Shown here: piece after piece, positions 1 through 43,384 of the stretch | How the letters are laid out: the number at the start of each line of letters is the position of its first letter | Numbering within the stretch: position 1 is the stretch's first letter | Notes under the pieces: generated by a model | Told to the model about the DNA's origin: nothing | The model's database searches: none | The model's input: only the letters and a program-made list of their open reading frames with translations | Translations under genes and position numbers: made by a program | Origin: a virus | Reading direction: 5' to 3' (one strand) | IMG/VR virus record: IMGVR_UViG_3300005099_000086 | Span: 1-43,384 of that record | Length of the DNA: 43,384 bases

Positions 1-29
1 AAAAAAAAAAAAAAAATCCGAAAAATTTT

Positions 30-60
30 GGATATTTTTTCATAAAATGAAAAAATATCC
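30..60. repeat. Hairpin family copy 1 (14-bp stem)
   Basis: Perfect inverted repeat with arms GGATATTTTTTCAT (30-43) and ATGAAAAAATATCC (47-60) around an AAA loop. The core matches two further perfect hairpins at 15803-15827 and 32688-32722. No T-run follows on the plus strand, so it is not a textbook intrinsic terminator. Confidence 0.75.
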
Positions 61-72
61 GTTTGGAAAAAT

Positions 73-148
73 CCAAAGTGGATGAATCCGAAATGGATTT
101 TGCCAAAGTGGATGAATCCACGAGGATAAATGGCAGTTGGATGAATCC
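73..148 (+). repeat. Direct repeats of GTGGATGAATCC
   Basis: CCAAAGTGGATGAATCC occurs at 73-89 and again at 103-119, exactly 30 bp apart. A shorter relative, GTTGGATGAATCC, occurs at about 136-148. They look like iterons or protein-binding sites. A nominal open frame through them translates only the repeat and is not treated as a gene. Confidence 0.6.
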
Positions 149-258
149 TAGAACAAGACGCAAATGCGTGGACATGTGGACATTTTCACGAAAATGTAGA
201 TGTAACAAGGATTTTGAAGGATTTTTAATGTGGACAAAAATGTGGGCACTTCGAAAGT

Positions 259-273
259 GCTGATTATATCTGC
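259..273 (-). repeat. GCAGATATAATC motif, left copy
   Basis: GCTGATTATATCTGC on the plus strand is the inverse of GCAGATATAATCNGC. Related copies lie at 42903-42917 (inverse), 42985-42999 and 43205-43219 (direct). Each contains TATAAT, but no well-spaced -35 box was found for them. In three of the four copies a small palindrome sits directly beside the motif. Confidence 0.5.
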
Positions 274-276
274 GTT

Positions 277-306
277 TTGACGTGGACATTAAAATGTAGA
301 TAAAAT
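277..306 (+). promoter_or_regulatory. Possible weak sigma70 promoter
   Basis: TTGACG (277-282) and TAAAAT (301-306) are separated by 18 bp on the plus strand, upstream of the stronger promoter at 419-447. It overlaps one GTGGACA repeat (282-288). The assignment rests only on the two hexamers. Confidence 0.3.
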
Positions 307-418
307 CTAGATTTTTTGATTTTAATGTGGACACTTTTTAGACAAGACAAACAAAGTTTGTTTAATGAACAAAGATTATTAGTTTAAACTAATCGTTAAT
401 CTCAATGCAAAAAACTAC

Positions 419-447
419 TTGACATTTTATCTAAAATGACATATGTA
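419..447 (+). promoter_or_regulatory. Promoter of the plus-strand operon
   Basis: TTGACA at 419-424, a 17-bp spacer, then TATGTA at 442-447 (continuing TATAT). The predicted transcription start is near 454, three bases before the ATG at 457. The upstream in-frame ATG at 436 lies between the two hexamers and so could not be translated from this transcript. Confidence 0.7.
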
Positions 448-456
448 TATATCAGT

Positions 457-744
457 ATGAATGAAGTACAAGACATTTTAAATCAAATATCTGAGATTGA
501 TAAAGAGATTAAGCAACTCCTAGACAATCTTGTCTCTTTAAAAGAGCAGAGACGCCAACTCCGCAGGCAACTTTCTCAAGCCCTCGTTCAGGCAGAACCG
601 ACAATTTCAAAGGCTTATCGCAAATCCCCCGAAACTCAGCAAGACAAGAAAATTTTTCAAATTTTAGCTGGCCTAAACGAAGGCCAGCTTAGCCGCCTTG
701 CGGAGGCAATCGCGGAGGCGGCAAAACAAGAAGAAAGGAGGTGA
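457..744 (+). CDS. Leaderless coiled-coil protein, first gene of early operon
   Basis: Predicted 95-aa protein, not recognised. The N-terminal half is a charged amphipathic helix with heptad-like spacing (around residues 5-45, Ile/Leu every 3-4 positions) and probably forms a coiled coil. The C-terminal part is a second helix rich in Ala, Glu and Gln. The start at 457 is chosen because the promoter at 419-447 would begin the mRNA near 454; no Shine-Dalgarno precedes either 436 or 457. Its 3' end carries the AAAGGAGGTGA site of the next gene. As first gene of the operon it may be a regulator, but nothing in the sequence proves that. Confidence 0.65.
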   Translation: MNEVQDILNQISEIDKEIKQLLDNLVSLKEQRRQLRRQLSQALVQAEPTISKAYRKSPETQQDKKIFQILAGLNEGQLSRLAEAIAEAAKQEERR

Positions 745-749
745 AAGGC

Positions 750-959
750 GTGGAAAGAACTTTCATGGTCACGATTAGGGTGTACGGGGACGGATTCAAG
801 ACAAGCCTCAGCAAAGAAGCGAGGCTGAGGCTGAACGGAAACGCCGCTCTCAGCGTGACGGACGTCAAAGACATCCTTCATGAACTGCTAAGATGTCTGT
901 TAGGGTCTTTGTCTGACACGGAAATAAATGAAGCGGTCAACCCAAAAACAGAAGAATAA
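750..959 (+). CDS. Hypothetical 69-aa protein
   Basis: Not recognised. A short basic protein with a beta-strand-like N-terminus (MERTFMVTIRVYGDGF) followed by helices. A GTG start at 750 is preferred because AAAGGAGGTG at 733-742 sits 7 nt upstream. The DUF669-like gene at 1756 uses the same arrangement (GGAGGTGAAAAAGGC-GTG). It follows the first gene closely and belongs to the same transcription unit. Function unknown. Confidence 0.6.
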   Translation: MERTFMVTIRVYGDGFKTSLSKEARLRLNGNAALSVTDVKDILHELLRCLLGSLSDTEINEAVNPKTEE

Positions 960-960
960 A

Positions 961-989
961 TTTTTGGGCTGGCAAGTGCAGCCCAAAAA
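961..989 (+). other. Intergenic stem-loop before gene at 1001
   Basis: TTTTTGGGCTG (961-971) and CAGCCCAAAAA (979-989) form a perfect 11-bp stem with a 7-nt loop. It lies between the stop at 957-959 and the Shine-Dalgarno GGAGG at 991-995. It may protect or process the mRNA, or modulate access to the ribosome site. It is not followed by a U-run. Confidence 0.5.
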
Positions 990-1000
990 AGGAGGCAAAA

Positions 1001-1243
1001 ATGAAAAGAATTCACATCTTTGCTGACGGTGTAGGATATTACAAAAACCTTAAAGAGCGTTGCCGTGTTCCCATCTCCAAAGACGAAGGCCCCGTTTGCA
1101 TTACGACATTTCCTTTAGAGAAACGGGAAGATATTAAGGTTCTTGTGTACTACCTAAAATTTGTTATAGAAGAGCTAAAGGAAAGATTTGCAAGGGAGGC
1201 AGAAGATGTACAAACTGAGGCCATTGACAATGAAGGAAATTAG
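1001..1243 (+). CDS. Hypothetical 80-aa protein
   Basis: Not recognised. The ATG is preceded by AAAAAAGGAGGC with good spacing. A short beta-rich N-terminus (MKRIHIFADGVGYY) is followed by a helix ending in Glu/Lys-rich sequence. The end overlaps the next gene (start 1206), indicating translational coupling. A homologous N-terminus is not seen elsewhere in the window. Confidence 0.6.
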   Translation: MKRIHIFADGVGYYKNLKERCRVPISKDEGPVCITTFPLEKREDIKVLVYYLKFVIEELKERFAREAEDVQTEAIDNEGN

Positions 1244-1466
1244 AAATTTCGCCTCTCGTCCCTTCGTTCGTCAAGTCGCCGTGGAAAACTTCCTTATGAC
1301 GGTTCATCACAATCAAACGGCAGGAATCGCATTTTTGAACCTCGTCAGAGATGCTTCAGTTTACAGATGGGACGACGGAACGGTCAATGCCATCATTGAT
1401 GGCATTATGGCGGCCGTCCAGGAAGATGGAGGAGAGGAAGATGAAGAATTTGTTCTTGAAGATTAG
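1206..1466 (+). CDS. Hypothetical 86-aa protein
   Basis: Not recognised. The ATG at 1206 has GGGAGG 6 nt upstream; an in-frame TTG at 1188 is less likely. The protein starts MYKLRPLTMKEIRNFA and ends in a strongly acidic tail (EDGGEEDEEFVLED). It overlaps both neighbours, typical of the tightly packed early operon. Confidence 0.6.
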   Translation: MYKLRPLTMKEIRNFASRPFVRQVAVENFLMTVHHNQTAGIAFLNLVRDASVYRWDDGTVNAIIDGIMAAVQEDGGEEDEEFVLED

Positions 1467-1719
1467 AGAGTGGCAAATCAAACAGTTAATTGAAGACCTG
1501 CGTTACAGAGTGACTCTCTCCCGTTCTGGAGCGACGGATAACTATCATTTTGCCATACAGCAACTTCAGGAATTAAAAAATGAATGCCTCGCCGAGCAAA
1601 TCCTCTCAAGTCTCGGCGAGGCAGAAAGCAGGCTTCTCATCCAGGCAGTCAAAAGAAAGGCCGAAGAAATGAAGAAGCCTAAAAGGCGGGGCTTTGCTCA
1701 AAAATATTGGTTTAGATAA
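1441..1719 (+). CDS. Hypothetical 92-aa helical protein
   Basis: Not recognised. The start at 1441 (MKNLFLKIREWQ) is chosen because GGAGGAGAGG lies just upstream; an open frame extends further 5' but only as a shadow of the previous gene. The protein is mostly alpha-helical and basic, ending in KKPKRRGF, so nucleic-acid contact is possible. It overlaps the preceding gene by 26 nt. Confidence 0.6.
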   Translation: MKNLFLKIREWQIKQLIEDLRYRVTLSRSGATDNYHFAIQQLQELKNECLAEQILSSLGEAESRLLIQAVKRKAEEMKKPKRRGFAQKYWFR

Positions 1720-1720
1720 A

Positions 1721-1734
1721 CGGCCGAAAGGCCG
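1721..1734 (+). other. GNRA-tetraloop hairpin
   Basis: CGGCC-GAAA-GGCCG forms a 5-bp GC stem closed by a GAAA (GNRA class) tetraloop. It lies between the stop at 1717-1719 and the AAAGGAGGTG of the next gene. An mRNA stability or coupling element is plausible. Confidence 0.5.
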
Positions 1735-1755
1735 AAGAAAGGAGGTGAAAAAGGC

Positions 1756-2220
1756 GTGCCATTAGAACTCGGCATCTCATTTGAGGATTTGGAAAAGGAA
1801 GTGTCCAAGCCGATTCCTGAGGGTGATTACGAATTTGCTATCGCAGGCTACAACCTTACGGAGACACAGGAAGGTCGGCCGATGATTGCGTGGCGTTTAG
1901 AGTTGTCCGGTCAGAACGCCGCAGACGCAGGCGTTCAAGGCAGAAGCGTTTTGTATAACACTCCGCTCCCATGTTGGCAAAATCCTGATGGTTCATATGA
2001 GGTCAAAGCGGAAAAGCCTCATCCAGACGCAAAATTCATCACCAGCGGCACGAATTTCCTAGTTGACCTTTGCAAAGGCGTCGGCTATTCGTGGGAGGAT
2101 GAGCTTGACCCAGAAGAGATGATTCGCCTTTCAGGCTGGTTAAGAATCACTCATCGTGAATACCAAGGTAGGCCAAGGGAGCAGGTTAGAATCTACCCTC
2201 AGGAACAGACGAAAGATTGA
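1756..2220 (+). CDS. DUF669-like protein, probable ssDNA-binding protein
   Basis: 154 aa. The pattern fits the DUF669-like phage family, often found with recombinases and thought to act as a single-strand DNA-binding protein: IPEGDYEFAIAGY (about 20-32), then GRPMIAWRLEL, a GRSVLYNTPL strand near 63, and a C-terminal WLRITHREYQGR strand pair. Start is GTG at 1756 with GGAGGTG upstream. The nearby nuclease (3403) and Sak4-like ATPase (4836) support a recombination role. The family assignment is from memory of its motif pattern, so moderately sure. Confidence 0.6.
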   Translation: MPLELGISFEDLEKEVSKPIPEGDYEFAIAGYNLTETQEGRPMIAWRLELSGQNAADAGVQGRSVLYNTPLPCWQNPDGSYEVKAEKPHPDAKFITSGTNFLVDLCKGVGYSWEDELDPEEMIRLSGWLRITHREYQGRPREQVRIYPQEQTKD

Positions 2221-2266
2221 TTGTGAACCTTTAAAAAATCTTCAAAGGAAGGAGGTGAAAAAGCCA

Positions 2267-2539
2267 ATGAGAACAGAGGTTGTAAAGGCCACAGTCAAAG
2301 AGACTGGCGAGGAACTTTCCCGTGAGGTTCAGTTTCCTGAAACTTGGGAGGAGATTATTGAGGCTTGCAATGGCGACGGAGATTTAGCAGTTAGGGTGTT
2401 CAACAGAGGCTGGCGTTTGTACCACCAGGCAGACATGAAGAGCGGCGGAAAGGCCAAGCTCCGTGAACTGGCCAAGAAATTAGCTGAGTTGCCGCCCGAG
2501 AAGGTCGAGGCAATTTTCAAGAAGCTGGGCGTGGCATAG
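2267..2539 (+). CDS. Small conserved phage protein, paralog of gene at 42459
   Basis: 90 aa. The start at 2267 follows AAGGAGGTGAAAAAGCCA; the longer open frame upstream is only overlap with the previous gene. A central segment, FPETWEEIIEACNGDGD near residues 23-39, resembles WPETIDEAVQLFGDEKT in the 42459 protein. Both follow this with a Tyr/Arg/Gln/Asp helix, so the two appear to be distant paralogs. The C-terminus is a helix of Lys, Ala, Leu and Glu. Function unknown; a small DNA-associated or regulatory protein is a guess. Confidence 0.6.
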   Translation: MRTEVVKATVKETGEELSREVQFPETWEEIIEACNGDGDLAVRVFNRGWRLYHQADMKSGGKAKLRELAKKLAELPPEKVEAIFKKLGVA

Positions 2540-2597
2540 CATCCATCTCCTAGCCTTCTCATACACCGTGCCACGTCTAGCCTCTTTGAAGTGCAAA

Positions 2598-2631
2598 GCC
2601 CCTCGGCACGCCTTAGGCAAGTAGGAGGGGC
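2598..2631 (+). promoter_or_regulatory. Hairpin hiding the ribosome site of gene 2643
   Basis: GCCCCTC (2598-2604) can pair with GAGGGGC (2625-2631), which is part of AGGAGGGGC before the ATG at 2643. The same two arms occur in front of the gene at 42459. The 103-nt gap around it (2540-2642) also holds GTGCC...GGCAC arms that could compete. Regulation is inferred from pairing only. Confidence 0.45.
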
Positions 2632-2642
2632 AAGAGGCAAAA

Positions 2643-2822
2643 ATGAAAGAGAGGTTAAGTAAAGAAAAATTGGCAAAGTTTTTGTTTATGTACAAAACAG
2701 CATTGCGGTGCAAATACTGCGGCAGAGAGATAACTGCTGAGGACATTGAGGCTTATGGAGACAGGATATGTGGAAGATGTGCAATTGGTGTTGCTTTAGT
2801 GGAAGGAAAAAAGGAGGAATAA
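2643..2822 (+). CDS. 59-aa zinc-ribbon protein
   Basis: A short gene read directly from the sequence: MKERLSKEKLAKFLF..., with two Cys pairs, CKYC near residues 23-26 and CGRC near 45-48, the classical CxxC-x18-CxxC zinc-ribbon pattern. The two knuckles are separated by an acidic helix (EITAEDIEAYG). Ribosome site: either AGGAGGGG (slightly distant) or AGAGGC close to the ATG. The gene ends at TAA 2820-2822, overlapping the ribosome site of the next gene. Likely a DNA/RNA- or protein-binding regulator; the precise role is unknown. Confidence 0.65.
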   Translation: MKERLSKEKLAKFLFMYKTALRCKYCGREITAEDIEAYGDRICGRCAIGVALVEGKKEE

Positions 2823-2824
2823 AA

Positions 2825-3028
2825 ATGAAAGAAGAAGCCGAAATAATCTTTTATAACGCAAACGAGGCGGGCGTCGAAATCCAAGAATTTGGAACGCCTG
2901 CTTTCGTTTGTGTAGATTTGGATTTTGGCCACATAAAAGCCAAACTTTATTTCAATAATAAAAAGGAGGTGGAAGATTTCATCAGGCTATTGACTGAAAG
3001 GCTCAAGAATTGTGAGGTAATACCATGA
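2825..3028 (+). CDS. Hypothetical 67-aa protein
   Basis: Not recognised. Start at 2825 after AAAGGAGGAATAAAA. Predicted beta strands with acidic residues (VDLDFGHIKAKLYF) followed by a helix (EVEDFIRLLTERL). Its layout resembles that of the next gene product: beta strands, then a final helix of similar length. It overlaps the open frame of the next gene at ATGA. Confidence 0.55.
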   Translation: MKEEAEIIFYNANEAGVEIQEFGTPAFVCVDLDFGHIKAKLYFNNKKEVEDFIRLLTERLKNCEVIP

Positions 3029-3042
3029 AAGGAGGAGAAAAG

Positions 3043-3219
3043 ATGAAAGTTTTAGGAAGCCTAAAACTAAACCTACGAACAACGATTGAAAAAGTTGAGG
3101 CTGACGGCGAAGAAACCTTCGTCGTTAGGGCCTACAACAAGGAATTAGCAAGATTTAAAGATGAATGTGATTTGATATGGTATTTATATCACCTTCTAGA
3201 GGAAGGCAGGCTGGTATGA
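3043..3219 (+). CDS. Hypothetical 58-aa protein
   Basis: Not recognised. The ATG at 3043 has AAAGGAGGAG upstream; an ATG at 3025 precedes that site and is less likely. Beta strands (LNLRTTIEKVEADGEETFVVRAY) precede a C-terminal helix (DLIWYLYHLLEEG). Its stop overlaps the next start as ATGA, indicating coupling. Confidence 0.55.
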   Translation: MKVLGSLKLNLRTTIEKVEADGEETFVVRAYNKELARFKDECDLIWYLYHLLEEGRLV

Positions 3220-3410
3220 ACATTGAAGAGGAAATTTTAAAAATTTTAAAAAATCAAAAAGCCGCCACCATTTCGGCCCTGATGAATCGGCTGGGCCTCA
3301 GCCAAATTTCTGTGGAAAGGGCTTTGCGAAGCCTCCAAAGGAAGGGCCTAGCCGAAAGGGCCCCAAATTGGATTGGGTGGAGGGCGGCAAAGGACGGCAA
3401 AAATGTATAG
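3216..3410 (+). CDS. Winged-helix DNA-binding protein
   Basis: 64 aa. Pattern of a small winged helix: helix 1 EEEILKILKNQ, helix 2 TISALMNRLG, recognition helix SQISVERALRSLQRKG, then a wing ERAPNWIGWR. Such proteins bind duplex DNA as regulators. Start ATG at 3216 overlaps the preceding stop (ATGA), with GAGGAAGG upstream. Target unknown. It lies just before the nuclease and recombination genes. Confidence 0.6.
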   Translation: MNIEEEILKILKNQKAATISALMNRLGLSQISVERALRSLQRKGLAERAPNWIGWRAAKDGKNV

Positions 3411-4179
3411 GTACGACAACACAAGCCTAAGCATCTTTCGGCGTTGCCCAAAGAGGTATTTTTGGCGTATCATCAAGGGCCTGGCTCCGAAGGAACAAGA
3501 CTTTAAAATGGCTTTCGGCCAGGCCTTTCATGAAGCCCTAACATTCATGTACAAAGGCCAAAAGGAGGAAGCTGAAAATGTCCTTAAAAAATTTTATTCC
3601 AGACTTGCTCCAGAGGTTAATTTGGGCGGTAGGACGCTTGACAATGCGAAAACTCTTCTGGAGAGGGCGTTAAACTTTCCAAACTTCAAGATGAAAAGCC
3701 AAGGCGTGTATTTTCAATTTCCGTTGGAAGGAGACATAATTTACGAAGGCGAAATCGATTTGGTTGGCGAATTTCTCGGAGATTTGTTAATCGTAGAAAA
3801 TAAAACCTCCTATAAGAGGATTTTCTTTCCTCGTCCGAACAACCAAATTACAGGATACATCTGGGCGGCAGAACAGGCCTTAGGCAAAAGGCCGAGGGCC
3901 TGCATCCAACTGTTCACTTTTCAGGTTAAGAGTTGTGAAATAAATAGATTTTTTACGGAACGAATGGATTGGGAAATTGAAGAATGGAAGAAAGATATTT
4001 TGGCCCTTCACAGGGCCAGGATGAAATATGAAGAAATGAATTTTTGGCCTCGAGGCCCCGAATGGGAATGTCAGGCATGTCCATACAAGATTCTTTGCGA
4101 TACGCCAGGATACCTCCAAAGCCGAATCATAAATGATTCTTTTGTAAAGGAGGTGTGGCAGCCATGCAAAAAAGCCTAA
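3403..4179 (+). CDS. Cas4/RecB-like PD-(D/E)XK nuclease with Fe-S cysteines
   Basis: 258 aa, typical of the PDDEXK_1/Cas4-like family. Seen: SLSIFRRCPKRYFWR at 8-22, AFGQAFHEAL at 38-46, catalytic D119 in EGEIDLVGEF, and E132/K134 in VENKTS. Four cysteines are placed as in Cas4/AddB iron-sulfur nucleases: C15 near the N-terminus and C223-x2-C226-x5-C232 at the C-terminus. The enzyme would degrade DNA ends to make single strands for recombination or replication. With the Sak4-like ATPase and the DUF669-like protein it forms a phage recombination set. Start ATG 3403 has AGGACGG upstream. Fe-S binding is inferred from cysteine spacing. Confidence 0.8.
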   Translation: MYRYDNTSLSIFRRCPKRYFWRIIKGLAPKEQDFKMAFGQAFHEALTFMYKGQKEEAENVLKKFYSRLAPEVNLGGRTLDNAKTLLERALNFPNFKMKSQGVYFQFPLEGDIIYEGEIDLVGEFLGDLLIVENKTSYKRIFFPRPNNQITGYIWAAEQALGKRPRACIQLFTFQVKSCEINRFFTERMDWEIEEWKKDILALHRARMKYEEMNFWPRGPEWECQACPYKILCDTPGYLQSRIINDSFVKEVWQPCKKA

Positions 4180-4409
4180 AGGCAGGGCCAAGAGGATTTT
4201 ATGTTCCTTCTGCGAAGGAACAAGAAAAAGAACGGCTCTACAAAAGGCTTGATGAAGTTTGGGAAATGCTGACAAGCAAGAAAAAATTCGGCCTTTCGGC
4301 CCAAGAGGTTGAAAATTTGAGGCAAGAGGCAGGAACGATAATTTTAAAACTTGCCGAAATTGATGAGGATATTTCTTCACAAAATGAAAAAATAACCAAA
4401 AGGAGGTGA
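4164..4409 (+). CDS. Hypothetical 81-aa helical protein
   Basis: Not recognised. The ATG at 4164 is preceded by AAAGGAGGTG (4147-4155). Predominantly charged helices (EQEKERLYKRLDEVWEM; AQEVENLRQEAG) suggest a coiled coil. It overlaps the nuclease 3' end by 16 nt and lies between the nuclease and the Sak4-like gene, so it may be an accessory factor of that module. Confidence 0.55.
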   Translation: MQKSLKAGPRGFYVPSAKEQEKERLYKRLDEVWEMLTSKKKFGLSAQEVENLRQEAGTIILKLAEIDEDISSQNEKITKRR

Positions 4410-4414
4410 ACAAA

Positions 4415-4855
4415 ATGTTTGACCATAAAAAAGACAATTTTTCTGAGGCTTGCGGCCTTTCGCATGAACAAGCCAAGGCCCTTTTGACCACAGTCAAAGC
4501 CATTTATCTTTCTTCTGAAACTGTTGGAGATTTTCTTAGGCAGGCGGCTGAAATGCCTAGAGTCGGCTCGGCGTTTGCAATCGTAGTTCATCTTTTAGAC
4601 GCCTTAAACCTAGTCGAAGAACACCACGAGGAAAACCCAAACATAGCCGAACCTCTTACTGACAATCCTGTTCTTGCGGGAATCAGCCATCAACTTATCA
4701 AAAGGTTTGACACAAAATCTAAAGCTGTTGAATGGCTCTCCACTCAATGGGATAGAGAGGCTTTGGCCTATTTGCTCTTTGGGGCGGTTCAAACACATCT
4801 TGAGGTTTTAAAAATTAAAATCTTTGGAGGCAAAAATGGAGATAAAAAAGTATAA
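4415..4855 (+). CDS. Hypothetical 146-aa protein between nuclease and annealase
   Basis: Not recognised. Start ATG at 4415 follows AAAAGGAGGTGAACAAA. The protein is all-helical, with a hydrophobic central segment (RVGSAFAIVVHLLDALNLVEEHH). No catalytic motif is visible. It overlaps the start of the Sak4-like gene by 20 nt, so the two are likely co-translated. Confidence 0.55.
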   Translation: MFDHKKDNFSEACGLSHEQAKALLTTVKAIYLSSETVGDFLRQAAEMPRVGSAFAIVVHLLDALNLVEEHHEENPNIAEPLTDNPVLAGISHQLIKRFDTKSKAVEWLSTQWDREALAYLLFGAVQTHLEVLKIKIFGGKNGDKKV

Positions 4856-5630
4856 AAGAGAGGATTCGTCTTTGAGGATTTTGCTTCATGGCCCGCCAAA
4901 AACAGGCAAAACGTGGTTCAGCCTAGGCAGTCCTTCGCCTTTATTCTTCGATTTCGACTGCGGTCTTATGACCGCAATCGAAAAGGGAGTTGAGCCAGAC
5001 TATATCGCTTACGACCTTTCTCAGCCAATCCAGGCCTGGAACAGTTTTGTCAAGGACATCAAAGACGCATTTACGTTGGATTATCAAACTATTGTGATTG
5101 ATAGCGTTACGACTTTGACGGATAAGATTCTTTTGCCTGTCGCCCTTGGCATGGTCGGTCACAAAAAGATTTGGGATGCGAATGAAAGGACAAGAGGCCC
5201 CGTTTGGACAAATGTCAGGTTCATGTTAGAGGACATAATTGTCTCTGCCACAGACCTTTCACGAAAACATAACAAAAACTTCATTATGATTTGCCATGAG
5301 AGGGTTGACAAAAATGAAGTGACGGGGGAGATTATGATTTCGCCAGGCCTGACAGGAGCTTTGATGGCTATGGCTGGATGTTTCTTCGACTTCGTGTTGC
5401 ATACGAAGGTTAAAAAAAGTGCACCTGTGCCTCCATCGTTTAAAGGCAAAAGGCCAAGCGTCCCTTTTAGATACGTTATTGAGACCAAAAGCCGAATCTA
5501 CCAAACAGGGACGAGGGTGAATTTGCCTGATGAGATTGAATGTGAATGGGAGGCATTCATGAAAGAATTAAAAAGAAAGGAGGCAAAAAATGAAGCCGAA
5601 GAAAAAGAACAAAGAAAAAACATGGCTTGA
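4836..5630 (+). CDS. Sak4-like RecA-fold ATPase (AAA_24)
   Basis: 264 aa. Walker A is HGPPKTGKT at 18-26, and Walker B is YQTIVIDSVT with D89. Overall length and motif layout match the phage AAA_24/Sak4 nucleotide-binding family, which supports single-strand annealing in phage recombination together with an SSB. Candidate partners here are the DUF669-like protein and the Cas4-like nuclease upstream. Start at 4836 follows TTTGGAGGCAAAA. The C-terminus is a Lys/Glu-rich tail overlapping the next gene. Function assigned by family resemblance. Confidence 0.75.
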   Translation: MEIKKYKREDSSLRILLHGPPKTGKTWFSLGSPSPLFFDFDCGLMTAIEKGVEPDYIAYDLSQPIQAWNSFVKDIKDAFTLDYQTIVIDSVTTLTDKILLPVALGMVGHKKIWDANERTRGPVWTNVRFMLEDIIVSATDLSRKHNKNFIMICHERVDKNEVTGEIMISPGLTGALMAMAGCFFDFVLHTKVKKSAPVPPSFKGKRPSVPFRYVIETKSRIYQTGTRVNLPDEIECEWEAFMKELKRKEAKNEAEEKEQRKNMA

Positions 5631-6057
5631 AATTCTCGACGAATTGCGGGCCAGAGGTCTTTCGGATCTCTGGCCCTACGTTTCGGCCTTGCGGGGCCCA
5701 GATATGGCAGGCGGAATAAGCGTGTGGCTTATCAAAGCAGTTTTCACTGCGCCTTTGCGGGGCAGAGGAGATTCTGAGCATTTTTGCGATAATGCTTCAA
5801 CCTTTCTAAGTCTTAACATTAAATCAATAGAAGAGGCTTTTAAGAGGGTTTCCAAAGGGCCGCCTGGAGATTACGCACATTATTTTGGCCATGTTCAATC
5901 AGCTTGGCGTGCCTTAGGCCGAAGAGACATCGCCAATCTTCTTGAAGCAATTAAGGAAGAAAGTTGGGTTTTGCCGAAAGGCGATTTGGCCAGAGAATAT
6001 GCTGAAAAAGTCAAAGATTGGTTGGAAAGCGAGGAAGCTTTTCAGCCGAAAGGATAG
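5590..6057 (+). CDS. Tandem paralog A, unknown function
   Basis: 155 aa, not recognised, clearly homologous to the next gene. Shared segments: NKEKTWLEIL, SALRGPD, KAVFTAPLRG versus KTVFTSPLRG, and the C-terminal KDWLESEEAFQPKG. Helical, with a conserved ALR(G)P core. Ribosome site GAAAGGAGGC. The 5' end overlaps the annealase 3' end by 41 nt. The extra 8-10 residues compared with the second copy lie in the middle. No motif reveals activity. Confidence 0.65.
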   Translation: MKPKKKNKEKTWLEILDELRARGLSDLWPYVSALRGPDMAGGISVWLIKAVFTAPLRGRGDSEHFCDNASTFLSLNIKSIEEAFKRVSKGPPGDYAHYFGHVQSAWRALGRRDIANLLEAIKEESWVLPKGDLAREYAEKVKDWLESEEAFQPKG

Positions 6058-6096
6058 GGACGAGGTTGAAAGAATTAAAAAGAAAGGAGGCAAAAA

Positions 6097-6540
6097 ATGA
6101 AGAACAAGGAAAAAACATGGCTTGAAATTCTTAATGAGTTACGAGCTAAAAATCCCCAAGAAGTTGTGTTTTATGCCTCGGCATTGCGAGGCCCAGACAT
6201 AGAATGTCTTGAATCGGCGGTTGTGAAAACAGTTTTCACCTCACCTTTAAGAGGAAAGGGAGCTGGATTTGGTTGGGAAGATGCTAGCCACTTCTTAGAA
6301 TTGCCTCTTACCGTGATAGAAAGGACTTTTGAATTTGTAGGCAAGCACAAAAGAGATTATGAACATTACCTCAATCATATAAAATTTGCCTGGTATGCCC
6401 TTGGACGGCAAGACATTGCGTTGATAATTGCAGGCATTTGGGGAGAACATGAAAAAGAATCTGCCAAAAAATACGCTGAGAAGGTTAAGGATTGGTTGGA
6501 AAGCGAAGAGGCTTTCCAGCCGAAAGGAGGTGAAGAATGA
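6097..6540 (+). CDS. Tandem paralog B, unknown function
   Basis: 147 aa, homologous to the preceding gene. The two share 36 identical bases spanning their ribosome sites and start codons (5560-5595 and 6067-6102), a sign of relatively recent duplication. The protein keeps the same order of motifs (TWLEIL, SALRGPD, TSPLRGKG, DWLESEEAFQPKG). It overlaps the next start as ATGA. Function unknown. Confidence 0.65.
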   Translation: MKNKEKTWLEILNELRAKNPQEVVFYASALRGPDIECLESAVVKTVFTSPLRGKGAGFGWEDASHFLELPLTVIERTFEFVGKHKRDYEHYLNHIKFAWYALGRQDIALIIAGIWGEHEKESAKKYAEKVKDWLESEEAFQPKGGEE

Positions 6541-6890
6541 GAGTCGTAATTCCTCCAAAAGATTTTGAAGATTATGAATGGGATGAGGATTTTAAACTCG
6601 TGATGTTTTGCTTAGAATTCACAAGATTATATTTTAGCCAAGAAAAAGTCGACGGCTGGGCACAAGAAAAACTAGAAGAATGGGGATATAAAGACAAGGA
6701 CGAGGTTTATGGCCGCTTGTGGTGCAATTTCAAATACTTCAAGGGCCATGCCTTTGACAAAAAGTTTAAAATCGTAGAAAGCCACACAACTTACCCGTAC
6801 TGCAAACAGGAAATCAGTTTTGCCGAAATTAAACCTGGACGTGTTATAGATACATTAACCAAAGCGGTGGAGAAAGGAATAACGATTTAG
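6537..6890 (+). CDS. Hypothetical 117-aa protein
   Basis: Not recognised. ATG at 6537 after AAAGGAGGTGAAG, overlapping the previous stop. Rich in aromatic and acidic residues (FEDYEWDEDFKLVMFCLEF), with a Cys at 73 in WCNFKYF and a later YPYCKQE. The two cysteines are too far apart for an obvious metal site. No family assigned. Confidence 0.55.
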   Translation: MRVVIPPKDFEDYEWDEDFKLVMFCLEFTRLYFSQEKVDGWAQEKLEEWGYKDKDEVYGRLWCNFKYFKGHAFDKKFKIVESHTTYPYCKQEISFAEIKPGRVIDTLTKAVEKGITI

Positions 6891-6900
6891 GAGGTGAGAA

Positions 6901-7086
6901 ATGATTCGTCAAGGTGACTTCGTCAAAGTTAAAGTTTTTTACCCAAAAAACCCAAAACTTAACGGCCTTCACGAAGGCATTGTCCAAAAGATTGGCCAGT
7001 TTAAAACTGGCTTTGTTTATTTTAAGTTGAATGGGAAGTGCCTGCCGTTGAGCAGAAAATATATGAAAATTGTTGAAAGGAGGTAA
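6901..7086 (+). CDS. 61-aa small beta-barrel-like protein
   Basis: Not recognised by name. The sequence pattern (MIRQGDFVKVKVF, then GIVQKIG, GFVYFKLNGKCLPLS, KYMKIVE) suggests a five-stranded SH3/KOW-like barrel of the kind that binds nucleic acid or protein. Ribosome site TTAGGAGGTGAGAA. It sits in the run of small early genes. Confidence 0.5.
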   Translation: MIRQGDFVKVKVFYPKNPKLNGLHEGIVQKIGQFKTGFVYFKLNGKCLPLSRKYMKIVERR

Positions 7087-7089
7087 ACA

Positions 7090-7344
7090 ATGGGATTTAC
7101 TTTACGATTCACCTCAGGTTTTGGGCCTGACGAGGTCGCAGTTATCAGGCCCGAGGACTTTTATCCTAAGATTAGCATTCACCTGTTAAGGCAATTCGGC
7201 GTGAAACGACTTGAATGCCCGCCTCGGAGTGGCAACTACAAGGAGTTAGAGGTTGGCCTTAAAGGAAGGTTTTGCCTTTATTTCTTCGATGAAGAAGATA
7301 GGGACGAGGTTGAAAAATGCTTTTATTGTGAGGTTATAGAATAA
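7090..7344 (+). CDS. Hypothetical 84-aa protein
   Basis: Not recognised. ATG follows GAAAGGAGGTAAACA; the site lies within the 3' end of the previous gene. Mixed alpha/beta with a C-terminal pair of cysteines (KCFYCEVIE). A single CxxC is not enough for a zinc ribbon, though a dimer could bind metal. Confidence 0.5.
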   Translation: MGFTLRFTSGFGPDEVAVIRPEDFYPKISIHLLRQFGVKRLECPPRSGNYKELEVGLKGRFCLYFFDEEDRDEVEKCFYCEVIE

Positions 7345-7357
7345 AGGAGGTGAAAAG

Positions 7358-7420
7358 ATGGAAGTTTTAGCTTGGGCCATTACAATCATCGTCGTAACTT
7401 TGGCAATTTTTGGGAGGTAA
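7358..7420 (+). CDS. 20-aa hydrophobic membrane peptide
   Basis: A very short reading frame with an ideal AAAGGAGGTG site 5-6 nt before its ATG. It encodes a Glu, a run of about 14 hydrophobic residues (LAWAITIIVVTLAIF), then Gly-Arg and stop. It fills exactly the gap between two genes, and its stop overlaps the GGGAGGTAA ribosome site of the gene at 7424. It looks like a single-span membrane peptide. Small phage membrane peptides often act in host takeover, lysis timing or exclusion, but no specific role can be claimed. Confidence 0.5.
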   Translation: MEVLAWAITIIVVTLAIFGR

Positions 7421-7423
7421 AAA

Positions 7424-7792
7424 ATGACGGACAAAGAAAAGTTAATGACTTTTATGGGAAAGATAAAGCAAAGGCTCTACCTGACGGGATGCCCTTTTTA
7501 TCATCTTTTTTACACTCCGAAAGATGCGGAAAAGATCTCGAAACGGGACGATTTTAACGCAACAGTAGATTGGCTACTTATAGAGTTTAACGCCCTTTGG
7601 TTAAAAAGGGAAGGTTTCCTCTGGCCTCGCCTAATAATTTTGGATGCGGAGGACGTTAAGCAAATTCAGAACTGGTTCCCAGTTTGGTTTTGCCTTGATT
7701 CGTCCTGGCACTTCTTTAAACATGAATGGTACAAGAAAGTCTTAGAAGAAATAAAAGGAGGCAAAAAATGGATTGGCAAGAAGACAAAATAA
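7424..7792 (+). CDS. Hypothetical 122-aa Trp-rich protein
   Basis: Not recognised. GGGAGGTAAAAA precedes the ATG. The protein is unusually rich in Trp and Phe (VDWLLIEFNALWLKREGFLW; WFPVWFCLD) and ends in a basic KGGKKWIGKKTK tail. No catalytic motif seen. The 3' end overlaps the next gene. Confidence 0.55.
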   Translation: MTDKEKLMTFMGKIKQRLYLTGCPFYHLFYTPKDAEKISKRDDFNATVDWLLIEFNALWLKREGFLWPRLIILDAEDVKQIQNWFPVWFCLDSSWHFFKHEWYKKVLEEIKGGKKWIGKKTK

Positions 7793-7944
7793 AACTTTTT
7801 AAAGAATGCCTCATAAACATCGTCACAATATTTCAATGGTTTGAAAGCGATAAAGTGGAGTTTAAATGGGGGAAGGTAAATGTGAAAGCCTATAAAGTAC
7901 AAAACATTTTAAGAATAGATATTAAAAAGGAGGATGAAAAATGA
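7768..7944 (+). CDS. Hypothetical 58-aa protein
   Basis: Not recognised. ATG at 7768 follows AAAAGGAGGCAAAAA. Helix, then beta strands (KVEFKWGKVNVKAYK), ending Lys/Glu-rich. Its stop overlaps the start of the secreted-protein candidate at 7941. Confidence 0.5.
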   Translation: MDWQEDKIKLFKECLINIVTIFQWFESDKVEFKWGKVNVKAYKVQNILRIDIKKEDEK

Positions 7945-8171
7945 AAAAACTAACAATTTTAATCTCAATTTTAGCCTTTTTGGCCCTGGCCCCTTCAAGG
8001 CCAATCGTCTTGGTTGACCCAGAGACAGGAGAGGCAGAAATCTATTTTGAGGTGGATGAAGACATTTGCGTAGGAGAAAGCGGGGCCTTCATCAAAATAG
8101 ACGAAGGGCTTTGGGCCAACGGAGAAAAGGAGGTTTGGGATGAACAAGAACAAGATTTGTTATTACAATAA
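7941..8171 (+). CDS. Small exported protein with signal peptide
   Basis: 76 aa. The N-terminus MKKLTILISILAFLALA has two lysines, a hydrophobic core of about 12 residues and an ALA-type cleavage site before PSRP, a good Sec signal peptide. The mature part is short and acidic. No lipobox cysteine is present. It would act at or outside the host membrane; possible roles such as superinfection exclusion are inference. Ribosome site AAAAAGGAGGATGAAAA. Confidence 0.6.
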   Translation: MKKLTILISILAFLALAPSRPIVLVDPETGEAEIYFEVDEDICVGESGAFIKIDEGLWANGEKEVWDEQEQDLLLQ

Positions 8172-8484
8172 TCATTTATGGCAAGCCAAATTCATCGGCC
8201 CGACAACCTCAGGCCAGAACAGGCTTTACCTCCAACTTTTGAGGATAAGGGCCTTTGAGCCTCTGAACGAATTTGCCGTTGTTCCTCAAGAGGAAGTGCA
8301 ATGGGTTGGGGAGGAACCTGAGCTTGAATATATCAATCCCGAAGAGGCATTTCAAATCCAAAGGCAGGAGGTGGAATGGCCAGAAAAACGAAAGGCCAAA
8401 GCCAAAGAAGACGGCAAGTTGATGAAGGTGCTTTCAAGCCTTAGCCTTGAACAGTTAAATAAATTGTTAGAGGAGATAGAATGA
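8140..8484 (+). CDS. Hypothetical 114-aa protein
   Basis: Not recognised. ATG at 8140 inside the end of the previous gene, with AAAAGGAGGTTTGGG upstream. The N-terminal half is beta-rich (HLWQAKFIGPTTSGQNRLYL), and the C-terminal half an acidic then basic helix ending LSLEQLNKLLEEIE. It overlaps the next start. Confidence 0.55.
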   Translation: MNKNKICYYNNHLWQAKFIGPTTSGQNRLYLQLLRIRAFEPLNEFAVVPQEEVQWVGEEPELEYINPEEAFQIQRQEVEWPEKRKAKAKEDGKLMKVLSSLSLEQLNKLLEEIE

Positions 8485-8933
8485 ACAAGACAATCATATC
8501 CGTTTTAGACCATGCACAAAAGGAACACTTTGCAATCATAAGAACAAGTGAAGGCTACAATCTAGAACTTGAGTGGCCCCGAACCGACTCAATAAGGACA
8601 GGCGAAAGTTTAGAAGAATGCCTGGACACTTTGTTCAATATTTTGTTGGAAAAAAGACAATCGGTGGTGCCAGTTTCTTACAGAGAAGTAAAGTGTCTGG
8701 ACTACAAAAAAGGAATTAGGTTTCTTTTGAACGAATCCGAAATTCCAGGGCAACCAATAAAAGAATGGAAGGAATACAAGGCCGAAGGCTCCGACGAAAA
8801 AGTAGTGATTGTTACGACGCCAGCAAATGATTTGTGGACATTTATGGTAAAGAAGGCTGACCGAGGCTATTCTGTTGAGTTGATAGGTTCAACGGATCTA
8901 ATCGACAAAGAATTTTTGGAGGATGTAGAATGA
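8481..8933 (+). CDS. Hypothetical 150-aa protein upstream of polymerase
   Basis: Not recognised. ATG overlaps the preceding stop (ATGA), with GAGGAG upstream. Appears to hold two similar beta-rich halves (HFAIIRTSEGYNLELEW and LWTFMVKKADRGYSVELIG), suggesting an internal duplication of a small domain. Its stop overlaps the polymerase start, so it is co-translated with it and may be a replication accessory protein. Confidence 0.55.
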   Translation: MNKTIISVLDHAQKEHFAIIRTSEGYNLELEWPRTDSIRTGESLEECLDTLFNILLEKRQSVVPVSYREVKCLDYKKGIRFLLNESEIPGQPIKEWKEYKAEGSDEKVVIVTTPANDLWTFMVKKADRGYSVELIGSTDLIDKEFLEDVE

Positions 8934-11164
8934 AGATTGTTCCGCCTGAAGGCCCCAAAGCCTCAAGAATTGCAATTGTAGGCCAAAATCCCGGCAAACA
9001 AGAAATTCTGATGGGTCGGCCCTTTGTCGGCCCATCAGGCCAGCTTTTAAATGCCTTGCTCAGCAAGGCAGGCATTTCAAGGCGAGATTGTTACATCACA
9101 AATGTTTTTAAATTTGAATGCAAACCAGAAAAACTTTCAAAAGAAGAAAGGCAAAAGCATTTCCTCGAACTCCGAAAGGAGCTTGAAGGAATGGCGAATT
9201 TGGGGCTTATAATTTGCCTTGGGCGGTGGGCTTTAGAGGCCCTAACGGGCCATACAAAAATAACTCATCATAGAGGCTCGGTTTATCAATGGAAAGGGAG
9301 GTGGCTTGTGCCGACGTTTCATCCTGCGGAAATTTTAAGAGGCCAGACGCATTTGAACATTATTCTCCTTCATGATGTTCGAAAGGCAGTTAAAGTTTTG
9401 AATGAAGGCTTTGCCGAACCTGAGGTCAAATTCGATTGGATAGGGCCAGGCCAAGCCTTAAAGGACTTTGCCGAAAGCTCTTTTGCCTTCGATATTGAAG
9501 TGGCAAGAGGCAAGATAGTCTGTTTGGGCCTTTCAAATGAAAAAAGGACAGTCGTCATTCCTTTCAAGAATGAGAGTTTGAAAAATTATTGGCCTGAAGA
9601 GACGGAAAGGGAAATTTGGAAAGAATTGAAAATTGTTTTTAATTCTCCTTTTGTCAAAATTGGCCAAAACCTAAAATTCGATTTAACATTTTTATGGCCT
9701 TTGCTAGGCAAAATCTCTCCGCCATTTTTTGACACTTTATTGGCACATCATCTTTTAGAGCCTGACTTGCCGCACGATTTGGCGTTCCTCACGTCCATTT
9801 ACACTTCATTCAACTTTTATAAGGATGATTTGAAGGAATGGCACGAAACGAAGAGTCTTGAGACGCTAGGCCAATATAACGCCAAAGATACATTTATAAC
9901 CTTTCAAATCGCAAAGATTTTTGAAAGAGATTTAGAGGAAATTGGACTTGCCGACTTCTTTCATCATTATGTCATGCCCCTCCAATTTGAAATTTTTAAA
10001 ATGGAACGGCGAGGCCTTTTAGTGGATTTGCAAATGCGTCAAAAGTTAAAAGACGAATTAAAGCAAAGGATAGAGAAGGATTTAGAGGAACTTCATAAAT
10101 TGGCCAAATGGCCAGTCAATCCTCTAAGTCCAAAACAAATACAAAAGTTTTTATATGAAGATTTAATTTTAGAGCCTGTTTATAAAAGAGGTACATCAAA
10201 AGTCACAACAGATGAACAGGCTCTTGAAAGACTTTACAGGAAATATGGCCTCAAAGAAATAAACTTAATTTTAAGCGTAAGAAAAAATTCCAAAGTTTTA
10301 GGAACCTATCTTGAAGCCGTTCCTGACCCCGATGGGAGGATAAGGACGGATTATGGCATTGCCGAAACAGGACGCCTCACGTCAAAGAAGAACATTTTTG
10401 GGAAAGGCGGCAATTTACAAAACATCCCAAAAGAATTAAGAATCTTTTTCAAACCTACGCCTAGTTTTGCCTTTTGTGAATGTGACCTTAAACAGGCTGA
10501 AAATAGGACTGTGGCATGGCTAGCCAACTGCCGCATCTTGAAAGATGCCTTTTTGAAAGGCATTGACATCCATAGACTGACGGCCTCGTGGATATATGGC
10601 AAAAAAATTGACGAAGTCACTGGCCAAGAGCGGCAAATGGGCAAAAAATGTAATCATGCCTTGAACTATGGAATGGGCCCAAGGACTTTTGCGGCATATG
10701 CAAACATCTCGGTAGCTCATGCGAGCGAGCTAATAGAAAAATATTTTGGTCTTTATCCAGAGATAAGGGAGTGGCACAGAAAAATTGAACAAAAAATCCG
10801 AAGAGATAGGATGTTGGAAACGCCATTCGGTCGGAGGAGAATCTTTAGGGGCAGGATTGGCCCCGAAACCTTAAAAGAGGCCTTCAATTATATTCCTCAA
10901 TCTACTGTGGCAGATTATCTTAATCACGCCTTACTTCTTCTTGGAAAGATGAACCATCGAATTGTTTGCCAAGTCCATGACTCGATTCTTTTGGAATTTC
11001 GGCCGAAAGACCTTAAAAGCCTTTTAGAGGATTTGGAACTAGCCTTCAAAATCGTTTTGAATGTTGAAGGAGAAAAGTTTTGGATTCCCGTTGAAGTTAA
11101 AGTTTATGAAGAGGGATGGAACAGCAAGGTTGTTTTTGAAAAAACTTTAAACGAAAAACTTTGA
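8930..11164 (+). CDS. UDG-domain / family A DNA polymerase fusion
   Basis: 744 aa. Residues 1-160 resemble the uracil-DNA glycosylase superfamily (family 4/5 type): GQNPGKQE, GRPFVGPSGQLLNALL and a FHPAEIL motif. The next part is a 3'-5' exonuclease with D188/E190 (FDIEV), D251 (GQNLKFD) and D320 (YNAKD). The polymerase follows: motif A with D519 (CECDLKQAENRT), motif B R568-x3-K572-x3-H576-x3-Y580, motif C QVHDS with D684. It would replicate phage DNA. Odd points: the position matching E. coli Pol I F762 is His (H576); the UDG part lacks the usual N-terminal Fe-S cysteines, and its first motif has Gln where family 4 has Glu. Start overlaps the preceding stop (ATGA). Confidence 0.85.
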   Translation: MKIVPPEGPKASRIAIVGQNPGKQEILMGRPFVGPSGQLLNALLSKAGISRRDCYITNVFKFECKPEKLSKEERQKHFLELRKELEGMANLGLIICLGRWALEALTGHTKITHHRGSVYQWKGRWLVPTFHPAEILRGQTHLNIILLHDVRKAVKVLNEGFAEPEVKFDWIGPGQALKDFAESSFAFDIEVARGKIVCLGLSNEKRTVVIPFKNESLKNYWPEETEREIWKELKIVFNSPFVKIGQNLKFDLTFLWPLLGKISPPFFDTLLAHHLLEPDLPHDLAFLTSIYTSFNFYKDDLKEWHETKSLETLGQYNAKDTFITFQIAKIFERDLEEIGLADFFHHYVMPLQFEIFKMERRGLLVDLQMRQKLKDELKQRIEKDLEELHKLAKWPVNPLSPKQIQKFLYEDLILEPVYKRGTSKVTTDEQALERLYRKYGLKEINLILSVRKNSKVLGTYLEAVPDPDGRIRTDYGIAETGRLTSKKNIFGKGGNLQNIPKELRIFFKPTPSFAFCECDLKQAENRTVAWLANCRILKDAFLKGIDIHRLTASWIYGKKIDEVTGQERQMGKKCNHALNYGMGPRTFAAYANISVAHASELIEKYFGLYPEIREWHRKIEQKIRRDRMLETPFGRRRIFRGRIGPETLKEAFNYIPQSTVADYLNHALLLLGKMNHRIVCQVHDSILLEFRPKDLKSLLEDLELAFKIVLNVEGEKFWIPVEVKVYEEGWNSKVVFEKTLNEKL

Positions 11165-11171
11165 GGTAAAA

Positions 11172-12305
11172 ATGCATGAATACTTCAAGTTGTATATGGA
11201 ATATGTCCGAAAGACGGAAAGCCCTGAGATTTTCCATTTTTGGACTAGCCTTTTCCTCATCTCATCGATGGTTGGGAGGAAATGCATTTTTAGGATGGGA
11301 GATATGAACATTTTGTTAAATCTTTATGTTATTTTAACTGGCCCTTCAGGCGTTCGTAAATCTACCGCTATCGACCTTGCGGTAGCAGAGTTTTTGCCTG
11401 AACATAAAATGTTCAGGGGAAGAATAACTGAACCTGCCTTAATCTCTCATCTTGCAGAAATGTCACAACAAAAAGGCAAGGCAGAAATCTGCATCGTAGC
11501 ACCAGAACTAAAGACTTTTTTGGGAACGGAATTCTTCCACTCTAGCCTCGTCGCAACATTGACCGACTTGTATGAAGGAAAGATGCCCTCTTCTAGCTTT
11601 ACTCAAAGCAGAGGCAAAGAAAAAATCCTCAATCCATTCATCAACATTCTTGGAGCCTCGACCGAAACTTGGCTTCATGATTGTTTTGGCCAAGACCTTT
11701 TAAATTCGGGGTTTGTGGCAAGATTCATCTTTCCATATTCAAACAAAATTGAAATCGTCCCAATAATGGAGCTGAACATTACGGCAAGAGAAAGACTAAG
11801 AAATTGGCTGAAGGACATTGGCCAGCTAAAAGGCACTTTACAGACGAATGATGAAGGAAAGGAGTGGTTCACAGAATGGTACAAAAAATCCCGAAAGGCG
11901 TCTCCGCCAAGTGAGTGCCTTGAAAGTTATTGGGAAAGAAGGCATGTCCATTTTTTAAAAGTTGCGGCTTTGGCCGCACTTTCAGATAAAAGATTAAATG
12001 TGGAGATTAAAGATTTTGAATTTGCAAACAAAAAACTTAAAGAAGTGGAAAGGCTTATGCCTATTGCTTTAGGCTACGGCGTTTCCACATCAGAACGCCT
12101 GCCAAGCCTTTCGGCAAAAATTCTAAGTCTTTTAGAAAAGAAAGGAAAATTGACAAGAAGGGAAATAATCAAAAAACTTTGGAGGTTTGGAAAGGCCCAA
12201 GAGATTGATGAGGCTTTGACAACGTTGTTATCAGGAAATTTAATTAAAGTTGATGGAAAATATTTTGAAATTTTAAAAAGAAAGGAGGATAAAGATGTTG
12301 CTTAA
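11172..12305 (+). CDS. DUF3987-type replicative ATPase/helicase
   Basis: 377 aa. A P-loop ATPase with GPSGVRKST at 57-65, followed by Walker B-like EICIVAPEL. Layout resembles the DUF3987 family of phage and prophage helicase/primase-associated ATPases. The C-terminal 70 residues form a winged-helix-like domain (SAKILSLLEKKGKLTRREII). The last Gly of the usual GxxxxGK(S/T) loop is replaced by Arg (R62). It lies 7 nt after the polymerase and is the only replicative helicase candidate. No primase motif was recognised. Confidence 0.65.
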   Translation: MHEYFKLYMEYVRKTESPEIFHFWTSLFLISSMVGRKCIFRMGDMNILLNLYVILTGPSGVRKSTAIDLAVAEFLPEHKMFRGRITEPALISHLAEMSQQKGKAEICIVAPELKTFLGTEFFHSSLVATLTDLYEGKMPSSSFTQSRGKEKILNPFINILGASTETWLHDCFGQDLLNSGFVARFIFPYSNKIEIVPIMELNITARERLRNWLKDIGQLKGTLQTNDEGKEWFTEWYKKSRKASPPSECLESYWERRHVHFLKVAALAALSDKRLNVEIKDFEFANKKLKEVERLMPIALGYGVSTSERLPSLSAKILSLLEKKGKLTRREIIKKLWRFGKAQEIDEALTTLLSGNLIKVDGKYFEILKRKEDKDVA

Positions 12306-12534
12306 GAAATCAGAAAAATATTTTGCAACTCTGAAGGGGCCCACTGGCCAATTCACAAATTTAACCGTGGAAGTTTGTTACGACCCCGAATTTTCCGAAG
12401 ACTTGGTAATACGAATTAAACTTGGGGAAGGGCGGAAAGAGAATGAAGAGGTTTTATGTATAGAAAACAAATTTTTCAAAGGCTTCATTGAAGCCTTAAA
12501 AGAGGTGGAGGAAAGAGTAAAAATTTTTGGATAG
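12295..12534 (+). CDS. Hypothetical 79-aa protein
   Basis: Not recognised. ATG with AAAGGAGGATAAAG upstream, overlapping the helicase gene by 11 nt. Beta-strand-rich core (LTVEVCYDPEFSEDLVIRIKL) then a helix (FIEALKEVEERV). The layout (beta strands then a final helix) resembles the small early proteins at 2825 and 3043, but homology is not established. Confidence 0.5.
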   Translation: MLLKKSEKYFATLKGPTGQFTNLTVEVCYDPEFSEDLVIRIKLGEGRKENEEVLCIENKFFKGFIEALKEVEERVKIFG

Positions 12535-12544
12535 GAGGATAAAA

Positions 12545-12718
12545 ATGACGCCTGAAGTTTTCATTCTTTTAAAATCCATCAAAGATAAAATCAACGACAT
12601 TTTGTCACAGGCTATAATTCGGCCAGTTGAACTCCGACAAGATTTAAACGAAATCATTAGCAAGATTGATGATTTTGTCAGGGGGTTGGAAAATGAAAAT
12701 TATAAGAAAAAGAGTTAA
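12545..12718 (+). CDS. Hypothetical 57-aa helical protein
   Basis: Not recognised. ATG 12545 follows GGATAGGAGGATAAAA. Two amphipathic helices (EVFILLKSIKDKINDIL; ELRQDLNEIISKIDDFV), probably a helical hairpin or coiled coil. The last 26 nt overlap the ParB-methyltransferase gene. Confidence 0.5.
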   Translation: MTPEVFILLKSIKDKINDILSQAIIRPVELRQDLNEIISKIDDFVRGLENENYKKKS

Positions 12719-13940
12719 AGTAAAAGATATAAAGGTTCCGAAGGATAGGATTCGTGAAGAATTGGGGGATATAAAAGGCCTTGCCGAAAGCATCCAAAAA
12801 TACGGCCTCTTACATCCTCTCGTTTTGGATGAAAATATGACTTTAATCTCGGCTGAAAGGCGGTTGAGGGCCATTCAAATGTTAGGCTGGAAAGAGGTTG
12901 ATGCTTCAATTGTCGTTGAGGCAAACGAATTGGAGAAAAAGAAAATAGAGTTAGAAGAAAATATCCGAAGAAAAGACTTGACGTGGAGCGAAGAGGTTAA
13001 AGCTAAAAAACAACTCCATGAATTGTTGCAAAAGATGAGTGGAGGCTCGAAAAAGCTGGAGGGTTATTGGACGATTGAAGATACCGCCCAGCTTCTTGGC
13101 GAAGCTACAGGCAAAGTCTCTCAAGACCTTCAATTAGCAGAGCTAATTGAAAAGTTTCCGCAGTTAGGCAAATTAAGCAAAAAGACTCATGCACAAAAAG
13201 CCTTAAAACAACTAGAACTGGGTGTTTTTCTTGAAGGAGAAAAGAAAGGGGAAGGGCCGAAAGATGAATTTGTTATTTGTGGTGATGCCGCAAAAGTCCT
13301 TCAAAGTTTTGAGGATGAAAGTTTTGACCTTATTTTGACTGACCCGCCTTTTGGCGTAGAGTTGGACAGGACAATAAAATATAAAAGGCAGGCAGGCTAT
13401 GATGTTTATGAAGACAATACAAAATTAATTTTAGACCTCTTAGAAAAGGTTTTCCTTGAATGTTATAGGATTTTGAAGGCTGGCCGCCATGCCTTCGTTT
13501 TCTATGCCACAAAGTGGCATTGCCAAATCAAAGAACTTTTATCAAAAATTGGGTTCGTCGTTTCGCCATATCCCTTCGTCTGGTACAAGCATTCTTCTAT
13601 GGCTTTCGGCGATACGAGCATAGATTATGAAACTTGTTTTTGGGCTTACAAGCCCCCGAAAAGGCCGTGGTGTAAAGGCGAAAAGCCTTCCCTCGTCATA
13701 GATATAAGTGGCATTTTAAAGGAGCGAACACATGTGGCCGAAAAGCCTGGAGAAGTTTGGCAAAAATTCATCGAAATCGGAACATTTGAAGGTGAAGGCG
13801 TTCTTGACCCGTTTGCAGGGACAGGCTCATCGTTAATCCAAGCCTTGAGAATGGGCAGAAAAGTTAAAGGTATTGAGATAAATGAAGGCTTTGCAAGGCT
13901 GGCCAACAAAAGGCTAAAAGAAGTTTTAGAAGGGAGGTGA
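12693..13940 (+). CDS. ParB-like domain / DNA methyltransferase fusion
   Basis: 415 aa. Residues 1-110 are ParB/Srx-like (VKDIKVPKDRI; LAESIQKYGLLHPLVL; ISAERRLRAIQMLGW; ELEENIRRKDLT), followed by a helical DNA-binding-like stretch. From about residue 185 lies an adenine-N6 or cytosine-N4 methyltransferase: motif IV TDPPF with D217, later motif I DPFAGTGSS at 372-380. The order IV before I fits the beta class. It would methylate phage DNA at a sequence chosen by the ParB-like part or an internal recognition region, perhaps to evade restriction or mark replication. Start at 12693 is preferred over upstream ATGs because GGGGGTTGGAAA precedes it. Confidence 0.8.
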   Translation: MKIIRKRVKVKDIKVPKDRIREELGDIKGLAESIQKYGLLHPLVLDENMTLISAERRLRAIQMLGWKEVDASIVVEANELEKKKIELEENIRRKDLTWSEEVKAKKQLHELLQKMSGGSKKLEGYWTIEDTAQLLGEATGKVSQDLQLAELIEKFPQLGKLSKKTHAQKALKQLELGVFLEGEKKGEGPKDEFVICGDAAKVLQSFEDESFDLILTDPPFGVELDRTIKYKRQAGYDVYEDNTKLILDLLEKVFLECYRILKAGRHAFVFYATKWHCQIKELLSKIGFVVSPYPFVWYKHSSMAFGDTSIDYETCFWAYKPPKRPWCKGEKPSLVIDISGILKERTHVAEKPGEVWQKFIEIGTFEGEGVLDPFAGTGSSLIQALRMGRKVKGIEINEGFARLANKRLKEVLEGR

Positions 13941-13945
13941 TAAAA

Positions 13946-14119
13946 ATGGAAGAAAAAAGCGAAATAATGAAAGTAACCTTTTTATGTCCGAGGGCCTGGA
14001 TAGAAAAATACAAAAAGATTTATAAAGGCCATGGACATCTCAGCCACTTTTTAAGAGGCCAAATTTTTAAGGCCATTAAAGCCTATGAAGAATTAAAGAA
14101 GGAGGAAAAAGATGAATAA
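13946..14119 (+). CDS. Ribbon-helix-helix-like small protein
   Basis: 57 aa. A short strand MKVTFLC followed by two helices (RAWIEKYKKIY and HLSHFLRGQIFKAIKAYEEL) matches the layout of MetJ/Arc-type ribbon-helix-helix repressors, which bind DNA as dimers. Start at ATG 13946 after GGGAGGTGATAAAA. It lies between the methyltransferase and the epimerase. Moderate confidence, based on layout only. Confidence 0.45.
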   Translation: MEEKSEIMKVTFLCPRAWIEKYKKIYKGHGHLSHFLRGQIFKAIKAYEELKKEEKDE

Positions 14120-15011
14120 AAAAATTCTTGTAACTGGAGGTTTTGGCTTCCTTGGAGGCCATCTTGCGGAAAGAAAGTTCATGGAAGGCCATACAGTTTA
14201 TGTTTGGGACAACATGACGACGGCCAATACAGAAACTTATCTTGCTTTGAAGAACATTGTTCGGTTTGTCGAAACTCTTCCTGAAAACATAAAAATGATG
14301 GATGAAATTTATCATTTCGCTTCGCCTGCCTCCCCAACTCTCTTTGATTCAAAGGCAAAAGACATTATTGAGGCGAATGTGGAAATGACTTGGAAGTTGT
14401 TGGAGAATTGCAAAAACGATGTAAAGTTTTTCTATGCCTCTTCGAGCGAAGTTTATGGAAATAGTTATTTTGCTCCTGAAGAAAGTTATGGACATGTTGA
14501 CCCTGTTGGGCCAAGGGCCGTTTATGATGAGGCGAAAAGGCTTGGCGAAGCCATTTGTTCGTTGTTTCATCGAAAAAGAAAATTGAACATCACAATTGGC
14601 CGAATCTTCAACACCTACGGCCCTCGAATGCCTCAAGACGGCAGGGTCATTCAAACATTCATCCAAAATATTTTGGCCGATAGGCCTTTGCCGATTTATG
14701 GCTCTGGAATGCAAACCCGTAGCTTCTGTTATGTGGATGATTTGATTGAGGCAATTTTAACTGTCGTGGAGAAGAACAAAGGCTTTGACATAGTCAACTT
14801 AGGGAATGACGAGGAGATTACAATTCTTCATCTTGCTGACAGGATTGCGATTTTGGCCGACAGAAAAGCAAGGATTGAATTTTTGCCCCGACGGGAAGAG
14901 CCTCCAGCGAGGAAGCCAAATTTAACGAAGTTAAGGAAAAAATATGGCTTTGAACCAAAAATTACATTGAATGAAGGGTTGAGAAGGACGGTAGAATGGT
15001 ACAAGAAATAA
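14112..15011 (+). CDS. NAD-dependent nucleotide-sugar epimerase/decarboxylase
   Basis: 299 aa extended short-chain dehydrogenase. NAD-binding GGFGFLGGHL at 9-18, catalytic S-S-E at 111-113 and YDEAK with Y138 and K142, and sugar-binding INTYGPRM-like and GSGMQTRSFCYVDDL segments. Overall closest by pattern to UDP-glucuronate decarboxylase (UDP-xylose synthase) or dTDP-glucose dehydratase. It would supply a modified nucleotide sugar in the cytoplasm. Likely users are the three glycosyltransferases at 29711-32374, though these lie in the opposite operon. Ribosome site AAGGAGGAAAAAG. The exact substrate cannot be told. Confidence 0.8.
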   Translation: MNKKILVTGGFGFLGGHLAERKFMEGHTVYVWDNMTTANTETYLALKNIVRFVETLPENIKMMDEIYHFASPASPTLFDSKAKDIIEANVEMTWKLLENCKNDVKFFYASSSEVYGNSYFAPEESYGHVDPVGPRAVYDEAKRLGEAICSLFHRKRKLNITIGRIFNTYGPRMPQDGRVIQTFIQNILADRPLPIYGSGMQTRSFCYVDDLIEAILTVVEKNKGFDIVNLGNDEEITILHLADRIAILADRKARIEFLPRREEPPARKPNLTKLRKKYGFEPKITLNEGLRRTVEWYKK

Positions 15012-15409
15012 AGATAATAAAAAAGTTAGGAAACATAAAAATCTTGAAAAGAACTTGGCCAGTCTTCCTCGTAGAAGAACTGCCTGACGGGCTTTGGGGC
15101 CTCACGGACTTTTTTGGGTGCCGTATTTTCATTCCAATTTTTGATAAAAAGGAACGGCCCAAGATTGTGGGGAAGCAAAGACTTAGACAAACCATCAGGC
15201 ACGAAGTAGTTCATATTGTTTTAGAAAGGATTTTGCCCGAAACAAGGCTGGACGACAAAAAAGGTTTTGTATGCACGAACGACGAAATAGTTGAGGCAAT
15301 CTTGTTACTCCTAGATTTTTGGCCTCAAAAGCAAGTGGACAGAATGGTTGAAAAGGCCTGGAAGGAAATTAAAAAATTAAGGGAAAAGGATTGGAGGATA
15401 AAGATATGA
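14996..15409 (+). CDS. Small HExxH zinc peptidase-like protein
   Basis: 137 aa. HEVVHIVLE puts H69, E70 and H73 in the metallopeptidase HExxH pattern, in a protein the size of ImmA/IrrE-like or SprT-like small peptidases. Downstream acidic residues (CTNDEIVEAILLLLDF) could supply the third ligand. It could cleave a host or phage regulator. The start overlaps the epimerase 3' end by 16 nt, with AAGGACGG upstream. Catalysis is inferred from one motif. Confidence 0.5.
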   Translation: MVQEIKIIKKLGNIKILKRTWPVFLVEELPDGLWGLTDFFGCRIFIPIFDKKERPKIVGKQRLRQTIRHEVVHIVLERILPETRLDDKKGFVCTNDEIVEAILLLLDFWPQKQVDRMVEKAWKEIKKLREKDWRIKI

Positions 15410-15801
15410 CGGAGATTTGGGATACTTTAAAACACTTTTCTAAAGATGAGGCTTGGGGCAAACCTCAAAAAATGAACGGCCTCCTTCTCCTTCTGCTTGA
15501 TAAAATAAGGGAATTGACTGGCTGGCCCATCATCGTTCATTGCGGCACTCAAGGCCGTCATGTCAAAAAGTCCCAACATTATTTGGGAAATGCAGTTGAC
15601 TTTCATTTCAAGACGGATGTTCCTTTGAAGGAACAAGTCTTAAAACTTTTGGAAATTCTTAAAGTCTTGCAGGTGGACGAGAGGGTTGGCCTTGGCGTTT
15701 ACAAATGGGGCTTTCATTTGGATGTAAGAGGGACGAAGGCCAGGTGGGGCAGGATAGGCAAAGATTATATCTCCTTCGAGGAGGCGGTAAAATATCTATG
15801 A
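15406..15801 (+). CDS. M15-family peptidase, probable endolysin
   Basis: 131 aa. Zn-binding and catalytic pattern of peptidase M15 (L-Ala-D-Glu or D-Ala-D-Ala type): SQHYLGNAVDFHF with H58 and D65, and WGFHLDVRG with H104 and D106. Size fits a single-domain catalytic endolysin without a cell-wall-binding module. It would cleave peptidoglycan peptides at lysis. ATG 15406 has GGAGG nearby and overlaps the previous stop. It is the last gene of the plus-strand operon, apart from the structural genes; no adjacent holin is obvious. Confidence 0.8.
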   Translation: MTEIWDTLKHFSKDEAWGKPQKMNGLLLLLLDKIRELTGWPIIVHCGTQGRHVKKSQHYLGNAVDFHFKTDVPLKEQVLKLLEILKVLQVDERVGLGVYKWGFHLDVRGTKARWGRIGKDYISFEEAVKYL

Positions 15802-15954
15802 TTATTTCTTCATTTTATGAAGAAATAGCCTCAAGTCTCTAAGACAATCTAAATAGCCAAGCCAATAAACCTTTTCAAATCCTTCCTTTTTTCTATGTTC
15901 TTTTTTGGCCTTTTTTTCTAACTCTTTAATTTTATTGTATAGTAATTCTTCCAC
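15802..15954 (-). CDS. Possible 50-aa basic protein (GTG start)
   Basis: An open minus-strand frame from GTG at 15954 to TAA at 15804-15802. It reads as a Lys/Glu-rich helix (NKIKELEKKAKKEHRKKEGF), then VYWLGYLDCLRDLRLFLHKMKK. The ribosome site is weak (AGAAG). It overlaps the end of the upstream minus gene by 23 nt, consistent with other coupled genes here. Its last codons coincide with hairpin copy 2. It may simply be a chance frame. Confidence 0.3.
   Translation of the reverse strand: MEELLYNKIKELEKKAKKEHRKKEGFEKVYWLGYLDCLRDLRLFLHKMKK
15803..15827. repeat. Hairpin family copy 2, between converging operons
   Basis: Perfect 11-bp stem TATTTCTTCAT (15803-15813) and ATGAAGAAATA (15817-15827), loop TTT, directly after the endolysin stop. 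It lies where the plus- and minus-strand operons meet, so a bidirectional transcription-stop role is plausible. No long U-run follows on either strand. Confidence 0.7.
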
Positions 15955-16270
15955 CTGATTCTTCTATGTCCAAGGCTAATTGTTTTTCTTCCTCTGTTAG
16001 AGGAATGTTCTCTAAGATGAACGCCGCATCTTTCAATGTCAGCCATATCCACAACTCTCCCTGGCCAAAGGCTACCCAAATGCCTTGACTTACGGCTTGA
16101 GGAAATTTCTTTGAAGTTTCAATCACATCCTCCAAAAGCCTTATCAAAGTTATTTTTTCTATTGTACCAAGATAAATTGCCGTACGGGCCTTTTTCAAAA
16201 CAATCGAATAGGCTGTTGTGCCTTCTTTCGTCTGGCCAACATTTATCTTCAATCTTTCGTTTTCAACCAT
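15932..16270 (-). CDS. Hypothetical 112-aa protein
   Basis: Not recognised. Last well-supported gene of the minus-strand operon. Beta-rich first half (YSIVLKKARTAIYLGTIEK), helix, then a Trp-rich strand pair (GIWVAFGQGELWIWLTL). Ribosome site GGCAGGTAGGAAA. It could be a small transcript- or virion-associated protein, but nothing proves it. Confidence 0.55.
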   Translation of the reverse strand: MVENERLKINVGQTKEGTTAYSIVLKKARTAIYLGTIEKITLIRLLEDVIETSKKFPQAVSQGIWVAFGQGELWIWLTLKDAAFILENIPLTEEEKQLALDIEESGGRITIQ

Positions 16271-16364
16271 TTTCCTACCTGCCTAAAAGGCCAACTCAGA
16301 ATCAGATAAGCGGAGGAAATAAGGAACATGACTAAAGAACCAAGTTTACTAACATTGATATGTC

Positions 16365-16520
16365 TCATCTGTTCCTCCCCCTGCCTCTGCCTCTGCCTCG
16401 CCCATATCCTGGCCCGCCTTCAGGACAAGGCCCTCGTCTTCTATTTCTCCTGCCTCCGCCTGGCATGCCTCTGCCTTTGCCCATGCCAGTTTTTTGGCCA
16501 TATCTTCTTCTTACATTCAT
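16365..16520 (-). CDS. 51-aa Gly/Arg-rich (RGG-like) protein
   Basis: A minus-strand gene with GGAGGATAG just before its ATG. Sequence: MNVRRRYGQKTG..., then MGKGRGMPGGGRRNRRR, one Cys in GPCPEGGPGYG, and a terminal RGRGRGRGRNR. Nearly all residues are Gly, Arg, Pro or polar, so it should be disordered and nucleic-acid-binding, like RGG-box proteins. On the opposite strand the same DNA gives only Leu/Cys/Pro-rich shadow frames. It follows the Cys-rich gene at 16522 with one base between. Function unknown; DNA condensation in the capsid or a peptide substrate of the nearby ATP-grasp enzyme are speculations. Confidence 0.6.
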   Translation of the reverse strand: MNVRRRYGQKTGMGKGRGMPGGGRRNRRRGPCPEGGPGYGRGRGRGRGRNR

Positions 16521-16521
16521 T

Positions 16522-16767
16522 CTATCCTCCTTCTTGATGATTTAAATCCTCCCAATCATCTGGACTAAAGTTTTCTGCCATTTCATCCGTCAAGTCCCCA
16601 TACCAAGGCCCTTCGTCAGGCACGGAAATGGCCTGCCTGAATCTACAAGGAACTTTCTTTTCTTTTGAACACATATCCATACAAAATGCTTTTCCATTCA
16701 ACACAATTCGGCATTCACAATTTATATATTCATTTTCAGGATTTAACATACATAAATATTTTGTCAT
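16522..16767 (-). CDS. 81-aa cysteine-rich protein
   Basis: Not recognised. Six cysteines in the first 45 residues (C6, then CEC, a CMDMC block and VPC), followed by an acidic tail (DLTDEMAENFSPDDWEDLN). Cysteine spacing suggests metal binding. The start overlaps the preceding gene's stop. Neighbours are a very basic protein and the Gly/Arg-rich protein; an acidic protein between them could pair with either. Confidence 0.55.
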   Translation of the reverse strand: MTKYLCMLNPENEYINCECRIVLNGKAFCMDMCSKEKKVPCRFRQAISVPDEGPWYGDLTDEMAENFSPDDWEDLNHQEGG

Positions 16768-16973
16768 TTCTTCTTCCTCCTCCCCTTAGGCCTAATTTTT
16801 TTGAGGACATTTAAAGCCAAATTACATTGCAAAAATGTTCTAGTCTTTTTGCCTCTTGCTAGAATTGGCCTGCAAAACTCCTCAATTGTTTTGCCTGCCC
16901 TTCTGGCTTTCTTCCTCAAAGCTCCTGGTCTTTTGATTGCCTGTTGAATCCATTTCTTTTTTCTTTGAGCCAT
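16764..16973 (-). CDS. 69-aa basic phage protein (KWIQxAIKRPGALR family)
   Basis: Starts MAQRKKKWIQQAIKRPGALR, a segment I have seen in many small phage proteins of unknown function, and ends in a Lys/Arg tail (KKIRPKGRRKKK). Strong ribosome site GGGAGGAG. The first 92 nt overlap, in another frame, the end of the ATP-grasp gene. Very basic, so probably nucleic-acid-binding. Family resemblance is from memory. Confidence 0.6.
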   Translation of the reverse strand: MAQRKKKWIQQAIKRPGALRKKARRAGKTIEEFCRPILARGKKTRTFLQCNLALNVLKKIRPKGRRKKK

Positions 16974-19191
16974 TTTCTCCTCCCGACGGGATGTAATATC
17001 CCCAATCCTTAACGGATTGAAGGTCTAAGCCTTCCCCTATGTCGGGTCTATAAAACATAGGATAGGTTGCTACTTCCTTCAAAACATCATACATCATTTG
17101 GCTCGCTTCATCAATCGTTTGGCCCCATCCTACGCATGTTCCTAACTCTCCGTCTGTTCCGCCGCACCTTAAAACTTCATCCAAATAGACGTCTAAAAAA
17201 ACGATGTTTTCTAAATGCCTTTTCTTGAAATGTGTAAAAAGCGGAGCCCCTACATAGGCTTTGTCAACCCTGCCGTAAGGCCATTGAGGCACACAAAACC
17301 TCACTCCAGTTATCCATTCAGCTTTAGGATGAAAGTCTCCGAATTGTCCTCTTGCAATATCGCTATAAACTTTGCCCCATTCATCTTCCACGCCTAAAAG
17401 TTGGATGTATGTTGCAGGATAACCCTGACGGGCAGTAAATTCGAGGAACCAAGCCCCATCCTCGTTGAGGATGCAATTTACATCCAAAGGCCCTGGCGGA
17501 TAGCCCTCAAGATGGGGGATAAGCCTGGCAAAAGTCTCATCGTAGAGTTTTCCAAGCTCACTTCCATAATAAAAGACGACCGAACCGCATTCGCCCGTAA
17601 AAGGGGCAGTGTCACTATAAGTCCTCATTAACGGCTTATATTCAAAAGTTGATTGGCCACAAAACATAGGCATACCACTTCTGCGGACATAAACTATGTG
17701 GTTAGGGACTTCGCAGGAATAAACATAACCTTTGTAACTTACTTTCTTAATCTTTTTAGGATTCAAGGTTGCATCATACTTGTGATAATATAGATAGAAC
17801 CACTCATGCTGACCTTTCGTCAGCCTTTTGATATTGGCTACATACCCTAATTTCAACAAAAGCTCCTGCACATCATCAGCTAAGGTCTTAGAGGCAGTAA
17901 AATAGACGGGCTGGTGAGCATGGCCGTCCCCTGCTGTCAAACCCTCAAAAAGGCACTCCAAATATTCTACATCAAGCTCCAACATTTCCCTAGGGATGTG
18001 CTTCTCTTTTGCGTGCCCCAGCTTTCTAAGGTAACTATAAAAAGGTTCACAATAGGTAAGGCAGAAGAATTTATCTGCATAATAATGCCACTCAGCTCCA
18101 GATGCCAAAGCAAAGTCCTCCACAATTTCTTGGACTAAACCAAACCGCTTACTTTTGCGGCTCTGGGCAATTATAATTTGAGGGCGACTATTCCTGCAAG
18201 AACCCTCCGCAATGTACAGCCCTAAGAAACGCAGCCACACCTTCATGTCAATGCCTGCAAAAGTGTCTTGCCTTTTGCCCCGCCATTTTGCAGTTCTAGG
18301 AATTCTTACTTGATGGGTTATCTCCCGTATTTCTTTAGATTCCAATTTATAGAGGGAATGATAGTCATAATAATAGAACTTGTGGTTAGGAGTTACGCAG
18401 AAGTTTATGCGTGTCCTTGGGCCCGACTCATAAGTCCACATTTCGCCTTCGTACCTATACTTAAATAAATGAGTCGGCTTCTGATATTCTAGAGTCCTGG
18501 ACTCGGCATTTAAGGTCGCAACTTCATCTTCCATAGACAACTGGCTAAACTTTTTCCACCCTTCTTTAGTTAAAATTTCTGTTTCTTCATCAAAGCAGTT
18601 AAAACCTGACCACTTTTTCCCGTCGTACCATCCTTCGATGGACATTTGTTGTCCATCAATCATTTCCTGTAAGACAAATCTTATTTCTTCTGTCCAATTT
18701 TTCTTCCAAAAATCTAACATCCTAACCATATCCTTCCAACCTTTCGACGGATAATTTGCCCAAGTCTCGATATTTCCTGAAGGCTTCATAATATATCTCT
18801 TTTTTGTCTGTTGGACGAAGGCCTTAGCCTCATCGAAGTTCGTAAACTCCTTTTCTGGCGGAACTTTGAGGCCTGCCTTCTTGGCCAACTCCATTCCAAA
18901 CTGCCTATCCAACTCCATTTTGTCGTTCATTTCCCCTGCCCCAACGACATAATGGCCTTGACGGCGAAGCCTATCGGCAATCCGTCCAGATTTTACAGTA
19001 TCAAAGATTATGATGGTTTGGTCATCTATCCATTTTCCCCACTCCTTCTTCTCCAACTTTTTTATCATTCCATCGTAAAGATGTTTAAATCTATTTTTGT
19101 GGATATAGACCGCTACATCGTTTCCCTCAAGTTTCAACTTCATTGCAATTGGAAGACCAGCCCCATCAATCGAAAGTAAAAGAAACTTCAT
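16882..19191 (-). CDS. PurD-like ATP-grasp ligase interrupted by an intein
   Basis: 769-aa precursor; removing residues 199-513 leaves 454 aa. The extein resembles phage proteins annotated as phosphoribosylamine-glycine ligase: an N-terminal domain, then YIMKPSGNIETWANYPSKG (P-loop-like ATP-binding region), FVLQEMIDGQQMSIEGWY, and C-terminal GPLDVNCILNEDGAWFLEFTARQGYP, where metal-binding Asn/Glu sit. ATP-grasp enzymes join a carboxylate to an amine using ATP. True substrate unknown; purine synthesis is not implied. ATG overlaps the previous stop; AGAGGAG precedes it. The last 30 codons overlap the basic protein gene, and their composition (KKKEMDSTGNQKTRSF) may be a low-constraint tail. Confidence 0.75.
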   Translation of the reverse strand: MKFLLLSIDGAGLPIAMKLKLEGNDVAVYIHKNRFKHLYDGMIKKLEKKEWGKWIDDQTIIIFDTVKSGRIADRLRRQGHYVVGAGEMNDKMELDRQFGMELAKKAGLKVPPEKEFTNFDEAKAFVQQTKKRYIMKPSGNIETWANYPSKGWKDMVRMLDFWKKNWTEEIRFVLQEMIDGQQMSIEGWYDGKKWSGFNCFDEETEILTKEGWKKFSQLSMEDEVATLNAESRTLEYQKPTHLFKYRYEGEMWTYESGPRTRINFCVTPNHKFYYYDYHSLYKLESKEIREITHQVRIPRTAKWRGKRQDTFAGIDMKVWLRFLGLYIAEGSCRNSRPQIIIAQSRKSKRFGLVQEIVEDFALASGAEWHYYADKFFCLTYCEPFYSYLRKLGHAKEKHIPREMLELDVEYLECLFEGLTAGDGHAHQPVYFTASKTLADDVQELLLKLGYVANIKRLTKGQHEWFYLYYHKYDATLNPKKIKKVSYKGYVYSCEVPNHIVYVRRSGMPMFCGQSTFEYKPLMRTYSDTAPFTGECGSVVFYYGSELGKLYDETFARLIPHLEGYPPGPLDVNCILNEDGAWFLEFTARQGYPATYIQLLGVEDEWGKVYSDIARGQFGDFHPKAEWITGVRFCVPQWPYGRVDKAYVGAPLFTHFKKRHLENIVFLDVYLDEVLRCGGTDGELGTCVGWGQTIDEASQMMYDVLKEVATYPMFYRPDIGEGLDLQSVKDWGYYIPSGGENGSKKKEMDSTGNQKTRSFEEESQKGRQNN
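17653..18597 (-). mobile_element. Intein in the ATP-grasp gene (315 aa, LAGLIDADG)
   Basis: In-frame insertion of 315 residues (precursor 199-513). The N-terminal block starts CFDEETEILTKEGW; block B is TPNHKFYYY near intein residue 69. Two LAGLIDADG helices are FLGLYIAEGS and CLFEGLTAGDG; the C-terminal block is VPNHIVYVRRSGMPMFCGQ followed by Ser. The last intein residue is Gln rather than Asn, preceded by Gly rather than His. That is a rarer but known splicing variant. The flanking extein joins as GFN-STFEYKPL. Both splicing and homing-endonuclease parts look intact. Confidence 0.85.
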
Positions 19192-19394
19192 CTTTTTAGA
19201 ATCTCCTCTTTTAAAGCCTCAAACTTCTCCCTCAAATTATCTATTGCACTCCAAACCTCTGATAGTTTGTCATCCATTTTGTCTTCTAGTCTTTCGATTA
19301 GATGGTTGCTTCGCCGAACGCTGTAGGCATAAAGAGTTATGCCTACAACGACAAAAGTGTTTATGATTAAAACCGCTATTTCTAAGGCCTTCAT
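19188..19394 (-). CDS. 68-aa membrane-anchored coiled-coil protein
   Basis: One N-terminal membrane segment (IAVLIINTFVVVGITLYAY, about 5-24) followed by a charged coiled coil (LIERLEDKMDDKLSEVW...). The layout resembles small phage lysis proteins such as holin-like or XhlA-type proteins, or a virion-associated membrane anchor. Ribosome site GAGGAGGTGGCAGA. It overlaps both neighbours by 4 nt. It is the best holin candidate in the window, but it is not next to the endolysin. Confidence 0.55.
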   Translation of the reverse strand: MKALEIAVLIINTFVVVGITLYAYSVRRSNHLIERLEDKMDDKLSEVWSAIDNLREKFEALKEEILKR

Positions 19395-22066
19395 TCTGCC
19401 ACCTCCTCAGGCGAAACTTCCTCCCACCCAAACGGGGCCTCCTTTTCTTGCATAATCAACTGAAGGAATTTTGCTCTATCCTTCGGTTTAAGGGTCATTA
19501 TAAATTTTATTTTGTCTTTGTTAGGCAAAGACATAAACCGTTGATACAATGGCTGTTTGTACCTCAAAAGGCGATTTACAATCCCTCTTATTGTACTGTA
19601 CCTTTCACTTTGGAGCATGACTTTTAAGGCACTTTCAAAGTCCCCCTGCTGGAGCAGTTCGTTTATTTCTTCATCCACAAGTTTTCTTTCCGCTCTAACT
19701 TTCTGTCTGTATTTCATTAAATCATGTGCAAATTTGCCTCCCCGCATGCCATGCCTGACCCAAGTCCCAGTTAGAGGAACGAGTGCCTCAAGCCAAGTCC
19801 TTTCCTCTCCCCTTCGAGGAGCGAGAGAGCCTAAAGGCGTTATTCCTTTCAAGAAGTATTCCAGACTTCTCTGAACTTTGAGACCGAACGGCCAGCCTGG
19901 CTCCCGAATTGGCCTTCGCTGCCAGACGCTGTAATTTATAATTTGTTCAATTCCTTGCTTTAGCAAGGGCTCCATCTTGTTCCACATCGTTCTGTAAGGC
20001 TCGGTTGTCCAGCCAAAATAATCTCTTATATATCTAAAAAGAGGATTTACGATATAAATTTCTCTATTTTGCTTGTCTTTCAAACCTGTGTCTATGTCTA
20101 ACCAATGCCTAGGGTCTTCATTTTGGATGGAAAGATGGCCAGTTAAAGCATAGTTTAGAAGGTTTGTCGTGACTAAAAGACCGAGTATGCCTTTAGCCAA
20201 GTGTCTAAAGTACGAGGCTTGAAGCACCCTCATTTGTTCAGGCGAAAGCCCTTTATGAACCAACCACTGCGGCAGCAGTTCTCCAACTTTAATTTCTTGG
20301 CCTGTTATGGGCATGCGAATTTTCGTGCCTTTGCGAAGGCCTAAAGCTCCAGTAATAAGACGAAGGTTCGAGCAAGTCCAATCTCTCGCAAAGAACAAAG
20401 CTCTCAAAAACCTAGCATTTTCCCTGCCAAAGATGTGTGTAGGCAAAGTCCCTAAAAGGTCATTGACATAATGGGCGGCGGCTTCAGCAGCCTGTCCAGC
20501 CGAAAGGCCTTTCTTCATTAATTGTGCCTTTTTAAGGACATAAATGGATTTTTGTGCTTCCGCTACAATCTTTCCCCATAAGACTCTGTCGCCCCAACTT
20601 TCGGCTTTTCGGGCAATGCCTCTTATTCCTTTCATCTCACTTTCGATTGCACTCAAGCCTCTACGAAGCTCGGATGCGGTGTTCCAAACGGAGGCAAGGT
20701 CAACCCCGTGCTCGGCCATTTCTTTTTCAAGTTCATCCATGCTTTTGAAGCCGAGCTTTTCGAGTTCTTTGGCCTTTGGCCCTTTTGTGACCATCCTCAA
20801 GGCCTTTAAAGCCCTAAAATTAACTTCGTCCAAAACATCGCTGTAAATATTCCAGCCATGAACAAGAGGATTGTACATTATAACTCTTTTAATTCTATCT
20901 ACTAGCCACCAATAAGTCTTGGCATATCTACCTTGAGGCGTGTAAGGATTTATAAGCTCATCAATCCGTCTAGCTATTTCAGGGTGGCGAGTCAAAGGCT
21001 CCCCATATTCATCCGTCATAGAAGAAAGGGCCTCCATAAGCCTCTTATTCGCAATGGCACGATGAACGGCCCTGTCGTAGATTCCTACGATTTTGTCAAG
21101 TTCATAAATAGGTTTTAGACCTAACTCTTCGGCCGTTTCCAAAGTTGGAATTTTCCTTTCTTTTGCGAATTTTGTCGTTGTAGGAAGTCTCCTTAAAATG
21201 GCCCTGACTTGTCTTGGGTCGGCTTGATAAATGTGAGTAAGGTAGTTTTCCACAAAATCACTTATAACGCCTTCTTCCTCGGCCAGTTTATACATCTTAT
21301 CAAAATGATTCCTCAAAACTTCAACCAAATGCCTTTCTTGCGGCGTTAATTTTTCAAGGTATTTTTCTGGTTGTTCTGTTGCCCATGCAATTAATTTCTC
21401 CCTTTCAGGAGAAAGTTTTAAAGCCTTTTTGATGGAACGAATAGCCTGCATAGATTTCTGGGCCTGCCTCTCAGCCTCAACCAATCGGCCATAATGTTTA
21501 TTAAAAAGTTTATCCACATCTAATGTATCGAAGGCTGGAAGCCGAGGCTTTAAAAGGCCAAGCCTCTCGCTCTCTATGAGAGCTGGAGTCAATTTGTTGA
21601 AGGTTTTCTGCAAGCCTAAAATCGAAAGCCTCTCAGTCAAGGCGGCAGGGAAAAGGCTCTCAAGGGCAAGAGTGCCAGTTTCGGCCAAGATTTTCAGCCA
21701 TAGTGGCGGTTCTTCTCCAAGAACATGTTTGTAATATTGTTCGTATGTATATGGAGGATAGCCTTGCAAGGCTTTTATTGCCGCTTTCAAGCCTTGATAA
21801 GGCCCTTCAGCGGCGCTCTTCCAAAGATAGCTTTCAAAAGCCCTGGCGGGGCGGCCATAAATGTAATCTAAAGGGGCAAGGATTTTGCCAGCAATTTGGA
21901 CGAGCTTCGAAGGTTCAGGCTGAACGATGTCTCCTGGCTTGACTTCCTCCCAGCCTGGAGGGATTTGCTTGGTCTCTTTAGGCTCTTCTACTATCTCCCA
22001 GCCAGGAGGTATTTTAGACTCTTCAGATTCTTCTACTTTTTCCCATCCTGGAGGTATTTCCATCAT
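19391..22066 (-). CDS. Large internal virion protein candidate with PPGWE repeats
   Basis: 891 aa. Three N-terminal repeats of IPPGWE(x)V(E/K) at about residues 4, 18 and 35, and a related PFGWEEVSPEE near the C-terminus. The middle is helical, with Arg/Lys/Glu-rich stretches and one hydrophobic segment (GILGLLVTTNLLNYALTG) near residue 640. Its size and place after the tail genes fit an ejected inner-core or polyvalent virion protein of podoviruses. No lysozyme or peptidase motif was found. Start at ATG 22066 with TAGGAG upstream, overlapping the preceding stop. Assignment by context. Confidence 0.5.
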   Translation of the reverse strand: MMEIPPGWEKVEESEESKIPPGWEIVEEPKETKQIPPGWEEVKPGDIVQPEPSKLVQIAGKILAPLDYIYGRPARAFESYLWKSAAEGPYQGLKAAIKALQGYPPYTYEQYYKHVLGEEPPLWLKILAETGTLALESLFPAALTERLSILGLQKTFNKLTPALIESERLGLLKPRLPAFDTLDVDKLFNKHYGRLVEAERQAQKSMQAIRSIKKALKLSPEREKLIAWATEQPEKYLEKLTPQERHLVEVLRNHFDKMYKLAEEEGVISDFVENYLTHIYQADPRQVRAILRRLPTTTKFAKERKIPTLETAEELGLKPIYELDKIVGIYDRAVHRAIANKRLMEALSSMTDEYGEPLTRHPEIARRIDELINPYTPQGRYAKTYWWLVDRIKRVIMYNPLVHGWNIYSDVLDEVNFRALKALRMVTKGPKAKELEKLGFKSMDELEKEMAEHGVDLASVWNTASELRRGLSAIESEMKGIRGIARKAESWGDRVLWGKIVAEAQKSIYVLKKAQLMKKGLSAGQAAEAAAHYVNDLLGTLPTHIFGRENARFLRALFFARDWTCSNLRLITGALGLRKGTKIRMPITGQEIKVGELLPQWLVHKGLSPEQMRVLQASYFRHLAKGILGLLVTTNLLNYALTGHLSIQNEDPRHWLDIDTGLKDKQNREIYIVNPLFRYIRDYFGWTTEPYRTMWNKMEPLLKQGIEQIINYSVWQRRPIREPGWPFGLKVQRSLEYFLKGITPLGSLAPRRGEERTWLEALVPLTGTWVRHGMRGGKFAHDLMKYRQKVRAERKLVDEEINELLQQGDFESALKVMLQSERYSTIRGIVNRLLRYKQPLYQRFMSLPNKDKIKFIMTLKPKDRAKFLQLIMQEKEAPFGWEEVSPEEVAE

Positions 22067-23049
22067 TCAACTCCTATCTTTTTTACTACTCGTGTGCCGT
22101 CAGGCAGTTCATAAATCGGCCTGCCAAGTGCGTCAACTTCGCCTGTAGGCTTGGCTCCTTTGGGAATTTTTCCAGTTGGCTTTATATTTAAAGCTTGCAT
22201 GAGCATGGTTATGAAGTCTTGCCTCCGCAAGGTTTGAAGGAGTTTTATGACTTTGTCCGCTTCTTCTTTTGTCTTAATTTCGTCAGCAGTCTTTCCAAAC
22301 AACTTCAGGCAAATCATATCTAATTCTCTCATCCGAGGTGGCTTTTGAAGGATTTTGCGGTAGCCAGTAACAATTTTTTCAGCCTCTTTTGGAGTTATTG
22401 TTCCTTCTTTAAGTTTCTTGTCCAAATTCAATGCCCTTGCGTACAACCAAAGTTCTGCTGGCCAAGTTCTTCGGCTTGCTCTCCATCTGTCCATCAAATC
22501 CCTCGCCTGTTCAGGCGTCAAATCTTGAAGGCTTGGATAGCCTAATGACCATGCAAAAATCTCAAGCTCACTTGGCCTTCGCCCTTTCTGCCTCAACTTC
22601 TCCAGTTCTATCCTTCCTAAGACATCTAACAAGGTTGTTTGCATTGCCATCTCTTGTTCTGCGAGAGGACTAGGAACGGCCCTTGGTCTTTCTACAACTG
22701 TTGGGGGAATTGAAATGCCTGGAAGTTCGAATCCAAAAAATGGCGTTTTCGTTGGCCTTTCTTTTATGCCTGGAATTTCAACTCTTTCTTTCGGCCATTC
22801 AATTCCATACTTTGCTAGCGTAGCTAGCATTTGAGGAGTTGGCCTTCCACCTGTGGCTTGCAAAACTTCTAACATTAATCTTGCCTTTCTTGTTCTTTCA
22901 GCCTCTTTTTCAATTTCTGGCCTGGCTGTCAGCCATTTGTACCATCCATATCTATGAAGTGCCATTGCCCCTTCAGGTGTTGTTAAAGCGAGGCCCGCGG
23001 CCAATCTTTGGATTGTAGGCATGGATTTTTCTAACATTCCAGCCATCAT
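22063..23049 (-). CDS. Hypothetical 328-aa virion protein
   Basis: Not recognised. Helical segments separated by Pro-rich linkers (RPTKTPFFGFELPGISIPPT). Ends in GRPIYELPDGTRVVKKIGVE. Between the large protein and two small Gly/Pro-rich proteins, so probably an internal virion or ejection protein. Ribosome site AGGAGGAAAATG region; start overlaps the preceding stop. Confidence 0.5.
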   Translation of the reverse strand: MMAGMLEKSMPTIQRLAAGLALTTPEGAMALHRYGWYKWLTARPEIEKEAERTRKARLMLEVLQATGGRPTPQMLATLAKYGIEWPKERVEIPGIKERPTKTPFFGFELPGISIPPTVVERPRAVPSPLAEQEMAMQTTLLDVLGRIELEKLRQKGRRPSELEIFAWSLGYPSLQDLTPEQARDLMDRWRASRRTWPAELWLYARALNLDKKLKEGTITPKEAEKIVTGYRKILQKPPRMRELDMICLKLFGKTADEIKTKEEADKVIKLLQTLRRQDFITMLMQALNIKPTGKIPKGAKPTGEVDALGRPIYELPDGTRVVKKIGVE

Positions 23050-23318
23050 TTTCCTCCTAAAATGCTTGACAACAAGCCTCTTTGCTGTTTAGGCACTTGC
23101 GGAAGGCTTATCATTCCTGTAAAGCTCCCTGCCCCTGGCAGAGGCCCAAGCCCAATTGTAGAACCAGGAATTGACGGAGTTTTTGGCGTCTTTGGTCTTT
23201 TTGGTTTTATCATGCTTTGCCTAAAATATAAGGTTAACAAATCCTCTGGCGGGGCCAAGCCTACCGCCAAATTATGTATTGTCCTACTCCAATCCCAATT
23301 TTCTTTTGGTTCTCCCAT
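23046..23318 (-). CDS. Hypothetical 90-aa Pro/Lys-rich protein
   Basis: Not recognised. N-terminal helix (WDWSRTIHNLAVGLAPPEDLL), then a Pro/Lys linker (PKRPKTPKTPSIPG) and a Gly-rich tail. Its ATG overlaps the stop of the gene upstream, with GGAGGTGG before it. It lies in the internal-virion gene cluster. Confidence 0.5.
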   Translation of the reverse strand: MGEPKENWDWSRTIHNLAVGLAPPEDLLTLYFRQSMIKPKRPKTPKTPSIPGSTIGLGPLPGAGSFTGMISLPQVPKQQRGLLSSILGGK

Positions 23319-23752
23319 TATCCACCTCCTCCCTTACCTCCTGTCACAAGTGCCAGCGGCGTGGCGACTTTTGATATGATGTCCCAAGGCCCCAACTTTC
23401 TTGAAGTGCCCATTACAGGGGCTCCAGAAAGGGCCTGAATGGCCATATTCAAAGCCTGTTGATAACCTCCCATTCTGGCCCCTGCCAACGCCGTTGGCAT
23501 TCCAGCCGCAACTTGGGCTAAAGCCTTTTGATAAACGCCACTTTGAGGCGTTATGCCTGGAACAGTTAATAAATTTCTCAGTTGTTCTCTTGCTTGAGCC
23601 ATTCCTTGTTCATACAATCCTCTCCAAACGCCTTCCGTCCCAGGCCAAAATCCTGTCCTCAAAAATTCAGGCAATTGAGTTGTGTAAAATTGTTTGGCAA
23701 ACTCCTCAAACCCCGCAGGGTATTTTGTTTTTGTTCCGCCGCCACCCATCAT
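23318..23752 (-). CDS. Hypothetical 144-aa Gly/Ala-rich virion protein
   Basis: Not recognised. Ends in GGKGGGG and begins MMGGGG. The middle has a repeated helix pattern (YEQGMAQAREQLRNLL; ALAQVAAGMPTALAGARMGGYQQALNMAIQAL) with Ala and Gly. Such amphipathic Ala/Gly helices occur in phage ejection proteins. Position between tail and internal proteins supports this; not proven. Confidence 0.5.
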   Translation of the reverse strand: MMGGGGTKTKYPAGFEEFAKQFYTTQLPEFLRTGFWPGTEGVWRGLYEQGMAQAREQLRNLLTVPGITPQSGVYQKALAQVAAGMPTALAGARMGGYQQALNMAIQALSGAPVMGTSRKLGPWDIISKVATPLALVTGGKGGGG

Positions 23753-24150
23753 ATCCTCCTTTTGAGGAACATATATTCCTCTTTAAATCCAAAAAGTTTA
23801 CAAAGGCCCCTCCACCTTCGGCTATAACAACAAATTTCGTCATAGCCTTCGAACTGCCAAATCTCTTTCATCCTCTCGAAGGCCCACATAACATCCTCGT
23901 GATGGCCAGGCCTAACATAAAGTTGGAAAACAAAAACCATGTTTTTAAACATCACATTCGTAGGTTGATAAGCTATATAGCCTATTGGCCTTCCATCAAT
24001 TTTGAGGATGTAAGTCGTGCAATTTTGCATGTAAAATAAAGTTTCTGCCAGGCCGTAGGCCATTTTAGTTTTTTTCAAAAATTCCTTTATCAAAGGAATT
24101 ATTTTGTTGTATTGGCTTGGATGTTCAATCTTTTTTAATTCTCTTTTCAT
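23749..24150 (-). CDS. GNAT-like acetyltransferase candidate
   Basis: 133 aa. Pattern of a small GNAT fold: strand CTTYILKIDGRPIGYIAYQP, then a strand MVFVFQLYVRPGHHEDVMWAFERMKEI resembling the acetyl-CoA-binding region, and a final YDEICCYSRRWRGLCKLFGF. The start at 24150 is chosen because ATGA overlaps the previous stop and GGACGGTGAC precedes; an ATG at 24162 has no ribosome site. It sits between tail proteins, so it may modify or assemble a virion protein. Moderate confidence only. Confidence 0.5.
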   Translation of the reverse strand: MKRELKKIEHPSQYNKIIPLIKEFLKKTKMAYGLAETLFYMQNCTTYILKIDGRPIGYIAYQPTNVMFKNMVFVFQLYVRPGHHEDVMWAFERMKEIWQFEGYDEICCYSRRWRGLCKLFGFKEEYMFLKRRI

Positions 24151-24833
24151 GTCACCGTCCATGATGTTATTAATCCATTTTTTATTGTTACATTATGAGT
24201 TCGGCCCGAATAATCTACAAAGGTTCTATCGGCGGTGACGCCTAGGCTGCCATCTGCACTGCGATAGCCTTTGGCTTGGATTGCGTCTTGCAAAATGCGT
24301 AAACACAAAGATGGGGCGCTCACATCTACCCAGAAAGGGATGCATTTATACACACCGTCTTGTGCCCTACAAAGAGCAAAATAACCGCTTACATTTATGG
24401 CTTCGTACCAACCATACCTAATCGCACCAACGTCTCTTTCCAACCAATATTGTGGCTCTGCCGTGCCCCTATAAACATTTATAGGTTTCCTAACATCAAT
24501 TTGGGTTGAAACTAAAGTTGTGGAGCAATTCACGGAAATGACTGGGACGCCGCAGGCCTCTACCACCGCAGTACTCAAAGTAGTTTTCACTTTGAAAGTG
24601 CCACTTATATTTTGGATAATGTCCTTTATTTTAGTGGCCAAATCTTCGAGGTAGTGATGTTCTTTTATGTTTTGGAGAACCGTCATATCGGCATAAAATC
24701 TATTTTCGAGGCCAGAAACAGGCTTTGAAGCCACAACTCCTCCGCTCAGCCTTTCGTCTATAAGCCTTAAAACTTCATTTATCCTCCTTCTCAAATCTTC
24801 TAGGCTTTCTACTTTCGGAATCTCAATTATCAT
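24147..24833 (-). CDS. Hypothetical tail-associated 228-aa protein
   Basis: Not recognised by name. N-terminal helical coiled coil (SLEDLRRRINEVLRLIDERL), then a beta-rich domain and C-terminal strands (YSGRTHNVTIKNGLITSW). The layout suggests a trimeric fibre or tail-tip protein. ATG at 24833 lies 9 nt after GGGAGGG; an upstream TTG at 24842 is possible. It overlaps the tail tube gene. Confidence 0.5.
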   Translation of the reverse strand: MIIEIPKVESLEDLRRRINEVLRLIDERLSGGVVASKPVSGLENRFYADMTVLQNIKEHHYLEDLATKIKDIIQNISGTFKVKTTLSTAVVEACGVPVISVNCSTTLVSTQIDVRKPINVYRGTAEPQYWLERDVGAIRYGWYEAINVSGYFALCRAQDGVYKCIPFWVDVSAPSLCLRILQDAIQAKGYRSADGSLGVTADRTFVDYSGRTHNVTIKNGLITSWTVT

Positions 24834-26503
24834 TCTTGCCAACCCTCCCTTTGCAATCCAAACTGCATTGCCAAATCCATCATCCTTACAGAACCAGGAA
24901 ATTGAATATCATAGCTAATGTAATTGCCTTGAACTTCTTCAGGAATTTCAATTCTTGTTACAGGTAAGCTGGCATTTATGGCATTTGAGATAGTTGTGGC
25001 CGCAGAACCATCTACAATTGGCGTTACAAGAACGTAAGGATTTTCGAGGCTATAGTTTTTCAAACTTATGAAAAGCCTCCTTCCATAAATCTCTGGAGCG
25101 GCTTGGCCGAGCCATTTTGTTCGAATCCTGCAAGAAATTGGGCTAGAGATGTCATACATGCCTGTCAAGGCATACCTAACCTCATTACTCACGCTGACCA
25201 TAAGGTCTTTGCCTCTGTTCCAAAGAACAGCATTAGAGAAAGGCACGTTAGAAAATAATGTCCATGTCTTTGTCCTTAAATCGTAGGCTAAAGCCTTTCC
25301 TAAAGTTGGCGAAGCCAGGATGTACGTAAAATCGTAGAATATGCCTACAGCCTCCTTACGATATTCAAAAGGCGTCTCCTCTAAAAGATTTTGAATTTTT
25401 TGGCTGATTAAAACTGGTTCGCTTCCATCAAAATAATAAATTCCCTTTTCGCCCAAGAAAAATACTGCCGAATAGTCTTGCGTAAAGGCAATGCTTTTAT
25501 AAGCAATACATCCTATTCCTTTGCAAATTTGCAAAGGAACTTGCCTTGTATCGTCCCAAAGCCAAATGCTATGAGGCTTAAAGATGTACAATCTTCCTTT
25601 CAACTCTATAATGCCTGTCGGCTCTTCTCCATCATACGCCCCTATGACTGCCGTATTAAAGCTGTCCCAATACCAAGGCTCTAATGGCCTTGACCATTTC
25701 ATTTGGCCAGAAAGATTTACCACAAAAAGCCTGTTGTGATGAACCGCCCCGAATGTTGCTGGAGGCGGAGTTTCGTGGTCCCACTCAATCACTTTTCCTA
25801 ATTCGCTATCAGGCTTAACATCAGAGGAAATGACAGTAGTGGAATTGTCAGAAATGACATGGGCCAGGAGATAATTGGTTAATGTACCGCCACCTCTGTA
25901 AATATTCCTTGCAATGACATCGCCAGGGCCAGTAGGAATATTTTCGAGCCTAATTCCCTTTCCGCTTACAGTCACAAGATTTGATAGAGGCGAAGGATTG
26001 CTTTCTAATTGCTGGTCATTTACAAAAGTGACAAGGTAAGCGTATGTGCCTTGCATTGCAGATGAGAGATTTGTTTCGACGGCTGTTAAGGCACTTTGAG
26101 GAGCGGAACAGCCAGTTTCCTGGACAAGGCTGTCTCCATCGTATTTGTACATTCCATCCCTTCTAAAGATATATAACTTCCCTTCCATTACCGCTGAACC
26201 TATTGGCCCTGATGTAGGAGGAAACGAGGCAATCAAATTATTTCCTGTCGTAATGTCCCTAAAGGCCCAATTGTCAGCATTTTTATTTATACAACAAAGC
26301 CTGTCAGTCCCACTAACATCGATAAATTCATACAATTCAAAAATTTTATCTCCTGTATCCACTTTCAATGTTTGGCCTTTTCGAGCCTCAGGTGTTCCTT
26401 TGGAAAATTGAAAATTTTCAACTTCAATGCATTCTTCATCATCTACAATGTGAGGACATGTCCAACTATTCAAGCCTCTAGAAAAGTTCGTCCTTACAAT
26501 CAT
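24830..26503 (-). CDS. Tail tube/nozzle-like beta-propeller protein
   Basis: 557 aa. Repeated beta-sheet blades with motifs such as GSAVMEGKLYIFRRDGMYKYDG, GIIELKGRLYIFKPHSIWLWDD and AVFFLGEKGIYYFDG. This fits the multi-bladed nozzle proteins of podovirus tails (P22 gp10 or T7 gp12 type). Early PEARKGQ and N-terminal RTNFSRGLNSW are typical of that group. It is preceded by the head-tail adaptor, as expected. Start overlaps the adaptor stop. Confidence 0.65.
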   Translation of the reverse strand: MIVRTNFSRGLNSWTCPHIVDDEECIEVENFQFSKGTPEARKGQTLKVDTGDKIFELYEFIDVSGTDRLCCINKNADNWAFRDITTGNNLIASFPPTSGPIGSAVMEGKLYIFRRDGMYKYDGDSLVQETGCSAPQSALTAVETNLSSAMQGTYAYLVTFVNDQQLESNPSPLSNLVTVSGKGIRLENIPTGPGDVIARNIYRGGGTLTNYLLAHVISDNSTTVISSDVKPDSELGKVIEWDHETPPPATFGAVHHNRLFVVNLSGQMKWSRPLEPWYWDSFNTAVIGAYDGEEPTGIIELKGRLYIFKPHSIWLWDDTRQVPLQICKGIGCIAYKSIAFTQDYSAVFFLGEKGIYYFDGSEPVLISQKIQNLLEETPFEYRKEAVGIFYDFTYILASPTLGKALAYDLRTKTWTLFSNVPFSNAVLWNRGKDLMVSVSNEVRYALTGMYDISSPISCRIRTKWLGQAAPEIYGRRLFISLKNYSLENPYVLVTPIVDGSAATTISNAINASLPVTRIEIPEEVQGNYISYDIQFPGSVRMMDLAMQFGLQREGWQE

Positions 26504-27132
26504 TTCACCTGCGGCGTTAGCCTATAATCATAATTTATCATTTCTGCGGCATAAGTCTTAAGACCTTCAACTTCAATTCCATAAAACTGCAAGAAATTCA
26601 TGTACCTCTCATCTTTATCTTTGATTAAGGCCATTGTTAATGTCCACCAAATTATGGCCCAATAGGCAAAAGTAGAAATTTCATTGCTGTCTCCATCATT
26701 AGACATCGTTGTAGGCACATAAATATAATTCAATGTATAAGTGGCAGAACTTTCCAAAGGACAGTCGAAGGCAATTTTATCCACATCCTTAATGTAGTAG
26801 TATTCTGGAATGCCTGCACTTGCCTTTAGAAGGGTCTCACGGCCTATGTCCGTTGGCCTTTTCGGAGCAAGCTGATGGAGCGTCCCGCCGATGTTTAGGC
26901 TTATACCCAACTCATCATCTATGCTCAAAAAATCATTTGGAACGGTAAAATATGTGTCATTTGCACTCAAATTTCCTGTTATTGACTTCTTTGGAAGTCT
27001 TATGTCTCTTGCTATCCGCATGCAAGCATCGTTAATAAAATTCTTCAACTCATTATCCGACCAAAACCTTGCTGTCGTCTCCTTCAAAAGGCCTCTTACA
27101 GTCGATTTAATATCTCCTAAAGTTTTAGCCAT
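26500..27132 (-). CDS. Head-tail adaptor / tail tubular protein A-like
   Basis: 210 aa. Begins LGDIKSTVRGLLKETTARFWSDNELKNFINDACMRIARD, the usual opening of podovirus adaptor proteins (P22 gp4 / T7 gp11 type), then a beta region with TYFTVPNDF, and ends in helices with an aromatic run (YWAIIWWTLTMALIKD). It likely joins portal to the tail nozzle. It lies directly upstream of the nozzle gene. Family placement by pattern. Confidence 0.65.
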   Translation of the reverse strand: MAKTLGDIKSTVRGLLKETTARFWSDNELKNFINDACMRIARDIRLPKKSITGNLSANDTYFTVPNDFLSIDDELGISLNIGGTLHQLAPKRPTDIGRETLLKASAGIPEYYYIKDVDKIAFDCPLESSATYTLNYIYVPTTMSNDGDSNEISTFAYWAIIWWTLTMALIKDKDERYMNFLQFYGIEVEGLKTYAAEMINYDYRLTPQVK

Positions 27133-27142
27133 CTTCTACCTC

Positions 27143-28543
27143 CTAAACTTTGGCCTTCCAATAAACTATTCTGTCTGCTGTTACAGCAGAATCTACATGT
27201 ATTTCAAAACTAGTATCTGTAATACTGGATTCAGGCACGTAAGCATCCTTTACTTCTGAATGAGTCCCTGTTAGTTGAATATTAGAAGGAGTAGCAGCGA
27301 GTCCATGATTTACTGTGACAGAGGAATTGCCGTTGGCAATTGTGGCAGAGCCTTCGTTTCTATCTACATATCCTATATTTTCAAAGAAATGTGGTAGTTC
27401 CGAATCAGCAATCCGATAAAATGGGGTGCTACTGAGAAGACTATTAAAAGCAATTTTTGTATTTGAGGTTGACGTTGTGACTATAGCAATAGCTTGTCCA
27501 GTACCTTCAAAAACATTGTAAAGAATTCTAGTGTTTGCCGCTTTTTGCAGTTCAATGCATCTATTATCTTCTGACATGTAGTTTCCGCATATACAGCAGT
27601 CATTGACGGTATCAGTTGTACCAATAAGAATGCACCGACCGCTGGTGGGAAAGTCCTCAAAAGAACAACCAGCAATCAAATGGTTATCTCCTGTCTCAAT
27701 TCTAACACCTGAGCCATAACTATTTTGAGATTTTTCTAATATTGAAAATAATATACGATGCCGTCCGCCTCCGCTTAACTTGACAGCATTATCATCATTA
27801 AATCTGGAGACAACATTTAAAACAACTAGCATTTCACCAGTTCCGTCTTTTAAAATGCCATTCCCACAGTATTCTATAACAGAGTCTTTTATTACAACAC
27901 CCCATGAGTCTGTAACTTGGATTCCAGCAGATTCACATTGAATAATTCTTACATTATCAATTAGGCAATTTCTGGAGACTCCATTTACCAGAATACCTCC
28001 TCCTGTATATCCATCCCCACGCTTGCCATCAATGCATAAATCGGCAACTACATGTCCCTCATAAGTTGTTCCTGTTAATTCAAGTATTACACCATTATAG
28101 GCTTTTACTAGCCTTGTCTTGTCACCCATACCTCTTAATATTACTTGGTCAGTTACAGATATTTTTGTCTTACAAATAAAACTTGTATCAGCTAAAAGTA
28201 CAAGTCCACCATCTGTTAAACTTGAAATTGCATTGTTTATCACAGTCGCATCATCCTCTCCCGCCGTACCTGAAGCAATTAAATCGCCTTTGTAGCCTCT
28301 GGCAATGACAGAACTACCGTCAATATAAACAATCGCAGAATAGCCCATTATAGCAGGCACGACATCTTCCAGATATCCAGACCGATACCTGAAAGGTATC
28401 ATTGCGGCGTCAATGGCATGCCTCTCAATGAAACTATCAGGATGAACCCGACTTCGTCGAAGGAAAACTTCGCCGCTTACATTGCCATGTCCAGGCGTTG
28501 CAAATTGTATGTCCTCAAAAGCAATTTTGCCAAAATATGGCAT
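27143..28543 (-). CDS. Right-handed beta-helix tailspike
   Basis: 466 aa. Starts with a capsid/tail-anchoring segment (MPYFGKIAFEDIQFATPGHG). A long run of short strands follows with Gly, Asn and Val turns (NCLIDNVRIIQCESAGIQVTD, VIKDSVIEYCGNGI, NTRILYNVFEGTGQAI), the signature of a pectate-lyase-type parallel beta-helix. Such spikes bind or cut host surface polysaccharide. The catalytic residues are not identifiable. The C-terminal part is beta-rich (SATIANGNSSVTVNHGL). ATG 28543 follows GTGGGAGG. Confidence 0.75.
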   Translation of the reverse strand: MPYFGKIAFEDIQFATPGHGNVSGEVFLRRSRVHPDSFIERHAIDAAMIPFRYRSGYLEDVVPAIMGYSAIVYIDGSSVIARGYKGDLIASGTAGEDDATVINNAISSLTDGGLVLLADTSFICKTKISVTDQVILRGMGDKTRLVKAYNGVILELTGTTYEGHVVADLCIDGKRGDGYTGGGILVNGVSRNCLIDNVRIIQCESAGIQVTDSWGVVIKDSVIEYCGNGILKDGTGEMLVVLNVVSRFNDDNAVKLSGGGRHRILFSILEKSQNSYGSGVRIETGDNHLIAGCSFEDFPTSGRCILIGTTDTVNDCCICGNYMSEDNRCIELQKAANTRILYNVFEGTGQAIAIVTTSTSNTKIAFNSLLSSTPFYRIADSELPHFFENIGYVDRNEGSATIANGNSSVTVNHGLAATPSNIQLTGTHSEVKDAYVPESSITDTSFEIHVDSAVTADRIVYWKAKV

Positions 28544-28544
28544 C

Positions 28545-29132
28545 TTAGCCTCCCACAAAATTTATTACTGTTCCATCTTCGTCTTCGATGCCTTCATACA
28601 AAATAACTTCGTCACGGAGGAGGAGGCCAGGCTCCTCTTCAGAGACATAAGGATTCAAATTGTCGAAAGGCCAATCCTCATGATATATTAAAATGCCTGA
28701 AGGCTCACTCCCTTTAAGGATTGTGATGGAATTGTCCCATTGCCTTTCTACGATGGCCCTTCCAGGCATAAGAAAATCCTCTTCCCCAGACACATTTGTG
28801 AAAGGCTCGTTAATGACGGTAAATGGACTTGAAGTCCTATATCTAAAGGGGGCGGTTTCGGGCTCATAAGTCAAAATCATTCCATCTTCGATGTTAGACA
28901 TTACATTTAGGTTCATTCTTTCGTCTAAAAGTAAAAGGCCTTGCTCTGGCTGAGGACTTGTCCACCAACCAAGATGAATAACAATGCCTTCAGGCTCTTG
29001 CTCTTCAATGCCTGTGAATTCTTGATATTCTCCTTCATCCCAACAAAGAGGACAAATGTATCTGCCCTTTCGCTTGGTTAGTTTGTTGGATGGCCATCTT
29101 TGACCGCAAAAATCGCAAACCCGATAAATCAT
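28545..29132 (-). CDS. 195-aa virion-region protein with zinc ribbon
   Basis: N-terminal zinc ribbon CDFC at 6-9 and CPLC at 27-30 (CxxC-x17-CxxC). The rest is acidic and beta-rich (GLLLLDERMNLNVMSN; GLLLRDEVILYEG), with GLLL(L/R)DE repeats suggesting internal duplication. Function unknown. It stops just before the tailspike ribosome site, so it may help spike folding or attachment. Confidence 0.55.
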   Translation of the reverse strand: MIYRVCDFCGQRWPSNKLTKRKGRYICPLCWDEGEYQEFTGIEEQEPEGIVIHLGWWTSPQPEQGLLLLDERMNLNVMSNIEDGMILTYEPETAPFRYRTSSPFTVINEPFTNVSGEEDFLMPGRAIVERQWDNSITILKGSEPSGILIYHEDWPFDNLNPYVSEEEPGLLLRDEVILYEGIEDEDGTVINFVGG

Positions 29133-29332
29133 TTTTTCTTCCTCTTCTTCCTAGGCAAAGCCTTCTCCCTCGTCTTTGCAAAGTCCCTTAGTTGCTGGAG
29201 GGTCATCGAATTGGCCAATCTTCTAACTTCATTTCTAATACTTTTAGGAAAGTCCGCCAACCTGCATTCGCCCCTTTTGAGGCAATATGCCATCCCCATT
29301 AACCTTCTTTGTGCTTTAGATACTGCTGGCAT
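29129..29332 (-). CDS. DUF3008-like basic small protein
   Basis: 67 aa. MPAVSKAQRRLMGMAY is the typical start of DUF3008 proteins, which are small, basic and found in phages and bacteria. It continues RRLANSMTLQQLRDFAKTREKALP and ends in a KKRKKK tail. The family has no firmly known role. The ATG overlaps the preceding stop by one base (TGATG). Confidence 0.75.
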   Translation of the reverse strand: MPAVSKAQRRLMGMAYCLKRGECRLADFPKSIRNEVRRLANSMTLQQLRDFAKTREKALPRKKRKKK

Positions 29333-29709
29333 CAGTCATTCCACTCCTTTCCCCATTTTACATATTCAATTTCAACATTTCCACTGGTAGAGTTGTTCTC
29401 AATCTCCAACAACTGGAGGCAGCCGATTGAACGGACATTCACGATCGTAGGAACTGTATGAACAGAAGAAGCAGAAATAGCGTTTGAAACATTGACGAAA
29501 ATGCCTCCACTCACATTTACACCTTCAATTCCAGCCCCAAACTTCATCACGACATTGTTATTGCATAAGGCTTTGGCATTTATTTTAGGCTCAACAACCA
29601 CAAACGAGGCGTCCCTAACGTCGGCAGGATAACTAGATGCACATACGATTAAAGTTTGGCCAAAACTCACAACCACAGGACTTTTAAGAAAATAACCTTT
29701 TGCATACAT
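29332..29709 (-). CDS. Hypothetical 125-aa beta-rich protein
   Basis: Not recognised. Almost entirely beta-like (PVVVSFGQTLIVCASSYPADVRDASFVVVEP), ending in WGKEWND. It lies between two glycosyltransferases and small virion genes. A minor surface or decoration protein would fit and could be a glycosylation target, but this is inference. Ribosome site AAAGGTGGTAAA. Confidence 0.5.
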   Translation of the reverse strand: MYAKGYFLKSPVVVSFGQTLIVCASSYPADVRDASFVVVEPKINAKALCNNNVVMKFGAGIEGVNVSGGIFVNVSNAISASSVHTVPTIVNVRSIGCLQLLEIENNSTSGNVEIEYVKWGKEWND

Positions 29710-29710
29710 T

Positions 29711-30721
29711 TTACCACCTTTCTCCTTTCAAGATTTTTTCATAAAGTTTAACATAGCTTTCGGCCATCAGCCTACGGCCAAATCTTTCTGCGGCCTTTCG
29801 GCATTTAACCTCATCGATGGATGAAGGCAAATCCAATTTTATGCTTAAAGGACTGTCGTATAGCATGCCATTCTCCCCATTTTTTATAAGCTCTGGCAAA
29901 GCTCCATTCCTCGTTGAAATGACTGGAGCACCGCAAGCGTTGGCCTCGACAGCAAAGAGGCCGAAAGGCTCAGACCATGAGCCGTTCAAGGGCATAACAA
30001 CAGCCTTACACTTTTGCATCATTTCAATAACAAAATCTCTAGGACGATTGCCCAGATAGGTTACGCCGCTTTCTATGGCCATTCTTTTGACCTTCAAGGC
30101 AAAATTCCTATCTTCTACAAAGATATCATCTCCGATGATAACGCCCTCTTTCATGTTTTGCCTCATTAACTGGATGAAGTAATGAGGCCCTTTATACACA
30201 TTCATTCTGCCGACAAAAAGATAAAAATCTTCCCTTCCATCATACGATGGAACATACCTTTCGAGGTCAATGCCATTATAAATATATTCACAATGAATCT
30301 TTAATTTTTGGGAGATTTCTTTGGCATGGCTTTGGCTTATCCCTACAAAACAGGGCTTGGGAATTGGAGGAACATCGTACGGACACATTCCATGAAGCGT
30401 CGAAATAATATTCGGATGGCCCGAAAGGTAGGAGAATTTTCGCCATGAGTGGTCATGGATAATATCAAAATCTTTATAATATTGATGGGTCTGGATAAAT
30501 GCGTTGTACTCCCAAGCATGAGCATCGAAGGATGGAGGCCCTATGACCCACGCATCAACATTTCCAATCGTTCCGATTAAACTACCTTCTGTACAAAGCA
30601 CAACGACTTTGTGGCCCATTTTGTCAAGTTCAATAGCCAAATCGGCTATAACCTGTTCTAAGCCTCCATACGATGGAGGTGGGACGGGGATTATGCCACT
30701 GCTAATAAGCAATATTCTCAT
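29711..30721 (-). CDS. GT4-family glycosyltransferase 1
   Basis: 336 aa, GT-B fold. N-terminal GLEQVIADLAIELDKMGHKVVVL with a PSYGG loop, and the C-terminal donor-site signature EPFGLFAVEANACGAPVISTRNGALPEL. It transfers a sugar from a nucleotide sugar. Closely related in layout to the neighbouring GT4. Its start overlaps the end of that gene by 20 nt. Possible targets: capsid, tail or DNA; not determined. It may use the product of the epimerase at 14112. Confidence 0.85.
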   Translation of the reverse strand: MRILLISSGIIPVPPPSYGGLEQVIADLAIELDKMGHKVVVLCTEGSLIGTIGNVDAWVIGPPSFDAHAWEYNAFIQTHQYYKDFDIIHDHSWRKFSYLSGHPNIISTLHGMCPYDVPPIPKPCFVGISQSHAKEISQKLKIHCEYIYNGIDLERYVPSYDGREDFYLFVGRMNVYKGPHYFIQLMRQNMKEGVIIGDDIFVEDRNFALKVKRMAIESGVTYLGNRPRDFVIEMMQKCKAVVMPLNGSWSEPFGLFAVEANACGAPVISTRNGALPELIKNGENGMLYDSPLSIKLDLPSSIDEVKCRKAAERFGRRLMAESYVKLYEKILKGERW

Positions 30722-31736
30722 AAATCTTTATATACTCCTTTGCCATTTTTTTAGCACTAAAAATCATAGGAAGTTTTTCAAACTCGTATCCTTCAATCAC
30801 TTTCATAATTGCATCATGGAAATCTTTTTTCGTTTCGCATAAAAATCCATTTTTCCCATCTTCGATTAGTTCATTCATGCTTCCTTTGTCGTAGGCTATG
30901 ACTGGACAGCCGCAAGCTAAAGCCTCAGCCACAACAAGGCCGAAAGCCTCTTCGTAGTGAAGAGGAAATAGAAAAGCCTTAGCTTTTCTATACAATTCTC
31001 TTTTGGCCTCGTGGTGTTTGGAGTTTAAAGGCAATTTAACAAAATGAACATTTGGAATCGTTCTTATTCTATCTAAAATTTTCGTTCCATAGATTAAATG
31101 GTCATACAATTCAAGGCTTCCAGAAATTTTCAATTCAAATCCTATCATTTCTGCCCAATCTATGACTTCATCAATGCCTTTATCAGGGTGAAATCTTGAA
31201 ATCCACAAAAACCAATCCTCCCGCATAACCCTATCTGTGGAAGGCGTTTCGTATTCGGGTCTGTAAAATTCTTCATCAATGCCATAATGGACGAAAGGAA
31301 CATCTATGCCAGTCTGTTCTTTGATTTTTCTTTGCATAAATCTTGAAAGTGCAACAACTCTGTCAGTTACAGGCTGAACGATGAAAGGAGAATTGCCATT
31401 TATAGACCAAAGGACATTTTTCTTTTTATAGATTTGGCTAAGCCATGTCCCCACCCTTCCGTCAGGACTACAATCATGGATAACGTCACATTCCTCAAAA
31501 ACATCAATATAATCTTTGATTAGTTGGAATTCCGCTTGAGGGTCAGCTCCGTTGGAGATGGACATATAGTAAAATAATTTGCCGTTAGGCGGACATTTCG
31601 AGCCAACTTTGCCGAAAAGATAAACTTTATGGCCAAGTCTGGCCAGTTCTTTGGCCAAATTCCACCACACAACTTCGCCGCCATAGGCTAGAGGCGGCGT
31701 TTCAATCTGTGAGCTAGAAATCAAGGCAATTTTCAT
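30702..31736 (-). CDS. GT4-family glycosyltransferase 2
   Basis: 344 aa, GT-B fold. N-terminal PPLAYGGEVVWWNLAKELARLGHKVYLFG, central SRFHPDKGIDE, donor site EEAFGLVVAEALACGCPVIAYDKGS. It lies between the GT-A-like gene and the other GT4 gene. All three overlap or abut, so they are co-expressed with capsid genes. Sugar and acceptor unknown. Confidence 0.85.
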   Translation of the reverse strand: MKIALISSSQIETPPLAYGGEVVWWNLAKELARLGHKVYLFGKVGSKCPPNGKLFYYMSISNGADPQAEFQLIKDYIDVFEECDVIHDCSPDGRVGTWLSQIYKKKNVLWSINGNSPFIVQPVTDRVVALSRFMQRKIKEQTGIDVPFVHYGIDEEFYRPEYETPSTDRVMREDWFLWISRFHPDKGIDEVIDWAEMIGFELKISGSLELYDHLIYGTKILDRIRTIPNVHFVKLPLNSKHHEAKRELYRKAKAFLFPLHYEEAFGLVVAEALACGCPVIAYDKGSMNELIEDGKNGFLCETKKDFHDAIMKVIEGYEFEKLPMIFSAKKMAKEYIKIYENIAY

Positions 31737-32374
31737 AGCTTTTCTAACTGCCCCTCTACGTTATAGTTTACGAGACCCAAGTGCCGACATTTGATGTCTG
31801 TTCGGATGTAGATTGAAATGCCTGCGGCACTACATTTTTCACAAAAGTAAAAATCCTCACTAACGCCTCCATCCTCAAGACCCTGAGTCCATTTAAACCA
31901 AGGCCTTTTTAGCCTATCGAAAACACTTCGATGAATAAGGCTGGCTCCGAGGCCAATAACAATGTTTGGTTCGGTAAAGACTGGCCTTGAAGTCAGCTCG
32001 TGCAATGGAATTGCAACATATCTTTCATTTCCATGTTCTCTTACCTTCCTCCAAACTGCCGTTGTGCCATGTTTTGAGCCATAAAGGGCGGAAATGAAAG
32101 GATAGGCACAGCCGAAGAGGATTTGTAGTCCATTTGGAGGCAAAACAACATCACTGTCAAGGAAGAATACCCATTCACAGCCTTCCCTTAAGGCTTGTTC
32201 TACGAGGCTTTCTCTGCTCCTGTCGATTGGCAGGCCCTGATTGGCAAAGATGCTGTAAGGCAAAGGAATTTGAAGGGTTTTAAAGCCGATGGCCCAATAC
32301 ATAGATGTAACGCCGACATGAGGAATGCAGATTCCCAACTTGCCAATCTGTTTTTCCCAAGCCCCAAGGCCCAT
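31733..32374 (-). CDS. GT-A-type glycosyltransferase-like protein
   Basis: 213 aa. Contains a DxD metal-binding motif, D73-S-D75 in FFLDSDVVLPP, a mid-strand GLGASLIHRSVFDRL, and EDFYFCEKCSAAG near the C-terminus, as in GT-A glycosyltransferases. It would act with the two GT4 enzymes. Ribosome site TAGGAGATTGAA. Its stop overlaps the start of the next gene. Confidence 0.7.
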   Translation of the reverse strand: MGLGAWEKQIGKLGICIPHVGVTSMYWAIGFKTLQIPLPYSIFANQGLPIDRSRESLVEQALREGCEWVFFLDSDVVLPPNGLQILFGCAYPFISALYGSKHGTTAVWRKVREHGNERYVAIPLHELTSRPVFTEPNIVIGLGASLIHRSVFDRLKRPWFKWTQGLEDGGVSEDFYFCEKCSAAGISIYIRTDIKCRHLGLVNYNVEGQLEKL

Positions 32375-32383
32375 TTCAATCTC

Positions 32384-32656
32384 CTAACTGAGATATGGAA
32401 TCTTTTTGTTCTGGCCTGAGATGTTCACAGTGATATAGCCGTCATAGTGGTCTAAGGCAGATGAGCCGATTGTTCCTGCGATGTCAAGCCTCAAACTTCC
32501 AGCAACTGCCATATTATCTGTGCTCATCGTAACGGCAGTAAGGCCGCTTGTGGTTATATTTCCTGAAACATCGATGATGGATTTTTCCTGGCCTTTCTGG
32601 CCTACGGCTAAGCCTTCCTCTAAAAGGCTTATTCCTTTAAAATGTGTATATCCCAT
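32384..32656 (-). CDS. Small virion-associated protein
   Basis: 90 aa. Sequence pattern MGYTHFKGISLLEEGLAVG, then beta segments, ending GYITVNISGQNKKIPYL. The C-terminal (G)YITV...KIPYL ending is one I have seen in phage structural proteins near the capsid gene; not a named family. It may be a head fibre or decoration component. GGAGGTGCCAAA precedes its ATG. Confidence 0.5.
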   Translation of the reverse strand: MGYTHFKGISLLEEGLAVGQKGQEKSIIDVSGNITTSGLTAVTMSTDNMAVAGSLRLDIAGTIGSSALDHYDGYITVNISGQNKKIPYLS

Positions 32657-32687
32657 TTTGGCACCTCCATAAATTTAAAAGGAGGCA

Positions 32688-32722
32688 ATGGATATTTCTT
32701 CATTAAATGAAGAAATATCCAT
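32688..32722. repeat. Hairpin family copy 3 (16-bp stem)
   Basis: Perfect 16-bp stem ATGGATATTTCTTCAT (32688-32703) and ATGAAGAAATATCCAT (32707-32722) with loop TAA. It fills most of the 80-nt gap between the homing endonuclease stop and the next gene. Same core as copies 1 and 2. A tiny 17-codon frame across it is not considered a gene. Confidence 0.75.
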
Positions 32723-32736
32723 CACCATTTTTGCCT

Positions 32737-33162
32737 TTAGGCTCCTCGTTTATTCAATTTCGCTAATCTATCCCTAAGAGCCAAAGCCAACAAAGCCGTC
32801 TCTTCATTCTCAACGCCATCGCTAGTGGGTATTTTGTAGTAAGCCAAAACAATCTCCGCTTGTTCTCTTTTTACTTTTAAATATGGCAAGACTGCTTCCA
32901 GTAGTATAGGAATTTCATTCTCCGAAAAAATCAACCTATACAATGGTTTGTGCCTGGGGCTACGACGTTCGATATAACGGCTTATATGCCCCAAGCCAGT
33001 TACTTCCCTAATCCACTCTAAAACTTCCAAATTCGTGTTGGCAAGGAATACACACGGACGAACGACAGAGCGGCCAACACGAGGCCTTCCGCTCGACCAT
33101 AGAGCTATACAACCTTCCCCATCAATGAATCCAGCTATATAGGCTTTGTCGGCTTCCTTCAT
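32737..33162 (-). CDS. Free-standing LAGLIDADG homing endonuclease
   Basis: 141 aa. Motif YIAGFIDGEGC at 8-18, then RLIFSENEIPILLEAVLPYL and typical basic helices: a single-motif LAGLIDADG enzyme that would act as a dimer. It is placed right after the major capsid gene. ATG 33162 follows AGGAGGCACA, and the capsid stop (33171-33173) lies just before that site. An upstream in-frame ATG at 33204 would overlap the capsid frame and lacks support. Likely a selfish gene inserted next to a conserved target; hairpin copy 3 follows it. Confidence 0.8.
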   Translation of the reverse strand: MKEADKAYIAGFIDGEGCIALWSSGRPRVGRSVVRPCVFLANTNLEVLEWIREVTGLGHISRYIERRSPRHKPLYRLIFSENEIPILLEAVLPYLKVKREQAEIVLAYYKIPTSDGVENEETALLALALRDRLAKLNKRGA

Positions 33163-33170
33163 TGTGCCTC

Positions 33171-34082
33171 CTATGCCCCAGGGGATCCCCAAACCCCCCG
33201 CCAACCAGAAAATCCAACACTAAATCTTTCATAGCTTCTGAATTTTGCATCCATTGTGTCAAAATCATCTTCATGGCCAAATTCTGGACGGACACGCCAG
33301 AAGAAGTTGAGGTAATGGTCGTCTTTGCCTGCGATGAGGAACCATGCATCTTCGTCAGTCAGATAGTGGCATATCATGTATTTTAGGCCTTCATCTGCCA
33401 GGACATTAATTTCGTTGTCGCCTGTATATGGCTTATATTCTGATTCTAAAAGTTCTCTTGCGACCCATTTGTTGTTTGGATGGACAAGCAAGAGCCTTGG
33501 GCGGATGACGATTGGCATGCCTCTATCGTCTACCATGGTTTCGAAGGCATTTATTGCGGCCTGAAGGCTGGCTAGGCTGAGGTCTGCATCCACAGCTGGT
33601 CTGTTGGCAAAGGGGCCTGAACCTGCATGGCCCGCAATGTCTGGGTGGTCGGTTGCACATAAAGGCTTGCCGTCAGGGCCAGGATAAGCAGAGTTAAAAG
33701 CATGATTGAAGACGTTCCAGGCATAGACTTCCTGAGTAACCTTCATGCTTTTAGCAAGAGCTTGGCTCATTCGCCTCATAATCCCATACAAATCATCATC
33801 ATACATTTCCCTTGTTACTCTAAAGCCTAAACCGAAGGCCACGTGGGTATACTTTTTCACTTTCCCCTCAAATGGCAGGTCATAGACAATTGGAGCACCA
33901 ACAGGTTTAGGAACTGCCATTCCTAGGCTTGAGATTTCGATGTCCTCTTCGTATGCACGCCTTGAGGTGTTTACATTGAAGACTTGAGGATATTCTAAAG
34001 GCAGTGCCTTATACTTCTCCCAATAAACTTTACGAAGGCCAGGAGCCAATAAATGTGAAAATGCACTAGGTCTTGCTGGCAT
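33171..34082 (-). CDS. Major capsid protein (HK97-like, gpT type)
   Basis: 303 aa. Resembles the Mu-like major head subunit group: long N-terminal arm (MPARPSAFSHLLAPGLRKVYWEKY), FGLGFRVTREMYDDDLYG, central PDIAGHAGSGPFANRP loop, LLVHPNNKWVARELLESE, and C-terminal FLIAGKDDHYLNFFWRVRPEF. It lies between cement candidate and scaffold on one side and homing endonuclease on the other, the usual place. TTTAGGAGGTGCGCC precedes the ATG. No cleavage of the N-terminus can be told from sequence. Confidence 0.8.
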   Translation of the reverse strand: MPARPSAFSHLLAPGLRKVYWEKYKALPLEYPQVFNVNTSRRAYEEDIEISSLGMAVPKPVGAPIVYDLPFEGKVKKYTHVAFGLGFRVTREMYDDDLYGIMRRMSQALAKSMKVTQEVYAWNVFNHAFNSAYPGPDGKPLCATDHPDIAGHAGSGPFANRPAVDADLSLASLQAAINAFETMVDDRGMPIVIRPRLLLVHPNNKWVARELLESEYKPYTGDNEINVLADEGLKYMICHYLTDEDAWFLIAGKDDHYLNFFWRVRPEFGHEDDFDTMDAKFRSYERFSVGFSGWRGVWGSPGA

Positions 34083-34097
34083 GGCGCACCTCCTAAA

Positions 34098-34577
34098 TTA
34101 AGGATTGTCAAATTGGCTATAGCCATGTTTGACGGTGAAGTAGACTCGGCCGAAATAGTCTCCGACATTGTCTTTGAATCCGACAATCACAACAGTTGTA
34201 GATGTGGCTCCGCTGACTCTTTTGTCCACTACGGTTATTCCGCTTAAGTTGGTTAATGCACACAATGTTCCTATGTCCGTATTCATAATCTTGGCCGCAG
34301 AAGATGTTGCAGTATGATGGATATTGCCTTCAAAAATTACACCAGGCATGGCCACCCAAACCCCAATTTCTGAAGAAACTTGCTGTTGGGCATCATCTGC
34401 GGCAAAGCCTAAGATTTTTGCCCCTGCTGTGCCGTGCATCATAATGCCTGGGCCAGACAGCTTTACAGCTTGGCCTTGTTTGAAAGACTGGCCAATACCT
34501 TCGTAATAGCGGACTGTAGGAACATGTGCATTAAACTCATAAGCAGGATAAACAGGAAGGATTGCTTTTACTGCCAT
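34098..34577 (-). CDS. Capsid decoration (cement) protein candidate
   Basis: 159 aa. Beta-rich, with GQAVKLSGPGIMMHG and GVWVAMPGVIFEGN patterns, similar in feel to DUF2190-type and other small capsid-associated proteins. Directly upstream of the capsid gene in the operon. Ribosome site CGGAGGTGCGTC. Assigned by position and composition. Confidence 0.55.
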   Translation of the reverse strand: MAVKAILPVYPAYEFNAHVPTVRYYEGIGQSFKQGQAVKLSGPGIMMHGTAGAKILGFAADDAQQQVSSEIGVWVAMPGVIFEGNIHHTATSSAAKIMNTDIGTLCALTNLSGITVVDKRVSGATSTTVVIVGFKDNVGDYFGRVYFTVKHGYSQFDNP

Positions 34578-34589
34578 GACGCACCTCCG

Positions 34590-34973
34590 TTACTTTTCAA
34601 AATCGAAAGTCTCAACACCTCTTTCCCTTCCCTCTTGGTGGAAGGTCTGACGAACGGTTTGGGTTCTAGCTCGGATTTTTTCTTCTTTGGCCCTTTCTCT
34701 TGCCTCCCTCAATTCCTTTGGGAGTCTCATCACAACGAGGCCGCCATAATCTTTGCTCTGGCCTTCAACAAGTTCGTAGCCTTGAAATTCTCTCATTTGA
34801 AGTTTCCTCACATTTGTGAGTCTATAATAAAATTTGTCGCCATGCTTTTTCTTGTCTTCCTCTACCTTTCGGTAGAGAGGCCCCAACTGTTCGTTCAAAT
34901 CACGAACATCTATGGTTTTGTTTTTCTTTTCTCCTTCAATTTCGATTTTATCAAAAACATTTTCTTTAGCCAT
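34590..34973 (-). CDS. Hypothetical 127-aa basic protein
   Basis: Not recognised. Charged, with VDRDLNEQLGPLYRKVEED-like helix and RLPKELREARERAKEEKIRAR near the C-terminus. It lies between scaffold and cement candidate. It could be a minor head protein or assembly factor. GGAAGGAGGAATGTAAG precedes its ATG. Confidence 0.5.
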   Translation of the reverse strand: MAKENVFDKIEIEGEKKNKTIDVRDLNEQLGPLYRKVEEDKKKHGDKFYYRLTNVRKLQMREFQGYELVEGQSKDYGGLVVMRLPKELREARERAKEEKIRARTQTVRQTFHQEGRERGVETFDFEK

Positions 34974-34974
34974 C

Positions 34975-35628
34975 TTACATTCCTCCTTCCCTGTATTTTA
35001 CCCATTCTTCTTCAGTCATGCCAAATTCCTGGGCTAAACGCCTTTCCTCGTCTGTCAATTGTGGAGGCTGAGATTTTGGAGGCTGGTTGGATGGGGGTTC
35101 GACTGGGGGAGGCTGTTTTTCGATTTTGCTTAAAAGGTCGGCTCCTTTAACCATTTTGTAGATTCTTTCTACAACCTCAGGCGTTCGATATTCAGGGGCC
35201 ACAACTTGAAGAGCTTCGTTTATTTGATTTTCATATTTGCTAAAATCCGAATATTTCGACTTGACGGAGTTTAACATAACCTCTGAGGTTTTCTGCAAGA
35301 CAGGATATAAATGGGCCTGGATGAGCTGGCTGACTGTTGTGATGGGGTCTTGCCAGAATTGCTCTTGTAGTCTTTCAAGGAATTTTTGATAATCCTCTTC
35401 AGGCTTTTCTTCAGGTTTGCGTTCAGGCATTTCTTTTTTGTCTTCATCTTTAAGTTTGGATGTTTCTTCCATTTTCTTTTTCAGCTCAAGATAAGCCTTT
35501 TCTAAATCTTCAGGCTTTTCAAATTCTCCAGCCAATTTCTTTGGCTTTTCTTCATCTTTGTTTTTTAAGGCGTTTTCTATGCCTTCATCGTCGTTAATCC
35601 CCTCATTTTTGTCTTTGAGGTCTTCCAT
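34975..35628 (-). CDS. Scaffolding protein
   Basis: 217 aa. Highly charged N-terminus rich in Lys/Glu/Asp, a Pro-Glu-Lys repeat region, a helical core (DYQKFLERLQEQFWQDPITTVSQLIQAHLYP), a Pro-rich linker (PPPVEPPSNQPPKSQPPQ) and a short helical C-terminus (LAQEFGMTEEEWVKYREGGM). Composition and position between portal and capsid genes fit a head scaffold, which is removed or expelled during maturation. GAAAGGAGGAATGA precedes the start. Confidence 0.65.
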   Translation of the reverse strand: MEDLKDKNEGINDDEGIENALKNKDEEKPKKLAGEFEKPEDLEKAYLELKKKMEETSKLKDEDKKEMPERKPEEKPEEDYQKFLERLQEQFWQDPITTVSQLIQAHLYPVLQKTSEVMLNSVKSKYSDFSKYENQINEALQVVAPEYRTPEVVERIYKMVKGADLLSKIEKQPPPVEPPSNQPPKSQPPQLTDEERRLAQEFGMTEEEWVKYREGGM

Positions 35629-35841
35629 TCATTCCTCCTTTCTTTCTATTTCGTTTTGGGCCCAGCCTAAGGCCCATTCAAGTGCGTCTAAATAGCCTTG
35701 TAAATATCTTACCATTTCGATTTTGTCTGTCCTCCTTAGGAGGACAGCGGATTCATTAAACTTCTCTGCCAACGCCTCTTCAAATTTTTTCGTTACGTCA
35801 TGCCTCTTCCATTCCTTCAACTGCTGTTTCCATTCTTGCAT
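35629..35841 (-). CDS. Hypothetical 70-aa helical protein
   Basis: Not recognised. Its first 44 nt overlap the end of the portal gene in another frame, with GAGGAGGATTTATATC upstream. Helical and charged; near the C-terminus YLQGYLDALEWALGWAQNEIERK. A small portal- or scaffold-associated protein would fit the position. Confidence 0.5.
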   Translation of the reverse strand: MQEWKQQLKEWKRHDVTKKFEEALAEKFNESAVLLRRTDKIEMVRYLQGYLDALEWALGWAQNEIERKEE

Positions 35842-37546
35842 GATATAAATCCTCCTCTAATGCGGCCATTTTTGTTAGAGTTGGAATTTCAGGCAAAAAT
35901 TCTGAAGGCTCAAAAACCTCAAAACTTTTAAGTAGCTTTTTAGCCAACTTGTAATAGCTTTGTAACATTTCTTCACATGCCTTTTTGATGGTTGCAGGAA
36001 TTTGAGGATTTACAAGGTAACTTAAAAGTTCAATGAATTTTTCGTATAATGCCGAAAGCTGTTGCAGGAGGATTAATGAGGCTTGCTGTTCGAGTTGTTT
36101 GGTCACGCCGCTGCCGATGCCAGTGACGTAGAAATCTAAATATTCTTTGATATCGCCATTTACGGGGACGGGTTTGAAAAAGCCGTATTCTACTCGGCCG
36201 CTTGCCTCGATTGTTCTATATTCTTGTTCTGGCCCGCCGAAGGCGTTATAAAGCCAGAAAATCATATATCCTAGTTCAGCCAAGGCATCTTTTCCCTGTT
36301 CTACGAACAAATCGAAATGCATGCCTGCCTCCCTGAGGAGGGCGAGGGTGCCTGTGGCGGTAGCTCTAGATTTTATTATGTCGCTTTGGCGGCCAAGGAC
36401 ATAATCCGTAATTTTGCTCCGTCGTTCGGCGTATCCTCTTACAACCTGTTCCTCAATGAAGGCCGATTGATGAACATCCCCGAGGGAGAATTCCATTAAA
36501 TCTGTTGTTGGGTCATCAAGATAGAAGATTTTTGTGGGATAGATTTTGCCGATTTCCTTTCTGGCCGTTTTCCTGGCTTTAAAGCATTTTGCATTTGCAA
36601 TGGTTTCATTATCAATTCTCTGGTTGTGAATGGTGTTTATTTCCTTTTGTGGATGATACAACATTTCACACAAGCCTTTTGCGTAAATTTCTCCTTCACG
36701 AGGCATTAAAGGAAGAAGGACAAATGGCCTAAATGGATATGGAGCTTCAATTCGTCGTAAAATTGTCATACTTTCCAAATGGAAGGTTATGACGAGGTCT
36801 TGGGGCAAGGAATTTTCATCTTTTTGGAATTTGCACCAAACTTCATAAAGCTCATATTCTTTCAGAATGTCAGTTTGTTGGCGTTTTAAGCCAATTTCTT
36901 CCTCTCTTTCCTCAACTGTCATTTCACCTTCGCCAGCTTGGGTTTCGTAATATTGTTTTATCTTTTCAATGTTTTTGTATAAGCCTTGTCTTTGACGGAT
37001 TACTAGTTCGTCCCAGGTTAACCTAAATCTATGACCGACCCATTGACAGGTTTGAATGTCTTTGGCGTTAGGCGGAAAAACAAAATCCTCAATTCTTACA
37101 AAATCGACGTTGGCTTTGCCGTTCCAATAGACTTTGAAAATGCCTAGGCCCATCTTGACGGCTTGCATGACCCAATCTCGGCCTTTTTTGCGGATGTTTA
37201 TGTCGTCCTCCATTTTTGCATCTAAGAATTTTTCGGCGTTAGAACAAATCTCAGGACAGATGTCTTTTGTGCCTTGTTCATCTTTGATAATAATTGCCCT
37301 TTTCGGGCGGATACAAACGTATGGTCTTGCTCCAAAAAGGCTTGCATACAATCTTGCGTATAAAGTCTCAACGGCAGTAGGGACGATTGGGACGAAAACG
37401 TTTGAACAACCTTCCCAAGGAAAGTCTTTTGGAGGCAAGACCTCTTCGTAGAGGTTGTAATATTCTTTCCATTTTTCTTCTAATTCTTTTCTGCTTTCTA
37501 GAGCATTCCAAATTTGGTAATATAACCAATTTTCAAGCCGCTCCAT
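35798..37546 (-). CDS. Portal protein
   Basis: 582 aa, the size and layout of podovirus portals. PWEGCSNVFVPIVPTAVETLYARLYASLFG near residues 44-73, VMQAVKMGLGIFKVYWNGK, a central LPLMPREGEIYAKGLCEMLYHPQKEINTIHNQRIDN that fits the portal wing/stem, and a coiled-coil C-terminus. It forms the DNA entry ring at one capsid vertex. The start overlaps the methyltransferase end by 14 nt. The 70-aa gene follows within its 3' end. Confidence 0.8.
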   Translation of the reverse strand: MERLENWLYYQIWNALESRKELEEKWKEYYNLYEEVLPPKDFPWEGCSNVFVPIVPTAVETLYARLYASLFGARPYVCIRPKRAIIIKDEQGTKDICPEICSNAEKFLDAKMEDDINIRKKGRDWVMQAVKMGLGIFKVYWNGKANVDFVRIEDFVFPPNAKDIQTCQWVGHRFRLTWDELVIRQRQGLYKNIEKIKQYYETQAGEGEMTVEEREEEIGLKRQQTDILKEYELYEVWCKFQKDENSLPQDLVITFHLESMTILRRIEAPYPFRPFVLLPLMPREGEIYAKGLCEMLYHPQKEINTIHNQRIDNETIANAKCFKARKTARKEIGKIYPTKIFYLDDPTTDLMEFSLGDVHQSAFIEEQVVRGYAERRSKITDYVLGRQSDIIKSRATATGTLALLREAGMHFDLFVEQGKDALAELGYMIFWLYNAFGGPEQEYRTIEASGRVEYGFFKPVPVNGDIKEYLDFYVTGIGSGVTKQLEQQASLILLQQLSALYEKFIELLSYLVNPQIPATIKKACEEMLQSYYKLAKKLLKSFEVFEPSEFLPEIPTLTKMAALEEDLYHARMETAVEGMEEA

Positions 37547-38135
37547 CTTCTTTCTCCAAAATGATAAGCCAGTTTTGCCAGAATATTTCCTTTTCTTTTA
37601 AAAAGGTTTTGACTTGCCAGCCTTTTATGTTTATAAGTTGTTTGATGGACAAATCGTCAAACCTATTTATATGGAATGAATGAGGCACTTCCTCATCAGA
37701 CACAACTTCAAGGCATTTACCTTGAAAAAGGGGATGATTTATTTTGTAATCTTCAAGGCTTATATAGCCTTGGCTCATAACCTCCTCAAGTTTCTGCTTA
37801 TAGCCTTCTTCGATGTATTGGCCTGGCCCATTTCCTATCCTCGTTTCTTCTGGAACGGTTATTACAATTCTTTTTCGGCTGACTCTGCAAGCCTCAGAAA
37901 TGACCCTTTTAGGGTCTAAAACATGTTCAAGAATGTCGCCTAAAACAACACAATCAAAACTCCCGTTTGGGAATGGAAGTTTATGTGCGTCAGCTTGGAC
38001 GAAGTTCGGCACGTCCCATTTGTCTATATCTACATTGACACAGCCGAACGCCGAAAGGCCGACAGGGTCTTCGGCACAGCCAACATTTAAAATCTTTCCA
38101 AAAACATTTTGTCTTTGAAATTCCATTCTGTCCAT
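37533..38135 (-). CDS. Class I SAM methyltransferase
   Basis: 200 aa. Motif I ILNVGCAEDP at 15-24, acidic VNVDIDKW after beta 2, ADAHKLPFPNGSFDCVVLGDILEHV (motifs II-III of Methyltransf_11). It transfers a methyl group; substrate unknown. Such enzymes often accompany glycosyltransferases in phages and may act on a sugar. It sits between TerL and portal, 1 nt after the preceding stop, with no clear ribosome site, so it depends on coupling. Confidence 0.7.
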   Translation of the reverse strand: MDRMEFQRQNVFGKILNVGCAEDPVGLSAFGCVNVDIDKWDVPNFVQADAHKLPFPNGSFDCVVLGDILEHVLDPKRVISEACRVSRKRIVITVPEETRIGNGPGQYIEEGYKQKLEEVMSQGYISLEDYKINHPLFQGKCLEVVSDEEVPHSFHINRFDDLSIKQLINIKGWQVKTFLKEKEIFWQNWLIILEKEDGAA

Positions 38136-38136
38136 T

Positions 38137-38319
38137 TTACTTTTTCACTACGCCCATGAGGCAATCAACAATAGCGGTAACGCCACTCTTAATAATCTCT
38201 AAAACCTCGTCTGCACTAACTTTTCCATCGTCGTCTTTGGCTTTTTCAATTTCTTCTACGATTTGCTGGACGGCCTTAGCCGCACAAATAACAACAGGAA
38301 TGTATTTTACCCAACCCAT
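38137..38319 (-). CDS. 60-aa membrane-associated EF-hand-like protein
   Basis: Short N-terminal hydrophobic segment (YIPVVICAAKAV), then DDDGKVSADEVLEII, which resembles an EF-hand or dockerin calcium loop; the first ligand position is Ala instead of Asp. A final hydrophobic helix (SGVTAIVDCLMGVV) follows. Possibly a small membrane protein. AAAGGAGGCAAAAA precedes the ATG, 14 nt after the terminase stop. Function unknown; holin-like is one option. Confidence 0.5.
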   Translation of the reverse strand: MGWVKYIPVVICAAKAVQQIVEEIEKAKDDDGKVSADEVLEIIKSGVTAIVDCLMGVVKK

Positions 38320-38332
38320 TTTTTGCCTCCTT

Positions 38333-40942
38333 TCAATAGCCAGTCGTGCTGGCTATTCTTTTTAAAGTTTCTTCGTACCATTCATCTTGGTTCCATTTTT
38401 CCTCCCCTTCAACTTCTTCGTCTTCGCCTCTCATCGTAACCTCAGGTTCGTAAGCCAACGCATCCAAAAGATGGTCATCTCTCGAGACGGGGAAATGTAA
38501 GATTTGCCTTTCCAATTCATGAAGGCCCTTTTCGGGGAGGAAAATCATGCCATTTTCGGCCAAAGGAATAAGGCCCCTTATCCTCTGTTTTTTCGACTCT
38601 TTAGTCGAAGGCTTCACAGCTTTTAGCTGGATGAAAAAGCCTTCATTTTCCATGATGTATTTTGCAAATGGGAAGAAGATTCTTTGCGAAGCAACATCTT
38701 CAATGGCAATGCAACGGCATTTCCATTTTCTGGCAAGACGAAAAGCCTCACGCAAGAGTTTTTCAGGCTCAAATCTTCTTTGAAGTTCTTCAAGGACAAA
38801 CCTCCGGTCCTTGTAATCTCTTGCCACTACGACAATTCCCGTTGGGTCAGCTTTCTTTTTGGTTGAAACGGCAGGGTCAACAATAACTACTCTATCCATG
38901 TAGCCTAAGTCCAAGACCTCTTGAACATCTTCCTCTTTGTTGTGGATTTGAATGAGCCATTTAAATTCGTTAAATTTAAATCTGCCAAACCACGAAAGGT
39001 CAAATTCAACTGCATCTTTGGAAATTGGATTGTTTTCGTATTGGCAGGAGAAGAGGTAAGGATTTTTCTTTCGCTTTTCTTCCAACCACTCGAGTGAGAA
39101 TCTTTCTGGAAAAATTGGCTCGCCATTTTGAACCGCCGATTCGTGATAGAATGGGAGGTATTCAGGTTGGTTCTTTTCTATCCAACCTGCTAAATCATCC
39201 GTTCCCCACCTCGTGCCTACGACGAGGTCGAGGCATTTTTCAGGCACTTCCAAAAGGGATTCGGCATATTCATGCCATTGAATTGCCTCCTGAACCTTAA
39301 CCTCACTTGGAAGGCCGTCACTTCCAAGGCTATCCTCGCCAATCAAATCATCTTTTATTATGACATTGTAATGTGCCCCTGTGATTTTGCCTCCAACGCC
39401 TATACATTCAAATGTACATTCTTGCCAAGCTCCTTGACGGTTCAATGTGAGTTTTTCATTTGACCATGTAGTTTCGCTTTTCCTCTCAGGAATGCAGGCA
39501 CTAAAGATTTTTATAAAATCTTTATTTCTTTCACAAACGTCTTTTATAAGCATGATTCGGCCTTTTGCCACTCTCTCGCCTGACCCTGCAAGGAGGCATC
39601 TTATGCCGCCATTTCCAAGAACATTCAGTTCTTTGAGGAATGGGGCTAAAAGGCCCTCGCCATAAAAACTTTGGAGGTAAAGCCACATTGGAAAAACTAT
39701 GCTGAAACAAGTGGTGTTGTGGGAAACAATATCTCCTAACAAAAGAGTGTGAGTAGGATTGCTTTCTATTGAAACTATAGCCTTAGGGCCTAAATACTTC
39801 ACTTCCTTTACCCTTTCCCACGCCAAGTCGCTTTCCGCCAAGGCGGTTAAGAGCTTGTGACCTAAGAATTTCGCCGCTTTTAGGACTTTTCTTCTTGAAG
39901 TGGCATAATAATTATCTACCCTTATTCCGTATTGTCTTAGCCACCATTTCCATTTTCCTATCAAGTCTCTCCATTGAGGCGGAAACTTGTCGTATTGCCA
40001 TTCCTGCGTTGGCTGCTTATGCCATATTCCATTATCCGTAAAAGTCACTCTCCAATGTTTTTCCCCTATCTTATACAGCCTTGCTTGGATGCCAAACCTT
40101 AACAAAAGGTTTTGAACATCCCTGCAAAGCCATTCGGAAGCGGAAGTAAAGTTGGTGCCATGACGACCAGACTTGATTGTGCCGTCACATTCGAATAAAG
40201 CCCTCAAAAAGGCTTTAACTGTTTTTTCATCAGCGTAGAAAATCAATTTAGGAACTCTTTTTTCAGAAGAATTAACAAAATCAATTCCAGTGGCTCTTAA
40301 CAAATCTCGTAATTTCGCTATTTCCACTAGAGGAGTGGTGCTACTTTTGTAGTTTCTGATTATGCCCTTGGCTCCACAAATACGAGCCAAAAGGCTTACC
40401 TTTCTTAACAGCTTTCTGTTCACACTGTAAAAAGCTATTTTGTCTTTTCCTACATGCCCATCGCCTATTAGATAGCCTAACAATGCTGCCAAGCCTGGAA
40501 AATGGCCTTTTCCAAAAGGCAACTTTCTAGGCACGGCTATCCATTCTCCTTCTTTGAGTCTTTCTGCTTCTTTCCATTGCAGGAATGTAAAAACAGGATG
40601 GTTTGTCGTAACTTGTAGTTTTCTGCCTCGTTCAGTAGTTACTTCCACGCAGGGAGCGATTTGGCCAACATCCTCTATCTTATATTTGCCTTCAATGACC
40701 TTGCCATTTTGGATTTCAAATTCTGGATAATGTCTCATCTTGTAATAATAATCTCTGACAAGGCATTTAAAGTGCCCACGGGGATGAAACCTACCAATTC
40801 TTCTTCGGCCTTTCAAAATGTCTCTTGAGAGGTCGAGGAACCATTTTTCATGGAGATTCGTCAAATCCTTAAAGCCCATGACATAGGCCAAAAGGACAGG
40901 GTCAAAAAGGCACTTTGTTCGTAATTCTACAACATCTTTCAT
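38333..40942 (-). CDS. Large terminase subunit interrupted by an intein
   Basis: 869-aa precursor. Removing residues 60-409 leaves 519 aa, normal for TerL. N-terminal ATPase: PRGHFK joined to TTCFSIVFPMW after splicing restores the P-loop (the intein sits inside Walker A). Walker B is VIIKDDL at 527-533, then QYENNP. Nuclease: VIVDPAVST with D689, AIED at 746-749, and RDDHLLDALAY near 821-831. It cuts concatemers and pumps DNA into the head. Start overlaps the small terminase stop as ATGA. Confidence 0.9.
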   Translation of the reverse strand: MKDVVELRTKCLFDPVLLAYVMGFKDLTNLHEKWFLDLSRDILKGRRRIGRFHPRGHFKCLVRDYYYKMRHYPEFEIQNGKVIEGKYKIEDVGQIAPCVEVTTERGRKLQVTTNHPVFTFLQWKEAERLKEGEWIAVPRKLPFGKGHFPGLAALLGYLIGDGHVGKDKIAFYSVNRKLLRKVSLLARICGAKGIIRNYKSSTTPLVEIAKLRDLLRATGIDFVNSSEKRVPKLIFYADEKTVKAFLRALFECDGTIKSGRHGTNFTSASEWLCRDVQNLLLRFGIQARLYKIGEKHWRVTFTDNGIWHKQPTQEWQYDKFPPQWRDLIGKWKWWLRQYGIRVDNYYATSRRKVLKAAKFLGHKLLTALAESDLAWERVKEVKYLGPKAIVSIESNPTHTLLLGDIVSHNTTCFSIVFPMWLYLQSFYGEGLLAPFLKELNVLGNGGIRCLLAGSGERVAKGRIMLIKDVCERNKDFIKIFSACIPERKSETTWSNEKLTLNRQGAWQECTFECIGVGGKITGAHYNVIIKDDLIGEDSLGSDGLPSEVKVQEAIQWHEYAESLLEVPEKCLDLVVGTRWGTDDLAGWIEKNQPEYLPFYHESAVQNGEPIFPERFSLEWLEEKRKKNPYLFSCQYENNPISKDAVEFDLSWFGRFKFNEFKWLIQIHNKEEDVQEVLDLGYMDRVVIVDPAVSTKKKADPTGIVVVARDYKDRRFVLEELQRRFEPEKLLREAFRLARKWKCRCIAIEDVASQRIFFPFAKYIMENEGFFIQLKAVKPSTKESKKQRIRGLIPLAENGMIFLPEKGLHELERQILHFPVSRDDHLLDALAYEPEVTMRGEDEEVEGEEKWNQDEWYEETLKRIASTTGY
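39716..40765 (-). mobile_element. Intein in the terminase P-loop (350 aa, LAGLIDADG)
   Basis: Residues 60-409 of the precursor. Starts at Cys in CLVRDYYYKM, block B TTNHPVFTF near 54-62, LAGLIDADG helices LLGYLIGDGHV and LRALFECDGTI, and ends IVSIESNPTHTLLLGDIVSHN with the canonical His-Asn, followed by Thr as the first C-extein residue. Splicing joins GHFK to TTCF. Insertion inside the most conserved ATP-binding motif is typical of inteins. All splice blocks look intact. Confidence 0.9.
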
Positions 40943-41391
40943 TGCAATTCCTTTGCAAGCCTCTCTTTCATTTTTTGGATTAATTCTTGGTCGAGGGCCA
41001 TGTCAGGGCCTTTTGAGATTTCAAGTTTAGCCTGCCTGCCGATGGACAATCTGTCTAGGATTTCACCTGCCGCCTTGAGTTTAAGACAAGGTTCAAGAGT
41101 TTCGTCCTTTAAAATGTCCGCATAAACTTGGACGGCTTCGCCAGCCAGTTCGGAGAGTTGGCTTATAATTTGTTCTTTTATGGAGGCAAGCCTATCCAAG
41201 GCATTTCGTTCCTTTAAAATGGCCTTTGAGGTTAGTTCTTTTACTTTCATTTCCAACGCTGGATTGTTCCTCAACATTTGCGTAACATATTGAGGCACTT
41301 TGCCGAGTTTTTTGGAGATTTCTTGGTCGGATAGGCCTTGTAGGCGGCCAAAGGCGATGGAATTGGCTAGAAGTTCTAATCTGTCTTTCAT
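40939..41391 (-). CDS. Small terminase subunit
   Basis: 150 aa. N-terminal helix-turn-helix (GLSDQEISKKLGKVPQYVTQML), then a long helical oligomerisation region (AILKERNALDRLASIKEQIISQLSELAGE) and a basic/acidic tail (ISKGPDMALDQELIQKMKERLAKEL). Position directly before TerL with overlapping stop/start fits TerS, which recognises the packaging site. The pac/cos site is not identified. Confidence 0.75.
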   Translation of the reverse strand: MKDRLELLANSIAFGRLQGLSDQEISKKLGKVPQYVTQMLRNNPALEMKVKELTSKAILKERNALDRLASIKEQIISQLSELAGEAVQVYADILKDETLEPCLKLKAAGEILDRLSIGRQAKLEISKGPDMALDQELIQKMKERLAKELQ

Positions 41392-42059
41392 TGCACTAGC
41401 CTTTTAACGCTTTTTCTTACAATCTCCCGAACCGTCCTGGGGAATTTTTCAAACAGGCCTCTATCGTAAAAATATTCCGCCGTGGCCTGGGCAAACACCT
41501 CCTCTGGATTGTCCAAAACCGTGCCAGCTGCCTCTTCAAGCCATGCCAAATAGCCTCTGCCTGGCCTGAAAAGTCCTGCACACGACGAAGCTAGCTTTCT
41601 TTTTTCTATCGGGCTTAAATGTTCCCTGAAGATGTGGTGGCCAATCTCATGGAAGAGCGTCGTGGGTTCGCCGAGCTCTTTGCTTATACCGATTATTGGG
41701 CCTTTCGCCAAAGTCTTATAATACTCGCCTACCAAGCCAGGGAGCTCAGTTAATGACGGAGGCGGCTTTACTGGCCCCCAGTGAAAATAAGCTCCTCTTA
41801 TACGCTTGAACATGGGCTTTGCCGTCTGTTGTGCTAAGACATCCTCGCCAAAAGGCACAAACTTTTCAATCTGTTTCAGAACAACCTTCGGAACTCTTTC
41901 CAATGCTGTTCTTAGCCTCCTACGAACTTCGGGATCTTGGAAAAGCCTCCACAATGTTCTTTGTGCCTCCATTCTTGTGATTAAAGGAAAAGCCAAGCCC
42001 AAAGGCATAAGGTCTTGGATTGAACGAACTGCCTCGGAGGAGCGATAGGTTAGTCTCAT
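41388..42059 (-). CDS. HExxH metallopeptidase, first gene of late operon
   Basis: 223 aa. LFHEIGHHIF gives H137-E138-x2-H141, and a later acidic helix NPEEVFAQATAEYF (E186/E187) could supply the third zinc ligand, as in gluzincins. The N-terminal half has Arg-rich helices. It may process a virion or host protein; a similar domain is found in some polyvalent phage proteins. The predicted transcription start lies 2 nt before its ATG and no ribosome site is seen, so it appears leaderless. Stop overlaps the TerS start (ATGA). Confidence 0.65.
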   Translation of the reverse strand: MRLTYRSSEAVRSIQDLMPLGLAFPLITRMEAQRTLWRLFQDPEVRRRLRTALERVPKVVLKQIEKFVPFGEDVLAQQTAKPMFKRIRGAYFHWGPVKPPPSLTELPGLVGEYYKTLAKGPIIGISKELGEPTTLFHEIGHHIFREHLSPIEKRKLASSCAGLFRPGRGYLAWLEEAAGTVLDNPEEVFAQATAEYFYDRGLFEKFPRTVREIVRKSVKRLVQ

Positions 42060-42067
42060 ACAATATT

Positions 42068-42096
42068 ATTATATCAAAACGAAGTTTTGAAGTCAA
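42068..42096 (-). promoter_or_regulatory. Late-operon promoter
   Basis: On the minus strand TTGACT (42096-42091), a 17-bp spacer, then a perfect TATAAT (42073-42068). The expected start is near 42061, two bases before the metallopeptidase ATG at 42059. It is the only evident promoter for the 26-kb minus operon. Confidence 0.8.
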
Positions 42097-42253
42097 GATA
42101 TGAATTTAAATTAAATACGGAGAAATAAGGATAATCGGAGGATGAAAGGTGTATTCCAAGAATGTCTTGCGTGTCGTCGCACATTCGCATGAGGGGGCAT
42201 TCGGCGTGCGTTTTTCGGCATATCGGCCAACAGCCGCAAAATCATCACCCAAA

Positions 42254-42288
42254 TTTTAGCAAGCTAAAAAATCAACAAGTTGATTTTT
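42254..42288. repeat. Two adjacent short palindromes
   Basis: TTTTAGC-aa-GCTAAAA (42254-42269) and AAAAATCAAC-aa-GTTGATTTTT (42267-42288) share three bases. Both lie upstream of the plus-strand promoter. Operator sites or small terminators for converging RNA are possible. Confidence 0.5.
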
Positions 42289-42301
42289 GTGTGTATGATT
42301 T

Positions 42302-42327
42302 TTGTGACAAAAAATTTTTTGTCACAA
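42302..42327. promoter_or_regulatory. 26-bp perfect palindrome, operator candidate
   Basis: Two 13-bp half-sites (TTGTGACAAAAAA and its inverse) meet at the centre without a loop, ending 4 bp before the -35 box at 42332. The position suits a dimeric regulator. Candidates in the window are the winged-helix (3216) and ribbon-helix-helix-like (13946) proteins, but none can be tied to it from sequence. Confidence 0.65.
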
Positions 42328-42331
42328 CATC

Positions 42332-42360
42332 TTGACAACAGAAAAAAGAGTGATTATAAT
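42332..42360 (+). promoter_or_regulatory. Perfect consensus sigma70 promoter
   Basis: TTGACA (42332-42337), 17-bp spacer, TATAAT (42355-42360). The predicted start, near 42367, falls at the first base of the following palindrome. The strongest promoter in the window by sequence. Confidence 0.85.
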
Positions 42361-42365
42361 ATTGA

Positions 42366-42397
42366 TAAAAGCAATTGCTTTTAGCTCTTTGACAATT
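42366..42397 (+). promoter_or_regulatory. rrn-like hairpin plus boxA antitermination signal
   Basis: An 18-bp palindrome TAAAAGCAATTGCTTTTA (42366-42383) is followed directly by GCTCTTTGACAATT (42384-42397). The latter closely matches the bacterial ribosomal boxA (E. coli TGCTCTTTAACAAT), which binds NusB/NusE to make RNA polymerase resist termination. A hairpin before boxA is the order of rrn leaders, unlike lambda nut sites. The match is visible; function is inferred. Confidence 0.6.
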
Positions 42398-42411
42398 AAA
42401 TAGAGATAGAC

Positions 42412-42429
42412 GGCAAGGCCAAGGCCCCT
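42412..42429 (+). repeat. Leader arm complementary to the 3' end of the same gene
   Basis: GGCAAGGCCAAGGCCCCT pairs over 18 nt, with one G-U, with AGGGGCTTTGGCCTTGCC at 42818-42835, flanking the gene at 42459. The second arm is followed by six T (42836-42841). Part of this arm also takes part in the hairpin that hides the ribosome site. Confidence 0.6.
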
Positions 42430-42455
42430 CAAAAAAAAATTATAAAAGGAGGGGC
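42424..42455 (+). promoter_or_regulatory. Hairpin hiding the ribosome site of gene 42459
   Basis: GCCCCTC (42424-42430) can pair with GAGGGGC (42449-42455), burying most of the AGGAGGGG ribosome site. The 18-nt loop is A-rich. The same arms occur before gene 2643. The 5' half is also needed for the long-range pairing with 42818-42835, so the two structures exclude each other. Confidence 0.5.
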
Positions 42456-42458
42456 AAG

Positions 42459-42809
42459 ATGATTAAAAAAACTATCAAAGTAGATAGAAACCAAACAATC
42501 ACTGTTGGTGGTCTTAAAAAAACCGTCCATGTTGTTGCTGAGAAGGAAATTGACTGGCCGGAGACAATTGATGAAGCCGTGCAGTTGTTTGGTGATGAAA
42601 AAACGGTCTTAGAAAAGATACAAGAGATTTATAGAATTAGACAACAAGATAAATTAGCAAGGCAAAAAGCACTCGAGATTGTAGCACCTGAAAGGGCATT
42701 GCTAAAAGAGAAGGCCGAACAAGTAAACAAACTAGCAAAGCTCATTCTTGAAAAGGGCCTTTCAATTGAACAGTTAGAAAAAATGATAAACAAAAAATCT
42801 AAAAAATAA
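42459..42809 (+). CDS. 116-aa protein of the strong divergent transcript
   Basis: Not recognised by name. Starts MIKKTIKVDRNQTITVGG; residues about 31-47 (WPETIDEAVQLFGDEKT) resemble the centre of the protein at 2267, and both continue with a helix containing Tyr, Arg, Gln and Asp. The C-terminal half is a long Lys/Glu/Leu helix. It is the only plus-strand gene at this end, with its own consensus promoter, boxA-like leader and AGGAGGGGC ribosome site. It is likely strongly expressed and controlled; possible roles are DNA binding or host takeover. Confidence 0.65.
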   Translation: MIKKTIKVDRNQTITVGGLKKTVHVVAEKEIDWPETIDEAVQLFGDEKTVLEKIQEIYRIRQQDKLARQKALEIVAPERALLKEKAEQVNKLAKLILEKGLSIEQLEKMINKKSKK

Positions 42810-42817
42810 ATCTTAAA

Positions 42818-42841
42818 AGGGGCTTTGGCCTTGCCTTTTTT
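42818..42841 (+). terminator. Possible unusual terminator of gene 42459
   Basis: AGGGGCTTTGGCCTTGCC followed by six T. The local stem is weak (AAGG/CCTT), but the segment can pair fully with the leader at 42412-42429, so the U-run follows a long-range stem. Termination strength is uncertain. Confidence 0.4.
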
Positions 42842-42865
42842 ATTTTATGCCAATGTCAAGTTAGC

Positions 42866-42982
42866 TTGTCAAGTGAATTCTTAAACTAGCATTTTTAAAA
42901 ATGCTGATTATATCTATGTTTTTGACTGTCAAGTGAATTCTTAATTTTTTAAAAATCTCATTTTGTCAACTAAATTCTTAAA
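42866..42982 (+). repeat. Three direct repeats of TGTCAAGTGAATTCTTAA
   Basis: TTGTCAAGTGAATTCTTAAA (42866-42885), CTGTCAAGTGAATTCTTAAT (42926-42945) and TTGTCAACTAAATTCTTAAA (42963-42982). Spacing is 60 and 37 bp. Iteron or operator repeats. Confidence 0.65.
42888..42905. repeat. 18-bp perfect palindrome
   Basis: AGCATTTTTAAAAATGCT, directly before TGATTATATC of a GCAGATATAATC-family motif. The left-end motif at 259 is likewise preceded by a palindrome (GCACTT-cga-AAGTGC), so palindrome plus motif may form one composite element. Confidence 0.55.
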
Positions 42983-43091
42983 ATGCAGATATAATCTGCA
43001 CTTTAACTTGTCTCTTTATTTTTCTCTTGACATTTTTTCTCTCAGTTTTTGTAAAATCCCTCAAAAACGCCGATTTTTTCTATGTTTTCAC

Positions 43092-43248
43092 GTGGACAAT
43101 TTGTGGAAAAAGTAAAATCTTGTCTTTTGCAAGCTATAGCTTGCATTTTTGCGTTTGTGGTCAATCCTTTCCACATTTTGTGGACATTCAAAATCTTAGA
43201 TTTTGCAGATATAATCTACGTTTTGACGATTTTTGTCCACATGTCCAC
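43092..43248. repeat. GTGGACA iteron-like repeats, right cluster
   Basis: GTGGACA at 43092 and 43180, and inverted TGTCCAC at 43234 and 43242 (joined as TGTCCACATGTCCAC). With the left cluster this makes nine exact copies confined to the two non-coding ends, as far as I found. Confidence 0.6.
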
Positions 43249-43384
43249 ACAAAATACTTCGTATTTATTATTTTACATTTTGGCATTTTACATTTTGGAT
43301 TAAAATTTTTGGCAAAATTTTCTTCGGCAAATTTTTCCTTCCATCTGTTTTTTCGGCAAATTTTTTGCCTATATTCCTTTCCAA

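What the first reader, a model, noticed from the sequence alone, without database searches (positions are those of the whole stretch)
16365..16520. Tiny Gly/Arg-rich protein in the late operon
The 51-aa product is almost entirely Gly/Arg/Pro with an (RG)4 end, similar in composition to RGG boxes. It has a good ribosome site and lies in the late operon, next to a Cys-rich acidic protein and a very basic protein. RGG-like phage proteins are rarely described. It might condense DNA, bind RNA or be a modified peptide.
Basis: partly seen in the sequence, partly recalled or inferred. Interest (0 to 1): 0.55.

Follow-up and report, generated by a model that had tools for sequence, protein, structure and literature searches.

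The report
Conserved glycine-arginine mini-protein of phages
A tiny, strongly basic glycine-arginine protein in this phage belongs to an apparently undescribed family shared by many different uncultured phages, usually encoded among the genes that build and fill the virus head, with cousins in a few archaea; it probably helps handle the viral DNA, but that is untested.

Summary
The 51-aa ORF at 16365-16520 is real: minus strand, strong ribosome site, ATGA overlap with the next ORF, phage-like codons. It is not a lone low-complexity oddity. DNA pattern scans of IMG/VR found 18 other viral contigs with a 48-51-aa homolog (consensus YGxKRGAGxGRGMxGGGRRNRNxGxCxxGGPGxGRGGGRGxGRGR); genome searches added two phage-type contigs in bacterial MAGs, one probable phage contig and three archaeal homologs. 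Composition-preserving shuffles support homology (0 of 2000 in each of 20 comparisons), and codon changes are mostly synonymous. Pfam, NCBIfam and PDB gave nothing, PHROGs only one chance-level hit; default BLAST misses a 74%-identical pair.

In 13 of 17 phage gene-content groups the gene lies within five genes of a terminase, portal or major capsid gene. In the window it lies instead near the end of the late operon. The archaeal homologs sit next to a NifX-like gene, with DUF134 close by; homology to DUF5320 was not shown.

Most likely: a late, disordered, highly cationic (+16) nucleic-acid-binding accessory of head assembly or genome packaging (inferred, about 0.4). 'Condenses DNA' is plausible but untested. 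It is not a tandem RGG box. A new small family of a known general kind.

The parts
16365..16520 (-). 51-aa Gly/Arg-rich protein (family GRGMxGGGRRN...C...GxGxGxGxGR)
16521..16533 (-). ribosome-site-like GAAGGAGGATAGA just before the ATG, overlapping the 3' end of the 81-aa ORF
   Evidence: read
16522..16767 (-). 81-aa Cys-rich acidic ORF, immediately upstream; no family hit
16764..16973 (-). 69-aa very basic ORF, homologous to small basic proteins of Thermus phages (WIQxAIKRPG motif)
16252..16368 (-). 39-aa ORF with a hydrophobic stretch; start overlaps the stop of the 51-aa ORF (ATGA)
15932..16270 (-). 112-aa ORF of unknown function, next in the same run

Best explanation
It is a member of an apparently undescribed family of about 50-aa, Gly-rich, strongly cationic phage proteins with a conserved GRGMxGGGRRN core and usually one Cys. 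Shown: the gene is real, conserved as a protein, predicted without confident structure, and in most phage groups encoded in or next to the terminase-portal-capsid module. Inferred: it is made late, binds DNA (or RNA) through its charge without a folded domain, and acts as an accessory of head assembly or genome packaging, neutralising and loosely condensing DNA at the portal or inside the head, perhaps staying in the virion. In the window phage the gene lies at the end of the late operon, two genes after another small basic protein.
For: Homology: first scan, 3 of 26 loci are family members, conserved far outside the C-terminal query pattern; second scan, 18 of 23 loci, conserved C-terminally outside its pattern; genome scan, 3 of 17. 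Shuffle test: z 7.6-16.4 and 0 of 2000 shuffles in 20 of 20 comparisons, against z 1.5-3.1 for four Gly-rich controls. Coding: synonymous codon changes outnumber non-synonymous in 9 of 9 non-identical pairs. Net charge +16 in the window, +10 to +17 over the 21 members counted. AlphaFold2 mean pLDDT 47.9, pTM 0.16. Gene order: 13 of 17 phage groups within five genes of a terminase, portal or capsid gene.
Against: No direct evidence of DNA binding or of presence in virions. The window gene itself is about 17 kb from its capsid gene (33171-34082) and in no head cluster. In 4 of 17 groups (window, L097, L100, L149) no head gene was shown nearby. Under assumed base rates of 0.25, 0.3, 0.42 and 0.5, 13 of 17 has p of 1e-5, 1e-4, 4e-3 and 0.025; the base rate is my assumption and the groups are not fully independent. 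Archaeal members lie beside metabolic genes, not virion genes. A conserved Cys and the exact GRGMxGGGRRN core suggest something more specific than bulk charge, though part of that core's invariance was imposed by my search pattern. The phages compared that lack it (MW202489, OP947158, PP438425, whole records) show it is dispensable for such virions in general.
Confidence: 0.4

Rival explanations
1. It is a metal- or sulfur-handling accessory: a Gly-rich carrier with one reactive Cys, related to a protein of the archaeal NifX-like/Mrp-type gene cluster, which phages of anaerobes borrow.
For: Three archaeal MAGs carry a homolog (z 12.0, 12.9 and 7.6) adjacent to a NifX-like gene: PF02579 scanned in L116, phmmer relatives in L148 and L151. 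DUF134 lies close by in all three; DUF5320 was found in the L116 and L151 clusters and not tested in L148. The Cys is kept in 17 of 18 rows of A4.
Against: One member (L105) lacks the Cys. Phage members have no such neighbours in the stretches read; they have head genes. Only one Cys, no metal-binding motif. Homology to DUF5320 itself not shown (z 0.4-4.1). Found in only 3 of 371 genomes sampled from that archaeal phylum.
Confidence: 0.15
2. It binds RNA (mRNA or ribosomes) like an RGG/GAR tail and modulates late translation or forms condensates in the infected cell.
For: Arg/Gly composition, predicted disorder.
Against: No tandem RGG, no RNA-binding domain, few aromatics (0-3 per member); gene order points to heads.
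Confidence: 0.15
3. It is a precursor of a modified peptide (RiPP-like), or a secreted or antimicrobial peptide.
For: Small, one Cys; an intein-containing ATP-grasp/GARS-like protein is encoded a few genes upstream in the window.
Against: No leader-core pattern and no consistent modifying enzyme among the neighbours looked at in 17 groups; GARS-like matches in the window protein are below the curated cut-offs.
Confidence: 0.05
4. It is a spurious ORF in a GGCAGA-rich repeat, or the DNA/RNA sequence (for example a G-rich structure) is what is conserved.
For: Low complexity; the opposite strand is also open in all three frames.
Against: Homologs differ mostly by synonymous codons (25 synonymous, 17 non-synonymous against L089; 20 and 12 against L065); amino-acid order, not only composition, is conserved; ribosome site and coupling.
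Confidence: 0.03

Closest known systems
RGG/GAR boxes of eukaryotic RNA-binding proteins (recalled)
   Same: Arg/Gly-rich, disordered, cationic
   Different: No tandem RGG; fixed order core GRGMxGGGRRN, single Cys, free-standing about 50-aa protein, phage head gene context
DUF5320 (PF17253) of archaea and bacteria
   Same: Gly-rich with GxGRGxGRG stretches; DUF5320 is encoded in the same clusters as two archaeal homologs
   Different: No PF17253 match in the window; shuffle z only 0.4-4.1
Small basic virion or core proteins that condense DNA, such as adenovirus mu/VII, fusellovirus VP2, T4 internal proteins (recalled)
   Same: Small, very basic, late, encoded with virion genes
   Different: No sequence relation tested or known; this family is Gly-rich and predicted unstructured; presence in virions unknown

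Membership tests
The GRGMxGGGRRN family defined here | Same order of core, Cys and C-terminal GxG stretch in about 50 aa | tested here: met
   Alignments A3, A4; shuffles 0 of 2000 in each of 20 comparisons
The GRGMxGGGRRN family defined here | Encoded within five genes of terminase, portal or capsid genes (13 of 17 groups) | tested here: not met
   For the window member: it lies about 17 kb from the capsid gene, at the end of the late run. The feature is typical, not strict
RGG/GAR box | Tandem RGG repeats | tested here: not met
   Sequence has (RG)4 and no tandem RGG
RGG/GAR box | RNA binding | not testable with these tools
   -
DUF5320 (PF17253) | Match to the Pfam model above its cut-off | tested here: not met
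   No match in the window at E up to 10; none of 18 family members hit any Pfam model at E up to 10
DUF5320 (PF17253) | Sequence similarity beyond composition | tested here: inconclusive
   Window against three DUF5320 proteins: z 4.1 (2 of 2000), 2.1, 0.4; family consensus: z 2.7, 1.2, 0.3; controls 1.5-3.1
DNA-condensing virion protein | Present in virions | not testable with these tools
   -
DNA-condensing virion protein | Strong positive charge | tested here: met
   +16 in 51 aa

The most novel reading that the evidence does not exclude
A widespread but database-invisible phage head protein family: because its composition is masked by standard searches, a conserved 50-aa cationic protein that condenses or guides DNA at the portal has been missed, and it shares ancestry with a component of an archaeal NifX-like/Mrp-type gene cluster, so phages and cells have exchanged it.
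Probability: 0.25. Interest if true: 0.75.

Novelty: new variant of a known kind. Interest (0 to 1): 0.55.

Why it matters
Small basic proteins that handle packaged DNA are known in several viruses, but here one appears conserved across phages with different portal and capsid families and is invisible to default BLAST and HMM libraries. If it is a packaging or virion protein it would add a missing part to phage head assembly; it also shows that low-complexity masking hides real conserved phage genes. The link to an archaeal NifX-like gene cluster makes the function of an uncharacterised cellular Gly-rich protein testable too.

Tried and rejected
Homology by standard search: tblastn of the 51-aa protein in phages and plasmids gave nothing, but this is uninformative, since BLASTP found no alignment between the window protein and its 74%-identical homolog, and did so only with both masking and composition statistics off. 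Pfam, PHROGs, NCBIfam: none for the window protein; over 18 members, none in Pfam and NCBIfam and one chance-level PHROG (E 3.8); PDB none.

Close relatives: scans with the 891-aa, 769-aa and joined 81+112-aa proteins found no relatives; the portal scan found two, whose records gave no match to the 51-aa protein. DNA polymerase relatives and the phage records or stretches L004-L009 and L126-L132 hold no family member (L004 is 25.5 of 44.2 kb, L005-L006 and L126-L132 are parts).

The idea that the family travels with the 69-aa WIQxAIKRPG protein was rejected: none of the 50 loci shows a family member in the stretch held, and no other family locus carries that motif.

DUF5320 as ancestor: not shown. 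Weak genome hits G374 (5.4e-5) and G982 (1.6e-5) were not followed up and are not counted.

dN/dS: 0.087/0.484, 0.122/1.347 and 0.207/2.684 for three pairs; three pairs returned no dS (saturated); the L097/L098 pair was put out of register by me (dN 1.82, dS 2.04) and is void. A weak portal-like match (1.4e-4) to an opposite-strand ORF near L097 was not counted as a head gene.

Not counted as members: 23 of 26 loci, 5 of 23, 14 of 17. L084, L076, L091 and L106 duplicate other members and were left out of A4 (L084 also of A3).

Full report
The ORF is on the minus strand at 16365-16520, encodes 51 aa with 17 Gly, 15 Arg, 4 Pro, 2 Lys and single Cys and Glu, has a good ribosome-site sequence (read), starts one base after the 81-aa ORF and shares an ATGA with a following 39-aa ORF. 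Its codon adaptation to 31 window ORFs is 0.788, at the top of their range.

The window is an IMG/VR virus record of 43384 bases. Its genes include a terminase with an intein, a portal (phrog_1216), a capsid protein (phrog_371), a family-A DNA polymerase and an M15-like endolysin. The gene lies near the end of the long minus-strand run of structural genes, so 'late operon' is a fair reading, though it is inferred from order alone.

Ordinary searches say nothing about this protein. The 51-aa query has no match in phages or plasmids by tblastn and no Pfam, PHROG or NCBIfam hit. I show below that this silence comes at least in part from how the programs treat its composition.

I therefore scanned IMG/VR for DNA patterns. 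A pattern for GYGRGRGRGR found 26 loci, of which three (L065, L076, L084) carry a 49-aa homolog whose N-terminal half, outside the pattern, is also conserved. A second pattern, for GRGMxGGGRR, found 23 loci, of which 18 are family members. A stricter pattern in one genome per species of GTDB found 17 loci, of which three (L110, L114, L116) are members and 14 are chance or other Gly-rich proteins. The consensus is YGxKRGAGxGRGMxGGGRRNRNxGxCxxGGPGxGRGGGRGxGRGR. The core's invariance is partly imposed by the patterns; a member found by profile (L149) departs from it, so the counts are lower bounds.

Homology was tested against composition. In 20 of 20 comparisons of the window protein with members, no shuffle of 2000 reached the real score (z 7.6 to 16.4), while four Gly-rich controls gave z 1.5 to 3.1. 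A 74%-identical homolog is missed by default BLASTP and seen only with masking and composition statistics off. Synonymous codon changes exceed non-synonymous ones in 9 of 9 non-identical pairs; three further pairs are identical in DNA.

Gene order. I sorted the phage-type members into 17 gene-content groups by blastp of the neighbours; they are only partly independent (L099 and L101 share terminase and portal relatives, for example). In 13 the gene is within five genes of a head or packaging gene: L065/L076/L084/L104 (capsid phrog_267), L090/L091 (portal phrog_213), L099 (portal phrog_156, terminase), L101 (capsid phrog_1357; portal by similarity), L110 (portal phrog_156 directly upstream, capsid phrog_9953), L107 (capsid phrog_371), L114 (capsid phrog_1357), L105 (small and large terminase), L093/L106 (large terminase), L095 (small terminase, weak at E 0.008; large terminase by phmmer at 1.6e-5), L098 (head protease/capsid, portal phrog_12), L108 (portal related to the window's, 1.5e-7) and L089 (capsid relative, 7.9e-5). 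In the other four (window, L097, L100, L149) this was not shown; L149 is taken as phage on gene size and order alone, since its two large neighbours had no PHROG hit. With assumed base rates of 0.25 to 0.5 the binomial p is 1e-5 to 0.025.

The archaeal side. Three archaeal MAGs of one class carry homologs (G006, G024, G378), 3 of 371 genomes sampled from the phylum. In all three the gene is adjacent to a NifX-like gene, PF02579 scanned in L116 and phmmer relatives of it in L148 and L151, with a DUF134 gene close by. DUF5320 is in the clusters of L116 and L151; I did not test it in L148. A Mrp-type ATPase, named by eye, is in L148 and L151. In the archaea the open frame runs to about 100 aa, so a longer N-terminus there is possible. 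Of paper PMC6345978 I saw passages only: they describe a bacterial Mrp/NBP35 protein with a dinitrogenase-cofactor domain that binds Fe-S clusters. That is context, not evidence for this protein.

Literature. Five full-text searches (DUF5320; glycine-arginine-rich with bacteriophage and virion; RGG motif with phage protein and others; arginine-rich and glycine-rich with phage and others; DUF134 with dinitrogenase and archaea) returned listings in which I saw no description of such a phage family (15 of 29 and 12 of 15 papers were listed). Subscription journals and preprints are largely outside that library.

How it may work. Charge is +16 in 51 aa and the model has mean pLDDT 47.9, so a stable fold is unlikely, with the caution that the alignment is shallow and repetitive. 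A late, cationic, unstructured protein encoded with terminase, portal and capsid is best explained as a nucleic-acid-binding accessory of packaging or head assembly. DNA binding, timing and virion content are all inferred. The window phage differs in placing the gene far from its head genes, which weakens the case for that phage in particular.

Noticed in passing
window 16764-16973: 69-aa basic protein related (42-47% identity in the alignment) to small proteins of Thermus phages G20c and phiFa near lysis genes, with a WIxxAIKxPG motif; a weak, below-cut-off match to fusellovirus VP2 (E 0.025). 50 IMG/VR loci encode relatives.
   Followed up: partly
window 16882-19191: 769-aa ORF that looks like an ATP-grasp/GARS-like enzyme interrupted by an intein with a LAGLIDADG domain.
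   Followed up: no
window 38333-40942: Large terminase that also appears to carry an intein.
   Followed up: no
window 12666-13940: ParB-like domain fused to a DNA methyltransferase.
   Followed up: no
L116 6035-6184, L148 4276-4422, L151 3471-3608: Archaeal Gly-rich homologs beside NifX-like and DUF134 genes; open frames of about 100 aa or more suggest an extra N-terminal part.
   Followed up: partly
L065 9274-9465 and relatives: 63-aa basic protein directly upstream of the family member, overlapping its start; a strongly basic small neighbour recurs in several family loci.
   Followed up: no

Follow-up and report, generated by a model that had tools for sequence, protein, structure and literature searches.

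Complementary ends of a phage transcript with an rRNA-type boxA and their computed competition with a ribosome-site hairpin

A phage gene enclosed by complementary transcript ends

A single phage gene was identified whose transcript carries complementary sequences at its two ends, an rRNA-type boxA in its leader and a hairpin that partly hides its Shine–Dalgarno (SD) sequence; in energy calculations, the appearance of the 3′ end displaces this hairpin. The arrangement lies near the right-hand end of the window, i.e. the whole stretch of DNA that was analysed (a virus record of 43,384 nt), and its features are all on the plus strand. One reading, which is put forward tentatively and judged to fall a little short of even, is that the transcript serves as a monocistronic phage mRNA with the layout of pre-16S rRNA, in which zipping of leader and trailer opens the ribosome site only on the finished message. 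The first-pass annotation of this DNA had noticed the end pairing and the SD hairpin, both of which were recovered here, but it had missed the sigma-70 promoter and the boxA located 17 nt before the 5′ arm.

Among the genes of the record are those for a Mu gpT-like capsid, for a family A DNA polymerase and for a terminase that bears an intein. Relatives of the capsid among named phages were 30–39 % identical, and a sister capsid at 92 % was found in two metagenomic contigs (L227 and L228), with the DNA of this sister phage mostly ~78 % identical over the aligned parts. The alignment of these contigs stops at window position 38332 and does not reach the gene at 42459–42809, so the sister does not cover the end-paired gene. 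In the search for related phages, TerS and TerL had no relatives in viral contigs and PolA had distant relatives only. No DNA similarity to phages or plasmids was detected. Other features of the record include a uracil-DNA glycosylase domain fused to the family A DNA polymerase (8930–11164) and two apparent inteins, one in the Walker A region of the large terminase (38333–40942) and the other within an ATP-grasp-like gene (16882–19191).

The end-paired gene (42459–42809) encodes a charged protein of 116 aa with no known family. Codon usage in this ORF matches that of the other genes, with a score of 0.315 per codon compared to at most 0.003 in 500 shuffles, and the ORF is therefore very probably real. 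Searches of Pfam, PHROG, phages, viral contigs, GTDB genomes and 20 related virus records gave no significant match to the protein. A beta hairpin plus a long helix were predicted; the single-sequence model (pLDDT 81, pTM 0.36) had no significant match in the PDB. A weak likeness to the protein encoded at 2267–2539 was seen around a PET..E motif, with 9 of 1000 shuffles scoring as well, and BLAST between the two gene products gave no match. None of the collections searched yielded a homologue of the gene or of its leader, and hence any covariation; the structural case is thus built on one sequence.

The leader follows a promoter and contains an rRNA-type boxA

A sigma-70 promoter, TTGACA-17-TATAAT, is located upstream of the gene (42332–42360) and matches the consensus at 12 of 12 positions with a 17-nt spacer, which would place the start of transcription near 42367. 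The sequence GCTCTTTGACAATTAAATAG begins 17 nt past this probable start. An rRNA-type boxA, GCTCTTTGACA, occupies 42384–42394 with 11/11 matches to GCTCTTTRACA, and the exact 20-mer that it opens runs to 42403. The window has no other boxA-like site with at least 10 of 11 matches.

The 20-mer was found at twelve loci in ~85,000 species genomes. Half of these (6 of 12) are upstream of 16S/SSU rRNA: five Halodesulfovibrio loci have an identical 20-mer 100–102 nt before the 16S rRNA, and a CPR3 genome has one 159 nt before the SSU rRNA. Two further loci are Halodesulfovibrio leaders cut by a contig or locus end, three Planctomycetota loci have another context, and one locus, in Paenirhodobacter, heads a CRISPR array, with the exact rRNA-type boxA directly upstream (L277:224-778). 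By its sequence, the leader 20-mer is the boxA of rRNA leaders, and it may also function as a boxA in this phage.

The ends of the transcript are complementary over 18 bp

The first-pass annotation had reported that the leader is complementary to the 3′ end of the gene over 18 nt, and this was confirmed base by base: the 5′ arm, GGCAAGGCCAAGGCCCCT (42412–42429), pairs with the 3′ arm, AGGGGCTTTGGCCTTGCC (42818–42835), through 17 Watson–Crick pairs and one G–U, with a duplex energy of −38.3 kcal/mol. The 5′ arm ends 30 nt upstream of the ATG, while the 3′ arm starts 8 nt past the stop codon and is directly adjoined by a U-run (42836–42841), the likely end of the transcript. From known footprints, the 5′ arm would lie just outside the normal 30S footprint, so that a 30S subunit could bind the closed mRNA, and a ribosome terminating at the stop codon would for a short time occupy the first bases of the 3′ arm.

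With pairs scored as 3 for G–C, 2 for A–T and 1 for G–T, the arms reach a score of 47 in the 42367–42841 transcript, a value attained by none of 1000 dinucleotide shuffles (mean 23.7, maximum 40). Elsewhere in the 43-kb window, no inverted pair within 600 nt is as strong, and the best of 20 whole-window shuffles scored 43. Folding of 42367–42841, which had been suggested as a check on the pairing, produced a minimum free energy structure closed by the end-to-end helix, and the transcript folded better than all 100 of its own shuffles (z −3.5). The pairing of the arms is not due to chance. The single sequence available and the recurrence of GGCC-rich words in this genome would favour a chance or neutral complementarity without function, but the segment shuffles and the rank of the pair in the whole window make this quite improbable.

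Because the arms make an 18-bp inverted repeat that flanks a single gene, and the control region is rich in repeats, they might alternatively act as DNA, either as inverted protein-binding sites or as the ends of an inserted cassette. However, there is no target-site duplication or transposase, the helix contains a G–U pair, and the arms fit RNA landmarks, with the leader arm between boxA and the SD and the trailer arm between the stop codon and the U-run. A role as DNA is highly improbable on these grounds. A mobile cassette was rejected, having no duplication at its ends, as was a minus-strand terminator formed from the leader repeat, as no U-run follows on that strand.

A local terminator hairpin that shares sequence with the 3′ arm is weak, at −8 to −9.9 kcal/mol and containing two G–U pairs, and U6 follows both this local stem and the long stem. 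A link between the U-run and termination, as raised in the first-pass annotation, is plausible from this layout.

Likeness to pre-16S rRNA

The boxC element of E. coli and other Enterobacteriaceae, which belongs to the leader strand of the leader–trailer helix, lies 18–19 nt after boxA; the E. coli helix needs >17 bp, and tethering through boxA has been proposed to promote leader–trailer pairing (PMC10250234). The phage transcript resembles bacterial pre-16S rRNA (rrnTAC; PMC10250234) in having a boxA after the promoter and a complementary leader and trailer that close a looped-out body. The gap between boxA and the 5′ arm is 17 nt and the helix is 18 bp in the phage mRNA, compared to 18–19 nt and >17 bp in E. 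coli pre-16S rRNA (PMC10250234). Unlike in pre-16S rRNA, the phage helix encloses an mRNA with a coding ORF, and its leader arm doubles as an anti-SD strand. As boxA is followed after 17 nt by the 5′ arm, and six of the twelve copies of the 20-mer precede 16S rRNA, the transcript appears to copy the boxA and leader–trailer plan of pre-16S rRNA. The 17-nt gap does not apply generally: in Halodesulfovibrio, the leader bases that pair with the 16S trailer (22 perfect bp) begin at the end of boxA, so that the helix starts inside it.

In 2.96 Mb of retrieved sequence with 57 boxA-like sites, the partner within 760 nt scored 47 for the phage and 30 for the next site, with a shuffled maximum of 35. 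No second example of a boxA with a downstream partner was found among these sites, indicating that the arrangement is rare or particular to this phage group. Rfam 15 yielded no family match at gathering score in the phage transcript; a weak AfaR match was noted elsewhere.

The computed switch between the two folds

As also noticed in the first pass, part of the leader arm can pair alternatively with the ribosome site. The hairpin (42424–42455) has a 7-bp stem, GCCCCTC/GAGGGGC (42424–42430 with 42449–42455), and an 18-nt loop, and it overlaps the SD sequence AGGAGG (42447–42452), which lies 6 nt before the ATG at 42459. Partly hidden SD sequences are common among the genes of this record, and the SD hairpin alone is therefore unremarkable; the pattern alone is likewise unspecific in viral contigs. 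SD hairpins with GCCCCTC...GAGGGGC arms occur twice in the window, where none would be expected. The twin, at 2598–2631, has the same seven-base arms, precedes a short zinc-ribbon-like gene (ATG 2643) and is itself preceded by a strong stem near 2520–2537/2568–2585.

In a nascent folding series, the probability of the SD hairpin was about 1 at each tested 3′ end from 42465 to 42815. For RNA ending at 42840, the probability of the long helix was 0.99 and that of the SD hairpin was near zero, and in the full transcript the hairpin was at 0.001–0.004 per pair. The cost of opening the ribosome-binding site (RBS) was 11–12 kcal/mol before the 3′ arm and 1.8 kcal/mol after it. A similar drop, from 11.3 to 2.2 kcal/mol, was obtained when the ORF body was kept unpaired to mimic a full load of ribosomes, and the drop also held with a transcription start at 42400. 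When the 3′ tail was replaced by 100 shuffled versions, the RBS cost was 7.7–12.6 kcal/mol and the site was opened in none of them. The switch was stable between 15 and 65 °C and also under one other parameter set, counted as one because three alternative energy sets yielded the same numbers. The earlier suggestion that reaching the 3′ end of the mRNA could free the ribosome site is thus borne out as an outcome of the energy model.

The two folds had also been said to exclude each other. This applies to the six inner pairs, which compete, but the other 12 pairs of the 18-bp helix are compatible with an intact SD hairpin. With the hairpin forced, the full transcript folded at −109.3 vs −113.1 kcal/mol, a cost of 3.8 kcal/mol, and the margin of the switch is only this large because the 12 outer pairs do not overlap the hairpin. 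The compatibility of these outer pairs points to a toehold geometry, in which the outer strand would pair first and the inner six pairs would displace the SD. The toehold is partly structured in the nascent RNA, at 3–7 kcal/mol to open, and ribosomes may bind before the SD hairpin forms. A further suggestion, that the 3′ end acts as a regulator in trans, found no support in this genome: the 3′ arm pairs with its own leader at −40.4 kcal/mol vs −25.7 kcal/mol for the next start region. Action in trans was rejected, as none of the other start regions offers the 3′ arm a comparable target.

Proposed mechanism and its chief rival

By analogy with rRNA transcription, host RNA polymerase would start near 42367, and the leader would be kept at the polymerase by NusB/NusE bound to boxA. 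During synthesis of the body, the leader arm would fold onto the SD and block initiation. The emerging 3′ arm would then pair in vivo with the 12-nt toehold (42412–42423), branch-migrate through 42424–42429, which also form the anti-SD strand, and displace the SD. Transcription would end at the U-run that follows the 3′ arm. In the finished mRNA, closed by 18 bp, the ribosome site would be open just inside the closing helix, permitting translation. As the SD would open only once the 3′ arm emerges, translation would wait for the complete transcript. The broader proposal, that the phage copied the rRNA boxA and leader–trailer machinery onto an mRNA and so obtained a self-checking message of which only completed transcripts are translated, is more speculative, and is advanced with confidence well short of even.

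The chief rival is that the 18-bp helix serves 3′-end formation, processing or stability, as in rRNA, with the SD hairpin being incidental or a separate, secondary control. On this view, the second strand of a terminator stem that ends at the U-run could come from the tethered leader; alternatively, the helix could be a target of RNase III or could cap the transcript end. The helix does end exactly at U6, next to a local terminator that is weak; an 18-bp helix beside boxA is the plan of rRNA processing (PMC10250234), and hiding of the SD is common in this genome. However, the strand that is shared between the two folds is the anti-SD itself and the computed switch in RBS cost is large, an overlap for which pure termination or processing has no need, and a loop of 388 nt closes slowly without tethering. 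A helix that acts only in termination, processing or stability is therefore considered rather unlikely.

Likeness to other RNA systems

Opening of the ribosome site on closure, as proposed for the phage mRNA, differs from characterised cases of end pairing. The ends of AapA mRNAs pair, their SD hairpins are transient and the closed form is silent, and hok mRNA has likewise been described as inert (PMC6733600). The phage transcript shares with AapA/IsoA and hok a long-distance 5′–3′ pairing after transient SD-hiding hairpins during transcription, as in AapA3 (PMC6733600). However, the closed phage mRNA leaves its SD largely open by computation (RBS cost 1.8 kcal/mol), whereas theirs hides it, and neither an antisense RNA nor a small hydrophobic toxin was seen, the phage protein being charged and 116 aa long. 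A weak promoter-like site (9/12), which might direct an overlapping antisense RNA, is present on the minus strand, with its first hexamer at 42705. In the icaR mRNA of S. aureus, UCCCC in the 3′ UTR pairs with the SD region of the same mRNA and represses it (PMC3868564). The phage mRNA is similar in that its 3′ UTR pairs with its own 5′ UTR and would control ribosome access, but its 3′ arm binds the toehold and the anti-SD rather than the SD. As the bound strand is the anti-SD, the direction of control should be opposite to that of icaR and AapA.

It might nevertheless be that the phage message is silent when closed, as type I toxin mRNAs and icaR are, with end pairing blocking its expression and 3′ trimming or cleavage activating it. 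The characterised 5′–3′ paired bacterial mRNAs that were found all repress when closed (PMC6733600, PMC3868564), and AapA mRNAs too have transient SD hairpins. This explanation is improbable given that the known cases hide the SD when closed, whereas in the model of the phage mRNA it is the anti-SD that the 3′ end covers, with the SD left largely accessible, and given that a charged protein of 116 aa is unlike a small hydrophobic toxin.

A boxA in the suhB leader and the nut site in the lambda N leader have been reported to repress translation, and a loop of RNA to the polymerase was proposed (PMC5725501). These leaders are like that of the phage in having boxA in an mRNA 5′ UTR, and the proposed loop would keep the 30S subunit off during transcription; they differ in having no described leader–trailer pairing, and repression of suhB ends in Rho-dependent termination (PMC5725501). 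By analogy, repression of this type would act in the same sense as the mechanism proposed for the phage.

Synthetic toehold-switch riboregulators have a single-stranded toehold beside an SD-hiding stem, which is opened by strand displacement. The phage element differs from these in being natural and in that the mRNA carries its own trigger in cis, at its end. A limited search of the open-licence literature found no mRNA with boxA and leader–trailer pairing, or with activation by its own 3′ end; the absence is weak evidence because the searches were few and confined to such papers.

Bacterial mRNAs are normally translated while they are being made. If the proposed mechanism is correct, a message whose ribosome site stays hidden until the 3′ end has been made would separate transcription from translation by RNA folding alone. 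The transcript would represent a natural cis toehold switch, a new way to restrict translation to finished messages and, as far as was found, the first mRNA on the rRNA leader–trailer plan. With it, the proposal that boxA tethering promotes the pairing of distant RNA ends could be examined on a reporter only a few hundred bases long rather than on ribosomal RNA.

Noncoding sequence around the gene

A near-consensus promoter on the minus strand (42068–42096, TTGACT-17-TATAAT, 11/12) points toward the late operon and is divergent from the 42459–42809 gene. The sequence that follows this gene (42810–43384), together with positions 1–435, forms a repeat-rich noncoding region and resembles an operator, promoter or origin array within which the record was cut. 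It contains the repeat TGTCAAGTGAATTCTTAA near 42868, 42928 and 42966, and palindromic GATATAATC boxes near 42984, 43207, 252 and 292. In noncoding DNA of related phages, CGTTGTAACTTGTTGAAAACAAAGG-like long inverted repeats flank an AT-rich core (L096:2275-2600, L099:3530-3740 and L101:700-935), and these repeats are origin- or attachment-site-like.
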